Of a DNA stretch of 64,000 bases, positions 1 through 64,000 are shown piece after piece (position 1 is the stretch's first letter; the number at the start of each line of letters is the position of its first letter). The translations under genes were made by a program, and so were the position numbers. The notes under the pieces were generated by a model. The model had not been told where the DNA came from, ran no database searches, and was given only the letters and a program-made list of their open reading frames with translations. Origin of the DNA: Gallibacterium genomosp. 1 (GTDB lineage: Bacteria > Pseudomonadota > Gammaproteobacteria > Enterobacterales > Pasteurellaceae); assembly GCF_000771875.1 (NCBI RefSeq), contig NZ_JPXX01000018.1:124001-188000 (forward strand). Reading direction: 5' to 3'.

Positions 1-818
1 TCTGTCGCTGCTTTCATTGCATTTTCAAATACTTCCTTATGTTTATCATCTAATTTATCCCACAATCCTGCACGTACTAACAAAAATCTTGTTGTATAAT
101 CGTGACCTGTTTCAGAAATATATTTACCATTATTTGTTTTGTGGTGTTCCATTGGAACTAAATAAGGATAAGCATTTTCAGCACCATCAACGACATTACT
201 GCTTAATGCTTGATATAACTCTGCCCAAGCAACAGATGTAGGAATTGCACCAATGCTAAGCCAATAATCGGAAACCACTCCTGATGTTTGAGTTCTAATT
301 TTAAGCCCTTTTAAATCCTCAGGTTTAAATACTGGTTTCTTACCATACCAATGACGAACACCGGCAGTCCAATAACTTTTCACATAATATTTCTTACCTG
401 ATTTTTCATAGATAATATCTGCAATTTTCTTACCGATATCTCCATCAACAACTTTTTCCCAATGTTTATAATCATTGAAAAGATAGAGTAGAGAAAATAT
501 ATCTACCTCATCAATTCCTAATGAAGTCATAAATCCTGGTGAAACTAAAACAACATCAGCACCACCTAAAATAAGTTTTTCAACTAATTCATTTTCATTT
601 GTACCAATAGTTCCGGCATGCACCTCAATATTAAATAGTTGAGATTGTTCCGCATCATCTTTAAGTTTTAACATTCCTGTCTGATAAGGACTATCTAAAT
701 TTGTCTGATTATGTGCAGCAACAACATTTACTTTTCCTGTATCAGAAGTATTTTTATCATCACATCCATTGAGTAATACTAAAGAAGATAATAGCAATGC
801 TAAAATTGATTTTTTCAT
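1..818 (-). CDS. TRAP transporter substrate-binding lipoprotein (DctP family), 3' end cut by window edge
   Basis: The reading frame runs from ATG at 818 to the window edge without a stop, giving about 272 residues. A GGAG ribosome site lies 7 nt upstream. The N-terminus is a lipoprotein signal: charged MKK, a leucine-rich core and the lipobox LNGC with Cys19. The body reads like the DctP/TRAP periplasmic family, including a WTAGVRHWYGKKPV stretch and a GLKIRTQ segment typical of the ligand-contacting region. It should deliver a small organic acid or sugar-type substrate to a TRAP QM permease, whose genes would lie to the left, outside the window. It is divergent from the RpiR regulator and is the second TRAP receptor in this block. 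The substrate is not known; inositol or a derivative is an inference from the neighbours. Confidence 0.85.
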   Translation of the reverse strand, partial: MKKSILALLLSSLVLLNGCDDKNTSDTGKVNVVAAHNQTNLDSPYQTGMLKLKDDAEQSQLFNIEVHAGTIGTNENELVEKLILGGADVVLVSPGFMTSLGIDEVDIFSLLYLFNDYKHWEKVVDGDIGKKIADIIYEKSGKKYYVKSYWTAGVRHWYGKKPVFKPEDLKGLKIRTQTSGVVSDYWLSIGAIPTSVAWAELYQALSSNVVDGAENAYPYLVPMEHHKTNNGKYISETGHDYTTRFLLVRAGLWDKLDDKHKEVFENAMKAAT

Positions 819-866
819 AAGGAACTCCCGTTAACATAATGACTAAATTTATACTTAAACCTATTA

Positions 867-880
867 TGAAACCGGTTTCA
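867..880. promoter_or_regulatory. Perfect 14-bp palindrome, LacI-family-like operator
   Basis: TGAAACCGGTTTCA is a perfect palindrome with a central CG, the hallmark of LacI/GalR-family operators. It sits between the divergent TRAP receptor and RpiR-regulator genes. No LacI-family gene is in the window, so the cognate regulator would be elsewhere. The site is clear; its protein partner is inference. Confidence 0.5.
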
Positions 881-903
881 CAACAATAAGGAAAGTAAAG
901 AAA

Positions 904-919
904 GGTGATCACTATCACA
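904..919. promoter_or_regulatory. Predicted CRP binding site
   Basis: GGTGA-N6-TCACA differs from the CRP consensus TGTGA-N6-TCACA by one base and has A/T-rich flanks. It lies in the divergent region between the TRAP receptor (start 818) and the RpiR-type regulator (start about 1037), so it could serve either promoter. It fits catabolite control of the carbohydrate block. Confidence 0.6.
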
Positions 920-1036
920 AAAAATTTACGCTTTTTATTTATTAATCTATATCAAATATCCAAAACACCTTTCCAATTTTGATCTAGATACTTTAGAATA
1001 TTGCTTACATTTCCATCATTACCGATTCCTTTTACT

Positions 1037-1864
1037 ATGAATACATCAATGAAAGTTGAAGAATTAGAAAATAAAATTAGAGAACGTTACGACAGTTTAA
1101 GTAAACGATTAAAACAAGTTGCCAAATATATTTTAGATAATCCAAATAGTGTTGTTTTTGATACTGTTGCCGTCATCGCTGAACGAGCGGGTGTTCCTCC
1201 TTCTACCTTAATCCGTTTTGCCAATGTATTTGGTTTCAACGGTTTCAATGAAATGAAACAAATTTTCAAAGAAAGCTTAATGGAATCAACTGCTGATTAC
1301 CAAGAACGTGCGGAGTTATTCCATAAAATGGGGGAAAAAAGAAATGAGCAAAGTAGTCCTGAAAATATTCTCGCCGTTTTTTCACACGCCAATGCTACAG
1401 CGCTCACGCAATTATCTAATAGCATTGATCCAAAACAACTCAATGAAGCTGTAAAATTGCTGGATTCTGCTAATACAATATTCATTATCGGCTTAAGACG
1501 TTCATATAGTGTGGCGTGTTATTTAAATTATGCCCTACATCATCTCAATCGCAGCTCCTTTATTATTGATGGTTTAGGCGGAATGTTTGAAGAACAATTA
1601 AATGTTATAAAACCGGGAGATGTGGTCGTCGCAATCAGTTTTTCACCTTATGCCAAAGAAACACTTAATATTTTGGACTCTGTAGCTAAAGCTGGAATTA
1701 GACAAATCGCGATTACAGACAGTCAGTTAAGCCCTTTAGTCAGTTTTAGTGATATCGCGTTCATTATAAAAGAGGCTCATATCAATGGATTTCGCTCACA
1801 ATGTTCAACAATGAATCTTGTGCAAAGTTTGGCAATTTCACTTGCTTTTAAACAAAAATCATAA
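1037..1864 (+). CDS. RpiR-family transcriptional regulator (HTH_6 plus SIS domain), probable IolR
   Basis: The protein has about 275 residues. The first 75 form an RpiR-type helix-turn-helix (VAVIAERAGVPPSTLIRFAN). Residues about 110-270 form a SIS sugar-phosphate-binding domain (DSANTIFIIGLRRSY, GDVVVAISFSPYAKET). Members sense phosphosugars and repress or activate nearby catabolic genes; the Salmonella inositol regulator IolR is of this family. The longer reading frame begins with TTG at 1001, but ATG at 1037 or 1049 gives the normal N-terminus; no strong ribosome site separates these choices. It is divergent from a TRAP receptor and convergent with iolC. The call as inositol regulator rests on its neighbours. 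Confidence 0.85.
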   Translation: MNTSMKVEELENKIRERYDSLSKRLKQVAKYILDNPNSVVFDTVAVIAERAGVPPSTLIRFANVFGFNGFNEMKQIFKESLMESTADYQERAELFHKMGEKRNEQSSPENILAVFSHANATALTQLSNSIDPKQLNEAVKLLDSANTIFIIGLRRSYSVACYLNYALHHLNRSSFIIDGLGGMFEEQLNVIKPGDVVVAISFSPYAKETLNILDSVAKAGIRQIAITDSQLSPLVSFSDIAFIIKEAHINGFRSQCSTMNLVQSLAISLAFKQKS

Positions 1865-1867
1865 TAA

Positions 1868-1900
1868 AAACGGCTAATTTCCCAACAAAATTAGCCGTTT
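1868..1900. terminator. Bidirectional intrinsic terminator between rpiR and iolC
   Basis: A perfect 13-bp stem (AAACGGCTAATTT / AAATTAGCCGTTT) encloses a 7-nt loop. It has A-rich flanking sequence on one side and T-rich on the other, and lies in the 60-bp gap between two convergent genes. Confidence 0.8.
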
Positions 1901-1924
1901 AACACATATAATGATAACTAATCT

Positions 1925-3829
1925 TTACCCTTTATACTTTTTCCATAAATGAATCAACCGCTGATATTTTTCACGAACAGACTTCATTAACACATCATCA
2001 TTAATTTCATTTGCTAACCATTTGGCTGACGCTTCTGCAAAAATAGTTCTTCCAACTGCAAATCCTTTGACGATATCTGCATTAGCGGCTTCTTTAAAAG
2101 TTTCATCAAAGACACTTTCCGGCGCATCTAGACCTAAGATCAAGACGCCACGACAATAAGGATCATTGGCTGAAATCACCGCTGTAAGCTGCTGCCAAGT
2201 GACTGCTTTTAACCCCGGCAATTTCCACCAATCCGGTTTTATACCTAATTGATACAAATGACGAACAACATCAAGATAATAGCTCTCTTTTTGTTCCATT
2301 GTTGATGGTAAAATGATCTCTAACAATAATTCGTGACCTGTACGACAACAAGCCTGATACACCTCAAGCAATTTTTTATCCTGAGTTTGTCTCATTACTT
2401 CATTATCATTTGGATGATAAAAAACCAAACATTTTACAATATGCTCTTTAGGCCATAATATTAATTGACTACCTAAATCACCGTATTCCAAGGCCAATGG
2501 ACGAGATGCCGGTTGCTCTATCGGACGACCAATCCACCATTTCTTTCCGGTAACTGCATTTAATACATCTTGACCATATGTAGTATCTGCTAAAATCCCA
2601 GCCTGACCATTTGCAATTCCCTCTTTCTCTGCTGTTTTTTCTGCTGCTTTCAATAGCAATTTTTTTAGCACAGGGATCCGATGAAGATCAGCCCCACATT
2701 TATTTGCCATTTCCTCAAGTTGTAAACGGTGATCGAAAGCAAAAATACAGACATTATCCCATTGTTGCTTTCTAGTGGTAACACGATGTAAATGATTTAG
2801 TCTATCATCTAGATCCGGTCTAGGGACATCCTCAGAACGAGATAAATAATCATCCAACTCCGCTTTTGTTGGCATCGCTGGCGCACAGCCATGACGAGAG
2901 ACCACTAAAGCCCCACAAGCATTAGCATAGCGACACGCTTGTTCCCAACCTTCTCCATTAACATAACCACGCAATAGCCCAGACATAAATGCATCACCAG
3001 CACCCAATACGTTCAATACAGCAACACGAACGCCATAAACATTTAAGCCACCATCCAGATCATTAGGAATATCCCCCTCAAAGACAGAACACCCTGATGC
3101 ACCTCGTTTACACACTAAAGTCGCCTGACTATATTTACGGATATTCTTCAATGCTGTCAAAGTATCCGTTGATCCTCCTGCAATATGAAATTCTTCTTCT
3201 GTTCCAACCAGTACATCAAAATGATGTAATACTTCCTGCAATGATTTCGTTACCTTTTCAGAATCTATATAGCGTGTTTCACCATCACCTAGAGAAGTCA
3301 ATCCCCACAGCACTGGCCGATAATCAATATCTAATAAACGTTTTGTTCCATTTCGTCCAGCATATTCTAAAGCGGTTAAAACTGCTTGACGTGTTTTAGG
3401 ATGAGAAAGATGCGTACCTGTAATGGCTAATGCTTTTGCTGAGGCAATGTATTCTTCATCAAAATCATCCGCTGTGATCGCCATATCTGCACAATTATCA
3501 CGATAAAAAATAAGAGGAAATGTTTCCTTATCTTTGATTCCTAAAATAACTAATGCAGTAAGACGCTCTTTATCAGTAATTAAATGACTGGTATCCACGC
3601 CAACACTTTGCAATTCTTCTCGCAAAAAACGCCCCATATGCTCATCGCCAACTCTTGCCAACATTGACGACTTCAAACCTTGAATCGCCGTTCCATACGC
3701 AACATTACCGGAAGAACCACCTAAATATTTTGAAAAACTGCTCACATCTTCCAAACGAGAACCAATCTGTTGTGCATAAAGATCGACTGCGACACGCCCC
3801 AAACAGATTACATCTAATGTTTTAGACAT
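1925..3829 (-). CDS. iolC: Bifunctional 5-dehydro-2-deoxygluconokinase / DUF2090 protein (IolC fusion)
   Basis: This 634-residue protein joins two parts. Residues 1 to about 330 are a PfkB-family sugar kinase, with the GG motif (YLGGSSGNVAYG) and the C-terminal catalytic motif NVLGAGDAFMSG. IolC phosphorylates 5-dehydro-2-deoxygluconate in myo-inositol breakdown. Residues about 340-634 match DUF2090, an aldolase-like domain often fused to IolC and thought to act on the IolC product. A strong AGGAGG ribosome site lies 7 nt before the ATG. It lies downstream of the TRAP dctPQM genes on the same strand, with a 146-bp gap and no clear terminator between, so co-transcription is possible. Its composition is ordinary, unlike the very AT-rich TRAP genes upstream. 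Confidence 0.9.
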   Translation of the reverse strand: MSKTLDVICLGRVAVDLYAQQIGSRLEDVSSFSKYLGGSSGNVAYGTAIQGLKSSMLARVGDEHMGRFLREELQSVGVDTSHLITDKERLTALVILGIKDKETFPLIFYRDNCADMAITADDFDEEYIASAKALAITGTHLSHPKTRQAVLTALEYAGRNGTKRLLDIDYRPVLWGLTSLGDGETRYIDSEKVTKSLQEVLHHFDVLVGTEEEFHIAGGSTDTLTALKNIRKYSQATLVCKRGASGCSVFEGDIPNDLDGGLNVYGVRVAVLNVLGAGDAFMSGLLRGYVNGEGWEQACRYANACGALVVSRHGCAPAMPTKAELDDYLSRSEDVPRPDLDDRLNHLHRVTTRKQQWDNVCIFAFDHRLQLEEMANKCGADLHRIPVLKKLLLKAAEKTAEKEGIANGQAGILADTTYGQDVLNAVTGKKWWIGRPIEQPASRPLALEYGDLGSQLILWPKEHIVKCLVFYHPNDNEVMRQTQDKKLLEVYQACCRTGHELLLEIILPSTMEQKESYYLDVVRHLYQLGIKPDWWKLPGLKAVTWQQLTAVISANDPYCRGVLILGLDAPESVFDETFKEAANADIVKGFAVGRTIFAEASAKWLANEINDDVLMKSVREKYQRLIHLWKKYKG

Positions 3830-3975
3830 TTTATGCCTCCTAAAATCTATATGATGAAATAAACGATTTAATATTTCACAACTTATAGTTATAGCCGTTA
3901 TATTTAAATAAACTTCTTATCTAAATAGGTGCTTCACTAGCATATTTATAATTTATTCAATCAAACAAATAATAT

Positions 3976-5244
3976 TTATGAAAGTATCCTAGGAATCCAC
4001 AATGAAAAACTTGGAAATAAAATCATTAATAAAATAACAAAAAATACTATAGACAAATACGGTAATAGATATTTTAAAGTTTTATCTAATTTAACCTCTG
4101 CTATCCCCATAGTAATAAATAAGACTCCTCCTACTGGTGGAGTAACTCCAGCATAAACTAAAACAACGATCATTATAATTGCAAATTGAATCGGATCTAT
4201 ACCGTACTGATAAGCTATTGGCATTAATATTGGAGCAACAATAATTGTCGCCGCTATTGTTTCGACAAACATACCAATAAATAGCAGAAATAAAACTAAT
4301 AAAAATAAAATTACATATGGACTATCCGTAATTCCTGTTAAAAAATTTATAATAACCTCTGGCAATCTTGTAAAAGCAATAATCCAAGATAATACAGTTG
4401 CTCCAGAAATAATTAGAGTACACATAGCAGTCATTGTTGCCGCATTAATTATAGCTTTTTTAACTTTATAAAAGTTTAATTCCTTATAATATATTCCAAC
4501 AAAAAAAGCATATATAACAGCTATTGCTCCTGCTTCTGTAGGAGTAAATAATCCAGCTAGAATTCCTCCAATAATAATAAACGGCATTAATAAAGCTAAA
4601 TATGAATTTTTCATAGCCATACATAATAACTCTCTTGATGCCTTACTATCTCCTCCTAATTTTAATTTTTTAGCATAAATATAAGTAACAATAACTAAAC
4701 CTAATGCTATTGCTATACCAGGAACAACACCCGCTAAAAATAAATCTTTGATAGATAACCCTGTTAAAGAAGCAAAAATAATAGCCGTAAGTGAAGGAGG
4801 GATAATAGGTCCTAGAGAGCCAGCAACAGCTTGCAATACAGCGCTTAATCCAGCTGGATATCCATTTTTTTTCATAGATGGGATCATTAAAGAACCTACG
4901 GCTGCAGTATCTGCTGCTGCAGAACCGGAAACTCCAGCAAATACTACGGATGTAGAGATATCTATCATTCCCAGTCCTCCTTTAAAATGACCGACCAGAC
5001 ATTTTGATAAATATATTAATCTTTTAGATATACCACCATGTTCCATTAATTCACCTGCCAACATAAAAAAAGGAATAGCTAACAGGGAAAAAGTATTTAA
5101 TCCAGAAAATAGGCGTTGAGATATCAAAGTCAATGGCAAATCATTAGCCATTATTGCAATCACTGCTCCTAATCCCATAGAAAAAGCTATAGGTACTCCA
5201 AGAATAATTAATATAAAGAAAGTTAAAAATGCAATTACTAACAT
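3976..5244 (-). CDS. TRAP transporter large permease subunit (DctM family)
   Basis: A 422-residue, highly hydrophobic protein with about 12 predicted membrane segments. It carries family signatures such as LAIPFFMLAGELM and SGSAAADTAAVGSLMIPSM, the latter a Na+-dependent DctM fingerprint. DctM is the transport subunit of a TRAP system, driven by the sodium gradient in the inner membrane. It overlaps dctQ upstream by 7 bp. The DNA is very AT-rich and uses AT-ending codons far more than iolC next door, which suggests separate acquisition. Confidence 0.93.
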   Translation of the reverse strand: MLVIAFLTFFILIILGVPIAFSMGLGAVIAIMANDLPLTLISQRLFSGLNTFSLLAIPFFMLAGELMEHGGISKRLIYLSKCLVGHFKGGLGMIDISTSVVFAGVSGSAAADTAAVGSLMIPSMKKNGYPAGLSAVLQAVAGSLGPIIPPSLTAIIFASLTGLSIKDLFLAGVVPGIAIALGLVIVTYIYAKKLKLGGDSKASRELLCMAMKNSYLALLMPFIIIGGILAGLFTPTEAGAIAVIYAFFVGIYYKELNFYKVKKAIINAATMTAMCTLIISGATVLSWIIAFTRLPEVIINFLTGITDSPYVILFLLVLFLLFIGMFVETIAATIIVAPILMPIAYQYGIDPIQFAIIMIVVLVYAGVTPPVGGVLFITMGIAEVKLDKTLKYLLPYLSIVFFVILLMILFPSFSLWIPRILS

Positions 5245-5696
5245 AATTTTCCATCCTTATGTTTTATAAGAAAATGTATTTGCTCTATTAACATCAACAC
5301 ACCACCTATAGGAATTGATAAATTAATCAGCCACATTGGAATATTTAATAATGGAGAAAAGACTAATAAATTATTTATACATAACTCATATCCGAAATAG
5401 ATTACCAATCCCACATAGAAAATAGAAATAATATCTACTAATATATATGGTACTCTGCCTAATTTATCACCAATGGACTGTAATAATATATCAAAAGTGA
5501 TATTTGCTCCCCTAGCTATAGTAAGGCTGGATGATACCCATGCCAGCCAAATAAATAAAAATCTAGACAATTCTTCAGTCCAAGCAAATGGAGTCGAAGT
5601 CAAAAACCTAGAGAAAATACCTATTGAAACAGTAATTACTAAAAAAGAGAATAAAAAAACAACTACCCATTCTCTAAAAACATTTATATATTTCAT
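5238..5696 (-). CDS. TRAP transporter small permease subunit (DctQ family)
   Basis: A 152-residue protein with four hydrophobic segments and the DctQ signature around TSTPFAWTEELSRFLFIWLA. DctQ bridges the periplasmic receptor and the large DctM permease. Its start overlaps the stop of the receptor gene by 4 bp (ATGA type), so translation is probably coupled. The gene order receptor, small permease, large permease is the standard TRAP order. Confidence 0.93.
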   Translation of the reverse strand: MKYINVFREWVVVFLFSFLVITVSIGIFSRFLTSTPFAWTEELSRFLFIWLAWVSSSLTIARGANITFDILLQSIGDKLGRVPYILVDIISIFYVGLVIYFGYELCINNLLVFSPLLNIPMWLINLSIPIGGVLMLIEQIHFLIKHKDGKLC

Positions 5697-6661
5697 TTTG
5701 ATATTTCCTCATATAAATTATGCAAATTATTTTTATTAATAAAATTGTCTACCATAGATTTTGTTTTTTCTTTTAAAATAGAGAAATCTACTTGATTGAA
5801 AATTACACCTTTATCCAATAAATACTTTCTCCATTTTTTATCTGTATCTTGACTTTTTATATAAAAATTATCTACCGCATAATTTACAGCATCAGAAACC
5901 CATTTTTTTTCTTGTTGACTTAACGATTGATATTTTTTATTACTAATATTTAATGCTGTAAACGTCATGGCATGTTGAGTTTCATACCAATTTTTAGCGA
6001 CTTCATTAATTTTTATAGAACTAAGAAATTCAGGATTTCCCTCCATTCCATCCACTACTCCCGTTTGTATTGCTGTATATGCTTCTCCTGAAGGAATCGG
6101 GTTAGGAGTAGCTCCAATACTTTTAATTATGTCAATTAATGTAGGAGAATTTGGAGTTCTAATTTTTATTCCAGAAAAATCACTATTTTTTACCAATGGT
6201 GATTTCAAGATGATATTTCTATAAGCAACAGGTTGAATACTAAGGATTTTTACCTCTGAAATTTTTTGTATCTCATCAATCATTGGTTGCATCACATTGC
6301 TTGAAAAAATTTTTTTAATTGACATACGATCTTTAAATATATATGGCAAATCTAGTATTCCTATTGGGGGATAATAAGAGCCAATAATACTAGTATCAGA
6401 AATTGACATATCTATTGTTCCTAGCTTCATCCCTTCAAATAATTCAACTTGTCCTCCTAAAATACCATTAGGATAAACATCTACAGTTAATGTCCCATCT
6501 GACAATTCTTTCAACTTATTTGCAAAATCTAAAACAAGGATATGATTCACATTATCTGTCGTCATATGATGCGCCAATCTTAGAACTGTAGCAGAACTTC
6601 CAAAAGAAACAGCTCCAGCCAATAAAAATGTCATTGTTTGTCTAATAAATAAATTACGCAT
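5693..6661 (-). CDS. TRAP transporter substrate-binding protein (DctP family)
   Basis: A 322-residue periplasmic receptor. The N-terminal 22 or so residues look like a cleavable signal peptide (TFLLAGAVSFGSSATV), not a lipobox. The family is seen in AHHMTTDNVNHI near the N-terminus, DLPYIFKD in the middle, and GIKIRTPNSPTL with IPSGEAYTAIQTGVVDGMEG, which includes the conserved Arg that binds a carboxylate. Unlike the other TRAP receptor in the window, this one is a soluble secreted protein. It heads the dctPQM set that leads into iolC. It could import inositol or an inositol-derived acid, but no residue settles the ligand. Confidence 0.92.
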   Translation of the reverse strand: MRNLFIRQTMTFLLAGAVSFGSSATVLRLAHHMTTDNVNHILVLDFANKLKELSDGTLTVDVYPNGILGGQVELFEGMKLGTIDMSISDTSIIGSYYPPIGILDLPYIFKDRMSIKKIFSSNVMQPMIDEIQKISEVKILSIQPVAYRNIILKSPLVKNSDFSGIKIRTPNSPTLIDIIKSIGATPNPIPSGEAYTAIQTGVVDGMEGNPEFLSSIKINEVAKNWYETQHAMTFTALNISNKKYQSLSQQEKKWVSDAVNYAVDNFYIKSQDTDKKWRKYLLDKGVIFNQVDFSILKEKTKSMVDNFINKNNLHNLYEEISK

Positions 6662-6757
6662 AAGATTCTCCTTAGTTAGTGAATCAATTGATATATAGAA
6701 CTTTTAACACCTCTCAAAAGAGATATTTCAATAATATTGAATTTAGAATAAAAATTC

Positions 6758-6773
6758 TGTGATGATGCTCACA
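6758..6773. promoter_or_regulatory. Consensus CRP binding site
   Basis: TGTGA-TGATGC-TCACA matches the CRP half-sites exactly, with T/A-rich flanks. It lies about 100 bp upstream of the TRAP dctPQM start and about 260 bp upstream of iolA. It supports cAMP-CRP control of the TRAP genes and perhaps iolA. Confidence 0.75.
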
Positions 6774-6963
6774 TTTCTATCATTAAAATATTCTTTTGAA
6801 TAAAAATTAATCAAGTTAAATTAAATATATGATTTATATAAAATAAATTCATTAATATTCTGAACTTAAGTATATAAATCAACTCATTTAATACGTATAA
6901 CATAAAATAAGATATTGATTTCTTTTAAATTAATTAAAAAATTAATTTTTCATTTATTTTAAA

Positions 6964-6981
6964 TTGAAATTTTCATTTCAA
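6964..6981. promoter_or_regulatory. Inverted repeat, candidate RpiR/IolR operator
   Basis: TTGAAATTTTCATTTCAA has 7-bp arms around a 4-nt centre. It contains GAAA-N6-TTTC, similar in form to GGAA-N6-TTCC boxes described for some IolR proteins. It lies just upstream of iolA. Binding by the RpiR-type regulator at 1037 is inference. Confidence 0.4.
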
Positions 6982-7036
6982 AAGAGTATGTTATCTCCAT
7001 CATCAACCTAAAGAATGTTAAACAGAGAGGATTACT

Positions 7037-8551
7037 ATGAACTCAATTATTCCAAATTTTATCAATGGTCAACCTATAGAAAGTGAAAGCCAACGTATTA
7101 GTTTTGTTTATAATCCTGCCACTGGTGAGCAGACAAAACAGGTGAAACTTAGTACGACTGCTGAAATGGAAAATGCAATCAGTGCAGCTCAAGATGCTTT
7201 TCCGGCTTGGTCTCAACAATCTCCATTACGTCGAGCGAGAATTTTATTTAAGTTCAAATCATTATTAGAAGAAAACTTCGATGAATTAGCTCGTCTTATC
7301 AGTAATGAACACGGAAAAATTTATTCTGACTCCATTGGAGAATTGACTAGAGGGTTAGAAGTAGTCGAGTTTGCAACTGGTATTCCACATCTATTGAAAG
7401 GAGAATATTCAGCTAATGTAGGACGCGGTATTGATAGTTTTTCACTAATGCAGCCTTTAGGTGTTGTTGCAGGCATCACCCCATTTAATTTTCCTGCAAT
7501 GGTGCCAATGTGGATGTTTCCTATTGCATTAGCTTGTGGTAATACCTTTGTATTGAAACCTTCTGAAAAAGATCCTTCATTATCGATTCGTTTAGCAGAA
7601 TTATTAAAAGAAGCTGGATTACCGGATGGGGTATTTAATGTAGTTCAAGGAGATAAAGAGGTTGTTGATGTATTATTAAAAGATCCTCGTATTCAAGCTG
7701 TAAGTTTTGTTGGTTCAACGCCAATTGCACAATATATTTATGAAACCGGTTCTAAATATGGAAAACGTGTGCAAGCATTAGGTGGAGCAAAAAATCACGC
7801 ATTGATTATGCCTGATGCAGATATTGAAACTACGGCTAACTCACTATTAGGAGCAGCTTTCGGCGCCGCTGGCGAACGTTGTATGGCGCTTTCTGTAGCC
7901 GTTACAATTGATGATAATTATGCAGATACACTTGTCCAACATTTAATACCAAAAATAAAAGGATTGCGCATTGGTCCTGGAGTTTTACCTGAAGGTAAAC
8001 CAGAAAATGAAATGGGACCATTAATTTCTAAAGCTCACTTAGAAAAAGTATCTGGTTATATAGACCAAGGTGTGAGTGAAGGTGCAAAATTAGTGGTTGA
8101 TGGACGAAATTATAAAGTTAAAGGTTATGAAAACGGTTATTTCATTGGTGGTAGTTTGTTCGATAACGTTACTCCGGAAATGACTATTTATAAAGAAGAA
8201 ATTTTTGGGCCTGTTCTTGCGATCGTCCGTGCTAAAAACTATCAAGAGGCTATTCAACTTATTAATGAACATCAATACGGTAACGGCAGTGCAATCTTCA
8301 CCAGTGATGGCGATGCTGCACGTCAATATAGTCACGATGTCAAAGCCGGTATGGTTGGCATCAATATTCCGATTCCTGTTCCTATGGCATTCCACTGTTT
8401 TGGTGGCTGGAAAGCCTCTATCTTTGGTCCTCTTAATGCTTACGGCCCTGATGGAGTTCGTTTTTATACTCGAATGAAGACTGTTACTAGCCGTTGGCCG
8501 AATCATCAAATGAGAGAACAAGGTACTGCATTCAGTATGCCAACGTTATAA
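7037..8551 (+). CDS. iolA: CoA-acylating methylmalonate-semialdehyde / malonate-semialdehyde dehydrogenase
   Basis: A 504-residue aldehyde dehydrogenase. It shows GITPFNFPAMVPMWMFP, FVGSTPIAQYIY (NAD site), the catalytic Cys in GAAGERCMALSVAV, and the C-terminal MKTVTSRWP end typical of MmsA/IolA. The enzyme converts malonate semialdehyde to acetyl-CoA in the last step of inositol breakdown, or methylmalonate semialdehyde to propionyl-CoA in valine breakdown. With iolC nearby, the inositol role is the likely one. The AGAGGA ribosome site is 8 nt before ATG. It is divergent from the TRAP genes. Confidence 0.93.
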   Translation: MNSIIPNFINGQPIESESQRISFVYNPATGEQTKQVKLSTTAEMENAISAAQDAFPAWSQQSPLRRARILFKFKSLLEENFDELARLISNEHGKIYSDSIGELTRGLEVVEFATGIPHLLKGEYSANVGRGIDSFSLMQPLGVVAGITPFNFPAMVPMWMFPIALACGNTFVLKPSEKDPSLSIRLAELLKEAGLPDGVFNVVQGDKEVVDVLLKDPRIQAVSFVGSTPIAQYIYETGSKYGKRVQALGGAKNHALIMPDADIETTANSLLGAAFGAAGERCMALSVAVTIDDNYADTLVQHLIPKIKGLRIGPGVLPEGKPENEMGPLISKAHLEKVSGYIDQGVSEGAKLVVDGRNYKVKGYENGYFIGGSLFDNVTPEMTIYKEEIFGPVLAIVRAKNYQEAIQLINEHQYGNGSAIFTSDGDAARQYSHDVKAGMVGINIPIPVPMAFHCFGGWKASIFGPLNAYGPDGVRFYTRMKTVTSRWPNHQMREQGTAFSMPTL

Positions 8552-8581
8552 TCTAAATAATTTTAAATAAAAATTTTGATC

Positions 8582-8707
8582 TGTACCCCTAAAGTTCAAC
8601 TTATTATCCAACCACAGGGGTGCAGATTTTTTATGAGCAAATATAACCAAATTTTCAAACTGCAAGCCATACAGACTGTTCAAAACTGTAAATTGAATAT
8701 GGAATAA
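8582..8707 (+). mobile_element. IS3-family left-end remnant with truncated orfA
   Basis: TGTACCCCTAAAGTTCAAC resembles IS150-group terminal inverted repeats. It is followed by ATG at 8633 and a 24-codon frame starting MSKYNQIFKLQAIQ, like the start of IS3-family OrfA (a helix-turn-helix protein), which stops at 8705-8707. The rest of the gene is missing. Confidence 0.55.
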
Positions 8708-8723
8708 GTCGGTTTATATTTTG

Positions 8724-8866
8724 TTGACATCCTCCTTCGCCTAAAGTCGGGGGATTCCTACTAGCTCCTATTGCATGCAATAGGCTACTCTCGGTGGGTT
8801 CTTGCTGCTGACCGCTAATGCGGTTCACTTCACAAGCGCTACGGGCATACCCTGCCCTAAAAACTG
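8724..8866 (-). ncRNA. Orphan IS200/IS605-type right end with omega-RNA-like scaffold
   Basis: Read on the minus strand, the segment ends with a hairpin containing CCCCCGACTTTAGGCG and then GGATGTCAA. This is very like the 3' end of the ISDra2 omega-RNA (CGCGACTTTAGTCG then GGTTCAA). Upstream on that strand are further structured pieces, including a perfect 18-bp palindrome at 8767-8784 (CCTATTGCATGCAATAGG). In intact elements this RNA follows tnpB and its guide is copied from flanking DNA just past the TCAA end. No tnpB or tnpA is present here, so it is a remnant. Whether it is transcribed is unknown. Confidence 0.6.
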
Positions 8867-8870
8867 TTTA

Positions 8871-8957
8871 GATAATGCTACGGATGAAAGTAGAATATTT
8901 TATGGGAAATCTTTTGAAAACATTGAAGAGCTTGAAAGAAAAACCAACCCGACTTAA
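8871..8957 (+). pseudogene. IS3-family transposase OrfB C-terminal fragment
   Basis: A 28-codon open stretch ending in TAA reads RIFYGKSFENIEELERKTN. This resembles the stretch just before the YIHYYN motif in IS3-group integrase domains (pattern FYGxxFExxExLE). It lacks a start and most of the domain, and is probably the other half of the element whose left end is at 8582. Confidence 0.5.
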
Positions 8958-8967
8958 ATCGGGCTGG
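8939..8967 (-). terminator. Intrinsic terminator downstream of yidE
   Basis: On the minus strand a stem CCA-x-CCCGA/TCGGG-x-TGG with a 6-nt loop is followed by TTTTTC. It lies 37 bp past the yidE stop. It overlaps the OrfB remnant. Confidence 0.65.
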
Positions 8968-9003
8968 GAAAATATTATATAAATATTTTTTGATTAATAA
9001 TCG

Positions 9004-10668
9004 CTAAGCTGAAAACCACAACAGTAGAATTGCCAACAATTGCGGTGTTATGATCCTGAGGAACATTACTAACGGGTACACTGTCGCATAAGAGAGCGAT
9101 GCTGCGCCACTTTCTTCCTTTAATGCATTGGCAAACGCTAATGCCGGAGGATCAGTCATTGATCCTGCAAGTAGCCCACAGATAGTGAGGTAATTCAACT
9201 TACCATAAATTCTCGCCACAATTCCAGTAATAAATAATGGAATAAAGGTGATAACCGCACCATAAAGCACCCATTCACCGCCATCACCATCAATTAATGA
9301 TTCAAGGAAATTACCGCCTGATTTCAACCCAACAACGGAGAGAAACAACACAATGCCAATTTCACGCAATGCTAAGTTAGCACTTGGTGGCATAAACCAA
9401 TAGAGTTTTCCGATACTACCGATTCTCGCTAAAATTAACGCAACCACTAACGGGCCACCTGCAAGCCCAAGTTTCAATGCCACGGGGAAACCTGGAATTT
9501 GTACCGGAATAGAACCCAATAACACCCCAAGACCGATACCGATAAAGACCGGCAACATCTGAACTTGTTGCAATTTTTGCTGCGCATTTCCGATAATGGC
9601 GGTAACTGCTTCAATGGCATCCAAACGACCAACAAGATTCAATACGTCCCCGAACTGTAAGCTAGTATTCTGGCTAGGAACCAATTCAACCCCGGCACGG
9701 TTCAAACGAGAAATAACTACTTCATATTTTTGGTGGATATTTAAATCACGAATTTTTTTACCAAGAACCTGTTCATTGGTCACAACAACACGAACAGTAC
9801 GCAAATCCGTACCACGCGTTGTTAAAAGCTCATTCGCTGCCAATTCACCAACCACTAACTGCACACGATGAAGCACCGCCGGTTCTCCGACTAAATGCAG
9901 ATAATCGTTCAAATTTACGATAGTGTCATCTTTCGGCACTAATAACAAATCACCACGTTTTAAACGTGAACAAATGACATCTTTCAACTCCAAGCCCGGA
10001 ATTTCAGACATCCTCAATCCGGCTAAATTAGGATTGGTAACGCGCACATTAATCGCACTTAGTGTCTCTTTATCGTGATTCATCTCACGTTCAAAGGCTG
10101 CCGCTTCCTGATCCACTTTAATTTTGAAGAATAAACGAATTAGCCACATTGTTAATAAAATACCGCAAATACCGAACGGATAAGCCATTGCATAAGCTGT
10201 ACCCATTGTTTCTGTGATATTAGTAAAACCAAGTTCTGCTAGGATTTGCTGTCCTGCACCTAAAGACGGAGTATTAGTAATTGCACCGGAGAAGATCCCT
10301 AAAATAACCGGAAGTTCCAATCCAAACAATTTATACATTACGATAACAATTAATGCGCCTAAAAAAACGATCATCATTGCAAATAAATTCAGTTTTAGAC
10401 CGGATGATCTTAAAGAAGAGAAGAAGCCCGGGCCAACTTGAATTCCGATAGTATAAACAAACAGAATCAAACCGAATTCTTGCACAAAGTGCATGGTGTG
10501 AGCATCTAATGTAATACCATACTGCGTTGTGAAATGTGAAACCAATATTCCACCAAACAGCACACCGCCGATCCCTAAACCGACGCCCCTAATTTTCCAG
10601 TGTCCTATCCATAATCCAAGTACAGCAACTAATGATAGGAGACTGATAGTGATAGCAATATCACTCAT
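9004..10668 (-). CDS. yidE: YidE-type putative transporter (AspT/AAEx family with two TrkA-C domains)
   Basis: A 554-residue inner-membrane protein. About five membrane segments come first (with [13 protein letters not shown] and [14 protein letters not shown]), then two RCK/TrkA-C regulatory domains at about residues 205-370, then a second hydrophobic half ([17 protein letters not shown]). This matches the YidE/AspT exchanger family. The substrate of YidE is not established. An AGGAG ribosome site lies 8 nt upstream of ATG. It is divergent from yddA, the same pairing as HI0035-HI0036 in Haemophilus influenzae. Confidence 0.9.
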
Positions 10669-10849
10669 ACAACTACTCCTTAATAGTTAAAAAATAAAAC
10701 TGCGCAAGATTATATTGCTTTCTAAGATGAAAAAAACTGAGGAAAGGCAAATTTTATTGAATTTTTTACAAAAATTTTTGCCTAAACGACTTTATCTAGG
10801 CAAAATAGCCCACAGTTTTTTTAAAAAATAAAATATCTCGGATTTTTCA

Positions 10850-12634
10850 ATGGATTTAGTCTCTGAAGCAATTAATTCTTTTTGGTGGATTGCCAAAAGT
10901 TTTATTATCAGCTCAATTTGTTTTGCAATCGCACTGTTTTTACTGATCAAATCAACTCGATGGGGACATCAATTTTGGCAACTGGCTAAACATTATTTTG
11001 TCGGCAAACAAGGCATTGCCCCGATTGCTACCTTTTGTGTAATTGTCCTGCTGACTCTACTTTCTGTTAGAATCGATGTAATTTTCTCGCAATGGTACAA
11101 CAATATGTACAAAGCCTTGCAGGAACTGGATGAAACTGCATTTTGGCAACAAATGATCTTCTTTGGTGTCATTGTCAGCATTAACTTACTGAATGCTCTT
11201 ATTATCTACTACATCAAAAATCGCTTTAATATTCATTGGCGAGAATGGCTTAATCAACATTTTTTGGATCGTTGGTTATCGAATCAAACCTTTTACAAAA
11301 CACAATTCAGCTACAACCAATTGGATAACCCGGATCAACGTATTCAACAAGATATTACTTCTTATATTGAGAACTCTCTCAATTTTGCCACCGGTGTCAT
11401 CAGTGCCTGTGTTTCGATTGTTGCCTTCACCATTATTCTTTGGAATTTGTCCGGCCCAATGACTATCGCCGGAGTAGAAATCCCACATATGATGGTTTAT
11501 CTTGTCTTTATTTATGTTTTAATTACCAGCGTTTTTGCTTTCAAACTTGGTCGACCATTAATCAAGCTAAACTTTGCTAATGAAAAATTAAACGCTGACT
11601 ATCGTTATTCACTGATCCGCTTAAAAGAATATGCGGAAAGTATCGCTTTTTATGCCGGTGAAAAAATAGAACGAATTTTGTTAAATCAACAATTTAAACG
11701 CATTATTGATAATGTTTGGAAACTTGTTTTCCGTACACTAAAACTTTCAGGATTTAATATTGTAGTTAGCCAAATTTCTGTAGTGTTTCCATTTATTATT
11801 CAAGCACAACGTTTTTTCTCTAAACAAATTACATTGGGAGATATGGTACAGACTGCACAAGCATTCGGGCAAGTTCACAATTCGCTTTCATTTTTTCGTA
11901 ATAGCTATGACACCTTCACTGAATATCGTGCAACATTAGATCGTTTAAGCGGATTTACCGCTGCAATGCAAAGCTGCCAATCACATTCAACTGCACATAT
12001 TCTGCCTTCACAAAGCAATGTTGTTTTTGAAAATCTCTCAATTTATAACGCAGACGGGAAAGTATTACTCAAACAACTCAATCTAACCTTAACTGACGGA
12101 CAACGTTTATTAATCCAAGGTCCATCAGGCATTGGTAAAACCACTTTATTACGCACAATTGCCGGCTTATGGCTTTATTCAGATGGGAAAATTTATTGCC
12201 CACAACAAACACTGTTTTTATCACAGAAAAGCTACTTGCCTCAAGGCAGTTTACGCGCAACGTTATATTATCCGAACCCTATCCCACAACAGAATCAACA
12301 AAATGCAGTTGATGTGTTGAAATCCGTTCAATTAGCACATTTGGTTGATAAATTAGACGAAGAACGTGACTGGACACGCATTCTCTCACTAGGTGAACAA
12401 CAGCGACTTGCAATTGCTCGCTTACTTTTAGCTAAACCTAAAGTGGCTTTCTTAGACGAAGCCACATCCAGTATGGATGAAGGGTTGGAATTTGCGATGT
12501 ATCAATTAATTCTCGACCAGCTTCCTGACACCATTTTAATTAGTGTCGGACATCGTTCAACATTAAAACAGCATCACAATATTGCATTAATGTTGACGGG
12601 GAATGGGGAGTGGTATTGTGACGCCACACATTAA
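10850..12634 (+). CDS. yddA: YddA-type ABC transporter, fused permease and ATPase
   Basis: A 594-residue half-transporter of the SbmA/BacA-related group. An N-terminal six-helix membrane domain (about 1-340) carries the family signature RWREWLNQHFLDRWLS-like region (here HWREWLNQHFLDRWLS). The ATPase domain follows, with Walker A GPSGIGKTTLL, signature LSLGEQQRLAIARLLL and Walker B KVAFLDEATSSMD. It should work as a homodimer in the inner membrane. Family members move peptides or very-long-chain acyl compounds; the YddA substrate is unknown. It is divergent from yidE across a 181-bp AT-rich gap. Confidence 0.9.
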   Translation: MDLVSEAINSFWWIAKSFIISSICFAIALFLLIKSTRWGHQFWQLAKHYFVGKQGIAPIATFCVIVLLTLLSVRIDVIFSQWYNNMYKALQELDETAFWQQMIFFGVIVSINLLNALIIYYIKNRFNIHWREWLNQHFLDRWLSNQTFYKTQFSYNQLDNPDQRIQQDITSYIENSLNFATGVISACVSIVAFTIILWNLSGPMTIAGVEIPHMMVYLVFIYVLITSVFAFKLGRPLIKLNFANEKLNADYRYSLIRLKEYAESIAFYAGEKIERILLNQQFKRIIDNVWKLVFRTLKLSGFNIVVSQISVVFPFIIQAQRFFSKQITLGDMVQTAQAFGQVHNSLSFFRNSYDTFTEYRATLDRLSGFTAAMQSCQSHSTAHILPSQSNVVFENLSIYNADGKVLLKQLNLTLTDGQRLLIQGPSGIGKTTLLRTIAGLWLYSDGKIYCPQQTLFLSQKSYLPQGSLRATLYYPNPIPQQNQQNAVDVLKSVQLAHLVDKLDEERDWTRILSLGEQQRLAIARLLLAKPKVAFLDEATSSMDEGLEFAMYQLILDQLPDTILISVGHRSTLKQHHNIALMLTGNGEWYCDATH

Positions 12635-12642
12635 ACATAAAA

Positions 12643-12664
12643 AATCCGCTCATAGGAGCGGATT
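12643..12664 (-). terminator. Intrinsic terminator for the flavin reductase gene
   Basis: AATCCGCT/AGCGGATT stem with a 6-nt loop. On the minus strand it is followed by T6. It lies 19 bp past the hpaC-like stop and may also help end yddA transcripts. Confidence 0.8.
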
Positions 12665-12682
12665 ATGTATAAATAATTTTCT

Positions 12683-13192
12683 CTATGTGACAACCTGAAA
12701 CCCTCGATTGAAATAAATCAAACCATTACCGTCATACACATCGATTTTATCCAGTGTCACGAAAAATAACGAGTGCGTGCCAACTTCGTGAATCATAGTG
12801 ATTGTACCGTGCAGATTAGCCAATGAACCAATTAATGCCGGAGCGTGATAAAATTCGTGTTTTTCTTTCCAGATGTCCATATTAAAACGCTCTTCCATTG
12901 AACTTTCACGCATACCTGCAAAATGACAAGCAAGCTCTTGCTGCTCTGCGGATAGAATATTAATACAAACCTGTTTATTCTGTTTAAATACAGCATTCAT
13001 TTGACTATTACGATTCACACAAACTAAAACTGTTGGAGGTGTATCTGTGATAGAACAAACCGCCGTCGCCGTAATTCCACAAGTTCCTGCCTCACCTTGT
13101 GTTGTAACAATATTCACTGCCGCTGCTAATTTAGACATCGCATTACGGAAGTTTTGTTGTTCGGGCGTTAATGTTTCTGCTATTTTTGCCAT
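12683..13192 (-). CDS. hpaC: Flavin reductase family protein (HpaC-like)
   Basis: A 169-residue FMN-binding split-barrel protein of the flavin reductase family. It shows LAAAVNIVTTQGEAGTCGIT and SITDTPPTVLVCVNRNS near the N-terminus and a GxH motif in EVGTHSLFFVTL. HpaC supplies reduced flavin to a separate monooxygenase, but no HpaB oxygenase gene is nearby. The reductase may therefore serve another flavin-dependent enzyme. It lies after the acc operon on the same strand but is separated from it by a terminator, so it has its own promoter. Confidence 0.85.
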   Translation of the reverse strand: MAKIAETLTPEQQNFRNAMSKLAAAVNIVTTQGEAGTCGITATAVCSITDTPPTVLVCVNRNSQMNAVFKQNKQVCINILSAEQQELACHFAGMRESSMEERFNMDIWKEKHEFYHAPALIGSLANLHGTITMIHEVGTHSLFFVTLDKIDVYDGNGLIYFNRGFQVVT

Positions 13193-13215
13193 ATTTTCAA
13201 ATTATCTTAAGCGAA

Positions 13216-13240
13216 AAACGCCGGTAAATTACCGGCGTTT
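13216..13240. terminator. Terminator of the aroQ-accB-accC operon
   Basis: A near-perfect 12-bp palindrome (AAACGCCGGTAA / TTACCGGCGTTT) lies immediately after the accC stop, with A/T-rich flanks on both sides. Confidence 0.8.
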
Positions 13241-13245
13241 AATAA

Positions 13246-14592
13246 CTAATCATTCAACCCTAATTTTTTCTCAAGGTAATGAATGTTGGTACCACCTTTT
13301 TGGAAATTTTTATCTTCCAAAATCGATTCGTGTAATGGGATATTGGTTTTAATGCCGTCAATAATTGTTTCCGCTAAAGCATTTTGCATTCTGCGAATAG
13401 CCACTTGACGATCTTCACCATACGCAATCAATTTACCAATCATTGAGTCGTAATTTGGCGGCACAGTATAACCACCATAAATGTGAGAATCCCAACGAAT
13501 ACCGAACCCACCCGGTGAGTGAAGATGTTCGATTTTACCCGGAGATGGTAAGAATGTAGTTGGATCTTCTGCATTAATACGACATTCAATCGCGTGCCCG
13601 CGTACTTGAATATCTTCCTGTTTGAAAGATAATGGCAAGCCTGAAGCAATGCGTAACTGCTCTTTTACTAAATCAACGCCGGTGATCATTTCAGTAACCG
13701 GATGTTCCACTTGAATACGAGTGTTCATCTCAATGAAATAGAATTCACCGTTTTCGTATAAAAACTCAAACGTTCCCGCACCACGGTAACCAATCTCTTT
13801 ACAGGCATTAGCACAACGCTCACCGATATGACGACGCATCTCTTCAGTAATTCCTGGTGCTGGCGCTTCTTCAACTACTTTTTGATGACGACGCTGCATT
13901 GAACAGTCGCGTTCAGCTAAATAAATCGCATTTCCGTGTGTATCTGCCAGCACTTGAATTTCGATATGACGTGGATTTTCCAAATATTTTTCCATATAAA
14001 CCATATCATTATTAAATGCCGCTTTCGCTTCCGCTTTAGTCATTGCAATGGCTTCTTCCAAAGCACTTTCGTGACGAACAACACGCATTCCACGACCACC
14101 GCCACCACCAGACGCTTTTATAATAATTGGGTAGCCGATACGCTTAGCAATCTCTTTATTCTTATTGATATCTCTACCCAATGGTCCATCAGAACCCGGT
14201 ACACAAGGTACACCAGCCTTTTTCATTGCATTAATCGCCGAAACTTTATCTCCCATTAAACGGATAACATCTGCTGTAGGCCCAATAAATACAAAACCCG
14301 AACGTTCTACTTGTTCTGCAAAATCAGCATTTTCTGATAAAAATCCGTATCCTGGATGAATTGCATCTGCACCTGTCACTTCTGCGGCTGCAATAATTGC
14401 CGGAATATTTAAATAACTTTTGGCAGATGGTGCCGGCCCAATACAAACAGTTTCATCCGCAAGCAAAACGTGTTTTAACATACGATCCGCTGTTGAATGT
14501 ACCGCCACAGTGGCAATACCTAACTCTTTGCACGCTCGTAAGATACGCAATGCTATTTCACCACGATTAGCGATAACTACTTTTTCTAACAT
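13246..14592 (-). CDS. accC: Acetyl-CoA carboxylase, biotin carboxylase subunit
   Basis: A 448-residue enzyme that carboxylates biotin on AccB with ATP and bicarbonate, the first step of fatty acid synthesis. Motifs seen are [12 protein letters not shown], the glycine-rich ATP loop [14 protein letters not shown], and the catalytic segment [18 protein letters not shown]. The frame is open eight codons further upstream, but the family N-terminus is [17 protein letters not shown], so ATG at 14592 is chosen; GGATAG lies 8 nt before it. It follows accB by 63 bp in the usual accB-accC order. Confidence 0.97.
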
Positions 14593-14655
14593 AGTTCTAT
14601 CCATAAAAATCGACACAATTTGATATGATGGTTATCAAATTATGTCATAGTAAAT

Positions 14656-15123
14656 TTATTCAATTACGATTAATGGTTCATCAAATTCAACCGCATCACC
14701 GTCATTAACTAGAATAGCTTTTACTACACCAGCTTTATCAGATTCAATACGATTCATCATTTTCATTGCTTCGACAATACAAAGCGTATCACCGACTTTC
14801 ACGCTCTTACCAACTTCAACAAATGGTGCAGCTTCGGGACTTGGACTACGATAGAATGTCCCCACCATCGGTGAGCGAACGGTATGACCGGAAATTGCAT
14901 CCGCTTCTGCTGCCGGAGCTGCCACCGGTGCTGCTGTGGGTGCTGCAACCGCTGCCGGAGCAGCTGATGGTACGATGATCGGTTGTGGCGCAACCGGTGC
15001 CGACGCCACTACTGCACTACCACGACTAATACGCACAGATTCTTCACCTTCGGAAATCTCAATTTCCATAATACCTGATTCTTCAACTAATTCGATGAGT
15101 TTTTTAATTTTACGAATATCCAT
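14656..15123 (-). CDS. accB: Acetyl-CoA carboxylase biotin carboxyl carrier protein
   Basis: A 155-residue protein. The N-terminal part ([18 protein letters not shown]) is followed by an Ala/Pro-rich flexible linker (about 32-75) and a C-terminal biotinyl domain with the biotinylated Lys in [11 protein letters not shown]. It carries the carboxyl group from AccC to the carboxyltransferase. It lies between aroQ and accC in one minus-strand operon. Confidence 0.97.
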
Positions 15124-15187
15124 AGTTTGATCCGCTATCTAGTTAATGTTTAATCGACAAATCGCTACAAAAAACCGGTAGCGATAA

Positions 15188-15640
15188 TTAATTTGCTTGC
15201 TGCTGTTGCAAATAGGCAACGGCAAACTGTAACGCATATTGATATCCTGCCGCACCTAATCCACAAATTACCCCCACAGCAATATCGCTTAGATAGGAAT
15301 GATGGCGAAAAGGTTCACGACAATGAATATTTGAAAGATGAATTTCAACGAAAGGAATTTCTACTGATAATAACGCATCCCGCAATGCCACACTGGTATG
15401 GGTAAACGCCGCCGGATTAATCAAAATAAAATCCACTTTTCCCAAACTTTCGTGAATTTTATTAATCAGTTTTTCTTCGCTATTGGATTGGAAACAACTC
15501 AATTCAATGCCATACTTTCCGGCACTTTCTTGCAACGCCGTTTCAATATCTTGTAAGGTCTGTCTACCGTAATGCTTCGGCTCCCGTTTCCCCAACATAT
15601 TCAAATTAGGGCCATTTAATAACAAAATATGAAATGACAT
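15188..15640 (-). CDS. aroQ: Type II 3-dehydroquinate dehydratase
   Basis: A 150-residue enzyme of the shikimate pathway that dehydrates 3-dehydroquinate. It shows the family start [16 protein letters not shown], the loop with catalytic Tyr (KHYGRQTL), [16 protein letters not shown] and [19 protein letters not shown] with catalytic His. It heads the aroQ-accB-accC cluster, as in H. influenzae. The accB start is 64 bp downstream. Confidence 0.96.
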
Positions 15641-15858
15641 AGTTTCCTCTCACTTCTCGTCTATAAAAATTCAACATTATAACGATTTTATCGAAAATCA
15701 CAGCATTTATCTGCTCTTACCACTCATTTTCTTTAAAATTAACCTAAATTACCCTTTCAGAACTGCTGACTTCGGCACAACCAAAAGCGCCTAACTTGGT
15801 CTTGATATGTTACACTATCAACAGGAAAGCAAAATTTAAATTTAATAGGAGTATTACG

Positions 15859-16845
15859 ATGAAAATCGCTGTTTATAGTACAAAAAGTTATGACCGAAAA
15901 TATTTGGAACTGGTCAATGTCAAATACAATTTTGATCTCGAATTTTTTGACTTTATGCTCAGTAAGCGTACTGCAAAAATGGCGGAAGGTTGCCAAGCGG
16001 TCTGTATTTTTGTAAACGATAATGCCGATCGGGAAGTGCTCACCGAACTTGCGCAAATCGGTGTCAAAATTATTGCTTTACGTTGTGCCGGTTTCAACAA
16101 TGTCGATTTAGAAGCGGCAAAAGAATTGGGATTAAGTGTGGTTAGAGTGCCGGCATATTCTCCGGAAGCGGTCGCCGAACATACGGTCGGCTTAATGTTG
16201 ACATTAAATCGTCGCATTCACCGCGCTTATCAACGCACCCGTGAAGCCAATTTTTCGCTTGAAGGCTTAATCGGTTTCAATATGCACGGACGCACTGTTG
16301 GCGTTATCGGAACCGGGAAAATCGGTTTAGCCGTAATGCGAATTCTAAAAGGCTTTGGTATGCATATTCTCTGTTATGATCCATTTAAAAATCCGGCAGC
16401 AGAAGAACTTGGCGCCACTTATGTTTCTTTAGATGAACTCTATGCCCATTCGCACGTCATTACGCTTCATTGTCCGGCAACCCCGGAAAACTATCATCTG
16501 TTAAATGCCGAAGCATTCAAAAAAATGAAAGATGGTGTAATGATCATTAACACCAGTCGTGGCACATTGATTGATACCCAAGCGGCGATTGAAGCTTTAA
16601 AATCCCGTAAAATTGGCGCATTAGGTATGGATGTTTATGAAAATGAACGAGATCTCTTCTTCGAAGATAAATCGAATGAAGTAATTTTAGATGACGTATT
16701 CCGTCGTTTATCTTCTTGCCATAACGTGTTACTGACAGGGCATCAGGCATTTTTAACAGAAGAGGCATTAACCAGTATCTCGGATGTGACACTTAGCAAT
16801 ATCCACGCACTGGTTACAAATCAACCTTGTGCAAATCTACTTTAA
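15859..16845 (+). CDS. ldhA: NAD-dependent D-lactate dehydrogenase (2-hydroxyacid dehydrogenase family)
   Basis: A 328-residue enzyme that reduces pyruvate to D-lactate during fermentation. Motifs are the NAD-binding VGVIGTGKIG, the catalytic Arg in INTSRGTLIDTQ, the Glu in GMDVYENERDLFFED, and the catalytic His in LTGHQAFLTEEAL. The start at 15859 is set by the family N-terminus MKIAVYSTKSYDR; an AGGAG ribosome site is about 8 nt upstream. It is followed by trxA after 107 bp. Confidence 0.94.
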   Translation: MKIAVYSTKSYDRKYLELVNVKYNFDLEFFDFMLSKRTAKMAEGCQAVCIFVNDNADREVLTELAQIGVKIIALRCAGFNNVDLEAAKELGLSVVRVPAYSPEAVAEHTVGLMLTLNRRIHRAYQRTREANFSLEGLIGFNMHGRTVGVIGTGKIGLAVMRILKGFGMHILCYDPFKNPAAEELGATYVSLDELYAHSHVITLHCPATPENYHLLNAEAFKKMKDGVMIINTSRGTLIDTQAAIEALKSRKIGALGMDVYENERDLFFEDKSNEVILDDVFRRLSSCHNVLLTGHQAFLTEEALTSISDVTLSNIHALVTNQPCANLL

Positions 16846-16952
16846 GTTTTGGCTATTGCTGGAATTGTATTTTGTGCAACAAATTAGTGTTATACTACCG
16901 TAACATTTTTAACATTGATGAAAAAATAAACTTCAATTAAGGATTAAACTTT

Positions 16953-17279
16953 ATGAGCGATAAAATTGTTTATTCAAGCGATGCATCTTTCGAAGCGGAC
17001 GTTTTAAAATCAGATGTACCTGTTTTACTTGACCTTTGGGCACCTTGGTGCGGACCTTGCAAAATGATTGCACCGGTTTTGGATGATCTTGCAGAAGAAT
17101 TTGACGGCAAAGTAAAAATCGTCAAAATTAACATTGATGAAAATCAACAAACCCCTGCACAATTAGGTGTGCGCAGCATCCCAACATTGATTATCTTTAA
17201 AAACGGTCAACCTGTTGCTACTCAAGTTGGTGCCGTTCCAAAAGCACAATTAGCTGCGTTTATTAATAATGCTCTTTAA
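16953..17279 (+). CDS. trxA: Thioredoxin
   Basis: A 108-residue cytoplasmic protein-disulfide reductant. It has the classic active site [11 protein letters not shown], the cis-Pro loop SIPTLIIFK and the family length. A strong terminator at 17308 follows it, separating it from the convergent phosphocholine locus. Confidence 0.98.
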
Positions 17280-17307
17280 TACATTTATAAGTTAAATGCT
17301 GAATATT

Positions 17308-17337
17308 AAGGTCACAAATAATACTATTTGTGACCTT
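17308..17337 (+). terminator. Intrinsic terminator of trxA
   Basis: A perfect 13-bp stem (AAGGTCACAAATA / TATTTGTGACCTT) with a 4-nt loop is followed by ATTTTTAT on the plus strand. It can also act in the opposite direction for licC, though the T-run there is poor. Confidence 0.85.
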
Positions 17338-17344
17338 ATTTTTA

Positions 17345-18040
17345 TCAAGTTTTTTTATAATTTAATAAACTTAAATAATCTTCAACAGTATCCATTTCTC
17401 CAGCATCACTGTCATTCAACAACAATGTTCTAACTGCTAATTTTTTGGTTAGAATTAATTTTCTAGGAATATCATCCCAATAATATTTTGGATTATTTAA
17501 AATATCAGATTCTAAATAATTAGATAAAGCTTTCTTTATTGAATAACAATCTTCACCTATCCAAAAAGATACTCCTAAAAGAGATGGTTTATCATCATTG
17601 CTAACATCTATCTGACGAATAATTCCCATTTTATCTATAATTGGCACCCATTCTTTTTCTCTTTTTAATCTATGTATTAAGAAATAAGTACTACTTTCTA
17701 ATTTTTCTAAAAAAATATTTTTATATAACACAACATCCGCATCAATAACATAACTATTTTCAAAGTAATTAGATACCTTAAAAAAAGAATAAATGTTATT
17801 GTATTCCTTATATTTTTCATTATAAATAATTTTACATTTATATTTATCATTCAAATATTCGAATAAATGAGCATTATGTCCTGTCACAATAAAAATATCA
17901 AAAATATTAGCTTCTTGAAGAAATTTAATAGTTCTTTCTATATTAGGCATAGATAAAATTGGAAGTAATGCTTTATGACTATTACTTACAAAATCTTTAA
18001 ATCTACTTCCTAAACCAGCTGCTAAAATAATTGCATTCAT
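17345..18040 (-). CDS. licC: Choline-phosphate cytidylyltransferase (LicC/PcgC)
   Basis: A 231-residue nucleotidyltransferase that makes CDP-choline from phosphocholine and CTP. It shows the nucleotide-binding start IILAAGLGSRFKDF with SHKALLPI, and a metal-binding YVIDADVVLY motif. It is last in a licD-licA-licB-licC operon and overlaps licB by 4 bp. The DNA is very AT-rich compared with trxA and smpB on either side. The order matches the P. multocida pcgDABC locus; pcgC is the equivalent name. Confidence 0.92.
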   Translation of the reverse strand: MNAIILAAGLGSRFKDFVSNSHKALLPILSMPNIERTIKFLQEANIFDIFIVTGHNAHLFEYLNDKYKCKIIYNEKYKEYNNIYSFFKVSNYFENSYVIDADVVLYKNIFLEKLESSTYFLIHRLKREKEWVPIIDKMGIIRQIDVSNDDKPSLLGVSFWIGEDCYSIKKALSNYLESDILNNPKYYWDDIPRKLILTKKLAVRTLLLNDSDAGEMDTVEDYLSLLNYKKT

Positions 18041-18945
18041 TTTTCACCTTTTGAAAAGCTAATTACTATCGAACAAAAAATACAAAAGCCACCAATTATA
18101 CTAATGATAGTAAAATTATATGTTGTAAATAAAAACAACATAATCCACAAAATATAACTTATGTTGAAGTTTATTGCACAAGATGATCCGATAATACTTA
18201 TTGATGTATAATAAAAAAAGTAAGATAATACTGAAAAAATACTAACAATAAATAAATTAAATAAGAATTCTATATTTATACTAAAATTACCATCTAGATA
18301 AAAAAATATTAAACACAAGATTATAGAAATGCATATAGAAATTATATATCGAAAAAATAATATTGTTTCAGGAAATATTGATTTAATAGAAAAATACTCA
18401 CAACATACAGACTCACTTCCCCAAGAAAATGCACATAACAGTGCAAAAAATATTCCAAAAACTTGAAGATTATTAATTTCTAATGGTTCTATAGTAAGAT
18501 ATAAACCAATAACTGATAATATTATAGAGATAACCACTTTAAAGTTTATCTTTCTATACAAAAAGAACAATATTAATAACGAAAATATTGGGTATATCGA
18601 TGTAAAATAAGTCGTAATAGCAACCCCAGAAAATACAATAGATAATATATACAATCCCATACCTATAGAAGGGAATACTAAGAAAATAATATTTTTCCTA
18701 ATAACAAAAGCATTTTTAGAAATATCTAAAGTTATTTTTCTTATTCTTAAAAATGACAAAAAGACAAGTGAAAAAAACTCTGTAAAAAGCAGTATTATTA
18801 CAGACAAAAAAAGATAATCATCACTCAACTCTTTATATAAAGATGCGACTCGATCTATCAATATTAAATTTATTGCCCAAAGTAATCCAGATAGAATTCC
18901 TAAAAGTTCACCTCTAAACTTATAGATTAAGTCTTTCCACATCAT
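18037..18945 (-). CDS. licB: Choline transporter (LicB/PcgB, DMT/EamA family)
   Basis: A 302-residue membrane protein with about ten hydrophobic helices, typical of the drug/metabolite transporter superfamily (LSGLLWAINLILIDRVASLY, AFSWGSESVCCEYFS). LicB proteins import choline for phosphocholine addition to lipopolysaccharide. Four-base overlaps with licA upstream and licC downstream indicate coupled translation. It is part of the same AT-rich insert. Confidence 0.9.
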   Translation of the reverse strand: MMWKDLIYKFRGELLGILSGLLWAINLILIDRVASLYKELSDDYLFLSVIILLFTEFFSLVFLSFLRIRKITLDISKNAFVIRKNIIFLVFPSIGMGLYILSIVFSGVAITTYFTSIYPIFSLLILFFLYRKINFKVVISIILSVIGLYLTIEPLEINNLQVFGIFFALLCAFSWGSESVCCEYFSIKSIFPETILFFRYIISICISIILCLIFFYLDGNFSINIEFLFNLFIVSIFSVLSYFFYYTSISIIGSSCAINFNISYILWIMLFLFTTYNFTIISIIGGFCIFCSIVISFSKGEK

Positions 18946-19895
18946 ATATAATTTTCCTTATACTCTGAATATAAAGAAAAGATTCTTTCTAGGCGTTTAT
19001 ATTTATAATTACCAAAGAAATCACCTCTAGACTCTTTAGCTAATGTCCATAAGTACCAAAGTGCATTTTGTAGAATTTTATATATAAGAATTTTTTCTTC
19101 TAAAATATCTATTTTAGAAAGTGAAGGGGGGGGGGTAGAAAGGTCATAAGAAAAATTATTTTTTTTAATATTCCATAAATTGCAATAATTTTCTAAAAAT
19201 TTTCTTTCAATATGTTTTGGAAAATTAGATTCTTCAAATAATGATGCAATATCCCACATAGGATCATTCAAGCCAGAATACTCCCAGTCTATTAAATATA
19301 ACTTTTGATAAATTAATATATCATCTCCTAAAACAAAATTCTCTGCCACAAGATCATTATGACAAGGAAATGAATTTATACCTAAATCAGCAAATAATCT
19401 TCTATACAATCCTAATATCTTAGATTCAAAATGATAGTATTTATCATCAATTACAACATCACTATCTAAAACTATTTTTTTATAAAGTTTATATTCTTCT
19501 AAATAATCCCATGTATTTGTAAATTTAGCACCTGAAGAATGAGTATCAACTAATAAATCTACAACTTTATTCAAATATCCAAAAATATTATAAGGAGATA
19601 ACGTCATAGCATTATTAATATATTTAGTAATTTTATCACCATTATTTTCATTAAAATATATGATATCCGAATTGATTCCCAATTCACTCATTAATACACT
19701 ATTATTATGTTCATTTTTTCTATTAATAATTTGATTAGAAGTTTTACCAGAAACTCTAAAAACAAATCTTTCATTTTTAGTGGTTATTAAATAGTTTGTA
19801 TTTGTCATTCCTCCAATCCTATCACAAGATAAAATTGATTTCTCCTCTATATTTATTAAAGAACAAAAAATAGATATTATACTCTTATCATTCAT
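18942..19895 (-). CDS. licA: Choline kinase (LicA/PcgA), carries a C10 tract
   Basis: About 317 residues. It is a choline/ethanolamine kinase-fold protein with IGGMTNTNYLIT at the N-terminus, the catalytic FPCHNDLVAENFVL (HxD...N) and the metal-binding YLIDWEYSGLNDPMWDIA. It phosphorylates imported choline. The frame is open to ATG at 19931, but ATG at 19895 has a GAGG site 9 nt upstream and an 8-bp overlap with the licD end, so it is preferred. A run of ten C on the coding strand (19126-19135, residues about 254-257) lies in frame in the shown sequence. Loss or gain of one C leads to a stop within about ten codons, which would remove the last 60 or so residues. Confidence 0.92.
   Translation of the reverse strand: MNDKSIISIFCSLINIEEKSILSCDRIGGMTNTNYLITTKNERFVFRVSGKTSNQIINRKNEHNNSVLMSELGINSDIIYFNENNGDKITKYINNAMTLSPYNIFGYLNKVVDLLVDTHSSGAKFTNTWDYLEEYKLYKKIVLDSDVVIDDKYYHFESKILGLYRRLFADLGINSFPCHNDLVAENFVLGDDILIYQKLYLIDWEYSGLNDPMWDIASLFEESNFPKHIERKFLENYCNLWNIKKNNFSYDLSTPPPSLSKIDILEEKILIYKILQNALWYLWTLAKESRGDFFGNYKYKRLERIFSLYSEYKENYI
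19126..19135. repeat. Homopolymeric C10/G10 tract inside licA
   Basis: Ten G on the plus strand (C on the coding strand) encode Thr-Pro-Pro-Pro. With nine C the frame reads to TAG a few codons later; with eleven C it reads to TAA. The tract sits in DNA that is otherwise about three-quarters A+T, so its presence is striking and typical of slipped-strand phase variation. Confidence 0.85.
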
Positions 19896-20676
19896 TCGTA
19901 TATACCTCAATATTATGTCCTTTTCTCTCATTTTCCGGAGGAAAACTCATATAATTACCATATTGCTGCTTTAATAAGAAATCATATTGTGCTGATACCG
20001 GAAACATATACTCTTCAAAAGGCAAATAAATTATATTCTTAAAATCTTTTCTTTTATAAATAATCTTATCTATAGGCTCATATACAGAAACACTTTCTGA
20101 CTTTTCCTGTTTTGTAATATTTTTTAATTTATTAATAAAGAAATAAATAGAAGGTATTTTTATAGAAATTTTCTTTGCTAAAAAATTTAAAATTGAGGCG
20201 TGCTTAAAAAAATGAGACAGCAACTTTCTATAAAACTTATATTTCTTTTGTTGTTTATCTGCTTTTTTTGAATCAGAAGAGATATCTTCTAAGATAAAAA
20301 TATCAATATAAATCCCATACTCAATAATATGATTTTTTGTTTTTTCTATTAACAACGTATTTTTATCAAAAAACTTCACTAAATGACCATAGAAAAAATT
20401 TTTCTCATCATCAATCCCCCATAATTCGTAATTATCTTTAAGAAGATTACTGCTTTCATTCCATAATTTAACAAATTTATCATATTCTTCTCTTAACATA
20501 AAAATATCAATATCATCATCCCAAGGAATAAACCCTTTATGCCTAATAGCACCTAACATTGAACCATATGCTAAAGAATAAGATATGTTATGCTTTCTAC
20601 AGAAACTATCAAAATTAACTAATACCTGAAGCAAAATTGATTTATAGTCTTTCTCATTTATTTTTTTTCTATCCAT
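19888..20676 (-). CDS. licD: LicD-family phosphocholine transferase (LicD/PcgD)
   Basis: A 262-residue LicD protein. It shows the hallmark SLAYGSMLGAIRHKGFIPWD followed by DDIDIFM, a nucleotidyltransferase-like Asp cluster. LicD moves phosphocholine from CDP-choline onto a sugar of the lipopolysaccharide. It is the first gene of the licDABC operon, starts 31 bp after the smpB stop, and has no visible terminator before it, so smpB readthrough is possible. Confidence 0.93.
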   Translation of the reverse strand: MDRKKINEKDYKSILLQVLVNFDSFCRKHNISYSLAYGSMLGAIRHKGFIPWDDDIDIFMLREEYDKFVKLWNESSNLLKDNYELWGIDDEKNFFYGHLVKFFDKNTLLIEKTKNHIIEYGIYIDIFILEDISSDSKKADKQQKKYKFYRKLLSHFFKHASILNFLAKKISIKIPSIYFFINKLKNITKQEKSESVSVYEPIDKIIYKRKDFKNIIYLPFEEYMFPVSAQYDFLLKQQYGNYMSFPPENERKGHNIEVYTNE

Positions 20677-20707
20677 AAATATATTCTCAAATTATTTATA
20701 AATAACT

Positions 20708-21190
20708 CTACCTTCCCGCATTTTTCATAATACGATCTTTGGTGAGCTTCCATTCTCTCTCTTTAATGTCTTGGCGTTTATCGTGTTGTTTTTTACCTTT
20801 AGCAATACCAATTTTGACTTTTGCCCACGCACTTTTCCAATAAAGTGACAACGCTACAATCGTATATCCATCACGATTTGATTTACCAAATAAGGAGTCA
20901 ATTTCTCGCTTGCTTAAAAGTAATTTACGTGTGCGAGTTGGATCGCAAACTATATGGGAAGAGGCTACATTTAACGGCGTAATATTTGCCCCGAATAAAA
21001 AGGCTTCTCCGTTCTGGAAAATAACATAACTATCACCAATATTGGCTTTGCCTGCTCGTAGTGATTTAACTTCCCAGCCTTGCAATGCCAAACCTGCTTC
21101 TATTTCATCTTCAATAAAATAATCGTGTCTTGCTCTTTTATTTAAGGCAATCGTATTGTCTTTTTTAGTTAATTTCTTTTTTGTCATCAT
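20708..21190 (-). CDS. smpB: SsrA-binding protein
   Basis: A 160-residue protein that binds tmRNA and brings it to stalled ribosomes. Typical segments are [39 protein letters not shown] and the basic C-terminal tail [16 protein letters not shown]. Two in-frame ATGs sit together at the start (21190 and 21187), with AAGGA upstream. No tmRNA gene is seen in the window. Confidence 0.97.
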
Positions 21191-21332
21191 TAAAATCCTT
21201 CAAAATTTGCAATTATTCTACCTAATCACTATTTGAAAAACAAAGACAAAGTGTCCCTATTCCCAGTTATCGCGCTCTGGTATAGAATGCGTTACAATTT
21301 TACGTTATTTTTATTCATCAGCTGGTATTCCT

Positions 21333-22640
21333 ATGTCTGAACAACCTGTTTTAACCACATCCAAAGGTGCTAGAGTCGCCGTTGTTGATGGTATTCGTAC
21401 TCCCTTTATTAAGAAAAATACACTTTTCAAAGAGGCAAGAGCAAAAGATCTCGGAGCAATGGTCGCTAATGAATTATTAAGTCGTTTAGCCGTTCCAAAA
21501 GATAAAATTGAGCAAGTCGTATTTGGACAAGTAATCCAAGATCCTGATATTCCTAATCTATCTCGAGAAATATCGCTCTTGTTAAATATGCCAAAAGCGC
21601 AATCTTACACTGTTAGCAGCTCTTGTCCAACCGGATTACAGGTGCTAATCAATTTAAGTAACAGTATTTTGATGGGAAATGCTCATTACGCATTAGCAGG
21701 TGGAGCCGACTCTTTATCCAATGCACCAATTCGCCTTAATTCTCATTTAATTCAATTGTTTAGAGATGTGATGGCAGCAAAAAGCTATGAAGAAAAATAT
21801 CGTCTGTTACGTCAAATCACTTGGCAAGATTTCAAATTGCAGGCATTGAATTTAAAAGATCCATTAACACAGCTTTCTCTTTCCGCTGTATCTGAACAGA
21901 TGGCTCAAGATTTTCATCTCAGTCGTCAAGAATTAGACGAGTATGCGGCACGCTCCCATCGTTTAGCTTATCAAGCTTGGCAAAGTGGTGAATTACGCCA
22001 ACAGGTAATGGTTTCTTTTCCACCTCCTTATAAAGAGTTCGTGGTTTCCGATAACCAAATTGAGAAACACGTTAAACCGGAGTTTTACCAAAAATTTAAA
22101 CCTTTTAATGGAAAAAATTACGGTACGGCAACTGATTGGAACACTTCTCATTCGTGCGATGGCGCAGCGGCTGTATTGCTGATGAATGAACACACTGCAA
22201 AGGCTGAAGGATTGAATATTCTTGGTTATATCCGCCACTATACAATGACAGCAAATGATGTTTGGAAAAATATGTTTGTTGGCGTAACCTATTCTATTGC
22301 AAAAGTGTTGCAAAACGCTAATATACGCCTTTCCGATCTAGATTTAATTGATATTCACGAAACCTCTTCAGCTCAAATTTTATCCAATTTAAAACTGATT
22401 GAATCGGAGACCTTCGCTCGGCAGCATCTTAATCGTTCAACTGCAATTGGCAATATTGATATGAGTAAATTAAATATTTTAGGAGGTTCTCTTGCTTATG
22501 GTAATCCACGTGCAGTCAGCAGTTTACGTTTGATTATCCAATCATTATATGCTTTGAAACAACGTGGCGGTGGGCGTTCTCTTATTGCGTCAAGCGGTTT
22601 AGGGGGCATCGGTGGGGCTATGATTTTGGAGAGCGAATAA
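21333..22640 (+). CDS. fadI: FadI-like thiolase with altered catalytic residues
   Basis: A 435-residue protein of the FadI (3-ketoacyl-CoA thiolase) family along its whole length: GIRTPFIKKNTLFKEARAKD at the start, GGADSLSNAPI, DGAAAVLLMNE and a normal C-terminus. The nucleophile is present as Cys98 (VSSSCPTGLQ). However the catalytic His of the usual GHP motif is Asn391 (AYGNPRA), and the second active-site Cys near the C-terminus is Ser421 (IASSGLGGIGGAM). The TAANST segment is also changed to TATDWNTSHS. Normal thiolase chemistry is therefore doubtful. The frame is intact and overlaps fadJ by 1 bp (TAATG). The name marks family membership, not proven activity. Confidence 0.85.
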   Translation: MSEQPVLTTSKGARVAVVDGIRTPFIKKNTLFKEARAKDLGAMVANELLSRLAVPKDKIEQVVFGQVIQDPDIPNLSREISLLLNMPKAQSYTVSSSCPTGLQVLINLSNSILMGNAHYALAGGADSLSNAPIRLNSHLIQLFRDVMAAKSYEEKYRLLRQITWQDFKLQALNLKDPLTQLSLSAVSEQMAQDFHLSRQELDEYAARSHRLAYQAWQSGELRQQVMVSFPPPYKEFVVSDNQIEKHVKPEFYQKFKPFNGKNYGTATDWNTSHSCDGAAAVLLMNEHTAKAEGLNILGYIRHYTMTANDVWKNMFVGVTYSIAKVLQNANIRLSDLDLIDIHETSSAQILSNLKLIESETFARQHLNRSTAIGNIDMSKLNILGGSLAYGNPRAVSSLRLIIQSLYALKQRGGGRSLIASSGLGGIGGAMILESE

Positions 22641-24787
22641 TGAACAATTTACAGCAAAATACTCAACATTCTCCATTTACACTATCAATTGATGATCAAC
22701 AGATTGCATCATTGATCGTGAATGTAACTGATAAAAAACGTAACATCTTGTCAGCAGAATTTGTCGATCAGATGTTGCAACTGTTAAACAATCTGCCTAA
22801 ACAAACAAAAGGTTTAATTTTTTATTCCAGCAAGAAAAATAATTTTATTCAGGGCTTTGATCTCAATAGTTTAATGGGAAAATCTGATAATGAATTGGAA
22901 GCCTTTTTGGATAAAATTCATCATTTAATGGAAATAATTCGTCAATTACCATTTCCAACAGTAGCAGCAATTCACGGCTCTTGTTTCGGTCTTGGCTTAG
23001 AATTAGCTCTAGCATTTCAATATCGCATTGCTTCTGATGATATTAATACACAATTTGCAATGCCGCAGGTTCGTTCCGGTATTGTGCCTTTCGCCGATGC
23101 AATTTCTGCGTTAGTTTCTCACGTTGGCTTAAAGAAAGCCCTCTCTATTTTGCTTTCCGGTGACAAATTTGATGTGCATACAATGCAATCATTAAATTGT
23201 ATCGATGACGTTGTGCCACAAAGCTTATTGTTACCTACCGCCTTTGAATTTTTCAGCAAAAAAACATTAGTTGCAAAAACGCTTTCAAAAACCGCAAAAT
23301 TTTGGCAAAAAATTCAAGGATATCGGCATAACAATCCAATATTCCGCCATATTTTGTTTGATGCAGCAGAAAATAAAGAATGGTTGGGGCCGATTGATAA
23401 CTATCCTGCAATGGCAAAAATTATCGAAATTTTAAAACAGCCAACCCATCCATTGCGTTTAGAAGTTGAACGCCAAGCTTTTATCAGTTTGTTCAACAGC
23501 GATAACTCCAAAGTGTTGCGCAACCTTGAACAGACGAAACGAGCAATGCGTTTGCAATATGAAGCTAGAGGAAATAATGTACGCGATGTGAATAAACTTG
23601 CCATTATCGGGGGCGGTTTTATGGGCGCAGGCATTGCTTACATTACTGTGCGAAATGCTAAAATTCCAGTAAGAATCAAAGATATACACCCATCCGGCAT
23701 TGCTAAAGCATTGCATTTAACGCATTCATTATTGCAACAAGAAGTCGGGAAAAAACTGTTATCTTCTGGTGAAATGCAGCAATTAATGTATCTGATTTCC
23801 GGTGGTGAACGCTTTTTAGCTGCACCTGATGCTGATTTTGTGATTGAAGCAGTTTATGAGGATCTAACCACTAAACAACAAGTTTTAGAAGAAAGTGAAG
23901 TATTCTATAGTGAACATACTATTTTCGCCACTAACACCTCAACATTGTCGATTGCAGACATTGCCAGTGTTGCCAATCGTCCAGAAAACGTTATTGGCTT
24001 CCACTATTTTTCCCCGATTTCCAATCGCAAAATGTTGGAAATTATTCCTCATCCTAAAACATCAGAAAAGACGATTGCGACAGCCATCCACTTTGCTATT
24101 CAGCAAGGTAAAATTCCGCTTCTGGTTTCCGATAAGCCGGGATTTTTTGTCAACCGCATTCTTATTCCTTATTTGTTGGAAGCCTTTTACTGCTTATGTG
24201 ATGGCGAAGCGGTTGATTTTATCGATCGTGCTTTGCAGGAATTCGGTTTTGAAATCGGTCCATTGGCTATGTTGGATGATTTTGGTCTGGATCTTTTTGC
24301 TAAAATGTTGCCAAGTTTGGAAAGACACTACGGAATGCGTTTTGCCGTGCCGGCAAAATTAGGCAACTTAATCCGCGATCAACGCAAAGGCAGCAAGAAT
24401 CGGCGTGGTTTTTATCTTTATCATTCACAGAACGGTCAACGCTCTATGGTGGATAAAAGTATCTATTATGTGATGGAAACCATTTCCGAAAATAATTTGG
24501 AATCCGAACAGGTGGTTCGCCGTTGTATTCTGATGATGATTAACGAGGCGGCTCGCTGTTTGGAAGAGGGCGTGATCAATGATCCGAATGAAGGTAATAT
24601 GGCTTCAGTATTGGGCGTATTCTTCCCTGAATTTCGTGGTGGCATTTATGCCTATATCGAACATATCGGTGCCATTTCAATTGTTAAGGCATTGAATGAT
24701 CACGTAAAACTTTACGGTGAACGCTTCCTGCCTTGTGATTGGCTACTGAATAAAGCCGAACAGGAACAGCAACTTATGCAGAGGTAA
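22640..24787 (+). CDS. fadJ: FadJ-like multifunctional beta-oxidation protein, hydratase site altered
   Basis: A 715-residue protein with a crotonase domain (1 to about 190), a linker and a 3-hydroxyacyl-CoA dehydrogenase domain (about 315-715). The dehydrogenase part looks sound: NAD loop LAIIGGGFMGAGIAY, catalytic His in VIGFHYFSP, GFFVNRIL. In the crotonase part Glu121 is kept (GLGLELALA), but the second catalytic Glu is Gln143 (MPQVRSG) and the PGxGGTQRLPR loop is replaced by PFADAISALVSH. Hydratase activity is probably weak or lost. It is translationally coupled to fadI, and a methyltransferase gene follows 5 bp after its stop. Beta-oxidation genes are not common in Pasteurellaceae. Confidence 0.87.
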   Translation: MNNLQQNTQHSPFTLSIDDQQIASLIVNVTDKKRNILSAEFVDQMLQLLNNLPKQTKGLIFYSSKKNNFIQGFDLNSLMGKSDNELEAFLDKIHHLMEIIRQLPFPTVAAIHGSCFGLGLELALAFQYRIASDDINTQFAMPQVRSGIVPFADAISALVSHVGLKKALSILLSGDKFDVHTMQSLNCIDDVVPQSLLLPTAFEFFSKKTLVAKTLSKTAKFWQKIQGYRHNNPIFRHILFDAAENKEWLGPIDNYPAMAKIIEILKQPTHPLRLEVERQAFISLFNSDNSKVLRNLEQTKRAMRLQYEARGNNVRDVNKLAIIGGGFMGAGIAYITVRNAKIPVRIKDIHPSGIAKALHLTHSLLQQEVGKKLLSSGEMQQLMYLISGGERFLAAPDADFVIEAVYEDLTTKQQVLEESEVFYSEHTIFATNTSTLSIADIASVANRPENVIGFHYFSPISNRKMLEIIPHPKTSEKTIATAIHFAIQQGKIPLLVSDKPGFFVNRILIPYLLEAFYCLCDGEAVDFIDRALQEFGFEIGPLAMLDDFGLDLFAKMLPSLERHYGMRFAVPAKLGNLIRDQRKGSKNRRGFYLYHSQNGQRSMVDKSIYYVMETISENNLESEQVVRRCILMMINEAARCLEEGVINDPNEGNMASVLGVFFPEFRGGIYAYIEHIGAISIVKALNDHVKLYGERFLPCDWLLNKAEQEQQLMQR

Positions 24788-24792
24788 CACAG

Positions 24793-25425
24793 ATGGCTTC
24801 TTCGCAACGTTGGGATATTTACAGCAAAATTTATAATCTCTTTTTACAAGCTGCCGATGGAATGCGTAGAAGCCAGTTTGCTCTTCTGGATCAACATAAC
24901 ATCTGGTTGAGCGCGCCCCAATCGGTCTATATCGCCGGTGCCGGAACCGGTTTAGATCTCCCCTATTTAACCTCAAGATTATCTGAAAAAAGCCACTTAA
25001 CCTTGGTGGATTTCTCGTCGTCAATGCTGCAAAAAGCGGAAATCTTAATTCAAAAGCACAATTACCCTTGGCAGATTGAAACCAAAGTCGGTCGTGCGGA
25101 ACAAAGTGGATTGCCGGATCAAAGTTGCGATTTAGTGATAATGCACCTGATTTTAGCGGTAACTTCAACGCCGGAACAACTGCTGTCAGAAGCGGTTCGC
25201 ATTTTAAAACCGAATGGCGTGATTTCACTTTGGGATAAGTTTCTAGCTGATGATCAACAACCGTCCTGTGTTCGTAACGGCTTTGATCGGATTACAACTG
25301 CGTTAGGGACAACCATTAATTTACGTCTGAATGATCTGATTGCTGATTTACCGCTTAAAATCGAACAGCGTAATTTCTGTCATTGGGGCTTAATGCAACA
25401 AGTGGTATTACGAAAAACAACGTAA
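24793..25425 (+). CDS. Class I SAM-dependent methyltransferase (UbiE-like)
   Basis: A 210-residue Rossmann-fold methyltransferase. SAM-binding motif I is VYIAGAGTGLDLPYL, motif II TLVDFSSSML and motif IV DLVIMHLILAV, followed by a KPNGVISLWDK segment. It begins 5 bp after fadJ, so it belongs to the fadI-fadJ operon. The substrate cannot be read from the sequence; a lipid or quinone-like acceptor would suit the context, but this is only an inference. Confidence 0.85.
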   Translation: MASSQRWDIYSKIYNLFLQAADGMRRSQFALLDQHNIWLSAPQSVYIAGAGTGLDLPYLTSRLSEKSHLTLVDFSSSMLQKAEILIQKHNYPWQIETKVGRAEQSGLPDQSCDLVIMHLILAVTSTPEQLLSEAVRILKPNGVISLWDKFLADDQQPSCVRNGFDRITTALGTTINLRLNDLIADLPLKIEQRNFCHWGLMQQVVLRKTT

Positions 25426-25448
25426 TACCACCTACTCGCTCCTCAATG

Positions 25449-26276
25449 TTAATAGCCGTTCATATTATCTTTCGGCAAAAACACTTTATCTTTAATGCGA
25501 TGCACCTTAGTTTCCAAACGTCCATCAGGATATAAGCTGATTTCACGCCAACCCGGCTGTAGGTTATCCAAAGTGAAATAAGCACAATCCGGTTTAAACT
25601 GGATACAGGTAGACGGCGTTGCAAACACCGGAATGCCTTGCCAAACTGCATTCACTTCCTGATGAATATGCCCATAAACTATCGCTTTAATGTTTTTGTG
25701 TTTTGCCAAAATTTCAGAAAAATCATATGGATTGCGCAAATTATGCTGATCCAACCAAGCTGAATTTGTCGGCAAAAGATGGTGATGCAATACAATCAGA
25801 GTGTTCCGATCCGGATAAAGTGATAAACGTTGTTCCAGCCATTTCAACTCTTCTTCACTCAACATTCCGTGCGGTACGCCATATAACTGACTATCCAACA
25901 GAATCACTTGCCAACTCTCGCCCAACAACAGATGTTTTTCCGGCTGAATAACGGCTTTATAAAGATCAAATACCGCTTCCATTTTCGGTTGGAAATCGTG
26001 GTTACCGGGAATCCAAAAGATTTTTTTGCCCAGCTGCACAATTTCTTTCACGAAACGGTGATAACCCGCTTCACTGTTATCTTGCACAAAATCCCCTGTT
26101 GCAAGAATATAATTGCTCTCAAATCCGGATTTTTTTATCTCACTCAACACCTGTCGAAAACTGTCAAAGGTATTAATACCTAATAATTCACCGTCTTCAT
26201 CTGCAAACAGGTGAGGGTCCGTTACCTGGAGCAATTTTATTACACCAGCCGATTCGTCACGAAATAGATCTGACAT
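25449..26276 (-). CDS. cpdA: 3',5'-cyclic-AMP phosphodiesterase
   Basis: A 275-residue class III cAMP phosphodiesterase of the calcineurin-like metallophosphatase fold. The two-metal ligands are visible as LLQVTDPHLF, ATGDFVQD, IPGNHDFQ, VLHHHLLP and YGHIHQEV. It lowers cAMP and so limits CRP activity, including competence and sugar regulons. The frame is open five codons further, but ATG at 26276 has an AGGAG site 6 nt upstream. It lies 140 bp after nudF on the same strand. Confidence 0.95.
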   Translation of the reverse strand: MSDLFRDESAGVIKLLQVTDPHLFADEDGELLGINTFDSFRQVLSEIKKSGFESNYILATGDFVQDNSEAGYHRFVKEIVQLGKKIFWIPGNHDFQPKMEAVFDLYKAVIQPEKHLLLGESWQVILLDSQLYGVPHGMLSEEELKWLEQRLSLYPDRNTLIVLHHHLLPTNSAWLDQHNLRNPYDFSEILAKHKNIKAIVYGHIHQEVNAVWQGIPVFATPSTCIQFKPDCAYFTLDNLQPGWREISLYPDGRLETKVHRIKDKVFLPKDNMNGY

Positions 26277-26416
26277 AATGTCTCCTTTCATTAATTCAAA
26301 TTACTATCTCTACTTTAGACAATTCCATAAAAAAGTCAGCAGCTAAATTATAAAAGTGTTAGTTTACGCACATTTTTTATTGTTTTTTATTCAGAAAATG
26401 CTCACTTGTTCACAAA

Positions 26417-27049
26417 TTAACACCATTTCTGTTGCAATTTTTTATAGTTCAACTGCAACCACTGTAACCCAATCACAGCAACACCGTTATCAATTCTGCC
26501 TTGTTCCAACCATTGGTAAGCGGTCGCTCGGCTGACAACGTGTACGCGAATATCCTCATTTTCTTCCGCTAAACCGTGAATACCGCCCACTTTGGTTGAA
26601 TCTACTTTGCCGGCAAAAAGATGGATGCGCTCCGCCATTCCGCCCGGGCTATCCCAAAATTGCATAATCGGCATTACTTCAGTTAAATGCACGCCTGCCT
26701 CTTCTTCACTTTCACGAACAGCAACGCCTGCCGGCTGTTCTCCGGTTTCGATCATTCCTGCGACTAATTCCAATAACCAAGGTGATGATGGCGATTTCGG
26801 ATCAATCGCACCAATCCGAACTTGCTCGACCAAAACAACATTATCCAGTTGCGGATCATAAAGTACGACGGCTGTTGCTTCATTTTTAGCAAGCAGTTCT
26901 CGCGTAACAATACCGCTCATTTCTCCGGAAAAAAGTTTGTGACGAAATTTAACCCGTTTCATCGTATAAAAGCCTTTAAATACGACCTCATCACTGACAA
27001 TTTCAATATCTTTTTGCCCATATTGTTGAATAAATTTATCGTCTGACAT
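26417..27049 (-). CDS. nudF: ADP-ribose diphosphatase (Nudix)
   Basis: A 210-residue Nudix hydrolase that splits ADP-ribose into AMP and ribose 5-phosphate. The Nudix box GMIETGEQPAGVAVRESEEE is complete. The N-terminal domain (KGFYTMKRVKFRHKLFSGEM) is typical of NudF. ATG at 27049 is chosen for the AGGAG site 8 nt upstream. It starts 10 bp after the psiE stop in a phosphopantetheinyl transferase-psiE-nudF run. Confidence 0.95.
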   Translation of the reverse strand: MSDDKFIQQYGQKDIEIVSDEVVFKGFYTMKRVKFRHKLFSGEMSGIVTRELLAKNEATAVVLYDPQLDNVVLVEQVRIGAIDPKSPSSPWLLELVAGMIETGEQPAGVAVRESEEEAGVHLTEVMPIMQFWDSPGGMAERIHLFAGKVDSTKVGGIHGLAEENEDIRVHVVSRATAYQWLEQGRIDNGVAVIGLQWLQLNYKKLQQKWC

Positions 27050-27059
27050 TTTTAATCTC

Positions 27060-27467
27060 CTAATTTTTCTTCTCTGCGACATTGGCTAAAAACAGTGCAA
27101 TCACCATTAATAAAATCGCCGCTGCCACCGCCAATGTTCCTAGCGAACTTGAGTGATCGACAATGATCAGCCTGATCATTGCCGTAATTCCGATATATAG
27201 AAAATAACGTAATGGGAAATGGAAGCCGGCGGTAAAATATTTCACAATCAGAGCTAAAAACTCAAAATAGAGAAAATAGACCACGATTCGTTCCGCCAAC
27301 ACATAGGCAATCGTGGTGTCACTTGCCTTCAACACAATAATCTGCCCCAATTCAAATGTCTGTTTGCCCAGTAAAATCACCAAAATTACCGACAATACCA
27401 CCAAAGCAATATTTAAAATCCACTGCAATACGCCGGCAAATTTTCGCCCGAAAGCGTGTGGATCCAA
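27060..27467 (-). CDS. psiE: PsiE-family membrane protein, start region disrupted by AAAT repeats
   Basis: A 135-residue frame opening at a poor TTG codon, with four hydrophobic helices and the PsiE core [17 protein letters not shown] and [15 protein letters not shown]. PsiE is a phosphate-starvation-inducible inner-membrane protein of unknown function. The real start is probably ATG at 27499: it overlaps the upstream gene's stop (TAATG) and has AGGAAA 7 nt before it. From there MTEEQINK runs into five AAAT copies and hits TAA. With three copies the frame would be open straight into the PsiE body. In this sequence the gene is therefore out of frame from its best start, which suggests phase variation or decay. 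Confidence 0.85.
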
Positions 27468-27486
27468 TTTATTTATTTATTTATTT
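27467..27486. repeat. Tetranucleotide repeat (ATTT)5 at the 5' end of psiE
   Basis: Five exact copies of ATTT (AAAT on the coding strand). Any run of four or more gives an in-frame TAA when read from the ATG at 27499; three copies restore the frame. Tetranucleotide repeats near gene starts are a classic contingency-locus design in Haemophilus. Confidence 0.85.
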
Positions 27487-27498
27487 GTTCTTCTGTCA

Positions 27499-28215
27499 TT
27501 ACAATTTCCTATTAATCACTCGATAACGTTTTAATTTTACCTTCTGTTGCAGCAAGGATGCGTTTTTTTCTTGCCAACAAAAACAGTGTGATATTGTGCC
27601 ACTTCCTTGTACAAAGCAAGCTAAATAAAAAGGCAATTCCTGTGCAAAAAAAAGTTGCCCGTTTGGTGCCTCTTGGGTAAAAAAACAACTATTTTCCGGC
27701 TCAAACCGCACTTTTGAAATAGCACCGATTCCCCGCCCTTTCGCTTTTAAAATCGCCTCACGAGCACACCAAGTCAAATAAAAAGCCTCATCCTGCTTTT
27801 GCTGCGATTGCCACCACGCTATTTCTGTTTTTGAGGCATAATAATGCAATAAACGTTCAAAATTTCTTACCCTCAACGGATGCTCAATATCAATTGCCAC
27901 CGACTCATTATGCGCTCGTTGTACTAAAATCACTGCCACCCAATCCCCGGAATGGCTTAAATTAAAATCAAATTGCGGTGCATTAAAATGCGGTCTGCCC
28001 TGTTGATCCTTTTCAATTCCTTGAGCAAAAACCTGTTCTTGCCCAAGCTGCTGCAATAATTTCCATAATAAAAAATAACCGATTTTGCGCTGCCTTTGTT
28101 TATTAGGTGCCATTGAAGTGTGCTTAAAAATCGTGCTTAGATACGAGATCGGTGGCAAAAGGTGAAATGGATAAGATTGATGAATATTTCCCCAAACAAC
28201 AAAAACCTGCGACAT
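27499..28215 (-). CDS. 4'-phosphopantetheinyl transferase superfamily protein
   Basis: About 238 residues of the Sfp/HetI-type transferase fold. The magnesium-binding motif is VAIDIEHPLRVRN and the second signature WCAREAILKAKGRGIG matches WxxKEAxxKxxG with Arg for the first Lys. FNLSHSGDWV is the P1-type motif. It attaches phosphopantetheine to carrier proteins; the target is unknown. The frame extends further upstream, but ATG at 28215 (MSQVFVVWG) gives a normal N-terminus. Its TAA overlaps the ATG of psiE by one base. Confidence 0.87.
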   Translation of the reverse strand: MSQVFVVWGNIHQSYPFHLLPPISYLSTIFKHTSMAPNKQRQRKIGYFLLWKLLQQLGQEQVFAQGIEKDQQGRPHFNAPQFDFNLSHSGDWVAVILVQRAHNESVAIDIEHPLRVRNFERLLHYYASKTEIAWWQSQQKQDEAFYLTWCAREAILKAKGRGIGAISKVRFEPENSCFFTQEAPNGQLFFAQELPFYLACFVQGSGTISHCFCWQEKNASLLQQKVKLKRYRVINRKL

Positions 28216-28375
28216 AATGAAAGAGATGTGCATAAAACATAGTGCAAGTGTACTCAAATTCGGCGCCAATACCAATAATATTTCTATTAATTACCTAGAT
28301 TTTAAGCTATTCTATACCACATTTTTTAATATCATTTTTCATTTCAAATTTCAGTACTCATAGGACAACTTTATT

Positions 28376-30958
28376 ATGCAAGAACAATATCGTCCCGACT
28401 TAGTCGAGAGTCGTATTCAAAAATACTGGCAAGATAATAAAACCTTTAAAGTTCAACCCGATCCAAGCAAAGAAAAATATTACTGCTTATCAATGTTCCC
28501 TTATCCTTCCGGTCGTTTACATATGGGGCACGTTCGTAATTACACTATCGGCGATGTTATTTCCCGTTACCAACGAATGAACGGCAAAAATGTATTGCAG
28601 CCTATCGGTTGGGATGCTTTCGGTTTACCGGCAGAAAATGCAGCAATTAAAAATAAAGCAGCGCCGGCAACTTGGACTTACGATAATATCGAATATATGA
28701 AAAACCAACTGAAGATGTTGGGCTTCAGTTATGACTGGGATCGCGAAATTGCGACCTGTAAACCTCAATATTACAAATGGGAACAGTGGTTTTTCACTGA
28801 ATTATATAAAAAAGGGTTAATTTATAAGAAAACCTCTACCGTTAACTGGTGTCCGAATGACCAAACCGTATTGGCAAATGAGCAGGTAAACGACGGTTGC
28901 TGCTGGCGCTGTGATACGCCGGTGGAACAAAAAGAGATCCCACAATGGTTTGTCAAAATTACCGATTATGCTGAACAACTGTTGCAAGGATTGGATCAGT
29001 TGCCTGAATGGCCGGATCAAGTAAAAGCGATGCAGCGCAACTGGATTGGTCGTTCCGAAGGGGTTGAAATTACCTTTAAAATGCAAGATAGCGATGAAAC
29101 TGTAACCGTTTATACTACCCGTCCGGATACGTTCTACGGTGTGTCTTATCTTGCCGTGGCTGCCGGACATCCACTGGCGGAACAAGCCGCGAAAAACAAT
29201 CCTGAATTAGCGCAATTTATCCAAGAATGCCGAAATACCAAAGTGGCAGAAGCGGAATTGGCGACAATGGAGAAAAAAGGGATGTTTACCGGTCGTTATG
29301 CACTTCACCCGATTACCGGTGAGGCTGTGCCGGTTTGGATCGCTAATTTCGTTTTAATGCATTACGGTACCGGTGCGGTGATGGCTGTGCCGGCACACGA
29401 TCAACGCGACTATGAATTTGCGCAAAAATATCATTTACCGTTAAAACCGGTGATTGCACCGCTTGACGGTTCAGAATTGGATCTATCCAAAGCCGCTTAC
29501 ACCGAACACGGTGTTGCCATTAATTCTGCTGAATTCAATGGCTTAGATTTTGAACAGGCTTTTAATGGCATTGCCGATAAATTGGAAGCGATGGGCGTGG
29601 GTAAACGCCAAGTGAACTATCGGTTACGCGATTGGGGAGTTTCTCGCCAACGCTATTGGGGAACACCAATCCCGATGCTCACCTTAGAAAACGGTGATGT
29701 TGTGCCGGTGCCACTAGCAGATTTGCCAGTCGAGTTGCCGGAAGATGTGGTAATGGACGGAGTGCAAAGTCCGATTAAAGCCGATCCGAATTGGGCAAAG
29801 ACCACTTACAACGGTCAACCTGCGTTGCGTGAAACCGATACTTTCGACACCTTTATGGAGTCATCTTGGTATTATGCTCGTTATACTTGCCCACAATATC
29901 AACAAGGTATGTTAAACAGCGAAGAAGCGAATTATTGGTTGCCGGTGGATCAATATATTGGTGGAATTGAACACGCCACAATGCACCTGCTTTATTTCCG
30001 CTTCTATCATAAATTATTGCGTGATGCCGGTTTACTTGCTTGTGATGAACCTGCAACTAAACTTTTATGTCAAGGAATGGTGTTGGCGGATGCCTTCTAT
30101 TACACTTCAGAAACAAACGAACGCATTTGGGTATCACCAACCAAAGTGACTATTACTCGCGATGAAAAAGGTCGTATTATCAAAGCAGTTGATCCAGAAG
30201 GTCACGAATTGGTTCACGCCGGGATGACCAAAATGTCGAAATCGAAAAATAACGGTATCGATCCGCAAGAAATGGTAGAAAAATATGGCGCGGATACGGT
30301 TCGTCTATTTATGATGTTTGCCTCTCCGGCAGAAATGACTTTGGAATGGCAAGAATCCGGAGTCGAAGGCGCTAACCGCTTCTTACGCCGTTTGTGGAAA
30401 TTAACTTATGATTATTTACAACAGCCGGCCACTGTTGAACTTGATCCGAAAGCGTTAAGCGCAGATCAAAAAGCATTACGTCGTGATCTACATAAAACCA
30501 TTGCTAAAGTGAGCGATGATATTGGTCGTCGTCAAACTTTCAACACCGCCATTGCTGCCATTATGGAGTTAATGAATAAACTCACTAAAGCACCATTGGT
30601 GCAAGAGCAAGATCGTGCGGTAATGAAAGAGGCGTTAAATGCGGTGATTAAGATGCTTTATCCAATCACGCCGCATATCTGCTTCCAATTATGGCAAGAT
30701 CTCGGCAATCAAGATAATATTGATTTTGCGCCGTGGGTTATTGCCGATCAGCAGGCGATGGTCGATGAAGAAAAATTGGTTGTAGTTCAGGTTAATGGTA
30801 AAGTTCGCGGAAAAATTACTGTTGCGGCAAGTGCTTCCGAAGAAGAGATCAAAACTGCAGCAATGGCGGATGAAAATGTACAAAAACACTTAGACGGTTT
30901 AAATATCGTTAAAGTGATTTATGTGCCTGGCAAATTGCTCAGTTTCGTTGCTAAATAA
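28376..30958 (+). CDS. leuS: Leucyl-tRNA synthetase
   Basis: An 860-residue class I aminoacyl-tRNA synthetase. The HIGH-type motif lies in [15 protein letters not shown], the KMSKS motif in [13 protein letters not shown], and an editing domain with [16 protein letters not shown] sits between. The length is standard. It leads the leuS-lptE-holA set, with 131 bp before lptE holding a perfect hairpin at 30973. Confidence 0.98.
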
Positions 30959-30972
30959 AAGCAATCATCAAC

Positions 30973-31000
30973 GTGCCACCGCATTAAACGGCGGTGGCAC
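30973..31000. other. Perfect 10-bp hairpin between leuS and lptE
   Basis: GTGCCACCGC / GCGGTGGCAC with an 8-nt loop and no T-run after it on either strand. It is not a classic terminator; it may be an RNA-processing or stabilising stem. Confidence 0.6.
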
Positions 31001-31089
31001 ATTACAGTAATCTTAATACTTTAGTTGGAAGTTATTATTTAACCTCACTTGCAACGATTATTAAGATGTCAATGAATAAGGAGATTTTG

Positions 31090-31578
31090 ATGCATAAACT
31101 AAAATATATTTTCGCCTTGTCTGCGACATTGTTACTCTCTTCTTGCGGTTTCCACTTTGCTAATGACCAACTTTCACAAAAACTTTTTAAAGAAGTCAAA
31201 CTCAGCAGTGGCGACAAATACAGCGATATTGCCATTGCAATGCGCAAAGAATTGCGTACCCACGGTGTTACTTTGGTTGAAGAAGGAAATGTTCCGACAT
31301 TAAAATTAAACGGTTCTACCAGCAGTGATGAAGTGGTGTCTGTCTTTAAACAAGGCCGTGAAGCGGAATCCTTACTTTCTTTATCCGTAAGTGCATCTTT
31401 GCAAATGCCGGATAAAAAGCAATATCCAATAGAAGTGCAAGTTTCGCGTACATTTTTTGACAACTCTCGTGCCGCATTAGCAAAAAATGCGGAACAGCAA
31501 CTAATCCGTAATGATATGTACAAGCAGGCGGCACAACAAATTTTAATCAAAATGATCAGTATCCAACAACAATACTAA
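31090..31578 (+). CDS. lptE: LPS assembly lipoprotein LptE
   Basis: A 162-residue outer-membrane lipoprotein that plugs LptD and helps move lipopolysaccharide to the cell surface. The signal ends in the lipobox LSSCGFHF. The frame is open to 30994, but ATG at 31090 has AAGGAG 6 nt upstream and starts the signal peptide (MHKLKYIFALSATLLLSSC). It lies between leuS and holA, the usual order in gammaproteobacteria. Confidence 0.94.
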   Translation: MHKLKYIFALSATLLLSSCGFHFANDQLSQKLFKEVKLSSGDKYSDIAIAMRKELRTHGVTLVEEGNVPTLKLNGSTSSDEVVSVFKQGREAESLLSLSVSASLQMPDKKQYPIEVQVSRTFFDNSRAALAKNAEQQLIRNDMYKQAAQQILIKMISIQQQY

Positions 31579-31586
31579 TCTCAATT

Positions 31587-32627
31587 ATGATAATACGGAT
31601 CTTTGCCAACCAACTTGTCCACACATTGCAACAAAAAACCTATCCTGCATATTTGTTGGTTGGGCAAGATCCATTGTTGATTGAAGAAAGCAAATATCAC
31701 CTTTTTCAATTCGGCAAACAGCAAGGAGCAACACAAAAACAGGAAATCGTTATCGATAGTAATACTGATTGGGCAACACTCTTTACCGATCTACAAACTT
31801 TCGGTTTATTTTCACAACAACAGATTTTCCTTTTTACTTTGCCGGATAATATTAACGCCCAGTTACAACAGCAATTACAACAGCTAGTTTCTTTGTTGCA
31901 TTCCGACATCATCGCTATTTTTCAAATCGCAAAACTGACCACTACCATCGAAAAACAGGCGTGGTTCAAAACATTAGAACAGTTCAAAACATTGCAAATC
32001 AATTGCCAAACACCCACTTTGGAACAGTTGCCGCAATGGATTCAGCAACGCGCTAAGATGATGGAATTAAGCATTGATAACGAAGCCGTCGAGCTGCTCG
32101 CTTACAATTATGAAAATAATTTAGCGGCATTAAAACAGACGCTGCAGCTAATGCAACTGCTTTATCCGCAACAAAAAATTACGCTAATAAATGCCGGGCA
32201 ATGTATTGAACAATCTGCTGTTTTTACGCCGTTTCAATGGATTGATGCCATTTTGCAAGGCAAAAAATATCGTTGTATCCGCATTTTAGAACAGCTACAA
32301 AATGAAGGCGATATTCAGCCAGTAATGTTATTGCGTATTTTGCAAAAGGAATTACTCCTTTTATTACGGCTTGGCAGTGATGACAACATAAAAATTAAAA
32401 ATACGCAACAAATGTTAAACTCCCAGTTGTTACGTCAAAAATTTGATCAATACAAAATTTGGAAAAACAGACGACCACTTTATAGTGCAGCCATCCAACG
32501 CTTAAATTATCATCGCTTATACGATGCCATTCAGCATTTAGCTGCCATCGAAAAAGCAATCAAACAACAGGGTGATGAAAACAGTTGGCAAGCATTACAA
32601 CAACTTACCGTAAAACTTGCCGCCTAA
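31587..32627 (+). CDS. holA: DNA polymerase III subunit delta
   Basis: A 346-residue clamp-loader subunit. It starts [30 protein letters not shown], the AAA+-like N-terminal part of HolA, and ends with the helical collar domain ([20 protein letters not shown]). It follows lptE by 8 bp and overlaps mutT tail-to-tail by 4 bp. Confidence 0.95.
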
Positions 32628-33037
32628 TCAGCTTCTGTTTCAGCCAACAATCGTTGAATAATTTTCACATTTGCCGGTGGAAATTGCCCGACATCCAACT
32701 CTTTCTGTTCCAACCAAAAACCCTCTTGCCCTTCCCGACCAAAAGGCTCGCCAACCCATTCATCCACTAAATAGAAATAGAACGAAATTCTTTTACTCGG
32801 ATACTCAAACTCGAAATGCTCGTATAATTTTGCGTGCAATACAAAAATACCGATTTCCTCTTCCAGTTCTCGTTTTAATGCCTGTTCCGGTGTTTCACCT
32901 TTATCCACTTTACCGCCGGGGAACTCCCAAGACTGCGCAAAATCCTTTCCCTCTAATCGTTGAGTTAAATAGATCTGTTTGAATTCATTACGAATAATGC
33001 CTGCCGACACTTTTACCAATGGCTTCTTCACATTCAA
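32624..33037 (-). CDS. mutT: 8-oxo-dGTP diphosphatase MutT
   Basis: A 137-residue Nudix hydrolase that removes oxidised guanine nucleotides. The Nudix box is [20 protein letters not shown] followed by EIG. It shows FEFPGGK-type entry ([10 protein letters not shown]) and a short C-terminus [14 protein letters not shown] typical of MutT. It lies downstream of secA on the same strand, as in H. influenzae and E. coli. Confidence 0.95.
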
Positions 33038-33054
33038 TTACCTCTTATAAGAAT

Positions 33055-33077
33055 AAGGCTTCACGCTAAGTGAAGCC
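33055..33077 (-). terminator. Hairpin between secA and mutT
   Basis: A 9-bp stem (AGGCTTCAC / GTGAAGCCT) with a 5-nt loop follows the secA stop by about 10 bp. The T-run on the minus strand is weak (TTATTCTTAT), so termination is probably partial and mutT may be read through. Confidence 0.6.
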
Positions 33078-33087
33078 TCACAATTAT

Positions 33088-35805
33088 TTACTGGATACGT
33101 CCGTGACAATGTTTATATTTTTTGCCCGAACCGCAAGGGCAAGGTTCATTTCTGCCGATTTTACGTTTTGGATGAGAAAAATCCTCATCTCCGGCTATAC
33201 TGTTCTCTGCCGCATCCTCGCCACTGTGATACTGAATATGTGCCTGTTCGGCAGCACGCTGCGCAGCATCCATTCTGGCTTTTTCAGCCGCCTCAATTTC
33301 CTCTTGAGTACGTACCTGAACTTTGGTCAAAATGCTAACCACATTAAACTTCAATGTTTCCAACATTTCCGTAAACATTTGGAAAGATTCTTTCTTGTAT
33401 TCCTGTTTCGGATCTTTTTGTGCATAACCGCGTAAATGAATGCTCTTACGCAAATAGTCCATTGCGGCAAGATGTTCTTTCCATAGTTCATCTAGGGTTT
33501 GTAACATTACGCCTTTCTCAAAATTGCGCATTGTTTCTGCGCCGACCAACGATTCTTTATTTTTATACTCGTCCACTGCAATTTGAATAATGCGTTCACG
33601 TAAGGTTTCTTCGTGCAGATTGTGATCTTCATCCAACCATTTCGAGATTGGCAAATCCATATTGAAATCTGACTTCAAGCGTTTTTCTAGTCCTTCTACA
33701 TCCCAAAGTTCCTCCAAAGATTGTGGTAGGATATATTGATCAATGACGTGATTGAAAACATCTTCACGAATCACATCAATCGTTTCGGAAATATCATCAT
33801 TTTCCAACAATTCATTACGCTGTGCATAAATGGCGTGGCGTTGATCGTTGGCAACATCATCAAACTCAAGCAGATTTTTACGTCCGTCAAAGTTATGCGC
33901 TTCCACTTTTGCTTGGGCAGAAGCAATCACTTTGGTCAACATTTTAGATTCCATCGCCTCACCCGGTTCGGAAAATGCTTTGCGCATTAAGTTCAACTTA
34001 CCTTCATTCAAGTAAATCCGCATCAATGCATCATCCAAAGAGAGATAAAAACGAGAAGAACCCGGATCTCCTTGTCGTCCAGAACGACCTCGTAACTGGT
34101 TGTCAATTCTACGAGATTCGTGACGTTCCGTACCAATAATATGCAAACCACCCGCTTTCATCACTATATCGTGACGTTCCTGCCACGCTTTTTTAATCTC
34201 TTCGATCTGTTCTTCAGTCGGATTTTCCAATTTTGCCACTTCTGCTTTCCAGTTACCGCCTAACACAATGTCGGTACCACGACCTGCCATATTGGTAGCA
34301 ATAGTCACCGCTCCTGGATAACCGGCATCCGCAACAATTTCCGCTTCTTGGGCGTGGAATTTTGCATTCAACACATTATGTTTAATGCCCTCTTTTTTCA
34401 AAATATCAGATAACAATTCTGATTTTTCGATAGATACTGTCCCAACCAAAACTGGCTGTTGGCGAGCAACACAATCTTTAATATCTTCCACAATGGCTTG
34501 AAATTTATCCGCTTCATTTTTAAACATTAAATCTGTTCTATCATCACGAATCATTGGCTTATTTGTTGGAATAACAATGGTCTCCAAACCATAAATTTGT
34601 TGGAATTCAAAGGCTTCGGTGTCGGCTGTACCGGTCATTCCTGCTAATTTTTCATATAAACGGAAGTAGTTTTGGTAAGTAATAGATGCAACCGTTTGAT
34701 TTTCACTTTGAATCTGAACCCCCTCTTTTGCTTCAATGGCTTGGTGCAAACCGTCAGACCAACGACGTCCAGCCATTGTGCGTCCAGTGTGTTCATCAAC
34801 AATGATCACTTCTCCATCTTTCACAATATAATCCACATCACGCTCGAATAAAGCGTGAGCACGCAACGCAGCATAAACGTGATGTAAAAGGGTAATTTTT
34901 GAAGGTGAATAGAGAGACTCGTCCTCTTTCATCAAACCGGCCTGTACCAGTAATTTTTCGATTTTAATTTGACCTCGTTCGGTCAAATAGGCCTGTTTAT
35001 TTTTCAAATCAACAGTAAAATCACCATCGCCTTGGTACTCATCGCTATCCTCTTTATCCTGTTTAATTAATTGAGGGATTAATTTATTGATCGCGATATA
35101 GAGATCGGAACTGTCTTCTGCCTGTCCGGAAATAATTAATGGCGTACGTGCTTCATCAATCAAAATTGAGTCAACTTCATCGACCAACGCATAATATAGT
35201 GGACGTTGAAAACGTTCGTGCATTGTATGTGCCAGATTATCTCTTAAATAATCAAAACCTAATTCACTATTAGTCGCATAAGTAATATCCGCCGCATAAG
35301 CCGCTCGTTTTTCTTCGGGCAATAAACCTGGTACATTGACCGCTACTGTCATTCCTAAAAACTCAAAAAGTGGGCGGTTAGTTTCCGCATCACGTCGTGC
35401 AAGGTAATCATTAACGGTTACCACGTGTACGCCTTTACCAGTTAACGCATTAAGATAACAAGGTAATGTTGCAGTTAACGTTTTACCTTCACCTGTACGC
35501 ATTTCTGCAATACAACGATTATTCAACACCATTCCGCCGATTAACTGAACATCAAACGGACGTAACCCCAAAACACGTTTACTCGCTTCACGCACGGTAG
35601 CAAAAGCTTCCGGCAGCAATTGTTCCAATGTTTCACCTTTTTCCAAACGATCACGAAACTCTGCTGTTTTTGCTTTTAGCTGCTCATCGGAAAGAGCTTC
35701 AAATTCAGGTTCTAATTTATTAATTAAATGCACACGCTTATTTAAGCGACGCAAAATACGGTCATTACGACTTCCAAAAAGTTTTCTTGCAATAGCTGAT
35801 AACAT
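33088..35805 (-). CDS. secA: Preprotein translocase ATPase SecA
   Basis: A 905-residue motor that drives secreted proteins through SecYEG. Walker A is [14 protein letters not shown], the DEAD-like motif is [17 protein letters not shown], and the C-terminal zinc site is [19 protein letters not shown]. Full length. It follows a small secM-like gene by 68 bp; in E. coli secM translation controls secA through ribosome stalling. Confidence 0.98.
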
Positions 35806-35873
35806 AATAATTTCTTTTTCAAAATAGAATAAATACCTTACCGGTTACCTTTCACCGATACCTACATCATAAA

Positions 35874-36206
35874 CTAAACTATTGGTTTAGGCCCGGCACG
35901 AATAAGAATTTGGTAACGATTAAGATGCTGAGGACGATTCTGCACCACCGAATATTGAACCGGTTGCATTCTACTTTTTTGCCGGATAACTTCTATTTGC
36001 TGCAACTGTTTTTTTAATGCAACAAACTGCAAATTTATCTGCTGTGATTCAATGCTAATAACAGATTGATTCGCTTCCGGTTGCAATGGAATAACCTGAT
36101 TAGGCTGCTCGCTGTGAATCGGCAAAAACAGTAACGTTAGCAAACTTAGAATCAAGCGATGCCAGGCTGTTTTTTTTCCGATTTTCAATGAAAAAAGATA
36201 ATTCAC
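35874..36206 (-). CDS. secM: SecM-like secretion monitor with IRAGP arrest motif
   Basis: A 110-residue secreted protein. The N-terminus has a hydrophobic signal (LILSLLTLLFLPIHSE). The C-terminus reads YQILIRAGPKPIV; the IRAGP core is that of the E. coli SecM arrest peptide, and the protein ends four residues later, just as in SecM (which ends QRLT). The upstream Phe and Trp contacts of the E. coli motif are not kept. It lies directly upstream of secA on the same strand. The E. coli protein stalls the ribosome until it is pulled by the Sec machinery, which exposes the secA ribosome site. Function here is inferred from motif plus position. Confidence 0.8.
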   Translation of the reverse strand: MNYLFSLKIGKKTAWHRLILSLLTLLFLPIHSEQPNQVIPLQPEANQSVISIESQQINLQFVALKKQLQQIEVIRQKSRMQPVQYSVVQNRPQHLNRYQILIRAGPKPIV

Positions 36207-36296
36207 TACAATACCTAATAAAACTGGTTAAAATGGAAAAGATTATAAAATAGTTGCGTTATAATAGCATAAAATTCACTGACGGAAGGGGCGGAA

Positions 36297-36638
36297 ATGT
36301 CATTAAATGATAAGAAACAGATTAGAAATCAAAAAACATTGAATGTGAATGAAATTTTACAACACTCCTCGCTTTCTGGGCTGTTAGAGCAACACCAAAA
36401 ACGGCAACAATTTTATCGCAATATTGAACAATGCATTCCAACTCAATTCCGAGGTCAGATCCGTATTGCTCAATACAATGAAGAAAAAATTTTATTCCAC
36501 GTTGCCAACGGCAGTGTACGACAAGCATTACTGCTTCAACAGGCTCAACTACTCCGTAGCATCAACACGCTTTATCCTGATATCAAACAACTCGAATTTA
36601 AGGTGATTCCGACAATGCCGCTCTCATCTGCTGTTTAG
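36297..36638 (+). CDS. dciA: DciA-type helicase loader (DUF721)
   Basis: A 113-residue DUF721 protein. The N-terminal part (NVNEILQHSSLSGLLEQHQ) and the core KILFHVANGSVRQALLLQQAQLLRSIN fit the DciA family, which helps load the replicative helicase. It is divergent from secM, as in Vibrio and H. influenzae. Its end overlaps the 3' end of dam by 41 bp on the opposite strand. Confidence 0.85.
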   Translation: MSLNDKKQIRNQKTLNVNEILQHSSLSGLLEQHQKRQQFYRNIEQCIPTQFRGQIRIAQYNEEKILFHVANGSVRQALLLQQAQLLRSINTLYPDIKQLEFKVIPTMPLSSAV

Positions 36639-37497
36639 CTTGCCATTTTTGCAAATTTTGCTTTTCAAAAACCGCGATCAACTCTTTCACTTTAATGCGT
36701 TTTTCTCCGGAATGGCTGATCGAGCGCTGCACATTAATGCGCTTAAACCTTGCCCCTTGATAAATACGGCGTGTAAAAACGGTATCGTGATTAGAGATCA
36801 TCACCAGTGCATTATGCTGCTGGGCGGTCTGTTTGGATAACTCAGCCAACTCTTGCTGCTGGGTTAAACCGAAATCATTGCCGGCATAACGGGTAAAATT
36901 ACTCTCCTGCTTTATCGGCGCATAAGGCGGATCGCAGTAGATCACACTGTTCTCACTTGCAGCGGCAAATGTTTGCTGAAAAGAGGCACAGATAAACTCT
37001 GCTTTCTGCGCTTTTTCTGCAAAATAGTGCAATTCCTTCTCCGGAAAATAGTGCTGACTATAACTGCCAAAGGGCACATTGAACTCATTTTCGCTGTTAT
37101 AACGACATAGCCCGTTAAAACCAAAACGATTTAAATAGAGAAAAATTATTGCTCGTAACCAGCGATCATCGCTCTGATTAAAGAGTGCTCTTAATTGGTA
37201 ATAACGTGTTGCCGTATTTGCTTCAGGATGTATAAAAAGCGAACGACTCTCTTTGATATAAGTATTAACGTCCGCCTTCACAATATTGAAGAGATTGATC
37301 AAATCGGGATTAATATCCGCCAGTAAATAATGATCAAAATCACTATTTAAAAAGACGGTTCCTGCCCCGACAAAAGGTTCTATTAATTGCGTCTTTCCTT
37401 TCGGATAAAGACGCTTAATATCATCAATAACGCGATATTTACCACCTGCCCACTTCAGAAAAGAGCGGTATTTTGGCATCAGGATCTTTGACGGCAT
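36598..37497 (-). CDS. dam: DNA adenine methyltransferase (GATC)
   Basis: A 299-residue D12-class N6-adenine methyltransferase. The SAM motif is FLKWAGGKYRVIDDI with EPFVGAGTVFLN, and the catalytic motif DPPY is in VIYCDPPYAPIKQ. It methylates GATC for mismatch repair and gene control. The gene starts 3 bp after the aroB stop, so translation is probably coupled. The aroK-aroB-dam order is the ancestral gammaproteobacterial one. Confidence 0.96.
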   Translation of the reverse strand: MPSKILMPKYRSFLKWAGGKYRVIDDIKRLYPKGKTQLIEPFVGAGTVFLNSDFDHYLLADINPDLINLFNIVKADVNTYIKESRSLFIHPEANTATRYYQLRALFNQSDDRWLRAIIFLYLNRFGFNGLCRYNSENEFNVPFGSYSQHYFPEKELHYFAEKAQKAEFICASFQQTFAAASENSVIYCDPPYAPIKQESNFTRYAGNDFGLTQQQELAELSKQTAQQHNALVMISNHDTVFTRRIYQGARFKRINVQRSISHSGEKRIKVKELIAVFEKQNLQKWQAKQQMRAALSESP

Positions 37498-37500
37498 AAA

Positions 37501-38592
37501 TTAATGCGGTTTAATGCAGTCTTGGATTGATTGCAACACCAGTGCTTTATCCACATCCGATGTTACATAAGCACTTCCCAGTGATTTTAATAAAATCAAA
37601 CGAAGTTTTCCTGCCAACACTTTTTTGTCGCGCATCATATGCGGCAAATAGTCATCTGCCGTCATTTCATCCGGAGAGTGTACCGGCAAATCAACCTGTT
37701 GCAACAGATGTTGTAAACGTGAAATATCACCAACGGAAAGATCGTCTAAATGATGAGAAAGATATGCCGCCATCATCATTCCGGCAGCAACAGCTTCACC
37801 ATGAAGCCATTTACCGTAACCAAGATGGGTTTCAATCGCGTGACCAAAAGTATGACCTAAATTAAGCAACGCTCTTTCACCTTGCTCAGTTTCATCTTTT
37901 GCTACGGTTAACGCTTTTAACTCACAGCAACGTTGAATGCAGTACTGCAAAGCACTCGGCTGCAACTGAATTAATTCATCAATATGCTGCTCCAACCAAA
38001 CAAAGAAATCATAATCTAGAATCGCACCATATTTAATCACTTCTGCCAATCCGGCACTCACTTCTCTGCTCGGCAAAGTACTCAACGTATCTGTATCAAT
38101 AATAACTTTACTTGGTTGATAAAATGCACCAATCATATTTTTACCAAGCTCGTGATTGACCGCTGTTTTGCCGCCAACAGAGGAATCCACTTGCGCCAAT
38201 AGTGTGGTTGGAACCTGAATAAAACGAACACCACGTTGATACGACGCTGCTGCATAACCGGCAATATCACCAATCACGCCACCGCCTAGTGCTAATATGG
38301 TAGTATCACGACCGTGTTTTGCTTCCAACAAAGCCGTGAAAATCTGATTTAAAGATGCCAATGTTTTATACTGCTCACCATCATTTAATAGCACTTCATC
38401 AACTACGCACCCTAGCTGTTGCAACGTATTTTTCACCGTAGTTAAATAAAATTTTGCAACAGTCGGATTGCTGACAATCATTACCTTATCGCCTGCTTTC
38501 AAAGGAGAATAATGGCTAGGATCGGATAATAATCCACTACCAATCGCAATCGGATAACGACGCTCTTTAAGTTCTACATATACATTGACCAT
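37501..38592 (-). CDS. aroB: 3-dehydroquinate synthase
   Basis: A 363-residue NAD-dependent shikimate-pathway enzyme. Typical segments are [19 protein letters not shown], the substrate loop [20 protein letters not shown] and the zinc ligands in [12 protein letters not shown]. It lies between aroK and dam on the minus strand. Confidence 0.97.
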
Positions 38593-38626
38593 TTTTCTAT
38601 CCTTAATTCAAGCTACAAGCTATCGA

Positions 38627-39154
38627 TTAGCCGGCAAAATTTTCTAATAAATCGATAATATTATTTGCCATTAATTTAGCACTTTGATCATCTGTCTGCA
38701 GTGTAATGTCTGCAATTTCTTCATACAACGGCGTACGAATTTTAGCCAAATCTTCCAATACTTTACGCGGATCTTCCACACCCTGTAATAGAGGACGTTT
38801 TTTATCACGCAAAGTACGTTGATGTTGTTTTTCCACTGTAGTTTCTAAATAAATCACAATACCACGCGCTGAAAGATGATTGCGATTTTCTTTAGACATC
38901 ACTGCACCGCCGCCGGTCGATAAAACAATGCCTTGACGTTGAGTCAATTCATTAATAATGCGTTCTTCTCTTTTTCTGAACCCTTCTTCGCCCTCAACAT
39001 CAAAAATCCAACCGATATCAGCACCTGCTCGCTGTTCAATTTCAGTATCAGAATCCACAAAATCCATACTTAGCAGTTGAGCAAGTTGACGACCAATCGT
39101 ACTTTTCCCTGCTCCCATCGGGCCAATTAAAAAAATATTTCTTTTTTCCGCCAT
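38627..39154 (-). CDS. aroK: Shikimate kinase I
   Basis: A 175-residue P-loop kinase of the shikimate pathway. Walker A is [15 protein letters not shown], the substrate motif is [13 protein letters not shown], and the second shikimate contact is LSTGGGAVM. It precedes aroB by 34 bp. It follows the com genes but is separated from them by a terminator. Confidence 0.97.
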
Positions 39155-39246
39155 TTTTATCGTTCTTAAGGTTTAAAAATTATGAATAGTTTGATCTTTG
39201 AATATTGTAACACTCACACACAATGTTGTTTTTATTACAAAAGAAA

Positions 39247-39266
39247 AAGAATACCGAAGTATTCTT
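39247..39266 (-). terminator. Intrinsic terminator of the com operon
   Basis: On the minus strand an 8-bp stem (AAGAATAC / GTATTCTT) with a TTCG loop is followed by TTTCTTTT. It lies about 110 bp after the comE stop, ahead of aroK. Confidence 0.75.
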
Positions 39267-39373
39267 CATAATTACAACACTCAAAAGATCCCCTAGACCT
39301 CGAATGTTTATTGAGATAGTTCAATATTATCTCAAGAAATGGGATTATATTTCAACCTTGCATTGTATTTTTA

Positions 39374-40516
39374 TCAAAGATTGTTTCCTTGTATAAAATC
39401 CTGTTTCCGCTTTTGATAATTTTCTATCGTTTCTTGGGAATTATGAATAATTCTTGGCGTAATAAAAATCACCAGTTCACGTTTCTGATGACGCTCCGAT
39501 TTGCTACTAAATAACTTGCCTAATCCGGGAATATCCCCCAACAACGGCACTTTATTTTCACCTTTTCCTATCAGATCGTGAAAAATACCACCCAACACCA
39601 CAGTTTCTCCATCTTTCACCAACACTTGCGATTGCACTTCCTGTTTATCAATCGTTACCACTTGCCCGGCACCATAAGGGATACTCGCACCTGCCGAATT
39701 CTGTGTTACCACCAGATCCAGCGAAATCACGCCTTGATGCAGCACTTGTGGAGTCACTTCCAAACCCAATACTGCTTCTTTAAATTCAATATGAGTACGA
39801 CTGCTACGTTCTGTATCATCTTCGATAACATAAGGAATTTCAGAACCTTGCTTAATCGATGCCTTTCTTTGGTTAGATGTCAACAAATGTGGGCTGGCAA
39901 TAATTTCCACATTATTTTCCTGTTCCAACGCTTTTAACTCTAAATCCAACAGCCGTCCGTGAATTTTCGCCACCTGTAATGCAATAGATGCAGCCTCCGA
40001 ACTCGTTGAAAAATTAACATTTAAATGAGAACTTAAATTTTCCAAGCCAAAACTATCAAATTTAGCCGCCACTTTGTGAAAATTATCCGCATCACTAAAC
40101 ATTCCCCAACGAACGCCAAGCTCATTTAAACTTTCATTATTAATCGTCACTATACGTGCCTCTATGGCAATCTGCTTACCCGGTTTATCCAGTTGAGAAA
40201 TTAACTGTTTAAATTTTTGTATCTGCTGTTTATCCCCTTTTACCAACAATAAATTGTTACTCGGCTCGACACTAAATCCGCTCAAACCAGACAAAAGCCC
40301 ATTTCCGTTTTCATTAAAAATTTTATATAATTCATTCACTTGTATATATTTCACAGCAATTGCTTCAAATTCATCTGTTGAAGCCAAATTTTTATCCTCT
40401 ATCAATTCAGGCATTATGTTCGCCTCTTCCGCAAAAAAAGGATCTGGTATCACTTTTTGGCTCCAACCGTTCAATGAAATCATCATACAAACCACGAGTA
40501 TTATGCCTTTCTTCAT
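39374..40516 (-). CDS. comE: Competence secretin ComE (PilQ family), shortened N-terminus
   Basis: A 380-residue outer-membrane secretin for the DNA-uptake type IV pilus. The signal peptide, a secretin N1-type domain (VKYIQVNELYKIF, about 55-120) and the C-terminal secretin barrel (VTPQVLHQGVISLDLV, VPLLGDIPGLGKLFSSK, RELVIFITPRI) are clear. H. influenzae ComE is about 445 residues and has an STN domain before N1; that domain is absent here. The first 50 residues, with VIPDPFF after the signal, look more like a PilP/ComD start. The ATG overlaps the comC stop and no comD lies between, so this may be a comD-comE deletion fusion. Confidence 0.9.
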   Translation of the reverse strand: MKKGIILVVCMMISLNGWSQKVIPDPFFAEEANIMPELIEDKNLASTDEFEAIAVKYIQVNELYKIFNENGNGLLSGLSGFSVEPSNNLLLVKGDKQQIQKFKQLISQLDKPGKQIAIEARIVTINNESLNELGVRWGMFSDADNFHKVAAKFDSFGLENLSSHLNVNFSTSSEAASIALQVAKIHGRLLDLELKALEQENNVEIIASPHLLTSNQRKASIKQGSEIPYVIEDDTERSSRTHIEFKEAVLGLEVTPQVLHQGVISLDLVVTQNSAGASIPYGAGQVVTIDKQEVQSQVLVKDGETVVLGGIFHDLIGKGENKVPLLGDIPGLGKLFSSKSERHQKRELVIFITPRIIHNSQETIENYQKRKQDFIQGNNL

Positions 40517-41049
40517 TAATGGAACTCCTCTGCAAATAACTGAATAGAAATATGTAATACACGCGGTAACATCGGATCACGCTCCAGCTTCACTGAAGAA
40601 ACTGCCCATTCCGCCAAAATAGATTGAAACAACAAATCAAGATTCATAATAAATTGTTGAAATTCCATATAAATTTGTAATTCTACTTTCACTGTTTCAT
40701 TGTTATTAACCTGCATTTCAAAAGGAATATTTCCCATATCAGATGCGAACTGTGATAATTGCTGATGAAGATCGGATAATTTTTGCGTATTTTGTTTAGA
40801 ACTTAAACGCTCACTCACACGTTTTTGCAATACTGTAAGTATCTGTTGCTGCTGATCTGTTTTTAAACGTAAATTAGCAATCTGTTGTGAAAAATCAGCT
40901 ATCTGCTGCGAACGTTGCCAACTTTGCCACAAAGGATAATCACAAATAAAAATAAAAAGAAACAGCCATCCACAAGCTAACCAATAATGCGGCAAATTTA
41001 AGCAATACCAATACACACCTTTTGGATATTTCGTACCAAGTTCCATCAC
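40516..41049 (-). CDS. comC: Competence protein ComC (PilO-like)
   Basis: A 177-residue inner-membrane protein with one membrane helix (about 20-42) followed by a coiled-coil segment (residues 50-100) and a small globular end. This fits PilO, which pairs with PilN in the pilus alignment complex. It overlaps comB by 4 bp and comE by 1 bp. Sequence identity is low in this family; the call rests mainly on order and topology. Confidence 0.8.
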   Translation of the reverse strand: MMELGTKYPKGVYWYCLNLPHYWLACGWLFLFIFICDYPLWQSWQRSQQIADFSQQIANLRLKTDQQQQILTVLQKRVSERLSSKQNTQKLSDLHQQLSQFASDMGNIPFEMQVNNNETVKVELQIYMEFQQFIMNLDLLFQSILAEWAVSSVKLERDPMLPRVLHISIQLFAEEFH

Positions 41050-41624
41050 TCCTCCTTGCTTTTGCTAAAATCCAATTTGAAGCGATATAACTTCTGTTCG
41101 TCCGGTATCAATTCATTGCTTAAAAAAGTTATCGGATAGGGCCACTTTGCAAGCAGATGTTGTTGCAATGCATAAAATGATTGCTGATCAATTTTTTCTC
41201 CGCTTAACATAAAAACAGTGCTGTTCCGCTGTTCTTGGCTAAAAGGATTAATCTCAATTCTCACCAAATTTAACAACGCACCGTTAAGTGGTAAATGCGA
41301 CAAATTTGTCATAAAAAAGTTGATATCATCCAATGACAACTTCTCTAGTTTGACCTGATTACTGAGTATTTTTCGCTGGTGTAGCTGTTTATTTTCTATT
41401 TGTTGTAATTGTCGACTTAATTCCTGATATGAACTTTTTAATTGATTCAGTGAAAGCCGTTGTTGCCGTTCATATTGCAAACCCAAATACCAAATCGTTG
41501 CTGACAAGATAATTAACAACAACACTAATAGTAAAAGCCGACGTAATCTTTGCCGATACAATGGAGAGCGCCAATCTAATAAATTAATCTCATTTCGCAC
41601 TGATATCTTCTCCCCATAATGCAC
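41046..41624 (-). CDS. comB: Competence protein ComB (PilN-like)
   Basis: A 192-residue protein with a short cytoplasmic start (NEINLLDWRSPLYRQ, the PilN-type INLL motif), one membrane helix (about 29-48) and a coiled-coil periplasmic part. PilN links the actin-like ATPase PilM to the periplasmic complex. The chosen ATG overlaps comA by 35 bp; a start a few codons later is also possible. Confidence 0.83.
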   Translation of the reverse strand: MHYGEKISVRNEINLLDWRSPLYRQRLRRLLLLVLLLIILSATIWYLGLQYERQQRLSLNQLKSSYQELSRQLQQIENKQLHQRKILSNQVKLEKLSLDDINFFMTNLSHLPLNGALLNLVRIEINPFSQEQRNSTVFMLSGEKIDQQSFYALQQHLLAKWPYPITFLSNELIPDEQKLYRFKLDFSKSKEE

Positions 41625-42408
41625 ATCCCAAACTTAAAAAAGCATACTGCGCTTTTGGCTCTAATAGTATGTAATTTTTCGGCAACTCAATTTGAGATAA
41701 GTTACTCTCTTTGGACTGCTCTTGGTAAATCACCATTTTGGAAAAGCGATTAGAAAAACGTTCCTGAAAACGGATCCAACTTTGTTCCAACGAAGATTGA
41801 CTGACCACTATTTCTGTTTTTAACGAAGAATACAGGATAAATATCGTCTGTTCAGCGCAATAACAATATAGCAATGTTTCTGTCTTATCCGGTTGAATTT
41901 CATAATAAAATGCTCGCAACAACACTCTAGGCAATACATCCAAAATATTCAGATCAAATTGTCGATACTTAGCCAGTTCCACTTCTGCATTTTTTTGTTT
42001 AACCACATAAAGATCTATCTGTTGTCCTTGATACACATAATCAAACCAGATCGGCATTCCATCGTTGGGTACGTCATTCTCCAACATTGAATAAACCTGT
42101 TGCGCAACCTCGTATTGTGTTAATGCTTGCGGGCAGAGATAACGTTTATGCCAAACTAAATGTATCGGTAACACGGAAATATAAAGTAAATGTTTTACTT
42201 CAATTTGGAACTGTTGGGAAAGCAGTTTTTCCAGCTGCATACGATCTTCAACTTTCCCACACACAAGTTCACCATCTTGCTTAAAAAAAGAGTAGAAAAA
42301 ACAATTATCTATAAAAACGATTCCGACTTTAACCAATTTTGAGGATACTTTTTTTCGTGGAGCAAAAGGAACTTTCATCGTATAATCAACATCCAATTTT
42401 ACAAACAT
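41590..42408 (-). CDS. comA: Competence protein ComA (PilM-like)
   Basis: A 272-residue cytoplasmic protein in the position of PilM/ComA. It starts with a short basic segment followed by VKVGIVFIDNCFFYSFF, an actin-fold-like first strand. It heads the com operon and is divergent from ponA, as in H. influenzae. The start at 42408 has only a weak GAG nearby; ATG at 42378 is an alternative. Confidence 0.82.
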   Translation of the reverse strand: MFVKLDVDYTMKVPFAPRKKVSSKLVKVGIVFIDNCFFYSFFKQDGELVCGKVEDRMQLEKLLSQQFQIEVKHLLYISVLPIHLVWHKRYLCPQALTQYEVAQQVYSMLENDVPNDGMPIWFDYVYQGQQIDLYVVKQKNAEVELAKYRQFDLNILDVLPRVLLRAFYYEIQPDKTETLLYCYCAEQTIFILYSSLKTEIVVSQSSLEQSWIRFQERFSNRFSKMVIYQEQSKESNLSQIELPKNYILLEPKAQYAFLSLGCALWGEDISAK

Positions 42409-42465
42409 AAGCTCAATTTACTTTTTTTTCACTTATATCACATCAATACAGAGAGTCATTTTTCG

Positions 42466-45027
42466 ATGAAGATCGCAAAATTAATATTTAGTTCTATTTT
42501 AACTGTATTTGTACTGGGCTGCGTTGCTTGCGGCTTATTTTACTTTCATATCAAATCACAACTTCCTGATGTCAGCGAATTAAAAAATGTTGAATTACAA
42601 CAACCTATGCAAATTTTTACTGCTGACGGAAAACTGATTGGCGAAATTGGTGAACAACGCCGCATTCCGGTAACACTAGATAAAATTCCGCAACAGATGA
42701 TCAATGCGGTTATCGCTACCGAAGATAGTCGTTTCTATGAACATCACGGATTAGACCCTATCGGCATTGCACGTGCGCTTAAAGTGGCAATCACTTCCGG
42801 CGGAGCTTCTCAAGGTGCCAGCACTATTACACAGCAAGTAGCACGGAACTTTTTCCTTACTCCGGAAAAAAAATTAATGCGTAAAATCAAAGAAGCCGTG
42901 CTTGCTATAGATATTGAAAATAATCTCAGCAAAGATGAAATTTTAGAACTCTATCTCAACAAAATTTATTTAGGTTATCGTGCTTATGGTGTTGCGGCGG
43001 CAGCACAGACCTATTTTGGCAAAAGCTTAGATCAACTTACACTTAGCGAAATGGCAATGCTTGCCGGCTTGCCCAAAGCGCCGTCAACAATGAATCCACT
43101 TTACTCCTTAAAACGAGCAACTGATCGTAGAAATGTTGTACTGGCACGAATGCTAGATGAAAAATATATTACTGAAGAACAGTACCAACAGGCACTCAAG
43201 GAACCGATTATCGCTAACTATCACGGTTCAAAACTTGAATTACACGCTGATTATGTGGTGGAAGCTGTACGTCAAGAAATGGTGAAATTATATGGTGAAG
43301 AGCAAGCTTATACTAAAGGATATCAAGTATTTACGACCATTAACTCACAAGATCAAATAAATGCACAAAATGCATTGCGGAATAATCTTCTTGCCTATGA
43401 TATGCGACACGGTTATCGCAAAAATGTAACTTTATGGAAAGCAAACGAAACAGCGTGGGATAAAGAACATATTATCGTTTTTTTGAATCAACAACCAAAT
43501 GTGAAACCGTTACAGCCAGCGGCAGTTTTAGAAGTGAAAAACAATAAAGCGCAGGTCTTACTTGCTAACGGCGAAAACATTACATTAGATCAAAATGCTG
43601 TGAAATGGGCTGGATCTATCAATAAAATTCTACATAGTGGTGATATGATCTGGTTAATGCAAAACGACAAACAGCAATGGTTATTACGCCAAATTCCTTT
43701 GGCTAATTCCGGAATGGTTTCTTTAAATAGCACCAATGGCGCTATCGAAGCAATGGTCGGCGGTTTTAGTTTCGCACTCAGCAAGTTTAATCGTGCCACT
43801 CAATCGATGGTTCAAGTTGGCTCTTCAATTAAACCATTTATTTATGCTGCCGCTTTAGACAAAGGACTGACTTTGGCAACAATTCTAAACGATGCTCCTA
43901 TTACCTTACGAAAAGCAGGACAAGCACCTTGGCAACCGAAAAACTCACCGAATGTATTTAATGGCCCATTGCGTTTGCGTGTCGGGCTAGGCTTATCTAA
44001 AAATGTAATGATGGTTCGTGCCGTTAATATGGTCGGAATTGATTACATTGCTGATTATTTACAGCGTTTCGGCTTTCAAAAAAATCAATATGCTGCTACC
44101 GAAGCTTTAGCACTAGGTGCGGCTTCGTTCACTCCTTTAGAAATGGCTCGTGGTTACGCTGTTTTTGATAATGGTGGTTTCTTAATCGATCCTTATTTAA
44201 TCCAATCGATTAAAGACAATAACGGTCAAGAAATTTTTACAGCGAAACCGAAAATTGCCTGTTTCCAATGTAGCGATAAACAAATCCCAGTCATCTATGG
44301 TGATGTTAAACCAATAGATTTTCTCTCCGTTAAAGTGGATAACTCGGCAACAGAAAATACTCCGCTCGATACTTCACTATCTAACCTTTCTGTTGATGAG
44401 GATAATAGCGAAGCCGTTCCAGATGTACCGGAATTAAATACTAACAATGTGCAATTAGAAAATGCGCCGAGTTTATTAGGTAAAAATGAGTCTAAAGATA
44501 ATACCTCTCAAACAGAATTTGCTCCGCGTGTATTAAGCGGTAAATTAGCCTTTTTAATTCGCAGTGCATTAAACTCCGGTATTTACGGTGAACCCGGTGG
44601 CGGTTGGGTTGGTACCAGTTGGCGTGCAAAATCGATTGGACGTCCTGATATAGGTGGGAAAACTGGAACTACCAACAACTCAAAAGTAGCTTGGTATGTC
44701 GGTTTTGGTGCAGATTTAGTCACTTCCGTTTATATCGGTTTTGATGACAATAAATTTGACTTAGGGCGCGGCGAATCCGGCGGTAAATCAGCAATGCCAG
44801 CTTGGGTCGATTATATGACCAACGCATTAAAACCGTTACCGGTACGTGAAGATCCTATGCCTGAAGGGGTGATTCAAAAACGAATTTCAATGCAAAACGG
44901 GATGTTGACCGACTCAGGTGGTAGAATGGAATATTTCATTGAAGGCACTGAACCGACACAATATTATGTGCCGGAGCAGGGCAATAAAATCATCAATAAC
45001 AAAGGTGAAGTGAAAGAGTTGTTCTAA
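42466..45027 (+). CDS. mrcA: Penicillin-binding protein 1A
   Basis: An 853-residue bifunctional cell-wall synthase (also called ponA). One N-terminal membrane anchor is followed by the GT51 glycosyltransferase (ATEDSRFYEHHGLDP, GASTITQQVARN) and the transpeptidase with SxxK in VGSSIKPF, SxN as SKN in GLSKNVMM, and KTG in GGKTGTTNNSK. It builds and cross-links peptidoglycan. A strong terminator follows at 45037. Confidence 0.97.
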   Translation: MKIAKLIFSSILTVFVLGCVACGLFYFHIKSQLPDVSELKNVELQQPMQIFTADGKLIGEIGEQRRIPVTLDKIPQQMINAVIATEDSRFYEHHGLDPIGIARALKVAITSGGASQGASTITQQVARNFFLTPEKKLMRKIKEAVLAIDIENNLSKDEILELYLNKIYLGYRAYGVAAAAQTYFGKSLDQLTLSEMAMLAGLPKAPSTMNPLYSLKRATDRRNVVLARMLDEKYITEEQYQQALKEPIIANYHGSKLELHADYVVEAVRQEMVKLYGEEQAYTKGYQVFTTINSQDQINAQNALRNNLLAYDMRHGYRKNVTLWKANETAWDKEHIIVFLNQQPNVKPLQPAAVLEVKNNKAQVLLANGENITLDQNAVKWAGSINKILHSGDMIWLMQNDKQQWLLRQIPLANSGMVSLNSTNGAIEAMVGGFSFALSKFNRATQSMVQVGSSIKPFIYAAALDKGLTLATILNDAPITLRKAGQAPWQPKNSPNVFNGPLRLRVGLGLSKNVMMVRAVNMVGIDYIADYLQRFGFQKNQYAATEALALGAASFTPLEMARGYAVFDNGGFLIDPYLIQSIKDNNGQEIFTAKPKIACFQCSDKQIPVIYGDVKPIDFLSVKVDNSATENTPLDTSLSNLSVDEDNSEAVPDVPELNTNNVQLENAPSLLGKNESKDNTSQTEFAPRVLSGKLAFLIRSALNSGIYGEPGGGWVGTSWRAKSIGRPDIGGKTGTTNNSKVAWYVGFGADLVTSVYIGFDDNKFDLGRGESGGKSAMPAWVDYMTNALKPLPVREDPMPEGVIQKRISMQNGMLTDSGGRMEYFIEGTEPTQYYVPEQGNKIINNKGEVKELF

Positions 45028-45036
45028 AGAGATAAG

Positions 45037-45057
45037 AGGGCTATCACTGATAGCCCT
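45037..45057 (+). terminator. Intrinsic terminator of ponA/mrcA
   Basis: AGGGCTATC / GATAGCCCT stem with a 3-nt loop followed by ATTTTTT. Confidence 0.9.
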
Positions 45058-45062
45058 ATTTT

Positions 45063-46046
45063 TTAATCATTTTCAAGCAAGAGCTGTAATAGCTCAATCG
45101 CCAATCTTGCCCGACCAAAACCGCGTTCATCACTCACCAACCAGAAACTTAATTTCTCCTGTTCTGTATTAACTTGGCTGATATGCAATAACGGCAACGC
45201 TTCGCCATTTTCCTCAATTTCACCGTTTAAAACCGGTGTCATCAATTGTTCGGCGTGATAGCGTAATAAATCATCCTGTTGCCAAACTAAAGGAATATCA
45301 ACCTCATTAAACTCATAGCCGACAACTGTTACCATCTGAGATAAGCCATAAAAAACGGGTACTTGAATACTATGTTCAATAAATTGTCCATTAAATTCTG
45401 GTAAAATTTTCTGTAATAACAGTTGATCTTTAATGCTCTCCTCCTGGTTATCAATCGGACTAACATTAAACGCTAACCGTTGTTGATCTTCATTTAGCGG
45501 AATGCCGTTTAACAATTGTGCGGTTTGTCCAACCAACTCTCTTACTTTTTCCTCGCCTTTATAGGTCATTGGCAATAAAGAAGTTACCATTATCTGAACT
45601 AACTGATATTGCTGCAAAATCGGTTTTAACGCCAATGCTAATTGAGAAATCTGCGGATTAGGCAATGAAACAATATTGCGCTGTCTAACCGCCTGCAACG
45701 CTTCATTATTCACTCCTGGAACAACCGCCGGAATATCATTTAGATAAGCACAAATTCCCAACACATCAATCACTATACAACCGGCTTCTGCTGCAGTTGC
45801 CACATAAGTTACCTGAGGCAAAGAACCAGCAAATAATAAATAATCATAATTTGCCCAATCGACATCACCAAAACCAAGCTGTTCAACATATTTGTTGTTG
45901 AAGCGAATATTCTGTTCCTCTGAAAATTTTTCCGCTTCAATAACAGTGATCGACAAATTGGATAAAGCGCTTTGTTCCAAAATCGTTACCAATTTCTCTG
46001 CCAACGAAAAATCAGCCGCAATGGCAATATTTAAACTTGAATTCAT
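45063..46046 (-). CDS. usg: USG-1-like semialdehyde dehydrogenase family protein
   Basis: A 327-residue relative of aspartate-semialdehyde dehydrogenase. The dehydrogenase fold is visible (LLFAGSLPQVTYVATAAEAG, PAVVPGVNNEAL), but the catalytic Cys region reads LPNPQISQLALAL with no Cys. This is normal for Usg, which lacks the enzyme activity and whose role is unknown. ATG at 46046 is preferred over 46073 because of a GGAG site 7 nt upstream. Confidence 0.85.
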   Translation of the reverse strand: MNSSLNIAIAADFSLAEKLVTILEQSALSNLSITVIEAEKFSEEQNIRFNNKYVEQLGFGDVDWANYDYLLFAGSLPQVTYVATAAEAGCIVIDVLGICAYLNDIPAVVPGVNNEALQAVRQRNIVSLPNPQISQLALALKPILQQYQLVQIMVTSLLPMTYKGEEKVRELVGQTAQLLNGIPLNEDQQRLAFNVSPIDNQEESIKDQLLLQKILPEFNGQFIEHSIQVPVFYGLSQMVTVVGYEFNEVDIPLVWQQDDLLRYHAEQLMTPVLNGEIEENGEALPLLHISQVNTEQEKLSFWLVSDERGFGRARLAIELLQLLLEND

Positions 46047-46112
46047 TTTCTTCTCCGTGATACGCTGATGCACCTATTTTAACAATTAAAAATTATCACG
46101 GGAACGTTTTCA

Positions 46113-46589
46113 ATGACTCCTGCAATCAATCTACTAAAAAAGAAAAAAATTCCATTTACACTTCATCAATATGAACACGATGCTAATAACACCCATTTTG
46201 GGCAAGAAGCCCTAGAAAAACTGAATCTCTCACCGCTACAGACCTTCAAAACATTGCTTGTTTCCATCAATAATGATGATAAACATCTCGCTGTAATGGT
46301 TGTACCAATTTCTTATAACTTAAGTCTCAAAAAAGGTGCAAAAGCCTTGGGCGTTAAGAAAATCGAAATGGCAGACAAGCATATTGCAGAAAAAAGCACA
46401 GGATATCTTGTCGGCGGTATTAGCCCATTAGGACAGAAAAAAGTACTACCTACTATCATTTCCGCAACTGCACAACAATTTGAAACGATTTTTGTATCGG
46501 GTGGCAAACGTGGCATTGATATTGAAATTAATCCTTCGGATTTAGCTACTTTATTACGTGCTGATTTTGCAGATATCAATGATGAATAA
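46113..46589 (+). CDS. ybaK: Cys-tRNA(Pro)/Cys-tRNA(Cys) deacylase
   Basis: A 158-residue YbaK/EbsC protein that removes cysteine from mischarged tRNA-Pro. Family segments are [36 protein letters not shown] and [13 protein letters not shown]. Divergent from usg; the tRNA-Lys cluster follows. Confidence 0.94.
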
Positions 46590-46679
46590 AACTTTTTAGT
46601 TCAAGCTCCTCTTTTTAGATTATTTTTCAATCATATTGTTTCTGATTAAAGCAAATAAAGAAAAAACTAAAAATTTTTA

Positions 46680-46708
46680 TTGATTAGTTTCACAAAATCA
46701 GTATTATA
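46680..46708 (+). promoter_or_regulatory. Promoter of the tRNA-Lys cluster
   Basis: TTGATT-N17-ATTATA, followed by a GC-containing discriminator (GCACCCG) typical of stable-RNA promoters, about 30 bp before the first tRNA. Confidence 0.65.
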
Positions 46709-46736
46709 AGCACCCGTTGCAATGTGGTGACACGTT

Positions 46737-46812
46737 GGGTCGTTAGCTCAGTCGGTAGAGCAGCGGACTTTTAATCCGTTGGTCGAAGGTTCGAATCCTT
46801 CACGACCCACCA
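46737..46812 (+). tRNA. tRNA-Lys (TTT), copy 1
   Basis: A 76-nt cloverleaf with 7-bp acceptor stem GGGTCGT/ACGACCC, anticodon loop CTTTTAA (anticodon TTT), GGTTCGAATCC T-arm and encoded CCA. First of four tandem copies. Confidence 0.98.
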
Positions 46813-46833
46813 CTATAAAGCACCATCTAATTT

Positions 46834-46909
46834 GGGTCGTTAGCTCAGTCGGTAGAGCAGCGGACTTTTAATCCGTTGGTCGAAGGTTCGAATCCTTCAC
46901 GACCCACCA
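46834..46909 (+). tRNA. tRNA-Lys (TTT), copy 2
   Basis: Identical in sequence to copy 1, with encoded CCA. The 21-nt spacer suggests recent tandem duplication. Confidence 0.98.
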
Positions 46910-46936
46910 CTTACAATATCGAAGAGATGATTAAGT

Positions 46937-47012
46937 GGGTTATTAGCTCAGTTGGTAGAGCAGCGGACTCTTAATCCGTCGGTCGAAGGTTCGAGCCCTT
47001 CATGACCCACCA
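46937..47012 (+). tRNA. tRNA-Lys (CTT), diverged copy
   Basis: Same scaffold with anticodon loop CTCTTAA (anticodon CTT). The acceptor stem is GGGTTAT/ATGACCC: A6-T67 is a compensatory change and T5-G68 a wobble, so the fold is kept. CCA is encoded. It reads AAG codons specifically. Confidence 0.96.
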
Positions 47013-47037
47013 CTATAAAGCACAATCTAATTATTCT

Positions 47038-47113
47038 GGGTCGTTAGCTCAGTCGGTAGAGCAGCGGACTTTTAATCCGTTGGTCGAAGGTTCGAATCCT
47101 TCACGACCCACCA
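47038..47113 (+). tRNA. tRNA-Lys (TTT), copy 4
   Basis: Identical to copies 1 and 2, with encoded CCA. Confidence 0.98.
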
Positions 47114-47233
47114 TTTCAAATAATTACTTCATAAATTTTCCTAAATGCTTTTATATTAAAAATCAATTATCATTTTTTACAATCTGCATATAATCCTTAT
47201 TGAAATAAAAATAATCTTAATAAGGAGAATTTT

Positions 47234-48008
47234 ATGCAATTTGTTAGCACAAAAAGCGCAAGTACCGCTAATTATTGATAATACGTTCGCTACACCTTTT
47301 TTCTGTCGCCCTTTTGAGTTTGGTGCCAACATTGTTGTCCACAGCACTACTAAATATCTTGATGGACACGCCGTTGCTATGGGAGGCGTCATTATTGATG
47401 GTGGAAATTTTAATTGGAACAACGGCAAGTTCCCTGCATTTACCCAGCCAGATGATTCTTATCACGGCTTAATTTATACAGAAACCTTCGGTGCTGCCGC
47501 TTATATCATAAAAGCAAGAGTACAGCTAATGCGTGATCTAGGTGCAACTCCTGCTCCACAAAACAGTTTTTTACTCAATTTAGGAATGGAAACTTTGCCT
47601 CTACGTATGCAGGCGCACTACAATAATGCGCTACAAGTAGCCCAATATTTGGAAAAATAACCTTTGGTTAATTCTGTCAATTACCCTGCTTTAGCCAGCT
47701 CTCCTGATTATGCACTCAAACAAAAATATGTACCGAACGGTCTATGCGGCGTCATCTCCTTTGAATTAAAAGATGGTAGGGAAGCAGCAGCGAAATGGTT
47801 AAATGCTCTAAAATTGGTTTCTCGTGAAGTACACGTTGCCGATATTAGAACTTGTGCATTACACCCAGCGACTTCAACGCATCGACAATTAAGTGAAGAA
47901 GGACTAGATAAAATTAATATTTCTGCAGGGCTAATCCGAATCTCTGTCGGGATTGAAAATATACAAGATATTTTGATGGATATTGAGCAAGCCTTTAGTG
48001 CGCTATAG
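47234..48008 (+). pseudogene. metY: O-acetylhomoserine sulfhydrylase (MetY) pseudogene
   Basis: The C-terminal 250 or so residues of MetY are recognisable: PLIIDNTFATPFFCRPFEFG, the PLP-lysine segment VVHSTTKYLDGHA, and CALHPATSTHRQLS with IRISVGIENIQDIL. The start is preserved as AAGGAG and ATG at 47234 followed by CAATTT. The sequence then jumps out of frame into the middle of the protein, so roughly 180 codons are deleted. A second lesion is an in-frame TAA at 47658-47660 between YLEK and PLVNSVNYP. No full-length product is possible. The gene once made homocysteine from O-acetylhomoserine and sulfide. Confidence 0.9.
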
Positions 48009-48056
48009 CTTAATCTATAGTAGATAATATCCTCACTCTATACTTTCAGTGCTTAT

Positions 48057-48126
48057 AAGAAATGTTCATTATTTAATCTTTATTGTTTAGAAATTCAAGA
48101 ATAGATGAAATTAATGAACATTTCTT
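48057..48126. repeat. 14-bp inverted repeat with 42-nt loop after metY remnant
   Basis: AAGAAATGTTCATT and AATGAACATTTCTT are perfect complements and are followed by a T-run. It may be a long-loop terminator for the former metY, or a small mobile remnant. Confidence 0.5.
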
Positions 48127-48168
48127 TTTTTATATGTTGCAGTTAGATTGTAAATTAAAAGGAAAACA

Positions 48169-48194
48169 AAACCCCAACCATTTGGTTGGGGTTT
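48169..48194 (-). terminator. Terminator of the rpsF-priB-rpsR-rplI operon
   Basis: AAACCCCAACC / GGTTGGGGTTT stem with a 4-nt loop, followed on the minus strand by TTTTGTTTT-like sequence. It lies 22 bp past rplI. Confidence 0.85.
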
Positions 48195-48216
48195 AATCTG
48201 AATAATATTTTGAAAA

Positions 48217-48666
48217 TTATTCTGCAACGATGATTACATTTAATGACGCAAATACTTCACCGTGGAATTGGAAACGCACTTCGTGTTCACCTAAAGTACG
48301 TAGTGCACCATTTGGTAAACGCACTTCGCTTTTCGCGACCTCAACACCTTTTGCAGTGATTGCATCAGCGATATCACGAGTACCGATAGAACCGAATAAA
48401 CGCCCTTCATCACCAGCTTTAGAAGCGATTGTTACTGAACCTAGTGCTTCAAGTTTTTCAGCACGATCCATTGCAGCAGTTAACGCTTTAGCTGCTTTCT
48501 CTTCTAATTCTGCACGACGACTTTCAAAATATTCAATATTTGCTTTAGTTGCCATAACTGCTTTTCCTTGTGGGATTAAGAAGTTACGAGCATAACCAGA
48601 TTTTACATTTACTTGATCACCAACATTGCCTAGGTGAACAATTTTATCTAAAAGAATTACTTGCAT
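48217..48666 (-). CDS. rplI: 50S ribosomal protein L9
   Basis: A 149-residue protein with the standard start [19 protein letters not shown] and NLIPQGKA-like [14 protein letters not shown]. It binds 23S rRNA near the L1 stalk base. Last gene of the operon. Confidence 0.98.
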
Positions 48667-48687
48667 TACCGTATCCTCTCTAATTGA

Positions 48688-48927
<240 letters not shown>

Positions 48928-49254
48928 CTAATCTATAAATTCGATTTGCTCAGCGTGTAAGACTAATTGGCTAAGCCCATTATTCGTTTTGTGTGAGTGG
49001 ATAAATCCTGCTACACACACCTTACTGCCGACCGTAATGCTTTGAGCTTGATTTGTTAATTGATTGCCGCTAAGTTGAACCGGTATTTTACACCACGCTT
49101 GTCTGGCTAATCCGGCTTCTTGTTGCCATGAACGATGTTCAAGCCAAAATTGACAATGCGGAATTCCACTCGGGCTTTGATGTCGTTTTGGTTGAGAAAC
49201 AACAGTGCCTATCAACGAAAAACGATTTTCAATTGTCAAATTACTCTTCAGCAT
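48928..49254 (-). CDS. priB: Primosomal replication protein N (PriB)
   Basis: A 108-residue single-strand DNA-binding OB-fold protein ([31 protein letters not shown]). It helps restart stalled replication forks with PriA. The frame is open eight codons further; ATG at 49254 ([12 protein letters not shown]) is the family start. It overlaps the end of rpsF by 14 bp. Confidence 0.93.
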
Positions 49255-49618
49255 CCTCATAATCGTTGTTATCAACATCAGCTAAAGCTTTACGTTCATC
49301 TTTTGCTTTAACCATTGGGGACGCTTCGGTTACGGCGTGCTTAGTACGAATAATTACGTTACGAAGAATTGCATCGTTGTAACGGAAAGTTGTTTCAAGC
49401 TCGTCGATGACTTCTTGCGGTGCTTCTACATTCATTAACACATAATGTGCTTTGTGTAGTTTATTAATTGGGTAAGCCAATTGGCGACGACCCCAATCTT
49501 CTAAGCGATGAATTTGACCACCAGCTTCTTTAACAGAACCTGTATAGCGTTCAATCATGCCTGGTACTTGTTCACTTTGATCTGGGTGAACCATAAACAC
49601 TATTTCGTAGTGACGCAT
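49241..49618 (-). CDS. rpsF: 30S ribosomal protein S6
   Basis: A 125-residue protein beginning [20 protein letters not shown] with an acidic C-terminal tail ([12 protein letters not shown]), as is usual for S6 of this group. First gene of the operon, with GGAG before ATG. Confidence 0.98.
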
Positions 49619-49619
49619 T

Positions 49620-49643
49620 GCTGCTCCTTACGGGTTAATCAGC
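49620..49643 (-). promoter_or_regulatory. Candidate S6:S18 autoregulatory leader hairpin
   Basis: On the minus strand GCTG...CAGC encloses CCCG and the AAGGAG ribosome site just before rpsF. Known S6:S18 leaders place a CCG in a loop by the ribosome site. The stem is short, so this is tentative. Confidence 0.35.
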
Positions 49644-49750
49644 CTCCGACTATAGACCAGTCGCCAATCTGCGGAAGCAAGGAACGAAAAACGGAACGAC
49701 TGTAAGGTCGCAAATTTTACTCAAATTGACTCAAAAAGCAAGTTAAAAAA

Positions 49751-50797
49751 CTAATTTAACGCTAAAAGATGTAACATTTTCTCTGCCACCTGATCAACTG
49801 TAATTTGCGACATTAAATCTTTACCATAAACCTTTGTTCCCCAAGGTAAATCTTGCCACGACTTACCATACTGTTTTAATACATTCTCCTCATATACCGA
49901 CACTACATCATCTTTGCTGTAATAAGGTCCTGTACGTTGCGGATTATGGTAAGCATATAATCCTAGCACTTTTGTACCTACCATTGTTGCCATATGTGCT
50001 GGCCCTGAATCTGGTGAAATCACCAAATCCACTCGTGATAATAATGCAATAAGTTGTTGTAGAGAGGTTTTTCCTGCCAGATTTACCACAGGCAAACGAC
50101 ATAATCGACAAATTTCTGTGGCACAGTTCATTTCATATTCACTTGGCGATCCCGTTATAATCACCTGTACGCCTATTTCTGTCGCAATATCCGCCAGTTG
50201 AGCATAACGATCTAATAACCAATCTTTCTCTTTTTTACTTGAACAAGGCGAAATAACTACCGTTTTTTTAGCCGGGTCAATAAATTGTCTCACATATTGA
50301 TGATCTTCTTCCGCAATCGGAAACTGCCAATGTGGTGCTGTAATCGGCACGCCAATATATTCAGCAAAACTCAAAAAACCATCCAAAACGTGATAACCTT
50401 TCGCTACCCCAACTTGATGATTAATAAACCATTTTTGCCCCTCTTTTGTCCGTTGTGCATTAAAACCAACCCGATATTTCGCTTTAATTCCTAAAGAGAG
50501 AATCGAGGCTCGAATCGCTACCTGCATATCCAACAAAGCATCGAATTTACGCGAATGTAACCTTTTCCATAACGAAAAAATGCTTCGCCACCCCTGTTTT
50601 TTATCAAAAATAATAAATTCAATATTAGGGATATTTTTTAATAATTGTGCTTCGGCCTTGCCAATGATCCAAGTAATTTTGGTCTGCGGATAATAAGCTT
50701 GAATCTGCTGTACTGCTGCCAAAGCGTTGCAAACATCACCAATGGCAGAAAGGCGCAAAATACAAATAGATTGTGGAGGTTGAGGAAATAACAGCAT
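49751..50797 (-). CDS. opsX: Lipopolysaccharide heptosyltransferase I-type OpsX
   Basis: About 348 residues of glycosyltransferase family 9. It shows ILRLSAIGDVCNALAAVQQI at the N-terminus, ISPCSSKKEKDW and the sugar-nucleotide-binding DLVISPDSGPAHMATMVG. OpsX adds the first heptose to phosphorylated Kdo in Pasteurellaceae. ATG at 50797 matches the family start; the frame is open 26 codons further upstream. It is divergent from kdkA, the partner kinase. Confidence 0.92.
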   Translation of the reverse strand: MLLFPQPPQSICILRLSAIGDVCNALAAVQQIQAYYPQTKITWIIGKAEAQLLKNIPNIEFIIFDKKQGWRSIFSLWKRLHSRKFDALLDMQVAIRASILSLGIKAKYRVGFNAQRTKEGQKWFINHQVGVAKGYHVLDGFLSFAEYIGVPITAPHWQFPIAEEDHQYVRQFIDPAKKTVVISPCSSKKEKDWLLDRYAQLADIATEIGVQVIITGSPSEYEMNCATEICRLCRLPVVNLAGKTSLQQLIALLSRVDLVISPDSGPAHMATMVGTKVLGLYAYHNPQRTGPYYSKDDVVSVYEENVLKQYGKSWQDLPWGTKVYGKDLMSQITVDQVAEKMLHLLALN

Positions 50798-50876
50798 AGA
50801 TTTAACTCTTAATATGTTAGAATTACGCTCTATTTTAATCAAAAAAGCAGAAATCCGCAGTAAAACAGGTATCAAA

Positions 50877-51584
50877 ATGTCGAAAACTTACTATCTCTTC
50901 GCCCAAAACATTCAGACCGACTCGCCAGAATCTTTATTCGATCCTGTTTTTTGGCAGACACAACAGTTAGTTTTAGGTTCAGCCAAAGGACGCGGTATTA
51001 CCTATTTTTTAAAAACGAAAGATCGTTGGGGTATAAATTGTGCCTTACGCCATTATTATCGTGGTGGACTATTCGGAAAATTAGTGAAAGATCATTTTCT
51101 GTTTAGCGGAATAAATCAATGTCGTAGCATTAAAGAATTTAACTTACTGCAGCAACTTAAACAGAAAAATTTACCTGTTCCCAAACCTATTGCAGCAAGG
51201 GTTATTCGCTCAGGATGTTGTTACCAGGCGGATATTTTAAGTGAATTAATTGAAAATAGTCAGGACTTAGTCGCTGCTTTACAAAAACACTCATTACATC
51301 ACGAAATTTGGTACCATATCGGAAAATTAATTCGTCAATTACATAATGAACAAGTTTGTCACAGCGATTTAAACGCACATAATATTCTGCTACAACGCCT
51401 TGAAAATCATCAATGTAAATTATGGTTACTTGATTTCGATAAATGCGGTTTTAAAACGGGAGACAACTGGAAACAAGAAAATCTACAACGACTTTACCGC
51501 TCATTTCAAAAAGAGGTGAAGCGTTACCATATTCATTTTAACGAAAACAACTGGCAACAATTATTAAGCGGCTATACGGAATAA
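50877..51584 (+). CDS. kdkA: 3-deoxy-D-manno-octulosonic acid kinase
   Basis: A 235-residue kinase that phosphorylates the single Kdo of the inner core. The protein-kinase-like catalytic loop is VCHSDLNAHNILLQ and the metal motif LLDFDKCGF. ATG at 50877 has AGGT 7 nt upstream. Together with opsX and waaA it defines the phospho-Kdo core typical of Haemophilus and Pasteurella. Confidence 0.94.
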   Translation: MSKTYYLFAQNIQTDSPESLFDPVFWQTQQLVLGSAKGRGITYFLKTKDRWGINCALRHYYRGGLFGKLVKDHFLFSGINQCRSIKEFNLLQQLKQKNLPVPKPIAARVIRSGCCYQADILSELIENSQDLVAALQKHSLHHEIWYHIGKLIRQLHNEQVCHSDLNAHNILLQRLENHQCKLWLLDFDKCGFKTGDNWKQENLQRLYRSFQKEVKRYHIHFNENNWQQLLSGYTE

Positions 51585-51636
51585 AGCTCAACTTAATATC
51601 ACAGAATTTTCATCATTTCTTAACAAAGATAATATT

Positions 51637-52107
51637 TTATTTTTCCAAAATGGTTTTAAAAACACCTGACGGCACTAATTTTGCAATATTACCACCGTGT
51701 AATAAAATTTCACGTACCATTGTTGAGGAAACATAAGACCATTTTTCTGATGGAGGGAAAAATAAACTTTCAACACCATTCGTTAACAAACGATTTAAAT
51801 GAGCAAGTTGCAGTTCATAATCAAAATCACTGGATGTTCTCGCTCCACGAATAATACCCTGAATATTACGTTCTAAAATTAGATGCGCCAATAAACCATC
51901 AAATGAGATCACTTCAACATTGTTTAATCCTAATGTAGCAATTTTGACGAAATCTAGCCGTTGTTGCAAACTGAACATTGGCTTTTTGCTCGGGCTTGCT
52001 GCTACCGCCACAATCAATCTTGGGAACAATCGCGCTGCACGCATAATAATATCCAGATGTCCGTTGGTGATAGGGTCGAATGTTCCAGGATAAATCATTG
52101 TTATCAT
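51637..52107 (-). CDS. coaD: Phosphopantetheine adenylyltransferase
   Basis: A 156-residue enzyme of coenzyme A synthesis. The nucleotidyltransferase motif is [15 protein letters not shown], with [13 protein letters not shown] near the C-terminus. Its ATG overlaps the waaA stop (TAATG). The waaA-coaD pairing is common in gammaproteobacteria. Confidence 0.96.
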
Positions 52108-53381
52108 TATTTTTTCTCGCTTAAATAAGGTAATAAAATGTTTAAAGTACGTTGTAAAGCACCACGATTCTGTTGCAATATATGATAGCCGTTTTGCCCA
52201 TATTGCTCGGCTTTCTGCGGATTTGTCAACAAAGCACTAATCTGCTGAACCAGTGCAGGTATACTATTTTCAATCACAATGACACCCTCGGCTTCAATCA
52301 ATTTTTGATAAATTTGCTGAAAATTAAACATATGTTTACCGCTGATTACTGGCAATTTAAATAATAAGGGCTCAAGTGGATTATGCCCACCACGCTCAAT
52401 AAAACTGCCTCCAATAAAAGCAATATCCGCCAACGCATATAATTTTAACAACTCACCCATTGTATCGCCCAATAACACCGTTGTCTGCGAAACTATCAAC
52501 TCGCCTAAACTTCGTTTTTGATAACAAAATTGCTGTTGTCGTAACAATTTTTCCACTTCGGTAAAACGTGCGGAATGGCGTGGCACAAGAATCAATAATA
52601 AATTCGGATATCGTTGCAGTAATTGTTGATGTGCCTTCAACACCATTGTTTCTTCGCCTTCGTGGGTGCTTGCAGCAATCCAGACCGGACGCTGTTGCAA
52701 CATTGCAATTTTCTGCTGACGATAATCAGCAATTTCCTCATCAGAAACAGTTAAATCAAACTTTAAATTACCACTGCAACTGATTTTGCTTTTGTCAACG
52801 CCTAAACGTTGGTAACGCTCTACACTTAATTCATCCTGTGCGGAAATATGCGTAAATGCCTGCCAAATCGGCATAAGAGAATGCCGTAAATAGGCATAAT
52901 GTTTAGCGGATTTATCTGATAAACGAGCGTTGATTAAAAACAGTGGAATATGGTGGTTCTTAATTTGTTGCAACAGATTAAACCACAACTCTGTTTCAAC
53001 AATAATAAAACATTGAGGCTGAAATTGTTGCAAAAAACGTTTCATTAAAAACGGCAGATCAAACGGCAAATAACAATGTTGAACACGGTTACTAAACAAA
53101 GCCTGTACACGTTCCGAGCCACCTGGAGTAAAAGTGGTAATGGTTATGGGTACATTCGGAAACTGTGCCAATAATTGTTTCACCAACGGCGTAACCAACA
53201 ACACCTCACCAACTGAAGCCGCGTGAATCACAACACTCTGTTTTTGCAAAGATTTTGTTAAAGCAAAGCGCTCACGCCACCGTTGACGATACCCTATCTC
53301 TTTTCGACTTTTGTACAAAAAAGTGAGCAGAATAAAGGGCAAAGCGATAATAAAAAGTACATTATAGATGAAAAATAACAT
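52107..53381 (-). CDS. waaA: 3-deoxy-D-manno-octulosonic acid transferase
   Basis: A 424-residue family GT30 enzyme that adds Kdo to lipid A. An N-terminal membrane anchor is followed by [30 protein letters not shown] and [17 protein letters not shown]. Given the kdkA next to it, it is probably the monofunctional (single Kdo) type. It starts 3 bp after the glycosyltransferase upstream. Confidence 0.96.
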
Positions 53382-53384
53382 TAT

Positions 53385-54956
53385 TTACTTCTCTTTCAAA
53401 AATCGATCTACCCCATTTTCACAATAGACAATTTTTTGCTGTATTGTTTTTTCCAATAACTGATCATTCTGTGGTAATGCATCTCTGGCTTCTTCGTTAT
53501 GCCACAAATGATAAGCGATAGCCGAAAAACGAATATCTTTTCGTTTCATTCCCGCATTATAAAAACGAGCAACAAATTCGCTATCTTCTCGTCCCCAACC
53601 AACAAAGTCATTATTAAAACCATTGATTTTTAAAGCATCTTCACAGAAAAATGCCATATTACAACTACGAATACCTTTAAAATAATTTTTCTTTTCTTTA
53701 TGAATAAATCTATTTATCCAATATAAATGGCAAGCTGAAAAACGTTTTTCAATACGATTTTCAATCCCTTGCTGATACCACCTTATTCGAGGATAAACTT
53801 GTGGTTTCTGTAATATTTGTTTCGTCTTCTCTAATGGTAAAACTACTCGCCCTCCTTGTACTAGCACACCTCGTTTAGCATAAGAAATATGATCCTGAAT
53901 AAATAATGGGTGTAAAACCATATCACCATCAATAATAATAATATAGTCTCCTTTTGCTTGAGAAATTGCACGATTTCGGGATTCAGCGGCTCTAAATCCT
54001 CTATCAGCTTGCCAACAATGAATTAAAGGAATAGGGAACATCTGTTGATATCGTGAAATTAATTGTGCGGTTTCCTGGCGAGAGCCATCATCTGCCACTA
54101 ATACTTCCATTGGTAATACTTTTTGTTGCAATACCGAATTTAAGACCGCCTCTAACGCATCGGGACGATTATAAGTTGTAATAATCAAAGAACTACTAAG
54201 TTTTTGATTATATTCTATTAATTTCACATATTTATAATAAGCCCCCATTGCATTGGCACAGGAAATAACAAAACCATCTTGTCCATCTAAAAATCCTTTT
54301 TTCAAAACATAATGTTTAAAAAATGAAGAGAAACCGTGTCCAATTGCAGAAAAAACAGTGGCTTTTTTTCTCCCTTGTTGCTGCTCTGCGAACAAGGTTG
54401 TGTACTGCTGCATTTTCTGAATTAAATCGGCGGCACCATCAAATGAGTAGTGCAAAAAAGGTTGTTTTAATTTTATGAATTGGATATTTTTAGGAATTTC
54501 AAGTGCCTCATGTACTAATTTTTGATTAAATTGCACTTGTTGACGGTGATATAAGCGAGGAACATAATTTGGATACCAACCGCAGGTTTTAATAACTCGA
54601 CCTCGATAATGATTTAATCTAGATAAAGAATATACAAAATTTGTTTTTGTTAAATCTATCTGCTTTAATTCTTCAATAAGTGATTTAGGTAAAATCTCAT
54701 CACTATCAATATTTAAAATCCAATTATGTTTTGCATATTCAGCAGCTAAATTTTTTAAAGGTCCAAATCCAATAAAAGGTGAATATTTAATAACAACATT
54801 AGGGAATTGCTTAGCAATTTCGATTGTTCGATCTGTAGATCCATTATCCAATACAATAATTTCATCAAAATCTGCTAATGCTTTTAATACTTTTTCTAAA
54901 TATTTTTCTGAATTTTTCACTAACATAGTGATACTAATAGCAAGATTTGAACTCAT
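53385..54956 (-). CDS. Double GT2 glycosyltransferase (LgtF/WaaE-like domain plus second GT2 domain)
   Basis: A 523-residue protein with two glycosyltransferase family 2 domains. Domain 1 (about 1-255; ISITMLVKNSEKYLEKVL, IVLDNGSTDRT, NIDSDEILP, HEALEIP) matches the LgtF/WaaE group that adds glucose to heptose I. Domain 2 (about 260-523; LIITTYNRPDALEAVLNSVL, VADDGSR, IIDGDMVLHP, GWGREDSEFVARF) resembles chondroitin-synthase-like GT2 enzymes. In H. influenzae lgtF stands alone beside kdtA. Here both steps may be carried by one chain. The second acceptor is unknown. Confidence 0.88.
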   Translation of the reverse strand: MSSNLAISITMLVKNSEKYLEKVLKALADFDEIIVLDNGSTDRTIEIAKQFPNVVIKYSPFIGFGPLKNLAAEYAKHNWILNIDSDEILPKSLIEELKQIDLTKTNFVYSLSRLNHYRGRVIKTCGWYPNYVPRLYHRQQVQFNQKLVHEALEIPKNIQFIKLKQPFLHYSFDGAADLIQKMQQYTTLFAEQQQGRKKATVFSAIGHGFSSFFKHYVLKKGFLDGQDGFVISCANAMGAYYKYVKLIEYNQKLSSSLIITTYNRPDALEAVLNSVLQQKVLPMEVLVADDGSRQETAQLISRYQQMFPIPLIHCWQADRGFRAAESRNRAISQAKGDYIIIIDGDMVLHPLFIQDHISYAKRGVLVQGGRVVLPLEKTKQILQKPQVYPRIRWYQQGIENRIEKRFSACHLYWINRFIHKEKKNYFKGIRSCNMAFFCEDALKINGFNNDFVGWGREDSEFVARFYNAGMKRKDIRFSAIAYHLWHNEEARDALPQNDQLLEKTIQQKIVYCENGVDRFLKEK

Positions 54957-55026
54957 ATTTTCCTCTTTTTAAAAAATCTACATTCTAAATGTAAAACTAC
55001 CCGTTAATAAAATACGATAATTTATA

Positions 55027-55056
55027 ATAACTATCTATTTTATAATAGATAGTTAT
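55027..55056. other. 13-bp perfect hairpin between efp and the GT2 gene
   Basis: ATAACTATCTATT / AATAGATAGTTAT with loop TTAT, entirely AT-rich and with no obvious T-run. It lies between the efp terminator and the glycosyltransferase start; function unknown. Confidence 0.55.
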
Positions 55057-55075
55057 GCAATCCCATATAAACAAA

Positions 55076-55103
55076 AATCCTCTTCCTTGACGGTAAGAGG
55101 ATT
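55076..55103 (-). terminator. Intrinsic terminator of efp
   Basis: AATCCTCTT / AAGAGGATT stem with a 10-nt loop, followed on the minus strand by TTTTTGTTT. Confidence 0.85.
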
Positions 55104-55127
55104 CTTTTCACCACATAATATAATATA

Positions 55128-55694
55128 TTACTTCACACGAGCCACATACTCGCCAGAACGAGTATCTACACGGATAACTTCACCAATTTGAATAAATAAT
55201 GGTACACGCACTACCGCACCGGTGCTTAAAGTTGCCGGTTTACCACCTGTTCCTGCTGTATCGCCTTTCAAACCGGGATCAGTATCAACCACTTCCAACT
55301 CTACAAAGTTTGGTGGAGTAACAGTAATCGGAGAACCGTTCCATAACGTTACGATACATTCTGCCTGATCCAACAACCATTTATCATTATCACCAATCGC
55401 TTTCGCATCTGCAGCAAGTTGTTCAAAAGTTTCATTGTTCATAAAATACCAAAATTCTTCATCTTTATATAAGAAAGTAAGATTAGTATCAACAACATCT
55501 GCCGCTTCGACAGTTGAACCTGATTTAAAGTTCACATCCAACACTTTGCCTGAAATCAATTTACGAATACGAGTACGAGTAAACGCTTGTCCTTTCCCCG
55601 GTTTCACAAACTCATTTTCTACGATTACGCAAGGTTCGCCATCTTGCATAAATTTAAGACCTGGTTTGAAATCGCTGGTAGAATAGCTTGCCAT
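55128..55694 (-). CDS. efp: Elongation factor P
   Basis: A 188-residue protein that rescues ribosomes stalled at polyproline. The lysine to be modified is in VKPGKGQAF, and C-terminal [20 protein letters not shown] is the usual EF-P end. ATG at 55694 is chosen; the frame extends 15 codons upstream. It is divergent from epmB, which makes its beta-lysyl modification. Confidence 0.97.
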
Positions 55695-55870
55695 AATATC
55701 CTCATTAATATTTGATTGTCTGTTCAATTCACCGCACAATTCACAAAAAATTGTGCTACTTTAGAAAAGTTGGAAGTATATATCTCTAACGGTTGAATTT
55801 TCAACTTTTTAAGAAGTTTTTGATAAAAATAATGTCATTTAATGGAAGACATAGGTAAAAAAATCGTCAT

Positions 55871-56875
55871 ATGATAATGCAAAACCTCACATTTGGAGCA
55901 GATTCCGATTGGACTGAATACTTAACCACTGCGGTTTCCGATCCGATTCAACTTTTAACATTACTGAATTTACCGCTCGAACCTTATCAACAACATTTGG
56001 CTGCTCGCCGCTTATTTGCAATGCGTGTACCAATGCCATTTATAGATAAAATGGAAAAAGGTAATGCGAACGATCCTCTTTTTTTGCAAGTGATGACTGA
56101 TGCTGCCGAATTTCTGCAAACACCCGGATTTGTGAAAGATCCGCTGCAAGAACAGGATAATGCCATCCCTAATTTGTTACATAAATATCATAACCGTGTA
56201 TTGCTGATGGTAAAAGGAGGCTGTGCTGTTAACTGTCGTTATTGTTTTCGACGTCATTTCCCTTACGAAAATAATCCCGGAAACAAAACTAATTGGCATA
56301 AAGCATTGGATTATATTGCTCAACATTCCGAAATTGAGGAAGTGATCTTTTCTGGTGGCGATCCATTAATGGCGAAAGATCGCGAATTAGCGTGGTTACT
56401 TGAGCAGTTAAATCAAATTCCACACTTGAAAACTGTGCGGATTCACTCTCGATTACCAGTGGTCATTCCACAACGTATTACGCTCGAATTGTGTCGATTA
56501 TTGGCAGACTTACCGCTTAACAAAGTGCTGGTGTTACATATTAATCACGCAAATGAAATTGATGCACTATTAATCAACCGCCTACAGCAATTAAAGCAAT
56601 CGGGAGTAACGCTACTGAATCAATCAGTGCTTTTAAAAGGGATTAATGATGATGCACACACTCTCAAAACACTAAATGATAAACTATTTGCTGCCGGTAT
56701 TTTACCCTATTATCTTCATCTGTTGGATAAAGTGGAAGGAGCAAGCCATTTTTGGATTGATGATGAACGTGCTTTAGCTATTTATCGACAATTAATTGCT
56801 TCATCTTCCGGTTATCTTGTACCGAAACTTGCGCGTGAAATTGCTGGCGAAAAAAGTAAAACTTGGTATAGCTAA
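55871..56875 (+). CDS. epmB: EF-P beta-lysylation protein, lysine 2,3-aminomutase type
   Basis: A 334-residue radical SAM enzyme that converts alpha-lysine to beta-lysine for EF-P. The iron-sulfur motif is CAVNCRYCFRRHFPY (CxxxCxxC), with EVIFSGGDPLM downstream. Start at 55871 or 55877; no strong ribosome site is visible. The partner epmA is not in the window. Confidence 0.95.
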   Translation: MIMQNLTFGADSDWTEYLTTAVSDPIQLLTLLNLPLEPYQQHLAARRLFAMRVPMPFIDKMEKGNANDPLFLQVMTDAAEFLQTPGFVKDPLQEQDNAIPNLLHKYHNRVLLMVKGGCAVNCRYCFRRHFPYENNPGNKTNWHKALDYIAQHSEIEEVIFSGGDPLMAKDRELAWLLEQLNQIPHLKTVRIHSRLPVVIPQRITLELCRLLADLPLNKVLVLHINHANEIDALLINRLQQLKQSGVTLLNQSVLLKGINDDAHTLKTLNDKLFAAGILPYYLHLLDKVEGASHFWIDDERALAIYRQLIASSSGYLVPKLAREIAGEKSKTWYS

Positions 56876-56946
56876 AAATATTTAAATAAATCGTGATTAG
56901 CCTTAGTCATTGCCTATTTTTTCCTTTAAAATAGCCAACGAAAATA

Positions 56947-56968
56947 TGGTAGACACTTCTGTCTGCCA
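56947..56968. terminator. Possible weak terminator after epmB
   Basis: A 9-bp stem (TGGTAGACA / TGTCTGCCA, one G-T pair) with a CTTC loop. A T7 run starts 8 nt after the stem, which is further than ideal. Confidence 0.4.
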
Positions 56969-57063
56969 AGAAAGAATTTTTTTATCATTCAAAGTTATCA
57001 TATTACTTTGAATCAACAGCATTGTTGCAATAATGATTTTTAACCAAAATTTGAGGTATAACC

Positions 57064-58284
57064 GTGAGTAACACAGACAAGGAACAGCAAAGCGAACAAC
57101 AGGACGCTAAACAGAACGAATTAAATTTAGAATTTAATGAATTTGAGCCTATCACACCTAAAAGACCAGCAGTTGAAACTGCACCTTCTTTTATCGATAA
57201 ACTAAAAGGTATCTTTCATAAAAAAACGACACAAGCAGAAACCTTTCAGCAAGCAGAAGTTGGGCAAACTGTTGAGAATACAGAAAGCAACGACTTTACC
57301 GCTGAACCGGTTACTACACACAAAACATCACCATTAGCCAATTTGTCAACACGTTCTCGCCGTTTGCTTATTAGTGCCGCTGTGTTGGTTATCATCATTG
57401 TGTTATTTCTTTGGTTAAAACCTAACAGCCAACCGGTAGATAGCCTACAATCTCAAGATAATAATTTGCCAATTGAATTTCAGCCAATTGATCCGAATGC
57501 TACTAATACCAACAATGAAGGTGTGCCAACAATGCAAACCGAAGAGCAAGCAATGGATAATGCCAATGACAACATAACAGATTCGACTACAGCCAATAAT
57601 AATGCTACCGTTACTGCTGAAACACTCACACAAAACAGTACCGCATCGGCTCCATCAGTGGATAATACCCCAATTACGACTGATGAAAACAATGCAGCTG
57701 CGACTAATCAAGCACAAACTCCGTCTATCACTCCTGCTCCAGTTACCCCTACGCCAGGATCAGAGCAGAAACCTGCTCTTAGTCAGGCTGAAATTGATAA
57801 AATTGAAAAACAAGCGTATGAAGCTGAGCAAGCTCGTTTAATTGCAAAAGCAAAAGCCCGTGCTGAACAGCGAGCTAGAGAAGAGTTTAAAGCAAAACAG
57901 CAGAAACAGAAAGAGCAAGAACAGCGTAAAGCACAAGCCATTCTTGACGGCAAAAATGTTCCTGTTGTTGATGCCAAACCTGTCACTAGAAGTAGCTCAA
58001 AATCCACTTCATCTACAACAAACGTTTCAAGTGGTGGGCAAGCTAAAACATTAACTATTCCGGCAGGTACTTCTTTGATGCAGGTGTTCCGTGATAACAA
58101 TCTAAACATTGCCGATGTAAATGCAATGACTAAAGCAAATGGTGCCGGTAATGCATTAAGTAGCTTCAAACCGGGAGACAAAGTTGCCATCAAAGTAAAC
58201 GGTGGTCGCGTTTCAGAACTCCAATTACCTAATGGAGCAAAATTTATTCGTCAAAGCAATGGTTCTTATATTTATCAAAAATAG
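57064..58284 (+). CDS. oapA: Opacity-associated protein A
   Basis: A 406-residue protein with GTG start (GAGGT 9 nt upstream). The order is an acidic cytoplasmic head, a membrane helix at about 101-120, a long Asn/Thr/Ala/Pro-rich stretch, a charged coiled-coil (about 240-300) and a C-terminal OapA/LysM-like domain (TIPAGTSLMQVFRDNNLNIA, FKPGDKVAIKV). OapA affects colony opacity and adherence in H. influenzae, and the C-terminal domain likely binds cell wall. OapB, its usual neighbour in H. influenzae, is not seen here. Confidence 0.93.
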   Translation: MSNTDKEQQSEQQDAKQNELNLEFNEFEPITPKRPAVETAPSFIDKLKGIFHKKTTQAETFQQAEVGQTVENTESNDFTAEPVTTHKTSPLANLSTRSRRLLISAAVLVIIIVLFLWLKPNSQPVDSLQSQDNNLPIEFQPIDPNATNTNNEGVPTMQTEEQAMDNANDNITDSTTANNNATVTAETLTQNSTASAPSVDNTPITTDENNAAATNQAQTPSITPAPVTPTPGSEQKPALSQAEIDKIEKQAYEAEQARLIAKAKARAEQRAREEFKAKQQKQKEQEQRKAQAILDGKNVPVVDAKPVTRSSSKSTSSTTNVSSGGQAKTLTIPAGTSLMQVFRDNNLNIADVNAMTKANGAGNALSSFKPGDKVAIKVNGGRVSELQLPNGAKFIRQSNGSYIYQK

Positions 58285-58326
58285 TCATAAAACCATCTGT
58301 AACTAGGTGGTTTTGACCTAACAAAA

Positions 58327-58352
58327 AAGGTTCAACCTCTCGGTTGAACCTT
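58327..58352. terminator. Bidirectional terminator between oapA and raiA
   Basis: AAGGTTCAACC / GGTTGAACCTT perfect 11-bp stem with loop TCTC. T6 follows on the minus strand (raiA) and a weaker T-rich stretch on the plus strand. Confidence 0.88.
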
Positions 58353-58382
58353 CTACAATTTGATTATTCAGAAAATACTTTT

Positions 58383-58703
58383 TTACTCAAAAGAATCTTT
58401 CAAACGTTCACTGGCACGTCTTGCCTCTCCTTTATGTTGCAATTTATTGAGCTGACGTTCTAATTTTTCTTGTACATCATTAATGGCTGCATACATATCT
58501 TCGTGTTCCGCTTTCGCAACAAGGTTACCGAAAGGTGTACCAATCATAGCTTCCACTCCAAATCCTTTTGGCAGTTTTTGTAAAATAAAATGAGGATTTA
58601 TTAACTGGGTTTGCCATTTGCCTAATTTTGCTAAACGTTCTTCAATGTGGGAACGAATTGCTGGGGTAATTTCCATTTGTTTGCTTGTAATATTTAGGGT
58701 CAT
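58383..58703 (-). CDS. raiA: Ribosome-associated translation inhibitor RaiA/HPF
   Basis: A 106-residue protein of the YfiA/HPF short family ([37 protein letters not shown]). It binds the 30S decoding site in stationary phase. The H. influenzae equivalent is HI0257. Confidence 0.95.
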
Positions 58704-58939
58704 AACATTTACCTCTCATAGTAATAAGACTGTTGCCAGTCAAGAAAAAATCTTGTTCTTGATTAAGAACATAATGCCGTATGATCAGCTTTTCAAGCCT
58801 TTTATCGTTTATTTTTCAGAATAGTGAAGTAGGTCAAATTTCTAAAATAATCTGCTTTACATTTTTAGATCGTGCTTTTTCGTCCATACTGATTTTTATG
58901 TTAGAATGCGCCCCATTCTTTGACTCAAACGATAATATT

Positions 58940-60037
58940 ATGCAGACTGACTTTTCCGAATCACATTACAATCAACAGTTAGAAGATAAAGTTTATTATC
59001 TAACTCAACTACTTAAACCTTTTTTTCAGGGTGAAATTAAGGTTCATCGTTCCGCATTAAAACATTATCGAATGCGTGCTGAATTTCGGGTTTGGCACGA
59101 TGGCGATGATCTTTATCACATTATGTTTGATCCGCAAAGTAAGCGGCGTTATCGCATTGATCAATTTCCAATTGCTTCAACATTAATCAATGCAATGATG
59201 AGTGCATTACTGCCATTGCTTAAACAGCAACCGATTTTGCGTAATCAATTATTCCAGATTGATTATCTCAGTACCGTCAGCAATAAAATTATCGTCAGTT
59301 TGCTTTACCATAAAAAGTTAGATGAAACTTGGATCGCTGCCGCAAAACAATTGAAACAACAGCTTGAACAGCAACAATTTGATGTGCAAATTATAGGGCG
59401 CGCCAATAAACAGAAAATTTGCTTGGATCAGGATTTTATTGATGAAGTGTTGCCAATCAACGGCAAAAACTATATCTACCGCCAAGTTGAAAACAGTTTT
59501 ACCCAACCGAATGCCGGCATTAACTGCCAAATGATTGAATGGGCATTATCCTGCACAGAAAATGCCAAAGGTGATTTGCTAGAACTCTATTGTGGTAATG
59601 GCAATTTTTCAGTGGCTTTAGCACAGCATTTTAGAAAAGTGTTGGCGACTGAAATCGCCAAACCTTCAGTACAGGCAGCACAATTCAATATCGCCGCCAA
59701 TCATATTGATAATCTGCAAATCATTCGAATGTCGGCAGAAGAGTTTACGCAAGCATTGCAAGGCGTGCGCGAATTTTATCGCCTGAAGGGGATTGATCTT
59801 AAACAGTATCAATGCAACACCATTTTTGTTGATCCGCCTCGTGCCGGCTTGGATGCGGAAACCTTAAAAATGGTGCAACAATATGACAATATTCTTTATA
59901 TTTCCTGTAATCCGCAAACTTTGGCAGAAAATTTAACCGTTTTAAGTCAAACTCATCATATTGAAAAAGCGGCACTTTTTGACCAATTTCCTTATACGCA
60001 CCATATCGAAAGCGGTGTCTATTTGGTGAGAAAATAA
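58940..60037 (+). CDS. trmA: tRNA (uracil-5-)-methyltransferase
   Basis: A 365-residue enzyme that makes m5U54 in tRNA. SAM motif [26 protein letters not shown], and the catalytic Cys in [10 protein letters not shown]. The frame is open 53 codons upstream, but ATG at 58940 ([11 protein letters not shown]) is the family start. It overlaps rsmJ by one base. Confidence 0.96.
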
Positions 60038-60801
60038 TGCAGATTCAACTTATTAATCAATCCGGCGATGATGAAAAATTTCGTCAAATAATCGAAAAAT
60101 GGCAGTTGGAAAATGATCCGCAAGCACCATTCGCTTTGGTTTTAGAGCCGCAACGCTTGGCACTTTATAAAACGGATGAAGCGAAGCTCGGTGCGATTTG
60201 TGTCGATTTCGTTGCCGGAACAATGGCACATCGACGTAAATTCGGCGGCGGTCGCGGCGAAGCGGTCGCTAAAGCAGTCGGCGTGAAAAAAGGTAAATTG
60301 CCAAAGGTGCTTGATGCAACCGCCGGTTTAGGGCGCGATGCTTTCGTTCTGGCAGCAATTGGCTGTGAAGTGTCATTGGTGGAACGCAATCCGGTAGTGG
60401 CTGCATTGTTGGAAGATGGTTTACAACGTGCTTATCAGGACGCGGAAATCGGTGATTTTATGCAACAACGAATGAAATTGTTGCCGATTAAAACCATAGC
60501 AGAACTTGATCCGGAAACAGAGAAATTTGATGTGGTTTATCTTGACCCTATGTTTCCGCACAAAAACAAAAGTGCGTTAGTCAAGAAAGAGATGCGTGTT
60601 TTCCAATCCTTGGTTGGGGCAGATTTAGATGCAGATCAGCTATTGGCAACAGCATTGAAATTGGCGCATCGGGTGGTGGTGAAACGCCCCGATTACGCCG
60701 GTTATTTGGCAGAATGCAAACCGCATTTCAGCCAAACAACCAAAAATCACCGTTTTGATATTTACATCAACCACGAACTTGCTGCATTTGCGCAAGATTA
60801 A
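60037..60801 (+). CDS. rsmJ: 16S rRNA (guanine1516-N2)-methyltransferase
   Basis: A 254-residue methyltransferase with [18 protein letters not shown] motif [16 protein letters not shown] and [17 protein letters not shown]. It is coupled to trmA through TAATG. Its 3' end overlaps yhhQ by 35 bp on the other strand. Confidence 0.95.
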
Positions 60802-61465
60802 GCAACGCCAATTTCCGCATAATCGCTTTTAAAACCACACCATAAATCGGCACAAAAAAGAGCAAACCAATCAAGAGTTTAAATAAATAATCCACAAAGC
60901 CGATCTCTACCCAGTTTTCTGCCATAAAAGCATCTGTACTGTGATAGAAAGCGATAGCAAAAAAGGCGAAAGTATCGCATAAACTACCGAAGATCATCGA
61001 ACTGCTCGGTGCAATCCACCACGTATTTAACTGTCTTAAACGATTAAACACCAACACGTCCAATAATTGACCGAACACATACGCGGCAAAACTGGCGATA
61101 GAAATACGAAAAACGAACAGATTAAACGTCGCCAACGCGGCTAAACCTTGATATTGCGTATCAGAAAAGAGCGTAGAGATAACATAACTGACAATCAGTG
61201 CCGGAAACATTACCCAGAAAATAATCCAGCGAGCCTCTTTTGCACCGAAAACACGCACGGTTAAATCAGTGGCTAAAAAGATAAATGGAAAGGTTAGCGT
61301 TCCCCAAGTGCTATGAAAACTGAAATCCAACCACGATAAATTGATGGTGAATGGAATTTGCACGAGGTAATTGCTGATAGCAATGATAAAAATGTGGAAA
61401 AATGAAAGTAAAATTAATGCACGGCGTTTTTGACGATCGCCGAAAATCGCTTGAGCTGATACCAT
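60767..61465 (-). CDS. yhhQ: Queuosine precursor transporter YhhQ
   Basis: A 232-residue membrane protein of the vitamin-uptake-like QPTR family with about six helices ([21 protein letters not shown] is the signature). It imports preQ0/preQ1 for queuosine in tRNA. A preQ1-like structure lies in its leader (61471-61514). ATG at 61465 with AAGGAC upstream. Confidence 0.92.
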
Positions 61466-61470
61466 ATTGT

Positions 61471-61514
61471 GTCCTTTTTATCTCAATGAAAATCTTTGGG
61501 GTGAGGGAACCCAA
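61471..61514 (-). promoter_or_regulatory. Candidate preQ1-class riboswitch before yhhQ
   Basis: On the minus strand TTGGG and CCCAA form a stem around a loop containing GGTTC and CTCAC, matching the GGTTC...ACCC core of preQ1-I aptamers. Downstream TGAG can pair with the loop CTCA (pseudoknot), followed by an A-rich tail and the AAGGA ribosome site. The spacing to the A-rich tail is longer than usual, so the call is tentative. Confidence 0.45.
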
Positions 61515-61609
61515 CTACAAAAATAGGGGGTGAATGATACGCTGATGATAAAATTTTGCAAGAAAAAGCATATAATATGGCAGAATTACACAACAAAAGG
61601 AGAACGAAG

Positions 61610-62155
61610 ATGACACAAAAAATTGCTATTTTATTAACCAAAGGTTTTGAAGAGTCTGAAGCATTAGTGCCGAATGATCTTTTCAGACGCGCCGGCTTAC
61701 ACACTGATCTCATTTCCATTGATAACACCGAGATCGTTTCTTCCTCCCATAATGTCAAAGTGGTTGCTGATCAATTACTGAATCAGACTGATCTAAACAG
61801 TTACGATTTAGTAATGCTGCCGGGTGGTCAGGTCGATCTCGAAAAATATGCGGCGTTGGCTGACACTTATCGTCAATTTGCACAGCAGCAAAAATGGGTT
61901 GCAGCAATTTGTGCAGCACCGACCGCTTTAGCAAAAGTCGGATTATTAAAAGGCAAAAATGCAGTTTGCTATCCTTCAATGCGTGCTGACTTAATTAATA
62001 ACGAGGTGAATTATCGTCATCTTACTACCGTCATTGATGCGCCGTTTATTACCGGTCGAGGACCAGGAGCTGCCTTCGATTTCGGTTTGGCGATTGTCGC
62101 TCAATTACTGGGTATTGATGTAGCTGAACAGTTAAAACAACAACTTTATTACTAA
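61610..62155 (+). CDS. yajL: Protein/nucleic acid deglycase YajL (DJ-1 family)
   Basis: A 181-residue DJ-1/PfpI protein. The conserved Glu is in GFEESEAL and the nucleophilic Cys in VAAICAAPTALA; TGRGPGAAFDFGLAIV follows. YajL acts as a chaperone or deglycase in oxidative stress. ATG at 61610 has AGGAG 9 nt upstream, and a TATAAT box sits at 61571. Confidence 0.93.
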   Translation: MTQKIAILLTKGFEESEALVPNDLFRRAGLHTDLISIDNTEIVSSSHNVKVVADQLLNQTDLNSYDLVMLPGGQVDLEKYAALADTYRQFAQQQKWVAAICAAPTALAKVGLLKGKNAVCYPSMRADLINNEVNYRHLTTVIDAPFITGRGPGAAFDFGLAIVAQLLGIDVAEQLKQQLYY

Positions 62156-62217
62156 ATAATTCTTGCTCATTTATTTATCCGGTAATTCTAACGATTAACA
62201 TAAAAAAGGAAAGAATA

Positions 62218-63162
62218 ATGCAAAACTATGGTGTTACCATTTCAACATTTGGCGAAGCGGATGTACTTCAATTTCAGCCCCAATTACCAATGCCGACTAT
62301 CAGTGCTAAGCAGGTTTTGATCGAAAATCACTTTGCTGGCGTGAATCCAGTTGATTTTAAAACGCGTAAAGGATTAGGCTGGGGAGCGGAAAAATTTAAA
62401 TCACAATTGCCAGCTGTGCTAGGTTTCGATCTTGCTGGAATCGTGATTCAAGCCGGTGCAGAAAGCGGTTTTAATGTGGGTGAACGCGTTGCCGCACTCA
62501 CCTTTGACGGCGGCGCTTATAGCCGTTATGTTGCGGTCAATGCTGATTTGGTTGCGCGCGTACCGAAAGCAGTTTCATTGCAGCAAGCAGGCGCAATGCC
62601 GACCGTTGTCGTTACCGCATTGCAAATTCTGAAACAGGCAAACGTTTCTGCCGGACAGAAAATAGTAATGTCTGCACCGTTAGGCGGTGTCGGGCATTTA
62701 TTATTACAGCTTTTAGCCAAAGAGAATGTCGATATTACCGTTATCTGTTCCGAAGCTAAACAGCAACAAGCATTGGCTTTAGGTGCAAATCACACCGTTG
62801 ATTATCATCATCCGCACGCTTATCCCAATCTCAATGCCGATCTTTTTATTGATTTAGTAGGTGGTGAGAGAGGTGTCGCTGCATTGAAAATGGTGAAAAA
62901 AGGAGGACGTGTTATCTGCATTCCTACCATTCACGTGCCGTTATTACAACAGGCTGGGGCTGAACAGCAACTGCTGGTGGAAAAGATGTTGGCGGTGCCA
63001 AATCGTCAGGATCTGGAAACAATGTTGAATTATGTAGCAAAAAACTGTTTACGGTTAAATATTGCTCGAGTTTTTCCAATAACTGAAATTCAACAGGCAC
63101 ACCGTCAGCTCGAAAGCGGACATACTAATGGTAAAATTGTGTTAGATTTGCAACTTGGATAA
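62218..63162 (+). CDS. NADPH:quinone oxidoreductase-like protein (MDR superfamily)
   Basis: A 314-residue medium-chain dehydrogenase without zinc ligands. It shows FAGVNPVDFKTRKG, the VLGFDLAGIV loop and the NADPH-binding APLGGVGHLLLQLLAK. It probably reduces quinones or enones. It precedes the acetyltransferase gene by 3 bp, so the two are co-transcribed. Confidence 0.9.
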   Translation: MQNYGVTISTFGEADVLQFQPQLPMPTISAKQVLIENHFAGVNPVDFKTRKGLGWGAEKFKSQLPAVLGFDLAGIVIQAGAESGFNVGERVAALTFDGGAYSRYVAVNADLVARVPKAVSLQQAGAMPTVVVTALQILKQANVSAGQKIVMSAPLGGVGHLLLQLLAKENVDITVICSEAKQQQALALGANHTVDYHHPHAYPNLNADLFIDLVGGERGVAALKMVKKGGRVICIPTIHVPLLQQAGAEQQLLVEKMLAVPNRQDLETMLNYVAKNCLRLNIARVFPITEIQQAHRQLESGHTNGKIVLDLQLG

Positions 63163-63165
63163 GTT

Positions 63166-63771
63166 ATGTCATTAAGTGAAAAAGAAAAAATGGCGGCAAA
63201 ACTGCCGCATTTCCCGTATGATCCAGAATTAATTCGACTTAGACAACAATCGAAGCAGATTTTATTTCAGCTCAATTATCAGCTTTCTCCTATCGACCCC
63301 CAACGTAAAACATTACTAAAGCGTCTGCTAGGTAAAAGCGGAGATAATTTGCACATAAATTCACCGTTTTTCTGTGATTACGGCTTTAATATTGAAGTCG
63401 GTAATAATTTTTTCGCCAATTATCAATGTACTATTTTGGACAGTGGCAAGGTTTCAATTGGGGATAATGTGATGTTTGCACCTAATGTCAGTCTTTATAC
63501 AGTTGGGCATCCATTACATTACCAACAAAGAAATCAAGGCTATGAACAGGCAAAAGAAATTATTATTGAAGATAATGTCTGGATTGGAGGCAATTGTGTG
63601 ATTTTAGGTGGTGTTACCATCGGTGAAAACAGCGTTATCGGTGCCGGCAGCGTGGTAACAAAATCAATTCCTCCAAACAGTTTAGCATTCGGCAACCCTT
63701 GTCGTGTAATTCGGGAAATCAACGAACAAGATCGCAAACATTATCAAGAACTGCTGGATCGCACTGTTTAA
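63166..63771 (+). CDS. maa: Maltose/galactoside O-acetyltransferase family protein
   Basis: A 201-residue left-handed beta-helix acetyltransferase. The N-terminal Mac domain starts EKEKMAAKLPHFPYDPELI. The hexapeptide repeats include NVWIGGNCVILGGVTIGENS and VIGAGSVVTKSIPPNSLAFG, and the catalytic His is in YTVGHPLHY. It transfers acetyl from acetyl-CoA to a sugar. Confidence 0.92.
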   Translation: MSLSEKEKMAAKLPHFPYDPELIRLRQQSKQILFQLNYQLSPIDPQRKTLLKRLLGKSGDNLHINSPFFCDYGFNIEVGNNFFANYQCTILDSGKVSIGDNVMFAPNVSLYTVGHPLHYQQRNQGYEQAKEIIIEDNVWIGGNCVILGGVTIGENSVIGAGSVVTKSIPPNSLAFGNPCRVIREINEQDRKHYQELLDRTV

Positions 63772-63816
63772 AACCACCAATTCAAGCTACAATTAACTAA
63801 CACAAATAACAGAGAT

Positions 63817-63845
63817 AAAAAAAGCCGCCCCAAACACTAGGCGGC
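63817..63845 (-). terminator. Intrinsic terminator of the predicted sRNA
   Basis: A perfect 6-bp GC-only stem (GCCGCC / GGCGGC) with a 10-nt loop and T7 on the minus strand. On the plus strand there is no T-run, so it does not serve the acetyltransferase gene. Confidence 0.8.
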
Positions 63846-63886
63846 AAATAACCTAAGGAACTAATTTAAACAACCATTATGTTGCA
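63817..63886 (-). ncRNA. Predicted small RNA upstream of and divergent from luxS (MicA-like position)
   Basis: On the minus strand a sigma-E-type promoter (63892-63919) would start an RNA near 63886. About 45 nt of AU-rich sequence follow, with a small CAAC/GTTG stem near the 5' end, then a GCCGCC/GGCGGC terminator stem (63824-63845) and seven T. The predicted length is about 70 nt. E. coli MicA has the same position, orientation, sigma-factor dependence and length (about 72 nt), but the sequence is not obviously alike. No protein-coding gene uses this terminator. Confidence 0.5.
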
Positions 63887-63891
63887 TTTTT

Positions 63892-63919
63892 TCAGACAAA
63901 TCCGTTCTGAAAAAGTTCA
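63892..63919 (-). promoter_or_regulatory. Sigma-E-type promoter for the predicted sRNA
   Basis: On the minus strand TGAACTT-N16-TCTGA. The E. coli degP sigma-E promoter has the same -10 (TCTGA) and 16-nt gap after AACTT; the consensus -35 is GGAACTT, so one base differs. Confidence 0.55.
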
Positions 63920-63957
63920 GTTAAAATCAGAAATTTTTTAAAGAAAGGTTTTTCACT

Positions 63958-64000
63958 ATGCCACTATTAGACAGTTTTAAAGTTGACCACGTTAAAATGA
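63958..64000 (+). CDS. luxS: S-ribosylhomocysteine lyase LuxS, first 14 codons (cut by window edge)
   Basis: The frame from ATG reads MPLLDSFKVDHVKM, the near-invariant start of LuxS, and runs to the window end. LuxS makes the autoinducer AI-2 precursor. AAAGG lies upstream of the ATG. Confidence 0.88.
   Translation, partial: MPLLDSFKVDHVKM

Follow-up and report, generated by a model that had tools for sequence, protein, structure and literature searches.

The window (the whole 64,000-nt stretch of Gallibacterium DNA analysed here) carries, on the minus strand and divergent from luxS, a conserved, real small RNA gene, which is the Gallibacterium copy of JA04 (RF02732) and hence belongs to an RNA family that is already catalogued. 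The first-pass annotation had proposed a sigma-E-driven RNA at this place as a possible counterpart of MicA, which it took to be undescribed in Pasteurellaceae; the RNA itself is not an undescribed one. The known description of JA04 is one of Fur/iron regulation, to which we add a sigma-E-type promoter and a position at the micA locus. We consider it probable that JA04 is a trans-acting, sigma-E-driven RNA whose UUCCUUA core pairs with outer-membrane-protein mRNAs; its transcription, sigma-E dependence, use of Hfq, targets and direction of regulation are deduced here from sequence comparisons.

The JA04 copy of Gallibacterium

Direct reading of the sequence confirmed the TGAACTT-N16-TCTGA element, the predicted small RNA and the strong terminator that had been placed on the minus strand (Table 1). 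An Rfam-wide scan gave JA04 as the best match, over the full length of the model (1–81 of 81; 46.8 bits, E 2e-5 in 2 kb). With the curated Rfam cut-off for JA04 at 81 bits, the window copy would escape routine annotation; its link to the above-cut-off members runs via congeners and intermediate genera. A model of our own, R2, is made from 39 sequences linked to luxS, drawn from 22 genera; as it includes the window sequence, its E-value of 5e-9 is not independent. The window copy shares with JA04 the 5' CAAC...GUUG hairpin, the single-stranded GUUCCUUAGGUUAUU core and the GC terminator, but has an altered hairpin loop and a shortened linker, and its score is below the cut-off. Identity with VqmR was rejected (21.2 bits against a cut-off of 76).

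Table 1. Features of the JA04–luxS region (positions in the window)
Feature	Position	Strand	Basis or remark
−35 element TGAACTT, sigma-E-type promoter	63913..63919	−	direct sequence reading; TGAACTTT near-invariant in 64 distinct relatives
Spacer, 16 nt between GAACTT and TCTGA	63912–63897	−	positions near-random in relatives
−10 element GTCTGA (TCTGA = 63896–63892)	63892..63897	−	GTC(T/C)(T/G)A in relatives
Predicted small RNA, divergent JA04 (RF02732) member, ~68 nt	63818..63885	−	cmscan 46.8 bits, E 2e-5; model R2 58.6 bits, E 5e-9 (not independent)
5' hairpin GCAAC...GUUGU, 5 bp	63870..63885	−	fold; paired in 99.5% of cells, 39 relatives
Conserved single-stranded core AUUAGUUCCUUAGGUUAUU, proposed pairing region (UUCCUUA 63860–63854)	63847..63865	−	unpaired in fold and consensus
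Intrinsic terminator, T7	63817..63845	−	7-bp stem at 63845–63824, 6 GC; compensatory changes in family
luxS start, divergent neighbour, runs off window	63960..64000	+	168-aa LuxS; full gene in L001/L032
Acetyltransferase-like gene, in place of usual yqaA/gshA neighbour	63166..63771	+	named by sequence inspection only

Read on the minus strand from 63885, the RNA begins GCAACAUAAUGGUUGUUUAAAUUAGUUCCUUAGGUUAUUUGCCGCCUAGUGUUUGGGGCGGCUUUUUUU, and its predicted fold (−17.5 kcal/mol, z −1.3) consists of the 5' hairpin, an AU-rich, unpaired stretch of about 24 nt and the terminator. None of the seven positions of UUCCUUA varies in the 39 sequences, which represent 22 genera. Pairing is kept in the 5' hairpin, but since hardly any of its pairs varies it gives little covariation evidence; the terminator has two-sided compensatory changes in all six counted pairs across the family. 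Compensatory cells number 57, compared with 17 for shuffles and no more than 8 for slid controls. A terminator search at the window locus found one terminator (0.2 in shuffles). The plus strand has AAATAAC instead of Ts after the stem, so the stem does not terminate the upstream plus-strand gene, and among the open reading frames of the locus none precedes it on the minus strand; the terminator therefore belongs to a free-standing minus-strand unit.

Promoter and distribution in Pasteurellaceae

Searches with RF02732, R2 and LuxS covered 140 Pasteurellaceae genomes, plus fetched luxS loci. JA04 was found in 93 of the 140 genomes, representing 24 genera (R2 search, GcvB look-alikes removed), and is divergent from luxS in all but one (G013) of these carriers. 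JA04-model matches in genera g2 and g22 and in genome G082 were rejected as GcvB. Of 128 luxS loci in Pasteurellaceae, 91 have a GAACTT-N15-17-TCNNA element no farther than 110 nt from the gene, against 0.24 matches expected (maximum 3) in dinucleotide shuffles of these loci, so the promoter–terminator pair is not a product of chance. Divergent from luxS, the pair is clearly conserved across much of the family, as the first-pass annotation had anticipated. The conserved form of the promoter is (T)GAACTT-N16/17-GTCTTA/GTCTGA, at 21–81 nt from the luxS start codon. Among 64 distinct N16 promoters, most spacer positions hold 0–0.6 bits each, and positions outside the search pattern are also fixed: the T before GAACTT (59/64), the T after it (62/64), the G before TC (64/64) and TT within the −10 element (55/64 each).

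Elements of the GAACTT-N16-GTCT(T/G)A type are sigma-E promoters by the established consensus. RpoE (TIGR02939) is present in all 140 Pasteurellaceae genomes (138 above the curated cut-off; E 2.3e-91 for the copy of the window genome), and a search of both strands of the window locus found no sigma-70-like promoter. Position 63885, where the JA04 model starts, lies 7 nt past the −10 element, and 6 nt separate TCTGA from the RNA start. Judged from the conserved element and the presence of rpoE, it is very likely that the JA04 promoter is sigma-E dependent. A widespread, unexplained family (Haemophilus, Aggregatibacter and Rodentibacter included) would thereby gain in sigma-E a regulator that can be tested, together with a likely envelope-stress role, and its reading as an iron RNA would have to be revised.

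It is unlikely that JA04 is primarily iron-responsive and Fur-controlled, with a RyhB-like role and the sigma-E-like element secondary. Two papers cite JA01–JA04 as Fur-regulated in Aggregatibacter actinomycetemcomitans (PMC4144887, PMC5753348); however, the orthologue in H. influenzae (NTHi) is reported to have no mid-log expression, not to be Fur-regulated and to have no nearby Fur box (PMC4144887). We found no Fur box beyond shuffles upstream of JA04 in the window or in genus g5 (which scores highest with JA04 and is presumably Aggregatibacter), and the conserved upstream element is GAACTT-N16-GTCTTA instead. The report of Fur regulation and the absence of mid-log expression in H. influenzae count against the sigma-E reading, the latter yet also fitting a stress promoter. 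In the open-licence papers searched, we found JA04 linked neither to sigma-E nor to luxS, nor to MicA and its locus.

A chiefly cis-acting JA04, in which divergent or antisense transcription over the luxS leader would tune the AI-2 synthase, seems less likely still. Closeness to luxS is constant, and MicA affects luxS mRNA processing in E. coli (PMC2956633); a cis mode has been proposed for one of the activities of MicA. But genome G013, in which no luxS was found, keeps JA04 and a GAACTT...GTCTTA promoter between other genes (L161:1460-1580, by a triosephosphate isomerase gene), so JA04 is not dependent on luxS, which speaks against a purely cis role. Moreover, the invariant part of JA04 is the unpaired core, not the luxS-proximal leader, and 35 genomes have luxS in a different gene setting without JA04 (luxS appears to have been moved or replaced in these genomes). 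Mutating luxS in Haemophilus and its relatives may disturb JA04; for Salmonella biofilms, such a disturbance of micA is shown (PMC2987988). That the promoter–terminator pair is chance or an unrelated DNA element (e.g. a binding site for a luxS regulator) is highly improbable, as the palindrome TTTTTCAGA-N9-TCTGAAAAA inside the promoter of the window genome (63887–63917) is not conserved in congeners G052 and G053, where promoter, RNA and terminator are, and the compensatory terminator changes and the independent Rfam family match contradict it.

A tandem second JA04 copy, 135–280 nt farther from luxS, was observed in about 20 genomes (loci L045, L046, L058, L080, L091, L099, L106, L036, L088, L098, L081 and L114; the Haemophilus-type L047, L075, L077, L085, L100 and L120; also L101 and L111). 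In some genera (g18, g21, g43), each of the two copies has a GAACTT..GTCT promoter. The distal copy in g3, g6, g10 and g32 has no GAACTT and looks sigma-70-driven, and such distal copies in several genera count against the sigma-E reading. In g6 the core of the proximal copy has diverged. A possible JA04 paralogue, an orphan RNA-like element with the core UUGGUUCCUUAGGUU and a terminator, was found away from luxS in G020 (L416:2250-2345).

Candidate targets

Under envelope stress, RpoE would transcribe the ~68-nt JA04 RNA from its own promoter, divergent from luxS, and transcription would stop at the intrinsic terminator, with Hfq binding expected at its U tail (U7 and the AU-rich single strand are compatible with an Hfq-dependent trans-acting sRNA). 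The UUCCUUA core, which is anti-Shine-Dalgarno-like, would pair with the ribosome-binding regions of selected mRNAs, the likeliest being outer-membrane-protein mRNAs (P2-type porins, OmpP1/FadL), and translation would be lowered. RybB/VrrA-type RNAs are sigma-E-driven and repress outer-membrane-protein mRNAs, a general plan that JA04 would share; the full Rfam scan reported no RybB or VrrA match for the window stretch.

The targeting of porin mRNAs, also put forward in the first-pass annotation, is only weakly suggested by pairing energies: porin 5' regions pair with the JA04 of their own genome at a mean of −12.4 kcal/mol (n=23) against a background of −9.9 ± 2.4 kcal/mol (330 genes of one Haemophilus-type genome), and the porin shift obtained with the real core is not distinguishable from that with shuffled cores (p 0.13; similar in 13% of shuffles). 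Pairing of ompA, porin and FadL genes shows only a modest shift against 330 and 387 background genes, and with the core alone the shifts have p 0.04 for porins and p 2e-4 for ompA, the ompA genes being homologous and hence non-independent. By pairing rank in the window genome, ompA is at the 74th percentile and the single testable porin at the 25th. MicA represses ompA by pairing of its 5' end, whereas the 5' end of JA04 is a hairpin, and ompA pairing is weak in the window genome. Outer-membrane-protein targeting is suggested as the most plausible role of JA04, and is unproven.

AACC-A-UAAGGAA is found in some porins. The OmpP1/FadL sites match the JA04 variants of their own genomes, UAAGGAA-A-CUAAUU with UUAG in Gallibacterium and UUAAGGAAACCAAUG with UUGG in G079, this co-variation (CUAA/UUAG and CCAA/UUGG) being a single case, not a general one. 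Two sequence searches were set aside. For a 16-nt near-perfect target site of the core, there were only scattered or antisense coding matches beyond the RNA gene itself. The pattern AACCNTAAGGAA-N-ATG was found at three Haemophilus-type porins, rapZ and tolA-like genes, and is not decisive, as the reversed control also had 4 matches.

Rna01 of Actinobacillus pleuropneumoniae (PMC9577009) is likewise a Pasteurellaceae RNA with a GAACTT-16-TCTTA promoter and a link to an outer membrane protein (ompP2B), but its locus is sbcB-eriC, not luxS. We rejected it as the same gene, given the other locus and the absence of two published internal primer sequences from the loci compared (the sbcB-eriC locus not among them). 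The description of Rna01 covers Actinobacillus, Mannheimia and the like (PMC9577009), and genera of this type may be the clade without JA04 at luxS.

MicA and other RNAs at the luxS locus

The proposed kinship with MicA holds for gene position and promoter, but no RNA sequence detectably shared with MicA was found. Like MicA (RF00078), JA04 is divergent from luxS at the yqaB-yqaA-gshA-RNA-luxS position (family-wide), is ~70 nt long with a terminator, and has a sigma-E-type promoter with an N16 spacer ~35–39 nt from the luxS ATG; the E. coli micA promoter is GAACTC-N16-TCTGA, 35 nt from this ATG. The gene order in E. coli is yqaB-yqaA-gshA-micA-luxS, and 83 Pasteurellaceae loci have either yqaB-yqaA-JA04-luxS or gshA-JA04-luxS (with E. 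coli proteins as queries, yqaA and/or yqaB were found on the far side of JA04 in 79 JA04-luxS loci). Genus g11 has gshA-JA04-luxS, exactly the E. coli order, with gshA at 52–56% identity to that of E. coli. LuxS of the window genome and LuxS of Gallibacterium anatis share 93% identity; the window genus has the acetyltransferase-like gene and no yqaA neighbour, so its own synteny is indirect.

The RNA bodies differ: the 5' end of MicA is unpaired, whereas JA04 has a hairpin at its 5' end and an internal seed-like core. The MicA model had no match above its cut-off in any of the 140 Pasteurellaceae genomes (and none at E ≤ 1 in the window genome), and the JA04 model had no match at 41 luxS loci of other families, E. 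coli included. Eight weak, sub-threshold MicA matches coincide with JA04 loci in three genera, and could reflect the shared AU-rich body and terminator. As homology of the JA04 body with that of MicA could not be detected, we do not file JA04 as MicA; it is a positional, promoter-sharing counterpart of MicA, and not a demonstrated member of that family.

Among the luxS loci sampled from the order Enterobacterales, families f18 and f10 (Enterobacteriaceae-like) carry MicA, and several families (e.g. f21) have no such RNA at the locus. The sampled families support an old sigma-E RNA slot at this locus, common descent not being proven. We see an even chance that the gshA-luxS interval is an ancient sigma-E sRNA slot of Enterobacterales, in which MicA, JA04 and the tandem RNAs of family f2 come from one gene that kept its promoter and position while body and seed were rewritten, and that was duplicated into sigma-E- and housekeeping-driven copies in some Pasteurellaceae. 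The comparison suggests that the MicA locus is older than Enterobacteriaceae, and that an sRNA locus can keep its promoter and address while the RNA sequence turns over.

Two further families have RNA-like elements in the gshA-luxS interval. In f5 (L227), a GAACTT...TCTCA promoter is followed by the MicA-like AAAGACAUUAUUUAGUUAUCAUCC, for which the Rfam MicA model reported no match. In f2 (L225, L226 and L258; no Rfam match was reported for L225), there are two tandem sRNA-like units divergent from luxS, each with GAACCA-N16-TCAGA/TCTGA, GCAAGAGUUGUUUUUUCAUUUUU and a terminator, and with a different RNA body.
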